IMG/VR virus record: IMGVR_UViG_3300036398_002399
Coordinates: 1-23,858 of that record
DNA: 23,858 nucleotides
DNA from: a virus
Strand: one strand, 5' to 3'
The translations under genes were made by a program, and so were the position numbers. The first letter of the stretch is position 1. The number at the start of each line of letters is the position of its first letter. Under the pieces are notes generated by a model that was given only the letters and a program-made list of their open reading frames with translations, did no database searches and was not told where the DNA came from. This document shows, in pieces, positions 1-23,858 of this stretch.

Positions 1-125
1 TCTTCGATTTCAACATAGATATTAATGCGATAGCGGTTTTCAAAAACATTAATAATTTTAATCATCAGATAGTTTTTGGGCTTATCTACTTGCTTAAACA
101 ATAAACTCTCAATCTCCAAATCCAT
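1..125 (-). CDS. Partial unknown protein (C-terminus beyond window edge)
   Basis: The reading frame opens at ATG (123-125) and stays open to the window edge, giving at least 41 residues starting MDLEIESLLF. Its start overlaps the TAA of the upstream gene by one base (TAATG), a coupling used throughout this window. The visible part is a mix of charged and hydrophobic residues with no motif I recognise. Only the N-terminus is visible, so no function is proposed. Confidence 0.6.
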   Translation of the reverse strand, partial: MDLEIESLLFKQVDKPKNYLMIKIINVFENRYRINIYVEIE

Positions 126-343
126 TATCTAGCCCTCCGATTTGCTCTATGAAGAATACGAATAGTTTCTTTAGCGTTGCTTGGAACCATCACCAGTTGT
201 GGGGCTGTTTTATGTTGGAAATCATTAAAACCCACAGCCCTATCCTCTATGCTACACTCTTTACAAATAATTTTACGTCCAGTCTCAGTTAAAAACTCAT
301 ACCGATCAATACCAACACAGTTTTTGCAATAGATACAGTTCAT
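125..343 (-). CDS. Small zinc-ribbon-like protein
   Basis: This 72-residue protein has two CxxC pairs, CIYC at residues 3-6 and CKEC near residues 27-30, spaced as in a small zinc ribbon. The C-terminal tail is strongly basic (HRANRRAR), which would suit nucleic-acid contact. A strong ribosome binding site (GGAGG, 6 nt before ATG) precedes the start, and a consensus promoter lies just upstream at 363-390, so this is probably the first gene of its transcript. Zinc binding is inferred from cysteine spacing; partner and role are unknown. Confidence 0.7.
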   Translation of the reverse strand: MNCIYCKNCVGIDRYEFLTETGRKIICKECSIEDRAVGFNDFQHKTAPQLVMVPSNAKETIRILHRANRRAR

Positions 344-362
344 GGCAACCTCCGTTTAGCGG

Positions 363-390
363 ATTATACCATTGTCATCGGCATTGTCAA
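363..390 (-). promoter_or_regulatory. Consensus sigma-70 promoter inside the 3' end of the deaminase gene
   Basis: On the minus strand TTGACA (385-390) and TATAAT (363-368) are separated by exactly 16 nt. Both boxes match the bacterial consensus fully. The promoter is embedded in the last codons of the deaminase gene, and its -10 box overlaps the TAA stop. It faces the zinc-ribbon gene starting at 343. The spacer contains CCGAT, shared with several other promoters here. Confidence 0.85.
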
Positions 391-822
391 TCCGTTTACT
401 TCAATTTTATTGCCAAAACTGTCACAAAAATTGCCATCGTCTGTGCTATAATAAATAGTGCTTAATCCCACAGCGTTAAGTAATTTACTACAGTTTTCAC
501 AAGGTTTGCTACCTAAAATAAGTCCTTTTCTATTAATACGCATAACAACAACTGACCAATTAGGATCAATGGTATTATACATATCAAGTAGTTTAGAAAT
601 AATACGAGATTCAGAATGATAATAGGGGAATTCCTTATATTTTGGAAGGTTAAAATTTTCACCAATCCTATACGCACCAGTATGCGTCTTAACCGGGTTA
701 TTTTGGGTGAAACAAATCATTTTCGTACCATCAAAGACAGAACAATAATGGTAACACCGAATCAACGGACTAGGATTCCAATGATTATATGACTTACGAA
801 TTGTCTTGTTTATTATCTTCAT
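364..822 (-). CDS. Cytidine/deoxycytidylate deaminase-like zinc protein
   Basis: This 152-residue protein carries the two zinc-site motifs of the cytidine deaminase fold. They are H-x-E (HSE, residues 69-71), which supplies a zinc ligand and the catalytic glutamate, and PCENC (residues 107-111), which supplies two cysteine ligands. Members of the fold deaminate cytidine, dCMP or related bases; phage versions often make dUMP for dTMP synthesis, which would fit the nearby thyX. The substrate is uncertain because the N-terminal 65 residues are unlike classical dCMP deaminases. The gene overlaps the upstream gene by 29 nt and has only a weak ribosome binding site. Its last codons double as a promoter. 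Confidence 0.75.
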   Translation of the reverse strand: MKIINKTIRKSYNHWNPSPLIRCYHYCSVFDGTKMICFTQNNPVKTHTGAYRIGENFNLPKYKEFPYYHSESRIISKLLDMYNTIDPNWSVVVMRINRKGLILGSKPCENCSKLLNAVGLSTIYYSTDDGNFCDSFGNKIEVNGLTMPMTMV

Positions 823-976
823 TATCTGTTATGTCCAATATATTTTGCTTAGTTTTGAGATAAATATCATCTGTCATTGGTTCTGGATACGATTGATTAA
901 CAGATGGTAGTGGAGTAAGAGTTACTCTCTTAGTTTGGGGGGCATCTGTTAATTTAATTTTTTTTGGCTCTTTCAT
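794..976 (-). CDS. Small hydrophilic unknown protein
   Basis: This 60-residue protein is rich in Lys, Thr, Pro and Asp and is probably disordered. The start is supported by AGAGG about 8 nt upstream of ATG. It ends 29 nt inside the deaminase gene in another frame, a longer overlap than most here. No domain is recognised. Confidence 0.6.
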   Translation of the reverse strand: MKEPKKIKLTDAPQTKRVTLTPLPSVNQSYPEPMTDDIYLKTKQNILDITDNEDNKQDNS

Positions 977-989
977 TGTTCAACCTCTT

Positions 990-1136
990 TTATTTCGTCG
1001 CTATCATATACAAGCCCATATTAGCAAAAGCATAACCTGTATACGCTATACCGAGACCAGTATTTCCCTTTAGATATTGTTCTATAGCCACCCATGAATA
1101 TACGCATCCTGTTAATGCAATTAGCCATCCGCTCAT
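990..1136 (-). CDS. Micro membrane protein (48 aa)
   Basis: The start is at ATG 1134-1136, with AAGGA about 9 nt upstream. The product begins MSGWLIALTGCVYSW and has two short hydrophobic stretches (residues about 3-18 and 28-46), so it is probably membrane-inserted. It ends 13 nt before the next gene. It is the last minus-strand gene before the inserted HNH endonuclease, so its original upstream neighbour was probably uvsE. Function unknown. Confidence 0.65.
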   Translation of the reverse strand: MSGWLIALTGCVYSWVAIEQYLKGNTGLGIAYTGYAFANMGLYMIATK

Positions 1137-1211
1137 GTTATTAAAGTCCTTTTGGTGTATTTTATATTTTGTGGTATGTGCGAGATACCAAATCTACAAT
1201 ATAATAATCAG

Positions 1212-1262
1212 AAAACGCTCTTTCTGCAATTACTCGCACTAATTGTTGTTTGGGCGTTTTTT
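1212..1262 (+). other. Hairpin with U-tract just upstream of the HNH gene
   Basis: AAAACGC (1212-1218) pairs perfectly with GCGTTTT (1254-1260) across a 35-nt loop and runs into a T tract at 1257-1262, just before the ribosome binding site of the HNH gene. It may be a weak terminator or a leader structure that limits endonuclease expression. The loop is long for a terminator, so confidence is low. Confidence 0.3.
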
Positions 1263-1275
1263 GTTAGGTGTTCCG

Positions 1276-1857
1276 ATGGATTATACCAAAGTTTGTAAAG
1301 TTTGTCAAGAAAAATTGCCAGCAACGAGTGAATATTTTCATAAATCAAAAGGAGGTAAGTTTGGTTGTAGAAATCAATGCAAAAAATGTATTGCTAATAC
1401 AACTGACCGAGAAGCAAGGAAAAAATATTATAGTCAATATTATCAAAAAAATAAAACCAAAGTAATAAAACATCAATTAGAATATATTAAAAACAATAGA
1501 GATAAAGTTAATAAAAGACATAATGATAAATATTATTCTGATATTAACTATAAAATGAAACATAATCTAAAAAGACGAATGAATAATGCTATCAAAGGAC
1601 ACTTTAAAGATTGTTCAACTTTAAAATTATTAGGTTGTGATTTAGAAACCGTAAGAAAACATTTAGAATCTAAATTTACAGAAGGTATGAATTGGAATAA
1701 TTATGGTCAGTGGCATATAGATCATATTATGCCTTGTGCTAGTTTTGATCTAAGTGATCCAGAACAGCAGAGAAAATGTTTTCATTATACTAATTTGCAA
1801 CCATTGTGGGCGAAAGAGAATATGCAAAAGAGGGATAAAGTTCCTGGTATTTTTTAA
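1276..1857 (+). CDS. HNH homing-type endonuclease
   Basis: This is the only convincing plus-strand gene in the window, 193 residues from ATG 1276. AGG at 1266-1268 sits 7 nt upstream; a TTG at 1243 in the same frame lacks such a site. The N-terminus has paired cysteines, C7-C10 and C35-C38, as a zinc-binding module. A highly Lys/Tyr-rich middle (residues 45-105) would bind DNA. The C-terminus carries the HNH core, WHIDHIMP at 146-153 with H147, D149 and H150, then NLQPLW from N173 and N182. Such enzymes nick or cut DNA and spread as free-standing mobile genes between phage genes. Its last 68 nt overlap the 3' end of uvsE on the opposite strand. Opposite orientation and high Lys/AT content point to a recent insertion. 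Confidence 0.88.
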   Translation: MDYTKVCKVCQEKLPATSEYFHKSKGGKFGCRNQCKKCIANTTDREARKKYYSQYYQKNKTKVIKHQLEYIKNNRDKVNKRHNDKYYSDINYKMKHNLKRRMNNAIKGHFKDCSTLKLLGCDLETVRKHLESKFTEGMNWNNYGQWHIDHIMPCASFDLSDPEQQRKCFHYTNLQPLWAKENMQKRDKVPGIF

Positions 1858-2740
1858 TAGCAAGACACTTTTGTTTTATTTCAAAATCTAGATCGAATTC
1901 TAGTCCGTAAGTATTAATAGGTTCTACTGCATACTCTGCGTGTTTGCGAGGATTATTGCCCGGTGCTGATTCGCTATAATGAAATAAAGGACGATTACAT
2001 CCGGCAGTTAGCCATGTTTCGTGACAACGACGTATTGCAACTTCTTCGCTAAGATTATCTGGATGACATTTATGATGTAAATAATCGAATGTGATAGGTA
2101 TTTGTGTAATAGGATGAAAAATATCAGTTAGTTGCTTAACGCTCCAGCAAGTAATCTTATCGTCACATTCTATTGTGATACGTTTTTGACAATTCTCGTC
2201 TAATTTTTTGAAATTGTTATAAAATCTGTGAGATATTTCTTCTCTAGTTCCGCTATTAGAATGTATATGAAAATTCATTGGCGATCTATGATCTGCTGGA
2301 AGTCCGATCCTATCAAAGAAACTACTGTAAAAATTAAGTTCTGTAATAGTTTTTTCAACAACTCTATCGGTAAGACTAGATAGGCTGTTAAACTCACTAG
2401 GATGGACAGAAACCCTAACTCCTGTATCTACAATAGTTTGTGAGATAATATCGAACTGGTCTTGAATATTGTCATAATTAGGCAAATCTTCTAATGAGAT
2501 ATTAGCCTCGTCAAAAGTGATAAGAGGAAATAGATCACTACTAACTCTATAAACGTAGCCATTATCGCCGCAGAATTTGATTGTTTCATTAGTTACAACC
2601 ATGTTATTGTGAATACGATCACCAAGAATAGTTAACGCCTCTACTCTTGGAAGCGAAGAAAAACGCTTGTAGGTCATGGTTTGAAATCCATGCCCCTGTT
2701 CCTTAAGTTTTAAAGATATGCAACACAGACCGTAAGCCAT
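1790..2740 (-). CDS. uvsE: UV damage endonuclease (UvsE/UVDE family)
   Basis: This 316-residue TIM-barrel enzyme of the UVDE family nicks DNA 5' of UV photoproducts and starts excision repair. The family start appears as MAYGLCCIS. Likely metal ligands are visible: H113 in RVSVHPSE, H158/H160 in NFHIHSNSG, E191 in ITIECDD, D219 and H222/H223 in FDYLHHKCH, H254 in LFHYSES, H267, and E287 in the terminal FDLDFEIKQK. About 20 residues after the normal family end are translated from DNA antisense to the HNH gene, so the C-terminus was probably altered by that insertion. A consensus promoter lies directly upstream, and TAGGAG precedes the ATG. Confidence 0.93.
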   Translation of the reverse strand: MAYGLCCISLKLKEQGHGFQTMTYKRFSSLPRVEALTILGDRIHNNMVVTNETIKFCGDNGYVYRVSSDLFPLITFDEANISLEDLPNYDNIQDQFDIISQTIVDTGVRVSVHPSEFNSLSSLTDRVVEKTITELNFYSSFFDRIGLPADHRSPMNFHIHSNSGTREEISHRFYNNFKKLDENCQKRITIECDDKITCWSVKQLTDIFHPITQIPITFDYLHHKCHPDNLSEEVAIRRCHETWLTAGCNRPLFHYSESAPGNNPRKHAEYAVEPINTYGLEFDLDFEIKQKCLAIKKYQELYPSFAYSLSPTMVAN

Positions 2741-2761
2741 AGATTCTCCTAAGATAGCGTC

Positions 2762-2789
2762 AGTATACTAGGCTATCGGCATCTGTCAA
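2762..2789 (-). promoter_or_regulatory. Sigma-70 promoter for uvsE
   Basis: On the minus strand TTGACA (2784-2789) and TATACT (2762-2767) are 16 nt apart. The TGA inside TTGACA is also the stop codon of the metalloprotein gene. The spacer contains CCGAT. The predicted transcript start is near 2755, giving a short leader with TAGGAG before the uvsE ATG. Confidence 0.85.
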
Positions 2790-3436
2790 GACGATTCTTG
2801 AGTTTCTTCGTATTCTAGTAGGAGTGCCTCCCTCATAGGCTCTGTGATATTACTAGAATCTAAGTAGTAATCTAAATTAGTATTAAATTTATTAGGCATA
2901 TGATTAAGAACCCTTTCAGAATATATAGGATTCTTTGGTCTTTTTCGTAAAGAACGATTGATGTGATAATGAAACAAATATGCGTTTACAGCACGAATAT
3001 ATTTATCTAAGTCAATATCCTCTATAGGATTATTCTGTAATAGTTTTAATGCTTTCTTCTCACAATCATGTTCTAGTTCAATAATATCATGTAAACTTTG
3101 ATCTATTTGATCGTCAGTATATGTACAATCTTTAATATCTTCTGAGTATTTAAGAGATGGAAAACTAATCCAATCAAATAGGATATCATAAGTAGACATA
3201 CTTTTATTCCATAATTCACGATCATGTTTCCACTGTAAATAATGACAGTATTCATGCACAAAAGTTTCAAAACCCATGTGATGATCTAGGGCCACCACAA
3301 ACTCTTTCTCCCCTTCTTCCGCACCAAACCACCCACCATAACCATCAAGATTTGTTTTTTTATGTAGCAACACAGAAAATCCATTGGCTAAAAGTTCTCT
3401 AGTACATTTTGTTATAAAATTTAATTTAGTGTCCAT
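2786..3436 (-). CDS. HExxH zinc metalloprotein, putative peptidase
   Basis: This 216-residue protein contains HEYCH at residues 61-65 in a helix-like context (ETFVHEYCHYLQW). That matches the HExxH zinc site of gluzincin metallopeptidases. A candidate third ligand is E122 or E126 in ELEHDCEKKA, about 60 residues further on. The rest is mainly helical with no signal peptide, so it should act in the host cytoplasm. Peptidase activity is inferred from the motif only, and a substrate cannot be named. It lies 2 nt downstream of the 63-residue gene, and its stop codon lies inside the uvsE promoter. Confidence 0.7.
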   Translation of the reverse strand: MDTKLNFITKCTRELLANGFSVLLHKKTNLDGYGGWFGAEEGEKEFVVALDHHMGFETFVHEYCHYLQWKHDRELWNKSMSTYDILFDWISFPSLKYSEDIKDCTYTDDQIDQSLHDIIELEHDCEKKALKLLQNNPIEDIDLDKYIRAVNAYLFHYHINRSLRKRPKNPIYSERVLNHMPNKFNTNLDYYLDSSNITEPMREALLLEYEETQESS

Positions 3437-3438
3437 AC

Positions 3439-3630
3439 TTATACTCTGTTTTCGGTAACGTCTATCGCAGAATAAATTCTCATAATTTTATGGGTGGGTT
3501 CAAAATATTGCTGAAAAGCCAGTTGTGCCTCTAATTCAGTTGTTGTAAAAAATGTTTCATGCAGTAAAATAGTTTGTTTATATTCATCGTTTTTTTCGTA
3601 TCCCTGACCAGTAACCAAAAATTCTAGCAT
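3439..3630 (-). CDS. Small unknown protein (63 aa)
   Basis: The start overlaps the upstream stop as TAATG (3628-3632), and the stop is 2 nt from the metalloprotein gene, so the three are probably co-translated. The product is soluble and mixed-charge, with a predicted helix around TTTELEAQLAFQQYF. No motif is recognised. Confidence 0.6.
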   Translation of the reverse strand: MLEFLVTGQGYEKNDEYKQTILLHETFFTTTELEAQLAFQQYFEPTHKIMRIYSAIDVTENRV

Positions 3631-3788
3631 TATATTTTTTCTTTCTTGTTATAGTTTTCTTGTCTCAGTTTATCTTCCTTCTGCATATAATAAGCCATAG
3701 AAACCAAAAAGAATAACCCACCAAACAATACTACCAGCCCAACCAGTAGATATATGGCGAACAAAGATAGTACGAGATTGATTAACAT
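3630..3788 (-). CDS. Micro membrane protein (52 aa)
   Basis: The N-terminal 33 residues (MLINLVLSLFAIYLLVG and onward) are almost entirely hydrophobic, enough for one transmembrane helix. A charged tail of about 18 residues rich in Lys and Glu follows. The start lies 2 nt after the stop of the preceding small membrane gene, and the stop overlaps the next start (TAATG). Function unknown. Confidence 0.65.
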   Translation of the reverse strand: MLINLVLSLFAIYLLVGLVVLFGGLFFLVSMAYYMQKEDKLRQENYNKKEKI

Positions 3789-3790
3789 AT

Positions 3791-3913
3791 CTAGTCTTTC
3801 GAGATTTTAAGGACAATTCCTAAAATAGTGAACATTATACAGCATATACCTATGAATACGAAAGGAAAAGCGAATAATATATCACTATATTCTGAGTATT
3901 TTACTACTACCAT
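3791..3913 (-). CDS. Micro membrane protein (40 aa) overlapping thyX
   Basis: The ATG (3911-3913) lies inside the last codons of thyX, with GGAGG 7 nt upstream, an ideal ribosome binding site encoded by the thyX 3' end. Residues about 12-35 form one hydrophobic helix, flanked by a short N-terminus and the basic tail KISKD. It overlaps thyX by 7 nt and is followed 2 nt later by another membrane protein. Confidence 0.65.
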   Translation of the reverse strand: MVVVKYSEYSDILFAFPFVFIGICCIMFTILGIVLKISKD

Positions 3914-4542
3914 CCCAAAGCCTCCGACGTTATTGGAAACTGCTGTTTAAAAATTTCTTTGGCTTCATTAGCGATTAACATATGTTCTTTCTGAGTGCCG
4001 TGGCTAGACCTAAGATCAATATAATGAACCCAAGATCTTATACTACCAGACATATAAAGCCTAGTAGGAGTAGCCAAAGGCAATATGAATCTAGCACATT
4101 CTTTAGCAACTCCATCCGCTAACATTCCATCATATATAGATTTGGCTTTTGCGAAATGCTCTCTAATTTTAGTATTCCACTTAGACTTAATGGTATCTTC
4201 TATATCATTTATGCTATTTTGTCTATTTTTTGTGTCTTGTCTCCTTAGTTCAAATAACGGTATGTTATCAGATAAAAGAGTAGTATCTGCATATCTTTGG
4301 GAAAATTCTTGATAGGTGAAACTTCTATGTCTTAAAATTTGTGCGGCAATACCCCTGCTGGTTTCTATTTGCAGGGTCATAAAAGCCTGTTCAAATATTG
4401 ACCAATGCTGATGATCTATACAGTACTTCAATAGTTTGCTGTAGTTTTCATTATCTTGATTAGAGGGGTTACTAACCCTAGCACAATAAGATATTAGTTT
4501 TTCTGCGTCTGGAGTAGCACTGATGAATTTTACTGAGTTCAT
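3907..4542 (-). CDS. thyX: FAD-dependent thymidylate synthase ThyX
   Basis: ThyX methylates dUMP to dTMP using methylene-tetrahydrofolate, FAD and NADPH. This 211-residue protein has the ThyX signature RHR-x7-S exactly (RHRSFTYQEFS at residues 71-81, followed by QRY). It also has the upstream HWSIFEQA helix and the C-terminal RSWVHYIDLR-type segment that contacts dUMP and folate in the family. The length is normal for phage and bacterial ThyX. The start overlaps the upstream gene as ATGA. With the deaminase at 364-822 it suggests this phage boosts dTMP supply. Confidence 0.95.
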   Translation of the reverse strand: MNSVKFISATPDAEKLISYCARVSNPSNQDNENYSKLLKYCIDHQHWSIFEQAFMTLQIETSRGIAAQILRHRSFTYQEFSQRYADTTLLSDNIPLFELRRQDTKNRQNSINDIEDTIKSKWNTKIREHFAKAKSIYDGMLADGVAKECARFILPLATPTRLYMSGSIRSWVHYIDLRSSHGTQKEHMLIANEAKEIFKQQFPITSEALGW

Positions 4543-4721
4543 TTGGATTCCCTATTTTGAAAATATCTTGTTATTTTTTCCCATGCTGGCTTAAAAAAAT
4601 AGACAGCAACAAACCCAATAATCCCATTAATAGCAGAAGATAGTAGACCAGTAATAGTCAATGCTGGCAGACATTGTATTTTATTGTCTTTACTAGAGTG
4701 TTTATCAGTAGTCTGACACAT
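4539..4721 (-). CDS. Small single-span membrane protein
   Basis: This 60-residue protein has a polar N-terminus, one hydrophobic segment at about residues 20-43 and a basic C-terminus (WEKITRYFQNRESK), suggesting the tail stays in the cytoplasm. AGGAAAG lies about 8 nt before ATG. It overlaps thyX by the ATGA junction, so the two are translationally coupled. Function unknown. Confidence 0.7.
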   Translation of the reverse strand: MCQTTDKHSSKDNKIQCLPALTITGLLSSAINGIIGFVAVYFFKPAWEKITRYFQNRESK

Positions 4722-4959
4722 TAAACTTTCCTATCGCTTTAGATTCTTGAAAGACTGCCTGATGCTCTGTCCATTTATTATTAGTAATACTATTATAGAT
4801 ATCTTTCGCAAGTTTACTAACGCTTAATGAAACGCCGCTTACTTGAGGATCGTCTACTTTAGACCAATAATATGAATGTCCATTAACACTATCGTCTTTT
4901 TGTTTAACGGTTTCGTATCCTTTTTCTTTTGCCCACTTTTTTATTTCTGACCACAGCAT
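4705..4959 (-). CDS. Unknown protein (84 aa)
   Basis: I place the start at 4959 (MLWSEIKKWAKEKGY), where AGGAGA lies 8 nt upstream; an ATG at 4986 has no such site. The N-terminal lysine-rich helix is followed by a probable beta region around VSGVSLSVSKLAKDI. It overlaps the upstream gene by 56 nt and the next by 17 nt. No family is recognised. Confidence 0.65.
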   Translation of the reverse strand: MLWSEIKKWAKEKGYETVKQKDDSVNGHSYYWSKVDDPQVSGVSLSVSKLAKDIYNSITNNKWTEHQAVFQESKAIGKFNVSDY

Positions 4960-5107
4960 TAATTTTTCTCCTAGATTCACTTTCATTATATAACTTGGTT
5001 CTTAATCTATCAATATCATTAATCTGATTTATATTTAATTGATGACCTTGGGCTAGGGCATAATTACAAATATGGATTAAGGTTTCATAATCATTAAGGG
5101 TCAACAT
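4904..5107 (-). CDS. Unknown protein (67 aa) with basic tail
   Basis: From ATG 5107 the product begins MLTLNDYETLIHICNYAL, helical, and ends in a very basic tail (KKVGKRKRIRNR) that lies within the overlap with the next gene. The ribosome binding site is weak, so translation may depend on coupling with the gene ending at 5118. The frame stays open upstream to a TTG at 5209, which lacks support as a start. Confidence 0.5.
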   Translation of the reverse strand: MLTLNDYETLIHICNYALAQGHQLNINQINDIDRLRTKLYNESESRRKINAVVRNKKVGKRKRIRNR

Positions 5108-5117
5108 ATCGGCCCAA

Positions 5118-5474
5118 CTATTTTTGCAGTTGCTCCTGTGCTGAGATATGTCTTTTATATTTGAATCCCTGAGAGAATCCGGCCATATAGGCTCGTTTAA
5201 CAGAACCAAAAACAGAATAATCTTCTTGGTTTACTATGTTTCTATTTTTTATGGCCCAATCCACGAAACTTTTTTCCTCGTCGGATTCCTCTTCCAAATT
5301 TTTTAGGTACAGATCACAATACTGATAGGTTTCTCTGTTTAGTCTTGTGTCTATAGTGCTAAATATAGTCATTTCTGGTGACTGCTTAAAAATAGACGTT
5401 ATTACTAATTCGTCCATAAAAACATTATACACAACATCCCCAACCTTTAACGAGATAGCCTGATCTAGTCTCAT
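5118..5474 (-). CDS. Unknown protein (118 aa)
   Basis: GAGG lies about 8 nt upstream of ATG, and the start overlaps the upstream stop (ATGA). The N-terminus looks like a small beta-barrel (LKVGDVVYNVFMDELVITSI), as in phage proteins that begin with a short SH3-like domain. A Glu/Asp-rich loop and a C-terminal helix (VKRAYMAGFSQGFKY) follow. Function unknown. Confidence 0.65.
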   Translation of the reverse strand: MRLDQAISLKVGDVVYNVFMDELVITSIFKQSPEMTIFSTIDTRLNRETYQYCDLYLKNLEEESDEEKSFVDWAIKNRNIVNQEDYSVFGSVKRAYMAGFSQGFKYKRHISAQEQLQK

Positions 5475-5704
5475 ATTGAGTCCTCAGTAATCTTAAAACG
5501 ATTAGCACAATTATCGTAAGCGTCCTCAAGACTGTCAGCAACTCTGAATTTCCATAGATCATCACTAGAATCTATATCCAAAGCGTCTATGTATTCCACA
5601 AGATACTTTAAAATATGCTCAAGACCGACCTCATCAACAAGAGTTTTAATTTTTGGTTTATTCGTTAAATATCTGACTTCTTTCATAATTTCTTTCGTTT
5701 TCAT
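5471..5704 (-). CDS. Unknown acidic helical protein (77 aa)
   Basis: Predominantly helical and acidic, with hydrophobic residues spaced for packing (LEHILKYLVEYIDAL). ATGA overlaps at both ends show tight coupling to its neighbours. No motif recognised. Confidence 0.6.
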   Translation of the reverse strand: MKTKEIMKEVRYLTNKPKIKTLVDEVGLEHILKYLVEYIDALDIDSSDDLWKFRVADSLEDAYDNCANRFKITEDSI

Positions 5705-6012
5705 TTTTTATACAGGTATGTTCCGGCCCAATCGCAATCGCTGAGTATTTGATTAAATTCTGTGATTAAACTATATCTCTTGTTTTTATACGGACTACTC
5801 CAACTTGCTGCTTTATATACATCTCCATTTTGCTTGTCTACAAAAGCATGAACCGTATCTTGTTTAGTGTCTTGATAGGTCATCATTATTTTTATATACC
5901 TTTTACCTACAGAATAGTGGAAATAAATATTTTGATTACCATAGGTTTGATTTTTCGCTTTGTTTTCTAAAGTGTCGCACCAAATATTTATCCTATCATG
6001 GAGTTGTATCAT
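5701..6012 (-). CDS. Conserved phage-type unknown protein (103 aa)
   Basis: The segment HAFVDKQNGDVYKAASW (residues about 56-72) followed by SPYKNKRYSL resembles a small family I have seen in many lytic phages and cyanophages, always without a known function. The fold looks mainly beta. The start overlaps the upstream stop as TAATG. The promoter at 6108-6136 would give it a leader of about 90 nt. Confidence 0.7.
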   Translation of the reverse strand: MIQLHDRINIWCDTLENKAKNQTYGNQNIYFHYSVGKRYIKIMMTYQDTKQDTVHAFVDKQNGDVYKAASWSSPYKNKRYSLITEFNQILSDCDWAGTYLYKK

Positions 6013-6104
6013 TAGGAAATACTTCCGATCAAATATCCTATTATAAATGAAATAAAAACAATAGAAAGACAGATACTAAGTCTTTTAGTGTTCACTCTGC
6101 TCAT
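6012..6104 (-). CDS. Possible micro membrane protein (30 aa)
   Basis: The frame from ATG 6104 encodes a basic N-terminus (MSRVNTKR) and one hydrophobic helix to the end, and its TAA overlaps the next start. It has no ribosome binding site. The promoter just upstream would start transcription at about 6101, inside or after this ATG. Expression would then need read-through or a leaderless transcript. It may simply be leader RNA. Confidence 0.35.
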   Translation of the reverse strand: MSRVNTKRLSICLSIVFISFIIGYLIGSIS

Positions 6105-6107
6105 GGT

Positions 6108-6136
6108 AGTATACCGTGTCTAGTTTGTTTTGTCAA
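6108..6136 (-). promoter_or_regulatory. Sigma-70 promoter overlapping a stop codon
   Basis: On the minus strand TTGACA (6131-6136) and TATACT (6108-6113) are 17 nt apart. The TGA within TTGACA is the stop codon of the upstream gene. It should drive the run that includes thyX's downstream neighbours from 6012. Confidence 0.8.
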
Positions 6137-6315
6137 GGCTTTAGTTCTATTTTTGGTATATAGTCATCCACTGTATGCTCTATGGTTTTAATCTCTAAAA
6201 CTAGTACAGCATCTATACTAGGGGATGTTTGTTGATGATTGTTAATTAACGACTGTATTTCTTGGCATATATATTCGCACTGTATTTGTTTATCAAGTCT
6301 AATGGCTTTCATCAT
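6133..6315 (-). CDS. Small unknown protein (60 aa)
   Basis: Starts with two Met codons (6315 or 6312). It is helical at the N-terminus, with a C-terminal strand-like segment (DAVLVLEIKTIEH). The ribosome binding site is poor, and the gene starts 7 nt after the phosphoesterase stop, so it is likely coupled. Its stop codon is part of the -35 box above. Confidence 0.55.
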   Translation of the reverse strand: MMKAIRLDKQIQCEYICQEIQSLINNHQQTSPSIDAVLVLEIKTIEHTVDDYIPKIELKP

Positions 6316-6322
6316 ATTATGT

Positions 6323-6898
6323 TCAATTCTTTTGTAGCCTTAATTCGGACATAATCTTTTGTATTTCTTTAAAACTCCAAGGTTGTCCGAATGGTTTATT
6401 ATAGTTGATGGTATTATCAACCCCAACGTCTAGAGTTAATCTAGTTGATGTTCTATCTTCATGGTCTAACTTTGAATGAACATGACCATAGAGCATCCAT
6501 GAGCCTTTATGACTAGCGGGCCATGATCTATGAGGATAATGACTCAAATATATTCTTTGGTTACAATATATAATTTCTTGAACATCATATAAAGAGGCGA
6601 AGCCGTTCATGTCAGCGGTTAGTTCGTCTAGATAATAATCTTTCTTTTTATTGTCATGGTTGCCAAAAATTAAATGTACATTTCGGCAATTTATTCTCAG
6701 GCGGTAGTTTAGGGGTTTTTGCCCCTTAAAGCAAAAATCTCCCAGTATATACAAAGAGTCATCCCGACCGACAACTTCGTTTATATTGTCGAGTATTACC
6801 TGATCCATTATATGAACATTGTTAAATGGTCGCTCACAGTGATTGATTATATTATTGTGTCCGAAATGTGTGTCGGATATAAAATATATCATACTCAC
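6323..6898 (-). CDS. Calcineurin-like metallophosphoesterase
   Basis: All signature motifs of the two-metal phosphoesterase fold are present in this 191-residue protein: DxH at D9/H11 (SDTHFGH), GDF at 53-55, GNHD at 79-82, a histidine at 120 (LSHYPH) and GHVH at 138-141. Such enzymes hydrolyse phosphodiesters or phosphomonoesters, and the phage substrate is unknown. A GTG start at 6898 is preferred because AGGAG lies 9 nt upstream; an ATG at 6892 is the alternative. It is only distantly like the second phosphoesterase at 8419-9030. Confidence 0.9.
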   Translation of the reverse strand: MSMIYFISDTHFGHNNIINHCERPFNNVHIMDQVILDNINEVVGRDDSLYILGDFCFKGQKPLNYRLRINCRNVHLIFGNHDNKKKDYYLDELTADMNGFASLYDVQEIIYCNQRIYLSHYPHRSWPASHKGSWMLYGHVHSKLDHEDRTSTRLTLDVGVDNTINYNKPFGQPWSFKEIQKIMSELRLQKN

Positions 6899-6911
6899 TC
6901 TATTTGACTCC

Positions 6912-7067
6912 TTAGTTAAAGTACATCGTGTCTAGTTTCTTGATAAGATTGATATAAACTTCTGGTTTTTGATAGTTCTCATTATTTTCTGGATGATAAT
7001 CCAATTCTTTAAGTTTATCTTCTAGTAAATCTTGTAAAATTTCTATTTCTTGATTAGTAAGTTTCAT
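6912..7067 (-). CDS. Small helical unknown protein (51 aa)
   Basis: Starts at ATG 7067, 2 nt after the upstream stop, with a GGAAG site. It reads MKLTNQEIEILQDLLEDKL with regular hydrophobic spacing, an LT-x-x-E-I-type helix start common to tiny phage proteins here (compare 14609-14779 and 17293-17478). The protein is acidic. Function unknown. Confidence 0.6.
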   Translation of the reverse strand: MKLTNQEIEILQDLLEDKLKELDYHPENNENYQKPEVYINLIKKLDTMYFN

Positions 7068-7069
7068 TT

Positions 7070-7306
7070 TTATTTCTTCCAACTTATACCATCATAACGA
7101 TAAGGATAATCATTGGGCCATTCTTTTTTCTCTGGCGCGTTACTATCTTTTGATTGATTTGGATTGAAATATTGTTGCCTCTCTAATCTTTCAACGCTTT
7201 TGATAAGTTCTTTAACCCTATATTCAAGATTCAGTAATGATCCTAATACAACGTCAATCTTTTGTTTTCGTTTTGGTTTATTTGTTTTGGCCTTTTTCTT
7301 CTTCAT
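7070..7306 (-). CDS. Lys-rich small protein with possible coiled coil
   Basis: The first 17 residues are almost all Lys, Arg and polar (MKKKKAKTNKPKRKQK), suggesting nucleic-acid or membrane contact. Residues about 18-45 form a likely coiled coil (LLNLEYRVKELIKSVERLE). The aromatic tail ends near DGISWKK. The start overlaps the upstream stop (ATGA). Function unknown. Confidence 0.6.
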   Translation of the reverse strand: MKKKKAKTNKPKRKQKIDVVLGSLLNLEYRVKELIKSVERLERQQYFNPNQSKDSNAPEKKEWPNDYPYRYDGISWKK

Positions 7307-7524
7307 TCTTTGTTCCTTTGTGAGACATTAGTAATAATTACCTGTATGCTATCAAAGACATGGTTATCCATACTGTCATACATACCGCTTCGTATGGGTT
7401 TATTTACGACCTTAAATTTAAAGGAATATTCTCCATCACCATGTTCTTTATAAAGATATTCGTAGAGTATATTTTTAATATCTTCTTCTGTTAGATCTAT
7501 TTCTTTTTTATTTTGTATTTTCAT
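7303..7524 (-). CDS. Unknown protein (73 aa)
   Basis: The N-terminal helix (LTEEDIKNILYEYLY) is followed by a beta-rich half (YSFKFKVVN, DSIQVIITNV). The start and stop are both ATGA overlaps. No motif I can name. Confidence 0.6.
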   Translation of the reverse strand: MKIQNKKEIDLTEEDIKNILYEYLYKEHGDGEYSFKFKVVNKPIRSGMYDSMDNHVFDSIQVIITNVSQRNKE

Positions 7525-7901
7525 ATTGGTTGTGTTCCATATAATTTTTCAACTAGCCAAACAGACTTATCTCCACTAAAATTCATATCAACACTTTTTC
7601 GTTCATTATAATCTAATTTCCAATAATGTTCAATACCAAACTTTTTCCATGTTGATAGATCATAATCAGTCATAGAAGTTCTATATGCTGAAGGTCTGCT
7701 ATCATCATATAGGTGTTCAAAAACATCTCTCAAAATAACAATTTTAGTATTACTATCAAGACTATCCCAGTATAGACTAATCCAATCTTGAACTGCTCCC
7801 GGTACATAAGTATGGCGACCAAGAGCATATCGTAATGCTGCCACTACCATTATGCTTCCATTGGTATCACAATCAAATTTCTTTATTTTAGTTTTTGGCA
7901 T
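7521..7901 (-). CDS. Conserved unknown protein (126 aa)
   Basis: The segment ALRYALGRHTYVPGAVQDW (residues about 22-40) resembles conserved hypothetical proteins I have seen in phages and Gram-positive bacteria, with no known activity. The rest is rich in Trp, Tyr and Asp. It ends with the ATGA junction to 7303-7524. No clear ribosome binding site is seen at the ATG. Confidence 0.65.
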   Translation of the reverse strand: MPKTKIKKFDCDTNGSIMVVAALRYALGRHTYVPGAVQDWISLYWDSLDSNTKIVILRDVFEHLYDDSRPSAYRTSMTDYDLSTWKKFGIEHYWKLDYNERKSVDMNFSGDKSVWLVEKLYGTQPI

Positions 7902-7933
7902 AACTCAATCTTGCTTGTTTAGGTTAGACAAAC

Positions 7934-8080
7934 TCATTCCTGCACCTTTGTTCCCATATCGTATGGGTATCCATCTTTGGGATCATCGCTATAAACACCT
8001 TCATAATCATTATCCCACCAAGGAATTTTACTGTCTGGAAGATTCTCAGATTGTGATTCTTCGTTAATTTGAAAACTCAT
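7934..8080 (-). CDS. Small acidic protein (48 aa)
   Basis: The ATG at 8080 overlaps the upstream stop as ATGA. The product is strongly acidic and aromatic (PWWDNDYEGVYSDDPKDG), low in hydrophobic residues and probably unstructured. Acidic mini-proteins in phages often bind host proteins, but nothing here identifies a target. Confidence 0.55.
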   Translation of the reverse strand: MSFQINEESQSENLPDSKIPWWDNDYEGVYSDDPKDGYPYDMGTKVQE

Positions 8081-8304
8081 ATAGTTCTTTCTATAGAATT
8101 TTTAGATTCATTGAAATTTCTTAATGTATCAATAATAGAAAACAAAGTATCTACATCAAATTCTTTCTCTGTGGGAGTAAATGTCCACCACTGTCTATCT
8201 TTTTTTATGAAATAGCCATGTTCGCTTTTATAAATAGAGTCGCTCATTCTTTCAAGATGAGGGCCGTTACATTTCCACGGAGTAATACAGTTAGGACATT
8301 CCAT
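8077..8304 (-). CDS. Unknown protein downstream of structured RNA A (75 aa)
   Basis: I place the start at ATG 8304 (MECPNCITPWKC). The frame continues upstream to 8418, but that part runs through the conserved RNA element and has no ribosome binding site. C3, C6 and C12 could bind a metal. The segment YFIKKDRQWWTFTPTEKEF is probably a beta sheet. As the first gene after RNA A it may be controlled by that RNA; its own ribosome binding site is weak. Confidence 0.65.
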   Translation of the reverse strand: MECPNCITPWKCNGPHLERMSDSIYKSEHGYFIKKDRQWWTFTPTEKEFDVDTLFSIIDTLRNFNESKNSIERTI

Positions 8305-8323
8305 AATTATTTCTATAAAAATT

Positions 8324-8419
8324 GAAGCGGCATTTCTCAGTCTTACACAGAATCCCGCCAAGAGTCTACGGAGTTGATTTAAGTTTGGATACCCGCGACC
8401 AAACACCTTTCGGCTCAAC
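8324..8419 (-). ncRNA. Structured leader RNA, copy A (unknown class)
   Basis: On the minus strand the RNA starts at GTTGA (8419), 7 nt after the -10 box of the promoter at 8426-8453. It shares long identical blocks with copy B at 11681-11775: GCCGAAAGGT, TCGCGGGTAT, TCCGTAGACTCTTGGCG and GATTCTGTGTAAGACTG. Predicted stems are GTTGA with TCAAC, TTTGG with CCAAA around the fixed loop TCGCGGGTAT, and GCGG with CCGC near the 3' end. The loop stem is GGGA/TCCC in copy B and the 3' stem is GCGA/TCGC, which are compensating changes that support an RNA. It ends about 20 nt before the ATG at 8304. Confidence 0.75.
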
Positions 8420-9030
8420 TATTCCACTATATCATAAGTTTCCAACTCGTCAAGACAAATAAACTTTGTTTGTCCATATTGTATGGTACGAGATTGATGC
8501 CAATGACCAAAAAGCCATAAATCTGGTTCATGAATATTTAACAACTCATTTAGCGCCCAGCCAGTAGTATTCTCATATATTTTATCCCCAGGATTTAGCA
8601 TCAATGCCGCTATGGTTTGAGGACAATCGTGAGTAATAACTATTTTGGGTTTTATGGCTCTATATAGTTCTCTAGCGTTCATAAACTGATCTACACTAAC
8701 CTGTTCATTTTCCCACCAACTAATTCCAATAGTACGATAATGCCTATCAATACTATATGCTCCACGATAATAGAAAAAATCTATTCCGTTAAAATTATTT
8801 ACATAGCCATAGTCAGTCAAAAAATGAGGATAATTCCAGCAAATATCATAGTTATCATGATTACCGCCAATAATAATATGTTTAGTATGGTCTACATTTT
8901 TCAGAGTATCATACTTAAAACCGAAATCTCCCAACTGAACAGTATATGGGTATCTTTCTGTCTCTCTGATAATTCTGTGATAACGCTCATACTTACCATG
9001 AACATCACCTATAACAGTTACTTTACTCAT
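8419..9030 (-). CDS. Calcineurin-like metallophosphoesterase (second)
   Basis: This 203-residue protein carries the full motif set: GDVHGK (D9, H11), GDFG (D35), GGNHDN (N57, H58, D59), THDCP (H134) and GHWH (H176, H178). The THDCP and GHWH style is that of small phage and bacterial phosphoesterases that act on nucleotides, RNA ends or phosphoproteins; the substrate cannot be told. It overlaps the upstream gene by 8 nt. Its 3' end encodes the promoter of RNA copy A. Confidence 0.9.
   Translation of the reverse strand: MSKVTVIGDVHGKYERYHRIIRETERYPYTVQLGDFGFKYDTLKNVDHTKHIIIGGNHDNYDICWNYPHFLTDYGYVNNFNGIDFFYYRGAYSIDRHYRTIGISWWENEQVSVDQFMNARELYRAIKPKIVITHDCPQTIAALMLNPGDKIYENTTGWALNELLNIHEPDLWLFGHWHQSRTIQYGQTKFICLDELETYDIVE
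8426..8453 (-). promoter_or_regulatory. Promoter for structured RNA copy A
   Basis: On the minus strand TTGACG (8448-8453) and TATAGT (8426-8431) are 16 nt apart, within the last codons of the phosphoesterase gene. The -10 box ends exactly 7 nt before the first base of RNA copy A, the same distance as at copy B. Confidence 0.75.
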
Positions 9031-9319
9031 TTTTGATTTTCTCTAGTTCCTCTATGGTTTCATTGCGTCTATGGTGCCATAGTCGGGCGAGTCCGGTTAA
9101 ATTATCAGTATAATCCATATCATTCGGGTTGTCAAATACAAAATCGGCCAGACTCTCAGATAACTTTAAAACATCTTTTGGCGTTAGTCTATGCTCACTA
9201 TAGTCAGCGTAGGAATATACCCTAAGACAGAATGGCCTATCCTTAAGAAGAGGATTATGATGTAGTTCTATCAACAGATCATTATTTATCTCTATGGTCT
9301 GTTTTTTATATTCTGACAT
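9023..9319 (-). CDS. Unknown protein, HHNP paralogue family (98 aa)
   Basis: Residues about 14-37 (LLIELHHNPLLKD then LRVYSY) closely match the gene at 16206-16394 (LIEIHHNPILKN then VRIFSY), so the two are paralogues. This copy has an extra C-terminal half with a basic patch (WHHRRNE). AGGAAG lies upstream of the ATG. Both copies follow a gene ending in a similar T-x-EE-x-x-x-L-x-DF helix, suggesting duplication of a two-gene unit. Function unknown. Confidence 0.65.
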   Translation of the reverse strand: MSEYKKQTIEINNDLLIELHHNPLLKDRPFCLRVYSYADYSEHRLTPKDVLKLSESLADFVFDNPNDMDYTDNLTGLARLWHHRRNETIEELEKIKNE

Positions 9320-9546
9320 TTGCGAGTTCTTCCTAATGCCTTGCTACTAAAGTCTAATTGTTTATTGTCCTCGTCCTCTATTAAGGCATTAAAATCGGAT
9401 AATAATTCTATCTCTACTTCCTCTGCTGTAATCCTATAATCTGTAAATATGTTTTTGTCTTTAGAATTATAGACCCTAAAGAAATATTTATTATCTATTG
9501 GGCTATATAAAAGAAAACCTCTGATGCCTTTTGCTGAAATTTCCAT
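9292..9546 (-). CDS. Unknown protein (84 aa), partner of HHNP family
   Basis: Beta-rich N-terminus (FRVYNSKDKN) followed by a helix starting ITAEEVEIELLSDF, then a basic tail. The strand-plus-helix layout resembles 16372-16590 and 15252-15452. The start overlaps the upstream stop as TAATG, and the stop overlaps 9023-9319 by 28 nt. Confidence 0.6.
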   Translation of the reverse strand: MEISAKGIRGFLLYSPIDNKYFFRVYNSKDKNIFTDYRITAEEVEIELLSDFNALIEDEDNKQLDFSSKALGRTRKCQNIKNRP

Positions 9547-9833
9547 TATAGCATACCGTATTCTTGCCCTTGTAGCGGGTCTTTTTCATAAGGATAGTTA
9601 AATGGACCAAGATTTTGTTTACGCTTTTGCTTTATCCATGTAAGAGTATCGTCAAAACATTTGTCACAAATTTGAATATCAAACTTGATCCCGTCATATT
9701 TTGATCCATAGCCCCATAATGCTTCTAGAGTAGCATACTCGCTGCCAATTTCTTCCACAGAACAAGAACTACCACAAATATCGCAATAAACTTTATCTTC
9801 AACTTTTTTTTCGATCTTCTTATATGTTTTCAT
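9546..9833 (-). CDS. Four-cysteine zinc-finger-like protein (95 aa)
   Basis: From ATG 9833 the protein has CDIC (residues about 17-20) and CDKC (about 56-59), a CxxC pair of pairs that suggests one structural zinc. The region between contains aromatic and glycine residues. A TTG seven codons upstream is open but has no ribosome binding site, whereas GGAAA precedes this ATG. It resembles small phage zinc-binding proteins of unknown role. Confidence 0.65.
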   Translation of the reverse strand: MKTYKKIEKKVEDKVYCDICGSSCSVEEIGSEYATLEALWGYGSKYDGIKFDIQICDKCFDDTLTWIKQKRKQNLGPFNYPYEKDPLQGQEYGML

Positions 9834-10266
9834 CGAATATTTCCATATCGTCAAAGTTATAGGGCTCGACAGTCCAGCCTAGTTTTAATAGGTCTAGCCT
9901 TATCTCATCTGTAACAAAACCCTCACCAACAAAGCCATCGGTATTATGTCCTATGCCACTACAATACCAATCAATATAATCTCCTTTTTCATTTAGATCA
10001 GCAACAATACCGCCAGCATATCTCCAAGAACAAGTCCATTCTTTTTTGTTTTGTAAAAATCTATTGTTACATAAAGCGGCGTATAAATTCTGGCTATAAA
10101 CAGCACTATATTTACATTTATTGGCAATCCATTCAGAACCTCTTAAATCCCAACCTAGATCAGTGTCTTTTGGGGTTTCTTTCTGAGACAACATATGTTT
10201 TATTGAATCAAAATCATCTTGAGTAATATCTCCTTTATCCAGAGCCTTCTTATAGTGATTAGTCAT
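9820..10266 (-). CDS. Conserved phage-type unknown protein (148 aa)
   Basis: I prefer the ATG at 10266 (MTNHYKKALDKG), with AGGGG 7 nt upstream and no overlap with the previous gene; an ATG at 10302 is also open. The central part CSWRYAGGIVADL followed by YIDWYCSG, and later GFVTDEIRLDLLKLGW, resembles a conserved hypothetical family I associate with phages. No catalytic motif is evident. Confidence 0.7.
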   Translation of the reverse strand: MTNHYKKALDKGDITQDDFDSIKHMLSQKETPKDTDLGWDLRGSEWIANKCKYSAVYSQNLYAALCNNRFLQNKKEWTCSWRYAGGIVADLNEKGDYIDWYCSGIGHNTDGFVGEGFVTDEIRLDLLKLGWTVEPYNFDDMEIFDENI

Positions 10267-10276
10267 AAAACTACCC

Positions 10277-10495
10277 CTATCGGGACTTGTGAAGTATTTC
10301 ATGCCAATGTTTCTCTAGGTGGTTCATTGTGTCTAGTATTTTACGATCATTATAAAAACAGTCAAGATGAGAACCTGTGAGTTCTCTATATTTAGCGGGC
10401 CATACGTTATTTAAGCAATTCATAATATTCTGGCCTTCTCTAATACCTAAATGGTACTGGCTATCAATATAGTTTTTAAATTGCTGAAACGTCAT
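10277..10495 (-). CDS. Conserved phage-type unknown protein (72 aa)
   Basis: The start at 10495 (MTFQQFKNYIDSQ) sits 1 nt after the upstream stop, with AGGG upstream; the open frame further 5' overlaps the previous gene and lacks support. The pattern of an N-terminal helix, GQNIMNCLNNVWP, and then LTGSHLDCFYNDRKI resembles short phage proteins seen elsewhere without known function. Confidence 0.65.
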   Translation of the reverse strand: MTFQQFKNYIDSQYHLGIREGQNIMNCLNNVWPAKYRELTGSHLDCFYNDRKILDTMNHLEKHWHEILHKSR

Positions 10496-10496
10496 A

Positions 10497-10712
10497 TCAA
10501 ATACCCTGTTGCTTAAAATATTCAACCATAATTCCTGCCGTATCTGGTACGCTATTCCCTCCCCAATAATATCTGGCAACAATATTTCTCATTTTATGAA
10601 TTGTCGGGATATGTCCATATCTATCAGAGTATTTTTCTTCATACTCTGCTTTCATATACATTCCAACTAAATTAAAAAAATAGTTAACGCTTTCTTCTGC
10701 TTTCTGATTCAT
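10497..10712 (-). CDS. Unknown helical protein (71 aa)
   Basis: Start chosen at ATG 10712, 9 nt after a GAGGAAG site that lies in the end of the upstream gene; a TTG two codons earlier is too close to it. The protein is helical with Tyr-rich segments (VNYFFNLVGMYMKAEYEEKY). No family recognised. Confidence 0.6.
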   Translation of the reverse strand: MNQKAEESVNYFFNLVGMYMKAEYEEKYSDRYGHIPTIHKMRNIVARYYWGGNSVPDTAGIMVEYFKQQGI

Positions 10713-11440
10713 GTCCAAAGACTTCCTCTGATCTTAATGAGTTCGATAAGCATTTTAGTATCTTCTTTTTCATAATCGTCTTGCATTTTACTGATTTTTT
10801 TATAATAACTCTTGCCGTTCTTTTCCTCAGAGAAAACTTCATAAGGGTCTGGTCTATTATTTCTATTTTTCCACCAGTGATACAACTCTGTTGTTTTACG
10901 AGCGGCACCTGCCTGCTCTGTTAGGTCGCCAAACCCCTTATCTCCCTTTCTAAAGCCATAGTCTTTATTATAGGTCAAACTACTAGCCCATTTTAAATAA
11001 TCAAGCCCTGCCTCAACACAGCGACCGTGAACAAATTTATACTTCTTTTCCTTATAACACTTGAATAAATGGGCATATTCTACTTCAACAAGATCAACAA
11101 GTTCATTAAAAAGACCATGAATAATTCTATAATCTAAGTCATAGTAATTACCCGGCTTTAATCCGGTATTAAGACAATGAGTTTTGTCTATAAATCTATT
11201 CCGAACATAAGCCTCTATAGTATAGTAAATATCACAGGGTGAATAAACTATATCCTGTAAACGATCAAGCAGTTTTTCTGCCACCCAATATCTATAAGGA
11301 TGCTTAGTTTGAGCCTCTTTACGCCACTCATCCCAACCTTCCCATGCTAGTGCGTATGGTTTATTCGTGCCTCTAATCCAGTCTGCCAGACTAGAACAAC
11401 TCCAGTAGTTTATTCTACTTCTTTTACTTAATTTAAACAT
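10709..11440 (-). CDS. Large conserved unknown protein (243 aa)
   Basis: One of the longer genes here. It begins with a short basic segment, then WSCSSLADWIRGTNKP (residues 13-28). Further on it has YRYWVAEKLLDRLQDI, a Tyr/Asp-rich middle (GLKPGNYYDLDYRIIHGLFNEL, about residues 93-114), and LYHWWKNRNNRPDPYEV (about 187-203). This string of Trp-rich motifs resembles a conserved hypothetical protein of large lytic phages that I cannot assign a function. It is mainly helical, with no membrane segment. The stop overlaps the next gene by 4 nt. Confidence 0.75.
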   Translation of the reverse strand: MFKLSKRSRINYWSCSSLADWIRGTNKPYALAWEGWDEWRKEAQTKHPYRYWVAEKLLDRLQDIVYSPCDIYYTIEAYVRNRFIDKTHCLNTGLKPGNYYDLDYRIIHGLFNELVDLVEVEYAHLFKCYKEKKYKFVHGRCVEAGLDYLKWASSLTYNKDYGFRKGDKGFGDLTEQAGAARKTTELYHWWKNRNNRPDPYEVFSEEKNGKSYYKKISKMQDDYEKEDTKMLIELIKIRGSLWT

Positions 11441-11441
11441 A

Positions 11442-11663
11442 TTAGTCTAGTTCCACATTGTGTTCATTTAATAGTCTATAAAACTCTTCACGAATTTTTT
11501 CAAGAGCATCATCGGCACTCTTAAAATCGTTATGATATTTTCGCCAACTTCTTAACTGGTTTGCAAAATCCCATAACATATTTTTTATTTTACCAGCATT
11601 AATAGAGGTATCAAATTCTCTCTGTTCTTCTGGTAGATTGAATTGTAGTATCGCTTTTGGCAT
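11442..11663 (-). CDS. Conserved phage-type protein downstream of RNA B (73 aa)
   Basis: Start chosen at ATG 11663 (MPKAILQFNLPEEQREF), because this beginning matches a very common small phage protein family that starts M-x-K-A-x-L-x-F-N-L-P-E. An ATG four codons upstream is also open. The rest is helical (MLWDFANQLRSWRKY). The family is widespread in phages but has no known function. It is the first gene after structured RNA copy B. Confidence 0.75.
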   Translation of the reverse strand: MPKAILQFNLPEEQREFDTSINAGKIKNMLWDFANQLRSWRKYHNDFKSADDALEKIREEFYRLLNEHNVELD

Positions 11664-11680
11664 TATTTTGTCCATATAAA

Positions 11681-11775
11681 TGAAGCGAAATTTCTCAGTC
11701 TTACACAGAATCTCGCCAAGAGTCTACGGAAGTTGATTGTGGGAATACCCGCGATCCCGACCTTTCGGCATCAAC
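11681..11775 (-). ncRNA. Structured leader RNA, copy B (unknown class)
   Basis: Second copy of the element at 8324-8419. On the minus strand it starts GTTGAT (11775), 7 nt after the -10 box at 11782-11787. Predicted pairs are GTTGAT with ATCAAC, GGGA with TCCC around the conserved loop TCGCGGGTAT, and GCGA with TCGC near the 3' end. GCCGAAAG in the 5' half can also pair with CTCTTGGC downstream of the first stem (one mismatch), which would make a pseudoknot. It ends about 17 nt before the ATG of the next gene. Identity across loops but compensating change in stems argues against a simple recent duplication. Confidence 0.75.
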
Positions 11776-11781
11776 TTTTTT

Positions 11782-11809
11782 ATGATACCACACCATCGGT
11801 ATTTGTCAA
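11782..11809 (-). promoter_or_regulatory. Promoter for structured RNA copy B
   Basis: On the minus strand TTGACA (11804-11809) and TATCAT (11782-11787) are 16 nt apart. The spacer contains CCGAT, and ATACC/GGTAT forms an inverted repeat across its end. Directly upstream of the -35 is TTAAAGACCACTA, also present at 17576-17589. Confidence 0.8.
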
Positions 11810-11867
11810 TAGTGGTCTTTAACAAAATAGGCGGCTATTCCATTTAAAATCACGACTATCAAGAACT

Positions 11868-12101
11868 TTAATCGTCTTGTCTTTGTAGACTTTCATTATA
11901 ATCATCGAGTCTAAAAGACTGTTTAAAAGTCTCAAAAGTATCATCGGTATGAAGTTCAATCAAAACGGCCAAACCCTCCAAAACATTAGCGAGTCTATCA
12001 TGGCTCATTTTATTTTCCAGCACGGCATTTGTTACAGACCGCAATTGATCTGCAAAAAGTGCTGTTTGATTAATCTTGTTTTCCAGATCGAATCTATCCA
12101 T
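11868..12101 (-). CDS. Conserved phage-type helical protein (77 aa)
   Basis: The start at 12101 (MDRFDLENKINQT) has AAGGAG 7 nt upstream; the open frame further 5' is not needed. All-helical pattern with NVLEGLAVLIELHTDDTFETF in the middle, which I recognise as a conserved short phage protein of unknown function. It overlaps the upstream gene by 8 nt. The 60 nt after its stop hold only the promoter region of RNA copy B. Confidence 0.75.
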   Translation of the reverse strand: MDRFDLENKINQTALFADQLRSVTNAVLENKMSHDRLANVLEGLAVLIELHTDDTFETFKQSFRLDDYNESLQRQDD

Positions 12102-12312
12102 TAGCAATCTCCTTTTCATATTCCTCAATATCTGTCTTAAACTCATCCGCTTGGCCTAAAACAACAGCAGCATGATACAAGATATGATCTCTGGGATCAC
12201 CACCGTCCTGAATAAATTCCTGATAACTAATTTGCTCACTATCACAATCAAAAATATATCTAGCACACTCCATAGCGGCTTCAGTATAATTCACTTCAGT
12301 TTGTGTACGCAT
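12094..12312 (-). CDS. Conserved phage-type unknown protein (72 aa)
   Basis: AGGAG lies about 9 nt before the ATG. The segment GGDPRDHILYHAAVVLGQADEF (residues 37-58) is of a kind I have seen in phage small proteins next to the gene type at 11868-12101, with no known activity. Acidic C-terminus. Confidence 0.7.
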   Translation of the reverse strand: MRTQTEVNYTEAAMECARYIFDCDSEQISYQEFIQDGGDPRDHILYHAAVVLGQADEFKTDIEEYEKEIANG

Positions 12313-12327
12313 ATTTATTGCTCCTAT

Positions 12328-12597
12328 TTAGGTAAGTTCCTTGATAATCTTGTTAAATTTATTTTGAATCTTCTTATTTTTCGGAGCATCGCAAAACCCA
12401 AGCCCCTTTTTTGTTTCTTCAACACTTTCGATAATGGGAGGTTCGTATTCGGTAGTTGTCCACTGACAATTCTTTTCAAAAAAAGTAAAGTCTAGTTCCC
12501 CAAGGCCATCGTGAATATCATCCTCGTTTTCAGCCTCAATAACAAAAGAAGTATTTTTAGCCTCAACATAATTCATAGTAACAAGATATTTAGGCAT
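12328..12597 (-). CDS. Unknown protein (89 aa)
   Basis: Begins MPKYLVTMNYVEAKNT with a second strand FVIEAENEDD, a small ferredoxin-like beta-alpha start common in tiny phage proteins (compare 14193-14369). The C-terminus is Lys/Asn-rich. GGAGACAAAT precedes the ATG, and the start overlaps the ASCH gene by 8 nt. Confidence 0.65.
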   Translation of the reverse strand: MPKYLVTMNYVEAKNTSFVIEAENEDDIHDGLGELDFTFFEKNCQWTTTEYEPPIIESVEETKKGLGFCDAPKNKKIQNKFNKIIKELT

Positions 12598-12988
12598 GAT
12601 TTGTCTCCAAAAGAGTGATGTTGCTAGTAAACACTATACCTCGCCTTTGAGCAATGTCAATAGGTTTGAGAAACTTGACCACATTATGTACCGCCCATCC
12701 ATATTTCGGTTTTTTACCATTCCATCCGTATAGTTCATCACCATCTTCTACTTTGTGCTTATCATAATCACCAACCCAGTCCTGCTTAAATACATAAAGA
12801 AAACTGTGACTAAAAGTAATAGTCCCTATAATCCGAGCCTTAAACTTACCCCTCTTTCCCGGCGTTTCAATTAGTGCTAACTCAACACCTTCGTACTTTT
12901 TGGGCAAAGCATACGAGCGAGTTTCGACAGTTTTGGTGCCATTTATTAAAAGGCTAGACCAAGGGGCTTGAATATTTAAACCAGTCAT
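12590..12988 (-). CDS. ASCH-domain protein
   Basis: This 132-residue protein starts GLNIQAPWSSLLINGTKT followed by VETRSYALP. This is the ASCH/PUA-like pattern: a beta strand, then P-W, then a helix with I-x-x-G-x-K-x-x-E-x-R. ASCH domains bind RNA or modified nucleosides; some hydrolyse acetylcytidine, others are thought to be RNA-binding regulators. The later GTITFSHSF strand and GWAVHNVVKFLKPI are also typical. Function in this phage is unknown. The ribosome binding site is weak. Confidence 0.85.
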   Translation of the reverse strand: MTGLNIQAPWSSLLINGTKTVETRSYALPKKYEGVELALIETPGKRGKFKARIIGTITFSHSFLYVFKQDWVGDYDKHKVEDGDELYGWNGKKPKYGWAVHNVVKFLKPIDIAQRRGIVFTSNITLLETNHA

Positions 12989-12994
12989 TCGTAA

Positions 12995-13261
12995 TCAAGG
13001 CGTGGCTTGACCAAAGTAAAAGTTAAGCAACAAATTTTTAGGATGCAGATTACTACTAAAACTTACGCTACCATCTTCATTTTCTGTCACAGATCCATTA
13101 TGAAGAATATGTCCTATTGCAAAATCATTCCTTAATAAGTGAAATTGAGACTGTTGATGAAACCAATTCCAATAATTATATTGAAAAGTATCTGAACCCA
13201 CTGTGAGAGTTATCATAACAGTAGATTCTAGTTTAGATAACAAATAATCGTGGAAAGTCAT
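12995..13261 (-). CDS. Unknown protein (88 aa)
   Basis: Aromatic and His-rich middle (YNYWNWFHQQSQFHLLRN) with beta-strand character on both sides. The start overlaps the upstream stop as ATGA. No recognised family. Confidence 0.6.
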   Translation of the reverse strand: MTFHDYLLSKLESTVMITLTVGSDTFQYNYWNWFHQQSQFHLLRNDFAIGHILHNGSVTENEDGSVSFSSNLHPKNLLLNFYFGQATP

Positions 13262-13383
13262 ACTGTAATCTCAATATGCCACTTATTACCGTGAAGTTCA
13301 GCAACAACCCCCATATTCAACTTAACAAGTTCAGAAACAATTTCAGCAAGTTTTTGAGTTTCGTTAAGATAAAGATAGATCAT
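13258..13383 (-). CDS. Small unknown protein (41 aa)
   Basis: The frame from ATG 13383 reads MIYLYLNETQKLAEIV and ends HIEITV, one helix followed by two strands. It fills the space between its neighbours exactly, overlapping both by 4 nt (ATGA), which is good evidence that it is real despite its size. Confidence 0.6.
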   Translation of the reverse strand: MIYLYLNETQKLAEIVSELVKLNMGVVAELHGNKWHIEITV

Positions 13384-13664
13384 TTGTAATACCTTTCACA
13401 ACGCTTAACAAAAGCAGGAAGCATTTTACGAAGATTGTGCGGGGCGTGACTCCAGATATTAATATCTTCAATCTCTGCTCGTCCAAGAGCAATCTTTAAG
13501 CCCATCTTCTTATTAAAAGTATCTTCCTTGCGACACTGAGCATAGCCTATACGAAAATCTCCCTTATTTCCAGATGGAACAGCAACAAGAACACCGCGAG
13601 GATTATTTTTCTTATCGCGGGTATAGGTAATAAGAGAATACTTAGGAAGATTAACGTCGTTCAT
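13380..13664 (-). CDS. Conserved phage-type unknown protein (94 aa)
   Basis: The pattern PRGVLVAVPSG, then IGYAQCRKEDTFNKKMGLKIALGRA, resembles a small conserved phage family with the motif Y-x-x-C-x-K-x-D-x-F-x-K-K-x-G. The role is unknown; the Lys/Arg content would suit nucleic-acid binding. GGAGAAAT precedes the ATG, and the promoter at 13704-13731 lies 40 nt upstream. Confidence 0.7.
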   Translation of the reverse strand: MNDVNLPKYSLITYTRDKKNNPRGVLVAVPSGNKGDFRIGYAQCRKEDTFNKKMGLKIALGRAEIEDINIWSHAPHNLRKMLPAFVKRCERYYK

Positions 13665-13703
13665 TTTTTATTTCTCCAATGAGTTATTAAAGCGTACAGC
13701 ACC

Positions 13704-13731
13704 AGTATATCCTGTTATCGTCTATAGTCAA
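13704..13731 (-). promoter_or_regulatory. Sigma-70 promoter
   Basis: On the minus strand TTGACT (13726-13731) and TATACT (13704-13709) are 16 nt apart. The spacer carries ACGAT, one base different from the CCGAT of the other promoters. It faces the gene starting at 13664 and lies in an 84-nt gap. Confidence 0.8.
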
Positions 13732-13748
13732 GAGCCGCCTTTAGTTTT

Positions 13749-13919
13749 TTACTTGACCCACTCATAAAAACCATGACTCATAGCCATTTCAATACTAGCG
13801 TCTGGATTTTTTTGTAAATACTTTAGAGCAAACAAAACAACTTCTGGCTCTAATCCATATGGTCTAGCATCTTTGAGAAAAGAATACACAATATCCAATT
13901 CTGTACTAATATCACTCAT
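13749..13919 (-). CDS. Small helical protein (56 aa)
   Basis: The ATG at 13919 lies in the end of the upstream gene (8-nt overlap). The protein is helical: LEPEVVLFALKYLQKNPDAS then MAMSHGFYEW. The pattern N-P-x-x-S followed by an A-x-x-x-x-x-x-EW end is common in small phage proteins of unknown role. Confidence 0.6.
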   Translation of the reverse strand: MSDISTELDIVYSFLKDARPYGLEPEVVLFALKYLQKNPDASIEMAMSHGFYEWVK

Positions 13920-14196
13920 TTACGGCCTGCTTTAAATCTCTAGCAAGAGTTTGTGACGCTTCTCTTACAGTAGGAAGCCAATAAATTCGATATACTTCAT
14001 CCCATGTTGGAAAATAATAATGGGGATCACCCTCATTTACACAAAGGCCGCTTTCTTCGTAAATATCATAAAAAGAGACTTTTCTGTTATCATAATCTTC
14101 CATACTATCATAACAGGCAAATACATTATAGGTTCCAAATGGAACATTTTTATCATAGATATAGGTCGCTACTTGTTCTGTCATACTTTTACTCAT
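13912..14196 (-). CDS. Conserved phage-type unknown protein (94 aa)
   Basis: The middle FYDIYEESGLCVNEGDP then FPTWDEVYRIYW resembles a conserved phage hypothetical family with the motif C-x-NEG-x-P. GAGGAAAT precedes the ATG. It overlaps the next gene start by 8 nt. Function unknown. Confidence 0.65.
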   Translation of the reverse strand: MSKSMTEQVATYIYDKNVPFGTYNVFACYDSMEDYDNRKVSFYDIYEESGLCVNEGDPHYYFPTWDEVYRIYWLPTVREASQTLARDLKQAVNE

Positions 14197-14369
14197 TTGA
14201 TTTCCTCACTATCAGACTTAATTTTATTGACCTTGATATCCATATATGAATGATCCAATGGAATACATGAATCATTATCATTCAAATAAATATTCACAGC
14301 CTCATGCCCACTATTAGCATCGACAAGGTATTTATATTCTACAGCAACAGTAATTTCGTATTGACCCAT
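14193..14369 (-). CDS. Small beta-alpha protein (58 aa)
   Basis: Start chosen at ATG 14369 (MGQYEITVAVEYKYLVDAN), with GGAG 6 nt upstream; a TTG four codons earlier overlaps that site. Two strands and an EA-containing helix (SGHEAVNIYLND) match the beta-alpha plan of many tiny phage proteins. Overlap with the next gene is ATGA. Confidence 0.6.
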   Translation of the reverse strand: MGQYEITVAVEYKYLVDANSGHEAVNIYLNDNDSCIPLDHSYMDIKVNKIKSDSEEIK

Positions 14370-14381
14370 TTTGTTCTCCAA

Positions 14382-14612
14382 CTAGATAATATCCGCTTCC
14401 ATAAAATCCATATCCAGATTTAGTTCGTCCCAATCTTCCTTCGTAACATTACCGATTACCAAATAGTTATCATCCTTAGAATAGTCTTGATGTTTATCAT
14501 ACTTGATATAAAAATCTTCAGACAAACTTGACTTCATCTGGTTAAGATCAGTAACGATCTCTTGAGCCTCTTTATGTCCGATAACATTACTAAAACACTG
14601 AATAAGACTCAT
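14382..14612 (-). CDS. Unknown acidic protein (76 aa)
   Basis: TTTGGAGAAC about 9 nt before ATG. Acidic, ending in DWDELNLDMDFMEADII. No motif recognised. ATGA overlap with the upstream gene. Confidence 0.6.
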   Translation of the reverse strand: MSLIQCFSNVIGHKEAQEIVTDLNQMKSSLSEDFYIKYDKHQDYSKDDNYLVIGNVTKEDWDELNLDMDFMEADII

Positions 14613-14779
14613 TGGTTGTTCTCCAAAGTGTTATTTAATTGTTCAACAAGATTTTGTACTTCGTTTTCAGTCCAAACATACTCATAGCCATTCTCGTTGC
14701 CGTGTTCAATATCTAGTTGATAACTTTCAAGAGCATCAAGAATTAGGCCAATTTCATGCTTATCAAGATTTATATTCAT
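14609..14779 (-). CDS. Small helical protein (56 aa)
   Basis: Start chosen at ATG 14779 (MNINLDKHEIGLILDAL), with TTGGGG 7 nt upstream; the open frame 12 codons further lacks a site. Two helices with acidic surface. It resembles the helix-start pattern of 17293-17478 (LTDKELELLASII), possibly the same small family. Confidence 0.6.
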   Translation of the reverse strand: MNINLDKHEIGLILDALESYQLDIEHGNENGYEYVWTENEVQNLVEQLNNTLENNQ

Positions 14780-15023
14780 TTTTTTCCCCAAGTTCTTCAC
14801 CAGTATGGTAATCAATAATTGGTTTATTACAACACTCCATCATTTTTTGTAATTGCCACCGTAGACTTTCAGCATCATCCGCGATAGGATATGCTGGCTG
14901 TTCGGATATATTAACAATATCCCCACTTTCATCACTATAAACTCTATGAATAGAGTAAATAATGTCAGTATCTCCAAGAGGAATTTTAGTTACAGTTTTT
15001 ACTACGCGATAATTCCAAGACAT
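14763..15023 (-). CDS. Conserved phage-type protein, MSWNYRVV start (86 aa)
   Basis: Begins MSWNYRVVKTV, then IYSIHRVYSDESGDIVN and a C-terminal helix LRWQLQKMMECCNKPIID. This is a small protein type I know from many phages and some bacteria, always uncharacterised. TTTGGAGAAT precedes the ATG. Confidence 0.75.
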   Translation of the reverse strand: MSWNYRVVKTVTKIPLGDTDIIYSIHRVYSDESGDIVNISEQPAYPIADDAESLRWQLQKMMECCNKPIIDYHTGEELGEKNEYKS

Positions 15024-15052
15024 TATTTATTCTCCAAATATTTATAGATAAA

Positions 15053-15259
15053 TTACCACTCATTATGACTATTGGCAAACTTTTGAGCGATTTTTGGGGG
15101 ATAGCCATGATTAGTTCCAAATTCAAAAACCAATACTTGACCAATCTTATTCTTTACAGTCCAGCATAGTGATTTGTTGGGAGAATGACAAAGTTTAACA
15201 TCTCCATTTTTCATAGATTTGATCATTTTTTTATTTGAGCAAGTTTGTACTTTAATCAT
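15053..15259 (-). CDS. Small unknown protein (68 aa)
   Basis: Start chosen at ATG 15259 (MIKVQTCSNKKMI), with TTTTGGAGAAT upstream; the frame continues six codons further 5' across that site. Lys-rich N-terminus, then a strand region (VLVFEFG) and a short helix. Three Cys residues are scattered. No family recognised. Confidence 0.6.
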   Translation of the reverse strand: MIKVQTCSNKKMIKSMKNGDVKLCHSPNKSLCWTVKNKIGQVLVFEFGTNHGYPPKIAQKFANSHNEW

Positions 15260-15452
15260 TGTTATTCTCCAAAACATCGTTAATAAAATCGGCTAACCCC
15301 TTTAGTTCTTCTCTGCTACAAGTATATCCCACACAAGTATCATTTCGATCATTATAAATACTAACGTGCATCCTGTTATAACTCCAATGATCCACCCTAA
15401 TATCAATCAGTTTATCTTTATCAAGATAATATTGAACTGCTTTATCGGTCAT
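15252..15452 (-). CDS. Unknown protein, EELKGLADFI paralogue family (66 aa)
   Basis: Its C-terminal REELKGLADFINDVLEN matches REELKGLADFIYTILDN of 16372-16590, so the two are paralogues. The N-terminal halves differ but both are beta-rich. Short overlap with the next start. Function unknown. Confidence 0.65.
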   Translation of the reverse strand: MTDKAVQYYLDKDKLIDIRVDHWSYNRMHVSIYNDRNDTCVGYTCSREELKGLADFINDVLENNND

Positions 15453-15539
15453 TTATTTATTTCCCCAACTATCAATGGTAACTGGCCCATTATCCCATCC
15501 AACTATAGGCTTCACATAATTCCACCCATTCTCTTTCAT
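15453..15539 (-). CDS. Tiny unknown protein (28 aa)
   Basis: The frame from ATG 15539 fits exactly between its neighbours: it starts in an ATGA overlap and its TAA is followed directly by the next ATG. It contains WNYVKPIVGWDNGPV. AGGG lies close upstream. Exact packing supports it, but its size leaves doubt. Confidence 0.45.
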   Translation of the reverse strand: MKENGWNYVKPIVGWDNGPVTIDSWGNK

Positions 15540-15685
15540 CCACCCTTATATGCAAAATGAGCCGCTCTACTAGATTTAAATCGTTCAATTAAATTAAACT
15601 CAAAAGTATCTAGGCGACGAATAATATCGTGACCATAAACCAGTTCGTTACCTTGTGGTTGACCGTATTTCTCTGTATATTTCAT
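15536..15685 (-). CDS. Small basic protein (49 aa)
   Basis: The frame from ATG 15685 overlaps the upstream stop (TAATG) and the next start (ATGA). It is basic and soluble (IIRRLDTFEFNLIERFKSSRAA). No family recognised. Confidence 0.55.
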   Translation of the reverse strand: MKYTEKYGQPQGNELVYGHDIIRRLDTFEFNLIERFKSSRAAHFAYKGG

Positions 15686-15849
15686 TATGGTTTCTCTATT
15701 AGTTTAATTATTGTTCCGTCCTTAAATCTTATCTCAATCCAATCTTTCCATGGACTATTAAAACCAGTGTCAGATACTCTATGTAAACTAATTATAGGAC
15801 AAGTTTTCTTGCCTAATCGTCCCATTAGATAATTAATCAGTTGATTCAT
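15685..15849 (-). CDS. Small basic protein (54 aa)
   Basis: GGAAG lies 6 nt before ATG 15849. Begins MNQLINYLMGRLGKK and ends with a strand pair (WIEIRFKDGTIIKLIEK). ATGA and TAATG overlaps with neighbours. Function unknown. Confidence 0.6.
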   Translation of the reverse strand: MNQLINYLMGRLGKKTCPIISLHRVSDTGFNSPWKDWIEIRFKDGTIIKLIEKP

Positions 15850-16082
15850 TCTACTTCCCAACTTTCAACTTCAAGATCATAATATCCATTACGATAATAG
15901 ACAGTATCACCATAAGGTTGTCTCTTGCCTTTAGCCAGTTTATTATCGGCCACGAACTTTGTTGCATCACCAAAGTCTGAGAATACTTGTACAATTTCCT
16001 TGTCTGGATGGGGCAAAAACTCTCCACCAATAACATCTTGAAAAACATTCTCTTTTGTACCAATAACAATATAAACTGTCAT
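15846..16082 (-). CDS. Unknown protein (78 aa)
   Basis: Begins with a hydrophobic strand (MTVYIVIGTKENVFQDV), then FSDFGDATKFVADNKLAKG and a Tyr-rich end. The pattern strand, 'A-x-x-F/Y' helix, strand is typical of tiny phage proteins. AGGATGG precedes the ATG. ATGA overlap with its neighbours. Confidence 0.6.
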   Translation of the reverse strand: MTVYIVIGTKENVFQDVIGGEFLPHPDKEIVQVFSDFGDATKFVADNKLAKGKRQPYGDTVYYRNGYYDLEVESWEVE

Positions 16083-16192
16083 CGTTCCATCCTTGAGAGG
16101 ATCGTCGCAAAAACAATAGACATAATTAGTCCCACAAGACTACCACCGAACCATGCTCCTAAAGTCCAGATAATTGCCTCTCTACTAATCAT
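16079..16192 (-). CDS. Micro membrane protein (37 aa)
   Basis: From ATG 16192 with GAAG upstream. Residues about 6-32 form one hydrophobic helix with glycines (LGAWFGGSLVGLIMSIVF), followed by a basic tail. ATGA overlap with the next gene. Function unknown. Confidence 0.6.
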   Translation of the reverse strand: MISREAIIWTLGAWFGGSLVGLIMSIVFATILSRMER

Positions 16193-16205
16193 TGTTATTC
16201 TTCAA

Positions 16206-16394
16206 TTATAAATATTTGTTTTCTTTAAGAAAGTTATATAAATTATCTAGTTTGTTCTTGTCTATTCTAACTTCATCTGGTTCACTAGTTCTATAACTAA
16301 AAATTCTAACTAAATAGGGATTATTCTTGAGAATAGGGTTGTGGTGAATTTCTATCAGATCATACTCTAGTTCAATTACTCTTATTTTTGTCAT
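16206..16394 (-). CDS. Unknown protein, HHNP paralogue family (62 aa)
   Basis: Residues about 12-35 (DLIEIHHNPILKN then VRIFSY) match 9023-9319 closely. This copy stops after the first helix (LDNLYNFLKE) and lacks the basic C-terminal half of the other. It overlaps the upstream gene by 23 nt, and the ribosome binding site is weak. Confidence 0.6.
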   Translation of the reverse strand: MTKIRVIELEYDLIEIHHNPILKNNPYLVRIFSYRTSEPDEVRIDKNKLDNLYNFLKENKYL

Positions 16395-16590
16395 TGTCTA
16401 GGATGGTATAAATAAAATCGGCCAACCCCTTTAGTTCCTCCCTAGTCATAGGAGGATTAACAACATTCTTTGTTGGCCCAAATATAAGTCCAAACTCATA
16501 ACTGGTTAAATTATCAGTAAACCCCCCAAACATATCCTGAATGATATGAAAGTTTAGATAGTCGCTAGAGTAGGTAAATTTTTTCATCAT
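16372..16590 (-). CDS. Unknown protein, EELKGLADFI paralogue family (72 aa)
   Basis: Ends with REELKGLADFIYTILDN, matching 15252-15452. The N-terminal half is beta-rich (YSSDYLNFHIIQDMFGGF). It starts with two Met codons in an ATGA overlap. Gene order, this family followed by an HHNP gene, repeats that at 9292-9319. Confidence 0.65.
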   Translation of the reverse strand: MMKKFTYSSDYLNFHIIQDMFGGFTDNLTSYEFGLIFGPTKNVVNPPMTREELKGLADFIYTILDNDKNKSN

Positions 16591-16754
16591 TTTGATTTGG
16601 TCAAATTTTTCAAAATACCCAAATACCTCTCAGCATCACTCTTAGTATCAAAGACCGTAACAATAGACGATCCACCGCTACTAGGAAGATGAATAGGTTG
16701 ACCATTTTTTGTGACCACAAACTTACCATCCTGCTGAACAATACCAAAAGTCAT
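16587..16754 (-). CDS. Small unknown protein (55 aa)
   Basis: AAAGGATG lies about 7 nt before ATG 16754. Reads MTFGIVQQDGKFVVTKNGQP, two strands, and ends with a helix (DAERYLGILKNL). ATGA overlap with the next gene supports it. Confidence 0.6.
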   Translation of the reverse strand: MTFGIVQQDGKFVVTKNGQPIHLPSSGGSSIVTVFDTKSDAERYLGILKNLTKSK

Positions 16755-16779
16755 ATCTTCATCCTTTTTATTCTAGAGA

Positions 16780-17052
16780 TTAATTAACCTTAATTTCCTT
16801 AACGTGAGTTTCAGGAACACCAAAACCATTCTTACAAGTAAATTTTAGAGTCACAGTATTGCCACTAACCTTGGTATCAAATTCATGGAATACTAGCGTA
16901 TCTGGATAATTGACCATATTTCGCACAATCTCTTTGGCTTTCAAAATCTTGTCAATATCATTAGCCAGTGCAATATTTGGATGAACACAAAAAGAACCAA
17001 CCGTTCCAAACAAAGCAATCGCTATAATGAAACTCTTAATCAACTTGGTCAC
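16780..17052 (-). CDS. Secreted or periplasmic protein (90 aa)
   Basis: A classical signal peptide is visible: basic MTKLIK, hydrophobic SFIIAIALFGTVGSF, and a likely signal peptidase site after ALA at about residue 30. The mature part is about 60 residues with a helix (KAKEIVRNMVNYPDTL) and beta strands (NTVTLKFTCKNGFG). The gene begins with GTG in a GTGA overlap, with AAGGAG upstream. Export during infection suggests action at the host envelope, but the role is unknown. Confidence 0.7.
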   Translation of the reverse strand: MTKLIKSFIIAIALFGTVGSFCVHPNIALANDIDKILKAKEIVRNMVNYPDTLVFHEFDTKVSGNTVTLKFTCKNGFGVPETHVKEIKVN

Positions 17053-17285
17053 TTAATATTCTCCTTGATATAAGATCTACTAGTCCTAAGATAGTTAACT
17101 ATTTCATTAGCCACATTACTCACACAACGATCATAATGATAATGGGCCACCATCATATTATAAATGGTTTGTTTTTCGTCATCATTTAATTTATCGAATT
17201 CTGATTCCCCATACTCTGCATCAATATAGTCGGCCACACTATGAGCATATTGATTAAAGTTATTAGGATTTGATTCTTTATTCAT
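17049..17285 (-). CDS. Unknown helical protein (78 aa)
   Basis: I choose ATG 17285; a GTG six codons upstream is also open and overlaps the previous stop. Helical, polar, with AHSVADYIDAEYGESEFD and a His/Tyr-rich middle (MMVAHYHYDRC). No known family. Confidence 0.6.
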   Translation of the reverse strand: MNKESNPNNFNQYAHSVADYIDAEYGESEFDKLNDDEKQTIYNMMVAHYHYDRCVSNVANEIVNYLRTSRSYIKENIK

Positions 17286-17292
17286 TTCTGGT

Positions 17293-17478
17293 TTATTTCC
17301 CACAAAAAGTTATTTGATTAGTGTTCTGGTGGGAATCAACCCCACAAATATGTCTTAAAACAATATGAGCATTATTGATTTCAAAACCCGGTTTATCTCT
17401 CTTTTGGTCAATATAATACTGAATGATAGAGGCTAAAAGTTCTAGTTCCTTGTCGGTTAATAGAATCTGTTTATACAT
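17293..17478 (-). CDS. Small helical protein (61 aa)
   Basis: I prefer ATG 17478 (MYKQILLTDKELELLASII), with GGGAAAA upstream. A GTG at 17517 is open but would lie at the predicted transcript start of the promoter at 17525-17553. The helix pattern resembles 14609-14779. Function unknown. Confidence 0.6.
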   Translation of the reverse strand: MYKQILLTDKELELLASIIQYYIDQKRDKPGFEINNAHIVLRHICGVDSHQNTNQITFCGK

Positions 17479-17524
17479 ATTTTCCCGATCAAAACTAACA
17501 TTTCCTAACCTAACCACTACTACT

Positions 17525-17553
17525 AGTATACATCAAGACCATAAGGCTGTCAA
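17525..17553 (-). promoter_or_regulatory. Sigma-70 promoter
   Basis: On the minus strand TTGACA (17548-17553) and TATACT (17525-17530) are 17 nt apart. It drives the gene run starting at 17478. Upstream, at 17576-17589, is TTAAAGACCAC, also found just upstream of the promoter of RNA copy B. Confidence 0.8.
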
Positions 17554-17656
17554 TAGGGTTTATCGGTCAATTCCCATTGTGGTCTTTAATCATTTTTTAC
17601 CACCGGCAATCTCAATAAGTAAAAATTGCTCGATTTTAATGGCAAATAGATGCTAT

Positions 17657-17671
17657 TAGGTTTATAACCTA
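17657..17671. other. Perfect 6-bp palindrome at a gene end
   Basis: TAGGTT and AACCTA flank a 3-nt centre, overlapping the stop codon at 17669-17671. No T run follows, so it is not a classical terminator. It could be a protein-binding site or a weak RNA hairpin. The gap 17554-17656 otherwise holds only the upstream promoter element. Confidence 0.3.
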
Positions 17672-17851
17672 GCGATTGGAGTTGATCTGGGATTTTTGAA
17701 TGGTAAAAGTGGGGGTATTTTGGGTGGTCATAAGATAATTTAGGAGAAAAAATCGTGTAGAAACCATACAGAATATAGTAACTAGACCCACAAAAACCAG
17801 TTGCTTGATAAAAGGGATATGAAATTCTTCTTTTTTAGACACACGACCCAT
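17669..17851 (-). CDS. Small single-span membrane protein (60 aa)
   Basis: AAGGAG sits 8 nt before ATG. The charged N-terminus (MGRVSKKEEF) precedes one hydrophobic helix (about residues 13-38, QLVFVGLVTIFCMVS and onward); the polar tail follows. It is the last of three consecutive small membrane genes (18127-17669). Function unknown. Confidence 0.7.
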   Translation of the reverse strand: MGRVSKKEEFHIPFIKQLVFVGLVTIFCMVSTRFFLLNYLMTTQNTPTFTIQKSQINSNR

Positions 17852-17964
17852 TATTCGTCTCCTTTATAAATTTGATAAGTTAATACCTTGACTAAAACAT
17901 AGAATGTAATGGTGCAGAAGAATATGATGATATGGCCATATTCTACCAGGGGATTATTATCCAT
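17851..17964 (-). CDS. Micro membrane protein (37 aa)
   Basis: GAGGAAAT lies about 8 nt before ATG 17964. A single hydrophobic segment (IIIFFCTITFYVLVKV) lies between a polar start (MDNNPLVEYG) and a short charged tail. The stop overlaps the next ATG (TAATG). Confidence 0.65.
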   Translation of the reverse strand: MDNNPLVEYGHIIIFFCTITFYVLVKVLTYQIYKGDE

Positions 17965-18127
17965 TAAATTTCCTCAAAACTTTCCATAAGATTGCAGAAC
18001 ATATTACTATTCCTATGACTGATACTATTAGTCTGGTTGTGTCATCATGTATGAATGTTGGACATAGGGGTCTTTTAACTATTGTGAGAGTTTGACCAAA
18101 TAAATAGGTTATTGGTATTAATTCCAT
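17957..18127 (-). CDS. Small membrane protein (56 aa)
   Basis: The ATG (18125-18127) lies within the end of the 2OG oxygenase gene. Residues about 33-50 form a hydrophobic helix (LIVSVIGIVICSAILW), followed by a basic tail (KVLRKFNG). It overlaps both neighbours. The ribosome binding site is weak. Confidence 0.55.
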   Translation of the reverse strand: MELIPITYLFGQTLTIVKRPLCPTFIHDDTTRLIVSVIGIVICSAILWKVLRKFNG

Positions 18128-18699
18128 GATATACATTTTAGGGCCCTATTCTTATCAAAGGTCCAAAAACTAGCCAAGGTGTATCTGGTATTATTTTCTA
18201 TCTGAGTAACCCCGTGTCTATGATTACAATCTCCCAAATGAACGGCCAATGTTCCGGCCTTGGGTTTAATAGAAAAATTATGATTTGGGTAATATGTATG
18301 GCCGCCCCCATAATTATCATTCAAATATATTACACACCCAAAACTCCTATGACCATGAATAACATCTTGACCGGGAGTATCAGACATATTATCACAATGG
18401 GGATTTTGTGACATACCAGAATACCACCTAACCAAATCTATAGTATCTGGGTATGGAATATTTGTAGTATTATAATTAGCAACTATAGTGTCTTGAATTC
18501 TTAAACCAATATTTTTAACAGTATCAAATATATCGGGATCTTTTATCTCTGCTAAACCAATTACTCTATTATCCCAAAAACTATTAGGAATATGCCTCCA
18601 TTCGTTCATGGTGGTAACATATTCCATCAAAGATGATATCTCACTACTGGATAAAAAATTATCAAAAGTTTTAGCTAAAAACTGGTCATTCTTATCCAT
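18118..18699 (-). CDS. 2-oxoglutarate/Fe(II) oxygenase, prolyl-hydroxylase-like
   Basis: This 193-residue protein fits the double-stranded beta-helix oxygenase fold. The iron ligands are H101 and D103 (PHCDN) and H162 (HRHGV), and R172 (TRYTLASFW) is placed to bind 2-oxoglutarate. The run GGGHTYYP followed by KPKAGTLAVH is typical of the prolyl-4-hydroxylase/PKHD branch. Such phage enzymes hydroxylate proteins or possibly nucleic acids; the substrate is unknown. The ribosome binding site is weak. Its 3' end overlaps the next small membrane gene. Confidence 0.85.
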   Translation of the reverse strand: MDKNDQFLAKTFDNFLSSSEISSLMEYVTTMNEWRHIPNSFWDNRVIGLAEIKDPDIFDTVKNIGLRIQDTIVANYNTTNIPYPDTIDLVRWYSGMSQNPHCDNMSDTPGQDVIHGHRSFGCVIYLNDNYGGGHTYYPNHNFSIKPKAGTLAVHLGDCNHRHGVTQIENNTRYTLASFWTFDKNRALKCISWN

Positions 18700-18707
18700 A
18701 TCTATCT

Positions 18708-18842
18708 TTATCTTTTCCCGGGCGTATTTCTTTCAACAAAAGAGGGATTTACTTTTGATGTTTGATATACTATAAAAACTATTAGTGGAAAAATACCACC
18801 TATCATTGTTCCTAGAGTTAGGCCCCACACAAAAGGACTCAT
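18708..18842 (-). CDS. Micro membrane protein (44 aa)
   Basis: AGGAG lies 7 nt before ATG 18842. Residues about 4-27 form one hydrophobic helix (VWGLTLGTMIGGIFPLIVFI), with a basic C-terminus (ERNTPGKR). ATGA overlap with the upstream Lys/Cys-rich gene. Confidence 0.65.
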   Translation of the reverse strand: MSPFVWGLTLGTMIGGIFPLIVFIVYQTSKVNPSFVERNTPGKR

Positions 18843-19087
18843 GACTTTCTCCTATAAAATTCTGTAGTCTCATCATTATCCTTTTGAGCAAATAGCCAAT
18901 CATATAATTTTTGGCATAGGGACTTATTTGTTTCTGTAGGAAAATTAGTTTCAACAGATTCTTCTACCACATTCTTTAGAGAACAAGCAGAAGCCTTAGT
19001 AGACTTACCACAAGATTTCTTGCACGACTTCTTGCATGTTGTTTTCTTAGCGGGGGTTGCATTTGTTTTCTTGATTTTCTTAGCCAT
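18839..19087 (-). CDS. Lys/Cys-rich unknown protein (82 aa)
   Basis: Start chosen at ATG 19087 (MAKKIKKTNATPAKK), with AGAAGG about 8 nt upstream; a further upstream start would run through the repeat motif. Residues 16-36 alternate Lys and Cys (TTCKKSCKKSCGKS), a low-complexity basic cysteine repeat that could bind DNA or metal. The acidic C-terminal half ends in a helix (LCQKLYDWLF). I know no family for it. Confidence 0.65.
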   Translation of the reverse strand: MAKKIKKTNATPAKKTTCKKSCKKSCGKSTKASACSLKNVVEESVETNFPTETNKSLCQKLYDWLFAQKDNDETTEFYRRKS

Positions 19088-19330
19088 GAATAATCCTTCT
19101 ATAAAAATGACTGACTGTGGGCATCTGGGCAAATAGGAATATTTAGGTGATACAGACGAGCCCTTTAACTTAATATATAGTATGACTCAGAATATTTCTT
19201 GGCCAGATAATAATTTTTATGAGTATACGAATCCAACTGACTACTAATGTTTGGTGACTATGAGATATATAAAAAATGACTGACTGTAACCATAAAAACC
19301 AACCCGATTAAATTAGGTGGAACAATTCAA
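19088..19330. other. Non-coding gap with repeated motifs
   Basis: No convincing gene on either strand. The gap holds TGACTGACTG at 19108-19117 and 19277-19286, CTGACTA at 19237-19243, and (minus strand) TATCACCTAA near 19150, which recurs near 20320. Several TATA-like boxes occur but none has a good -35 partner. It may contain promoter or operator elements for the Lys/Cys-rich gene. Confidence 0.5.
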
Positions 19331-19362
19331 TAAAAAAATACTCCCCAAGTTTATTCGGGGAG
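19331..19362 (-). terminator. Intrinsic terminator
   Basis: On the minus strand CTCCCC pairs with GGGGAG around a 10-nt loop (stem 19341-19346 with 19357-19362), and a run of seven T follows (19332-19338). It sits 33 nt after the stop of the gene at 19395 and ends the unit that begins near 20114. Confidence 0.9.
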
Positions 19363-19394
19363 CATTAAAATTGAATAATAATATACACTGAGTT

Positions 19395-19631
19395 TTAAAT
19401 TATAAAATATTCAGTATCTGGTTTCTTCCATTTTTGAATCTTCTTCAATCTAGTCATATTAGTAATCCTACCACGATTATCATCATAGGATGCTGAACAA
19501 AAGATAGAGTTACCACCATCATGTTTAAACGACCAATCGTAACTCTTTATAATTTGTTCGGGAGTAGTGCTATTATCATAAATCTCACCCTCTACCCTAA
19601 ACGATATGACCCTATTGAATAGTCTTGGCAT
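19395..19631 (-). CDS. Unknown protein (78 aa)
   Basis: Start chosen at ATG 19631 (MPRLFNRVISFRVEGEIYD), with AAGGGGG upstream; the open frame further 5' overlaps the previous gene. Two strands, a TPEQIIKSYDWSF helix, then a basic segment (TRLKKIQKWKK). Last gene before a terminator. Function unknown. Confidence 0.65.
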   Translation of the reverse strand: MPRLFNRVISFRVEGEIYDNSTTPEQIIKSYDWSFKHDGGNSIFCSASYDDNRGRITNMTRLKKIQKWKKPDTEYFII

Positions 19632-19863
19632 ATTCGGCCCCCTTTCCAATAACCTCTTCAGATAAATGATCTTCAAGGATTTCTGGACAATGCTTTTTAA
19701 TTTCTTCCTCTAGAGTATCATTTGGATAACTCATTTTTTCTTGAAAGAAATAGTTTCTAAAAGCATCTAGAACCTCTATGTCATCCATTCTAGAAATCAC
19801 ATAATCAGTATATCTCCTGACTATATAGGCTTTATTATCATTAGAAATTTCAATAAATCTCAT
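19612..19863 (-). CDS. Unknown protein, ILED paralogue family (83 aa)
   Basis: Pattern YTDYVISRMDDIEVLDAF then LEEEIKKHCPEILED (residues about 18-66) is shared with 22381-22572 and, more loosely, with 19860-20114. These look like paralogues of a helical family frequent in phages (Y-x-D-x-hydrophobic-MD-x-x-x-L). ATGA overlap with the previous gene, with GAGG upstream. Function unknown. Confidence 0.65.
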   Translation of the reverse strand: MRFIEISNDNKAYIVRRYTDYVISRMDDIEVLDAFRNYFFQEKMSYPNDTLEEEIKKHCPEILEDHLSEEVIGKGAEYAKTIQ

Positions 19864-20114
19864 GATAGCACCTCTTCTTCCTGTATTATTCTGCTGTATC
19901 TATATCCTTTACCAAATACATCAGATAGGCACTCATTACCCCTACTAACGATCTCATCATAAAGATCTTCATTTGAGTAAAGGTTTTTTTCGCTATGTAA
20001 ATAATCTCTTAATAGTTCTCTAATCTGAATAAAATCCAGATGAGCTATTATACTATCTACATACTTTCTTTGGATCTCTTCTCTATTATAGTCATGGACC
20101 AATTCATTTTGCAT
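19860..20114 (-). CDS. Unknown protein, ILED paralogue family (84 aa)
   Basis: Start chosen at ATG 20114 (MQNELVHDYNREEI), with GAGG 6 nt upstream. The core YVDSIIAHLDFIQIRELL then YDEIVSRGNECLSD matches the layout of 19612-19863, and both end in a short G-K-G-x-x-Y segment. The two adjacent genes look like a tandem duplication. First gene after the promoter at 20209-20236. Confidence 0.65.
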   Translation of the reverse strand: MQNELVHDYNREEIQRKYVDSIIAHLDFIQIRELLRDYLHSEKNLYSNEDLYDEIVSRGNECLSDVFGKGYRYSRIIQEEEVLS

Positions 20115-20208
20115 ATAACACCTCATGGATAAAAGTAAAAATACAATTGCCCATGATTCCAAAAGTCCGCCAATTTCTCAGATGACTAATGGCCCCGTTG
20201 ACTATGCC

Positions 20209-20236
20209 ATTATACCATAAGAACCATATGTGCCAA
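20209..20236 (-). promoter_or_regulatory. Sigma-70 promoter
   Basis: On the minus strand TTGGCA (20231-20236) and TATAAT (20209-20214) are 16 nt apart, with GG just before the -10 as in several promoters here. It faces the genes 20114-19395, which end at the terminator 19331-19362. Confidence 0.8.
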
Positions 20237-20340
20237 GCGGATTTATTATATGATTATCTTAAAGAAATCCCAATATTTGGCTGACTACCACCAATCGCAC
20301 GACTTTGAGATATTAGGTGATACAAATTATACCTATTAAA

Positions 20341-20413
20341 AGCAAGAGAAGGGAATCGAACCCTCAACATTCAGGTTGGAAACCTGACGCTCTGCCAATT
20401 GAGCTACTCTTGC
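20341..20413 (-). tRNA. tRNA-Gly(UCC)
   Basis: The minus strand folds as a full cloverleaf of 73 nt. The acceptor stem is GCAAGAG with CTCTTGC, the D arm GCTC/GAGC, the anticodon stem TCAGG/CCTGA with loop TTTCCAA (anticodon UCC, reading GGA), and the T arm GAGGG/CCCTT with loop TTCGATT. The discriminator is U, as in bacterial glycine tRNAs. No CCA is encoded. It lies between the secreted-protein gene and a motif-rich gap. Confidence 0.97.
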
Positions 20414-20423
20414 TTAGAGATTA

Positions 20424-20768
20424 TTATCTCCAACTTCTTACTCTATACCACATACCATTTCGACCTTGAGCACTAGCATCTCCTGTGAGACTCATTCTGC
20501 CACTAGGAGTACAGGTATTACAATTTGGACTATTGCCATACCCAACACCTTCAAACCCCCCAATAGTCCCCCACACATGACCAGTGATATTATTTGCTGC
20601 CATATGATTAGCCTCTGCTTGACAGCGTTCTTGATCACTTCCCATATTATTCATACTAGTATATGAGTATGACTTATTAGTTGTTGGAACATAATACCTT
20701 GGCTTAGCAGCCTGAGCAATCGTACTTGCACCCAAAAGAATCATAGTAACAAGAATCAAATTCTTCAT
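20424..20768 (-). CDS. Secreted Cys-containing protein, planctomycete-like (114 aa)
   Basis: Signal peptide MKNLILVTMILLGASTIAQA with a clear AQA cleavage site at residue 20. The mature part has CQAEANHMAANN, GHVWGTIGGFEGVG, NCNTCTPSG, LTGDASAQG and ends WYRVRSWR. I associate the EGVG, TGDA and WYRVRSW pattern with small secreted proteins of Planctomycetes (memory only, no search). A phage gene of this type may be a host acquisition acting at the envelope. AAGGAGG gives a perfect ribosome binding site, and a terminator separates it from the previous gene. Confidence 0.75.
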   Translation of the reverse strand: MKNLILVTMILLGASTIAQAAKPRYYVPTTNKSYSYTSMNNMGSDQERCQAEANHMAANNITGHVWGTIGGFEGVGYGNSPNCNTCTPSGRMSLTGDASAQGRNGMWYRVRSWR

Positions 20769-20796
20769 ATTTCCTCCTTGAAAAGATAATGATTAC

Positions 20797-20842
20797 AGAA
20801 AAGAACCCCTGAAGTATGCATTGCTAAGAGGCATCAGGGGTT
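20797..20842 (-). terminator. Intrinsic terminator
   Basis: On the minus strand AACCCCTGA (20834-20842) pairs with TCAGGGGTT (20804-20812), a 9-bp stem with a partly paired loop, and CTTTTC follows. It lies 20 nt after the stop of the gene at 20862. Confidence 0.85.
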
Positions 20843-20861
20843 AACTTTTCCTATTCGATAT

Positions 20862-21086
20862 TTATCGCACAACCGTTACGTTACGACTGCGGCAGACTCC
20901 ATTCGGACATGTCGCCACTACCCGGCGCGGCAGGCGCACAGTTTCGCGTACAACGGTCTTGCTAAAAGTAACGACCTTGCGGGGAGCAGCAACTAAACAG
21001 CCAGCAGGGCCGCACTCACCAGCAAAAGATACGCTACTAACAACTAGACCAGCAAGCATTACTAGGGCGATGATAATATTCTTCAT
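20862..21086 (-). CDS. Secreted basic Cys protein, planctomycete-like (74 aa)
   Basis: Signal peptide MKNIIIALVMLAGLVVSSVSFA with cleavage near SFA-G. The mature part has CGPAGC then many Val/Arg residues (VVRETVRLPRRVV) and CPNGVC, ending basic. Its G+C content is visibly higher than its neighbours. This CGP-x-C plus Val/Arg style is what I know from short planctomycete secreted proteins, so host origin is likely. GGAGAT precedes the ATG, and it has its own promoter and terminator. Confidence 0.75.
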   Translation of the reverse strand: MKNIIIALVMLAGLVVSSVSFAGECGPAGCLVAAPRKVVTFSKTVVRETVRLPRRVVATCPNGVCRSRNVTVVR

Positions 21087-21143
21087 AAGATCTCCGTATT
21101 AAAGTAAAATTATAAACGAATCACAAAAACATAACGCGTCACT

Positions 21144-21171
21144 ATACTAGAAGAAACACATAATCGGTCAA
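21144..21171 (-). promoter_or_regulatory. Probable promoter of the secreted protein gene
   Basis: On the minus strand TTGACC (21166-21171) lies 16 nt before TAGTAT (21144-21149), or 19 nt before TATAGT. CCGAT overlaps the -35 box. CTGACTA lies at its upstream edge (21173-21179). Confidence 0.6.
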
Positions 21172-21176
21172 GCTGA

Positions 21177-21395
21177 CTACTCTTCTAGACGATTAAGTAT
21201 TTCCGATAAATCAAAGAAAGTATCTGTATTAGTGATAATCTTGTTTGGTGATGAGCTAATCATTTTAGTAGACCACGACTCTTCAGTCTTATAGGGTTCT
21301 ACTATTATTGGATAAGCTTGTTGTTTCACTACACTTGATTTTTCACAAAGGGGTGTTATACTCAATGTTATCAGAAGAATACTTGGAGTTAACAA
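21177..21395 (-). CDS. Small exported protein, TTG start (72 aa)
   Basis: A TTG start at 21395 is supported by GAGGAAC upstream and an in-frame stop just 5'. The N-terminus MLTPSILLITLSITPLC looks like a short signal peptide or lipoprotein-like sequence with a cysteine at 17, though it lacks a standard lipobox. The rest is polar (SWSTKMISSSPNK), ending acidic. Location and function uncertain. Confidence 0.55.
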   Translation of the reverse strand: MLTPSILLITLSITPLCEKSSVVKQQAYPIIVEPYKTEESWSTKMISSSPNKIITNTDTFFDLSEILNRLEE

Positions 21396-21396
21396 C

Positions 21397-21468
21397 TTAG
21401 TTCCTCAACTTACTCAGGCCGTTAACTGTTCCGATGCACAAACCACAAACGATGCAAAAGCCAATCAT
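21397..21468 (-). CDS. Micro Cys-rich membrane peptide (23 aa)
   Basis: AAGGAG is about 8 nt before ATG 21468, and the stop is 1 nt before the next TTG start. The product starts MIGFCIVCGLCIGTV, with three Cys spaced C-x-x-C-x-x-C in a hydrophobic segment. Good start signal and exact packing support it; role unknown. Confidence 0.5.
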   Translation of the reverse strand: MIGFCIVCGLCIGTVNGLSKLRN

Positions 21469-21505
21469 GAAAATACTCCTTATTGGGTTTGATCTCACCA
21501 GTCAC

Positions 21506-21534
21506 ATTGTACCATATCGACACACTCGACACAA
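21506..21534 (-). promoter_or_regulatory. Probable sigma-70 promoter
   Basis: On the minus strand TTGTGT (21529-21534) and TACAAT (21506-21511) are 17 nt apart, with GG before the -10. It faces the 23-residue and 72-residue genes. The stretch 21535-21674 upstream is non-coding and AT-rich. Confidence 0.6.
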
Positions 21535-21674
21535 GGTCTTGAGCCTAAACGACTTATGGCCACAAGACATATTTAATAAAAAATTTCTACGTTGACAGAC
21601 TACAGTAAATACTTTATTTATTATGCAGCCCCGGGAGATTATATATTATATATAGAGTTCTTACCCAGTCTCTG

Positions 21675-21971
21675 TCAGATATTACCATGCTTATTCTCAG
21701 TGAAGATAGGCTCCCCATTTTCATCTATGCCTACTATGACGATATTATTATTAATAAATTGTTTCATTAATAACTCACCAATTCTCACATGAGTACACCA
21801 GTTCAAGACGCTCATTATCTCTGACTCTTCTTCCATTGCGTTATCTAAGCAAGCAGCGATAATATCACTTATTTCATCAGGACTCAAAGCTATATACTTC
21901 TGCTCCAAATCATCCCAGTAGAGATCATCGGCCGGAAGCATTTTATTCAAAATATCTTTTTGGTGTTTCAT
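21675..21971 (-). CDS. Unknown protein (98 aa)
   Basis: Acidic, helical first two-thirds, then SVLNWCTHVRIGELLMKQF and a C-terminal strand pair (NIVIVGIDENGEPIFTEN). The end pattern V-hydrophobic-G-x-D/E-x-G-x-P-x-F is found in small proteins of phages and planctomycetes as far as I remember. Only a distant GAGG precedes the ATG. Function unknown. Confidence 0.65.
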   Translation of the reverse strand: MKHQKDILNKMLPADDLYWDDLEQKYIALSPDEISDIIAACLDNAMEEESEIMSVLNWCTHVRIGELLMKQFINNNIVIVGIDENGEPIFTENKHGNI

Positions 21972-22017
21972 GAAATATCGCTTGCCTCAACAAAGGGACT
22001 GACTACTATAGGACAGA

Positions 22018-22173
22018 TCATTTACAATTCGACGCCTTCAGATTTTTGGTTAGTTTCTTTTCTATATTTACAAAGATTTTTTTAACAGGTGCGCTCACAC
22101 TATAATCATTAGTATAAGACTTAATAGCATCCAAAATTTTCCACATCTCTCCATTAGTCAGATCAATTTGCAT
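22018..22173 (-). CDS. Small helical basic protein (51 aa)
   Basis: AAGGAAT lies 6 nt before ATG 22173. Two helices (LTNGEMWKILDAIKSY and VKKIFVNIEKKL), basic C-terminus. It follows the small membrane gene by 3 nt. No family recognised. Confidence 0.6.
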   Translation of the reverse strand: MQIDLTNGEMWKILDAIKSYTNDYSVSAPVKKIFVNIEKKLTKNLKASNCK

Positions 22174-22176
22174 AGA

Positions 22177-22278
22177 TTATTCCTTAGTTATTAATATGCT
22201 CACACAAACCATTAATATAGTAAATATAGCACTAACCGATATAACAGGCATTACTATATAGAAAAGATAATGTGTCAA
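22177..22278 (-). CDS. Micro membrane protein, probable TTG start (33 aa)
   Basis: A TTG at 22278 has GGAGAG upstream; the first ATG in frame (22251) has none. The product is almost wholly hydrophobic (YLFYIVMPVISVSAIFTILM) with a short KE tail, one membrane helix. It is the first gene after the promoter at 22329-22356. Confidence 0.5.
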   Translation of the reverse strand: MTHYLFYIVMPVISVSAIFTILMVCVSILITKE

Positions 22279-22328
22279 GCGTAAACTCTCCGCGTATCCA
22301 CTGGTTACTGGCCAACCCTCTCTCCATC

Positions 22329-22356
22329 AGTATACCATAGGTATCGGTTGCCACAA
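22329..22356 (-). promoter_or_regulatory. Sigma-70-like promoter
   Basis: On the minus strand TTGTGG (22351-22356) and TATACT (22329-22334) are 16 nt apart. The spacer contains CCGAT, and ATACC/GGTAT forms an inverted repeat over the -10. It faces the genes 22278-22018. Confidence 0.7.
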
Positions 22357-22380
22357 GTCCTTGACTATAAAGGATTTACA

Positions 22381-22572
22381 TCAGTCTTCTAGAATATCAG
22401 GACAATAATCCTTAATCTCATTTTCCAAAAACTCATTATCCATAAGACTTTTACTCTCAACTAATTGTTCATAAGCAAAAGCATACAGGGTATCAAAATC
22501 CATATCATCAAGCAACCTAGAAGCATAGACCCTAATAATATCTTCTCTGGTTTTATCGGTCACCATTACCAT
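22381..22572 (-). CDS. Unknown protein, ILED paralogue family (63 aa)
   Basis: The pattern YASRLLDDMDFDTLYAFA then LENEIKDYCPDILED matches 19612-19863, including the C-P-[DE]-ILED end. This copy stops right after that motif. GGAGG precedes the ATG. It overlaps the upstream gene by 7 nt. Function unknown. Confidence 0.65.
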   Translation of the reverse strand: MVMVTDKTREDIIRVYASRLLDDMDFDTLYAFAYEQLVESKSLMDNEFLENEIKDYCPDILED

Positions 22573-22796
22573 TGGGTTTCCTCCATAGGTTTGATAGAAT
22601 AAATACCAATCATACTCACACCATTAGTAAACTTCTCATTATTGTAAACCCATCCTATAATTTGATTGGGTGAATTATGTTCATTATATTGAGAGACTAA
22701 ATATTCAGGAATATCGATCATGGCAGTATTCCAAGTATAATCATCAAACAACATATAGAATTCTACAGGAACTTTCTTAATCTCTGTTGTACTCAT
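22566..22796 (-). CDS. Unknown protein (76 aa)
   Basis: GGGAG is about 8 nt before the ATG, and the start overlaps the upstream stop (ATGA). Mixed strand/helix: PVEFYMLFDDYTWN, IDIPEYLVSQYN, then IGWVYNNEKF. No motif recognised. Confidence 0.6.
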   Translation of the reverse strand: MSTTEIKKVPVEFYMLFDDYTWNTAMIDIPEYLVSQYNEHNSPNQIIGWVYNNEKFTNGVSMIGIYSIKPMEETQW

Positions 22797-22954
22797 ATAA
22801 ATTCTCCCAATAGTTCAATATTTTCCGACCCAAAATCCCCAAAGAACTCAGGATCATTATATAATTTATCATTCAGATAACGAGCAATAGCCTCCTTATC
22901 ATCATTAAGACTATCATCAATAATCAGTTCCATATTAATTCTAATAAGTTTCAT
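22793..22954 (-). CDS. Small acidic protein (53 aa)
   Basis: Start chosen at the second of two Met codons (22954), with AGGA 5 nt upstream. Begins MKLIRINMELIIDDS, then a helix (KEAIARYLNDKL) and an acidic end. ATGA overlap with the next gene. Function unknown. Confidence 0.55.
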   Translation of the reverse strand: MKLIRINMELIIDDSLNDDKEAIARYLNDKLYNDPEFFGDFGSENIELLGEFI

Positions 22955-22957
22955 CAT

Positions 22958-23296
22958 TTTCCTGCATAATTAATTGAGCCTATATTTTCGGCTGACTATC
23001 GCCACGACCGCCAAATCTGAAAGATTAGATAGTACAATCCATGGGCAGATTAAAATAGACTTAGAATTATACCAGTTGACATAACTCTAAACCTTTTTTG
23101 TCCTAAACCCTTACCATTTCTCACCTTACACTCCATTGTATCGTCACTTAGGGCAGTTGTCCATGACGTAAGTTGAGATTCTTTGAAGAAATTTGCCGTA
23201 ACCCCTTACCAGCATTAAACTTACGACTAATTTTCGGGGCCCGGCTTGTCCTAAGTCCTTATGTATTAAAGAGTTACGTCTAGTGACCCATGAATT
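22958..23296. other. Non-coding gap with direct repeats
   Basis: No supported gene in about 340 nt. CTGACTA lies at 22992-22998, and a TATAAT-like box at 23066-23071 (minus) has no good -35 partner. Three diverged 19-nt direct repeats start at 23097, 23192 and 23245; the first two share 16 of 19 positions. An open frame at 23144-23347 runs through the terminator and is rejected. Confidence 0.5.
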
Positions 23297-23333
23297 AAAA
23301 GAAAAGGCCGCAGCCGGTTTCCCAGCCACGGCC
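23297..23333 (-). terminator. Strong intrinsic terminator after the DUF932 gene
   Basis: On the minus strand GGCCGTGGCTGG (23322-23333) pairs fully with CCGGCTGCGGCC (23306-23317), including three G-U pairs, around a GAAA tetraloop, and TTTTCTTTT follows. It lies 29 nt after the DUF932 stop. Confidence 0.95.
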
Positions 23334-23361
23334 CTTCCCCTTTTCATCGTGACACGAAAAG

Positions 23362-23858
23362 TTAGATAGCGTTCGCAAACTCCAGAGCGGTTTTTAACGC
23401 CTTGCTGTTATCGTTCGCGTTCTGGCCGAACCAGAGCGAATCGAGTCGGTTATCGGTCGTGCGACCCTTGTTGTAGTTAAGATATTCGTTGTAGCCGTTA
23501 TAAGCGGCCCACCAAGTACCCCTCACGCCCGTTGCGGATTGCTTCGGCCCTTCGACCAGAGCAAGAATCTCGTCCATGATATTTCTGGTGCGAGTCTTGA
23601 CATCTTCGTCGGGCGTACCTTCGATACCCAGCATTACCTTAACATACCGACGAATATCACCCTGATTAAAGTTCTTGCTAGCGAGGAATCGAAACTGTTC
23701 CGCAGTAGCCTCGAACTGGACATTGATATTGTCCATAATATCCCGCACTTGTTCCAGATTCTTTTGGCTGGAGCGAGTGTGTCGAATCCGAATCAATTGC
23801 GATCCGCTATTGCTATGAGCCATAGCCATCGTGTTAGCACACACAACGCGAATCGGGG
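23362..23858 (-). CDS. DUF932 protein, C-terminal part (N-terminus beyond window)
   Basis: The frame is open to the window edge (165 residues visible), so the start is missing. The segment RVVCANTMAMAH, then IRHTRSSQKNLEQVRDIM, and the WWAAYNGYNEYLNY followed by RLDSLWFG are characteristic of the C-terminal half of DUF932 phage/plasmid-like proteins (also TIGR03299). The family is common in phages and plasmids, and its role is unknown. Codon use is visibly more G+C-rich than the rest of the window. A strong terminator follows. Confidence 0.9.
   Translation of the reverse strand, partial: PIRVVCANTMAMAHSNSGSQLIRIRHTRSSQKNLEQVRDIMDNINVQFEATAEQFRFLASKNFNQGDIRRYVKVMLGIEGTPDEDVKTRTRNIMDEILALVEGPKQSATGVRGTWWAAYNGYNEYLNYNKGRTTDNRLDSLWFGQNANDNSKALKTALEFANAI

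Follow-up and report, generated by a model that had tools for sequence, protein, structure and literature searches.

The presence in a virus genome of two small adjacent genes, each apparently encoding an exported protein, raises the question of whether these are secreted host proteins that were acquired recently, as the initial annotation had proposed, or conserved components of the virus, and of what the locus as a whole might do. The window, meaning the whole stretch of DNA analysed, comprises the 23,858 bases of virus record IMGVR_UViG_3300036398_002399 (G000 in the record set). Both genes were confirmed, and these and all other features of the locus described below lie on the minus strand. 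P0002 (20862-21086) encodes a 74-residue protein comprising a signal peptide (approximately residues 1-22) and a 52-residue mature cationic peptide (+8), with two cysteine-pair motifs. The first of these, CGPAGC (C-x4-C; 20997-21014), was recognised from the sequence and by comparison with the family, in which the consensus is CxNGxC, and the second, CPNGVC (CxxGxC), is at 20892-20909. P0001 (20424-20768) encodes 114 residues, arranged as a signal peptide (approximately residues 1-20), a short variable linker and a conserved C-terminal domain. As judged by eye, and in agreement with the earlier claim of a signal peptide on each gene, both export signals begin with an n-region that contains lysine, continue with a hydrophobic segment and end in a cleavage site of the Ala type, predicted to fall between AQA and A in P0001 and between SFA and GEC in P0002.

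The initial annotation had also credited each gene with a strong ribosome binding site and with a separate terminator or promoter. The first claim holds for P0001 (aaggaggaaat) and fails for P0002, the site of which is weaker (acggagatctt). As for the second, a promoter-like site, TTGACC-16-TAGTAT, is located 5' of P0002 (21144-21171), although the consensus scan by which it was found returns approximately 3.6 such sites each time the region is shuffled; a TTGACC element with a TATA-like -10 is present at the equivalent position in many relatives. The 93-base gap between the genes has as its sole structure one hairpin with a T-rich tail. No separate promoter for P0001 was found. Finally, a gene for tRNA-Gly(TCC) (20340-20414) begins 9 nt past the P0001 stop codon. 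Elsewhere in the window are genes for ThyX (3907-4542), UvdE (1790-2740) and a 2OG-Fe(II) oxygenase (18118-18699), a DUF932 gene truncated by the contig end (23362-23856), and several small, related-looking genes close together (19395-20162 and 22381-22572); in most group I relatives, members of one such small-gene cluster (cluster 3) are found again in the surroundings of the cassette.

With respect to origin, relatives of P0001 were found in approximately 37 IMG/VR contigs, several of them 200-244 kb in length, and are 61-100% identical apart from a few fragments and distant members. Members of the P0001 and P0002 families are adjacent in more than 25 contigs (up to 244 kb), and each of the 20 records tested contains a single copy of P0001. 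A P0002 relative is immediately 5' of P0001 in most group I phages, with order and strand constant, and in most group I contigs tRNA-Gly(TCC) follows 9-10 nt past the P0001 stop codon; at some loci of a second, distant group, different tRNAs occur within approximately 70 bases downstream. Comparison of the P0001 domain with ten relatives revealed protein identities of 81-89% and DNA identities of 71-83%, with dN of 0.10-0.18 against dS of 0.65-1.6 (where computable), which is the mark of purifying selection. Both genes thus far exceed chance open reading frames, each having dozens of relatives, in constant order and under purifying selection. Additionally, a group I intron was observed among the tRNA genes of one relative (L010, 2580-2766).

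Every relative detected resides in a viral contig. When 84,980 genomes of bacteria and archaea were scanned twice, with patterns fitted to close relatives only, no cellular relative was returned, and the three planctomycete plasmids searched gave no match. Cultured phages and plasmids contain no relative of the P0001 domain, cultured phages gave no match to P0002, and scans against Pfam, NCBIfam and PHROG revealed no credible family for either protein. The claim that one gene is visibly richer in G+C was borne out, in that P0002 (52.4%, against 34.6% for the window) ranks top of 80 open reading frames. However, the P0002 family spans 0.35-0.52, compared with 0.33-0.42 for the loci of these phages, and high G+C in nearly all phage copies fits their Arg/Val/Gly content, with the window copy as the extreme. 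Since G+C richness is a family-wide phage trait, it is no mark of recent import.

These observations bear directly on the idea that the two genes are recently captured planctomycete secreted proteins, still performing their host function at the envelope. Proteins with similar motifs are present in planctomycete genomes, and capture would account for the export signals on both proteins and for the composition of P0002; one distant relative, moreover, occurs in two prophage-like contigs (L089 and L091), with an IMG number resembling that of a sequenced genome. Conversely, the families are conserved among phages in a fixed order with many divergent members, the G+C richness extends across the whole P0002 family, and no cellular relative was found by genome scans that reach only close relatives. 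Recent capture is accordingly considered improbable, and that part of the initial annotation was set aside, while its view that the phage carries exported proteins probably used at the cell envelope is supported. On sequence comparison, then, P0001 and P0002 are conserved phage families that appear to make up an accessory cassette shared by a lineage of very large lake phages.

As to the host of this lineage, phages predicted to infect freshwater planctomycetes, some of them large, have been described (PMC9040852), which keeps a planctomycete host conceivable. A cyanobacterial host was considered but not assigned: the window ThyX is closest to that of T4-like cyanophages (71% identical), but none of 17 related records encodes psbA/psbD-type proteins, and the terminase of a relative is only ∼24% like that of any cultured phage. 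In a separate observation, a terminase match (L455, G007:230243-231700) crosses one TAG codon, which could reflect a frame or intron problem or recoding of the stop.

The nature of P0001 was approached by modelling of its structure. The full-length model was poor (pLDDT 68) and was rejected in favour of a model of the domain, residues 41-114 (20427-20648), for which AlphaFold2 supplied with 69 phage sequences yielded one helix and three strands with a pLDDT of 93.6 and a pTM of 0.82. In Foldseek searches against solved structures the top four matches were all CAP/PR-1 proteins, with a best probability of 0.93 and weak E-values of 0.3-2.5. VIA comparisons gave Z scores of 7.0, 6.5, 6.3, 5.7 and 5.5, all to CAP structures, ahead of a first non-CAP match at 4.9 to an unrelated sensor domain, although a Z of 7 is below the level of 8 that the tool calls safe. 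The best structural matches are members of the CAP/SCP/PR-1 family such as GAPR-1 and plant PR-1 P14a, and the helix-strand-strand-strand core of the P0001 domain covers residues 32-134 of GAPR-1. His24 and Glu33 of the model, which correspond to His64 and Glu73 of P0001, show no variation across the 69 domains, in which they stand at similar spacing, and the aligned range (2-74 on 32-134 of GAPR-1) places them at approximately His54 and Glu65 of GAPR-1, which we take to be the first half of the CAP tetrad. Judged from that range, the first His-Glu pair of the tetrad appears to be kept.

In other respects the predicted domain departs from CAP proteins. At ∼74 residues it is too short to accommodate the segment and helix bearing the second Glu/His pair, and no such invariant residues exist among the 69 domains; additionally, Glu-Gly is present where CAP proteins have Glu-Asn. 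No family member matched Pfam CAP at E<1, and profile similarity is weak, in that hhalign comparison with eight true phage CAP domains brought the helix and the histidine into register with a probability of 3.6% and an E-value of 0.012. The model therefore points to a reduced fold that is CAP-like, as opposed to a proven member of the CAP family. The Bacillus phages Slash, Staley, Stahl and Stills similarly carry secreted proteins of LysM/SCP-PR1 type, and provide a precedent for a CAP-type protein in a phage; these differ from P0001 in having a full-length CAP domain, annotated together with LysM.

Iterated scans extended the P0001 domain to the second large phage group at ∼25-41% identity, giving a total of 95 unique domains, one per locus. 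By eye, complete members have an export signal, then a variable linker, then the C-terminal domain, and His64, Glu73, Gly74, Gly76, Cys86 and Gly105 are invariant in the 69 phage domains. A connection with P0002 emerged from the linkers. Mature P0002-family peptides are cationic (+7 to +9) and begin with GECxNGxC, and a C-x-x-G-x-C motif is present in the linker of 13 of 92 unique P0001-domain proteins, compared with 0.16 expected when each linker is shuffled; several of the 13 are closely related, so that they represent fewer than 13 independent events. At the group I loci L015 and L025 the motif-bearing partner is instead a separate small exported gene just 3' of P0001, which carries two cysteine-pair motifs, as does P0002 of the window, where one of the two is the variant CGPAGC with unchanged cysteine spacing. 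In other phages, too, a separate partner gene is found 5' or just 3' of P0001. Fusion of the motif to the P0001 domain is taken as evidence, short of proof, that P0001 and P0002 work together.

Several features of the surroundings in relatives were also recorded. A P0001-type gene is situated between SbcD-like and SbcC-like genes at L058 (8653-12354), as if inserted there as an accessory gene, and at L025 (6070-10616) rIIA, an rIIB-like gene, the P0001 relative and a P0002-like gene are consecutive. Most group I relatives have a 5' leader hairpin, GTCGC-ANGGAN-GCGAC, near the predicted P0002 transcript start (for example L002, 9616-9631; L014, 9599-9614; L018, 8146-8161). It occurs once per locus and is absent in the window; its stems covary (GTGCC/GGCAC, GCCGC/GCGGC), and the ANGGA loop resembles CsrA-type sites.

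The hairpin between the two genes (20805-20840), the identity of which was overlooked in the initial annotation, matches the full abiF RNA model (RF03085, positions 1-37) with compensatory base pairs and is followed by the T-rich stretch; its score of 27.6 bits (E 8.6e-5 for the record) falls below the curated cut-off of 37 bits. Five related phages exceed this cut-off (37.4-44.6 bits), namely G006, G020 and G023 with homologous hairpins (37.4-38.3 bits), G016 with a copy elsewhere in its genome (38.3 bits), and the distant phage G026 (44.6 bits). In total, 12 of 32 phage records contain an abiF match, compared with none of 14 control genomes. Among eight variants of the hairpin all pairs are standard, several are altered on both sides and both stems covary, with compensatory changes at outer-stem pairs 4-7 and at the first inner pair, and with the loop and bulge largely kept. 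The loop reads CUCUYARCRAU in most variants, its CUCU start being present in all eight and its AU end in nearly all. The intergenic hairpin is most probably a structured RNA of the abiF family. It might be supposed that it is a mere intrinsic terminator, the likeness to abiF arising by convergence from a GC-rich stem and a chance loop; the T-rich tail and the site between two genes would suit such an element, and plain terminators occupy the equivalent place in other phages. However, those of sister phages receive no abiF score at all, and the conservation of loop and bulge while the stems covary, the passage of the curated cut-off by five relatives and the lack of matches in the 14 control genomes render this explanation quite unlikely.

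In phages that carry it, the exact hairpin core of the window is present once per genome. In many relatives its place is taken by a plain terminator or is empty, which indicates that the protein pair can do without the abiF RNA, and in G016 it is located away from the cassette, near a tmRNA gene, indicating that the RNA can move independently of the pair. In two phages an abiF RNA is found within ∼1 kb of a tmRNA gene (L191, 434-1524; L186, 807-1530). Further afield, 28 of 50 viral records (G032-G081) contain an abiF RNA that passes the Rfam cut-off. No Abi_2 toxin gene was detected in the 32 phage records, nor in 35 abiF-matching records searched from a preselected viral set, although, since IMG/VR records are mostly incomplete, absence of a gene, Abi_2 included, is weak evidence for any one phage. 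The 50 records were preselected by loop sequence, such that 28/50 and 0/35 are not unbiased rates, and of the 15-nt pattern scans of viral contigs, which include chance matches, only the covariance-model results on these 50 records were used.

The AbiF type III toxin-antitoxin systems, which act in abortive infection and have RNA antitoxins (RCd22, AbiFr), offer the closest parallel. In these, as is predicted here, an intergenic RNA with the abiF fold, a conserved loop and a terminator is preceded by a promoter and followed by a gene that depends on read-through for its expression. Through its abiF motifs, RCd22 of Clostridioides difficile binds the AbiF toxin directly and neutralises it in trans, and mutations that break the stems abolish neutralisation (PMC12373285). 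The window differs in that the gene 3' of the RNA is P0001, with no Abi_2/HEPN toxin beside the RNA, and in that its hairpin holds one abiF motif compared with two in RCd22. A phage-borne abiF RNA is likewise reported in the lytic cyanophage S-CREM1, scoring 51.6 bits there, in a phage lineage and gene context that differ from those of the window; the passages of that report concerned with the RNA call it probably functional and propose no further function (PMC9964418). A region of phage sk1 reportedly shields a different phage against AbiF (Rince 2000); a search of sk1 with Rfam revealed no abiF RNA.

How these elements might operate together can be set out as follows. The locus is read as an accessory phage cassette whose products act at the host envelope, in the order promoter, P0002, abiF-like RNA/terminator, P0001 and tRNA-Gly, combined with an orphan abiF RNA that would silence AbiF-type toxins of the host; we assign this reading a probability of approximately one half. 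Transcripts from the P0002 promoter would mostly stop at the abiF hairpin, yielding abundant P0002 message and abiF RNA, while read-through would yield less P0001, the hairpin thus probably also serving as an attenuating terminator for P0001. The exported 52-residue cationic cysteine-pair peptide and the CAP-like mini-domain protein may then cooperate in the periplasm or on the cell surface. Rather than being parts of the virion, the pair would most likely protect the infection, by superinfection exclusion or by control of envelope integrity and lysis timing. The abiF RNA, for its part, would most likely bind and silence host AbiF-type toxins, as RCd22 does in trans (PMC12373285); for an RNA antitoxin carried by a phage without its toxin, silencing of a host toxin would be the simplest function. 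Counting against the cassette reading, neighbourhoods outside group I vary, with SbcC/D, rII, HNH and peptidase genes.

For the protein pair, exclusion of rival phages would be the first choice and control of lysis the second. A role in lysis, as an antiholin or by destabilising the membrane, in place of exclusion, would accord with P0002 being a small cationic exported peptide and with the position of the pair at L025, directly after rIIA and the rIIB-like gene. The rII link is confined to that single locus, however, and the neighbours of most copies are small accessory genes and tRNAs, with no holin or endolysin genes recognised alongside, leaving regulation of lysis a rather doubtful account of the pair. 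Even less probable is that the pair yields a released product, such as an antimicrobial or signalling peptide, with neighbouring cells as its target: an export signal, a short cationic mature peptide and cysteine pairs would all be expected of such a product, but pairing with a folded CAP-like protein and fusion of the cysteine pairs to it are better suited to a structural or binding role, and neither a processing gene nor an immunity gene was recognised next to the pair.

More broadly, and more tentatively, orphan abiF RNAs may be widespread in large phages, where they would act as decoy antitoxins to the Cas13-related AbiF toxins, with the RNA here placed within the terminator of a new, two-part exported cassette that would shield the envelope. 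If so, a phage would possess an RNA-based counter-defence encoded in 36 nucleotides, free of any protein, and directed at toxins of the family regarded as ancestral to Cas13. The analysis also removes a tempting but unsupported reading of the two genes as recent host genes, and indicates that a contrast in G+C within a short Arg/Val-rich gene is no evidence of recent transfer. In its place are two exported phage protein families, absent from the libraries searched and linked by order and by fusion, one of which, P0001, looks like an unusually small CAP-type domain. Together with the RNA between them, the cassette may help the virus to disarm or shield its host cell.
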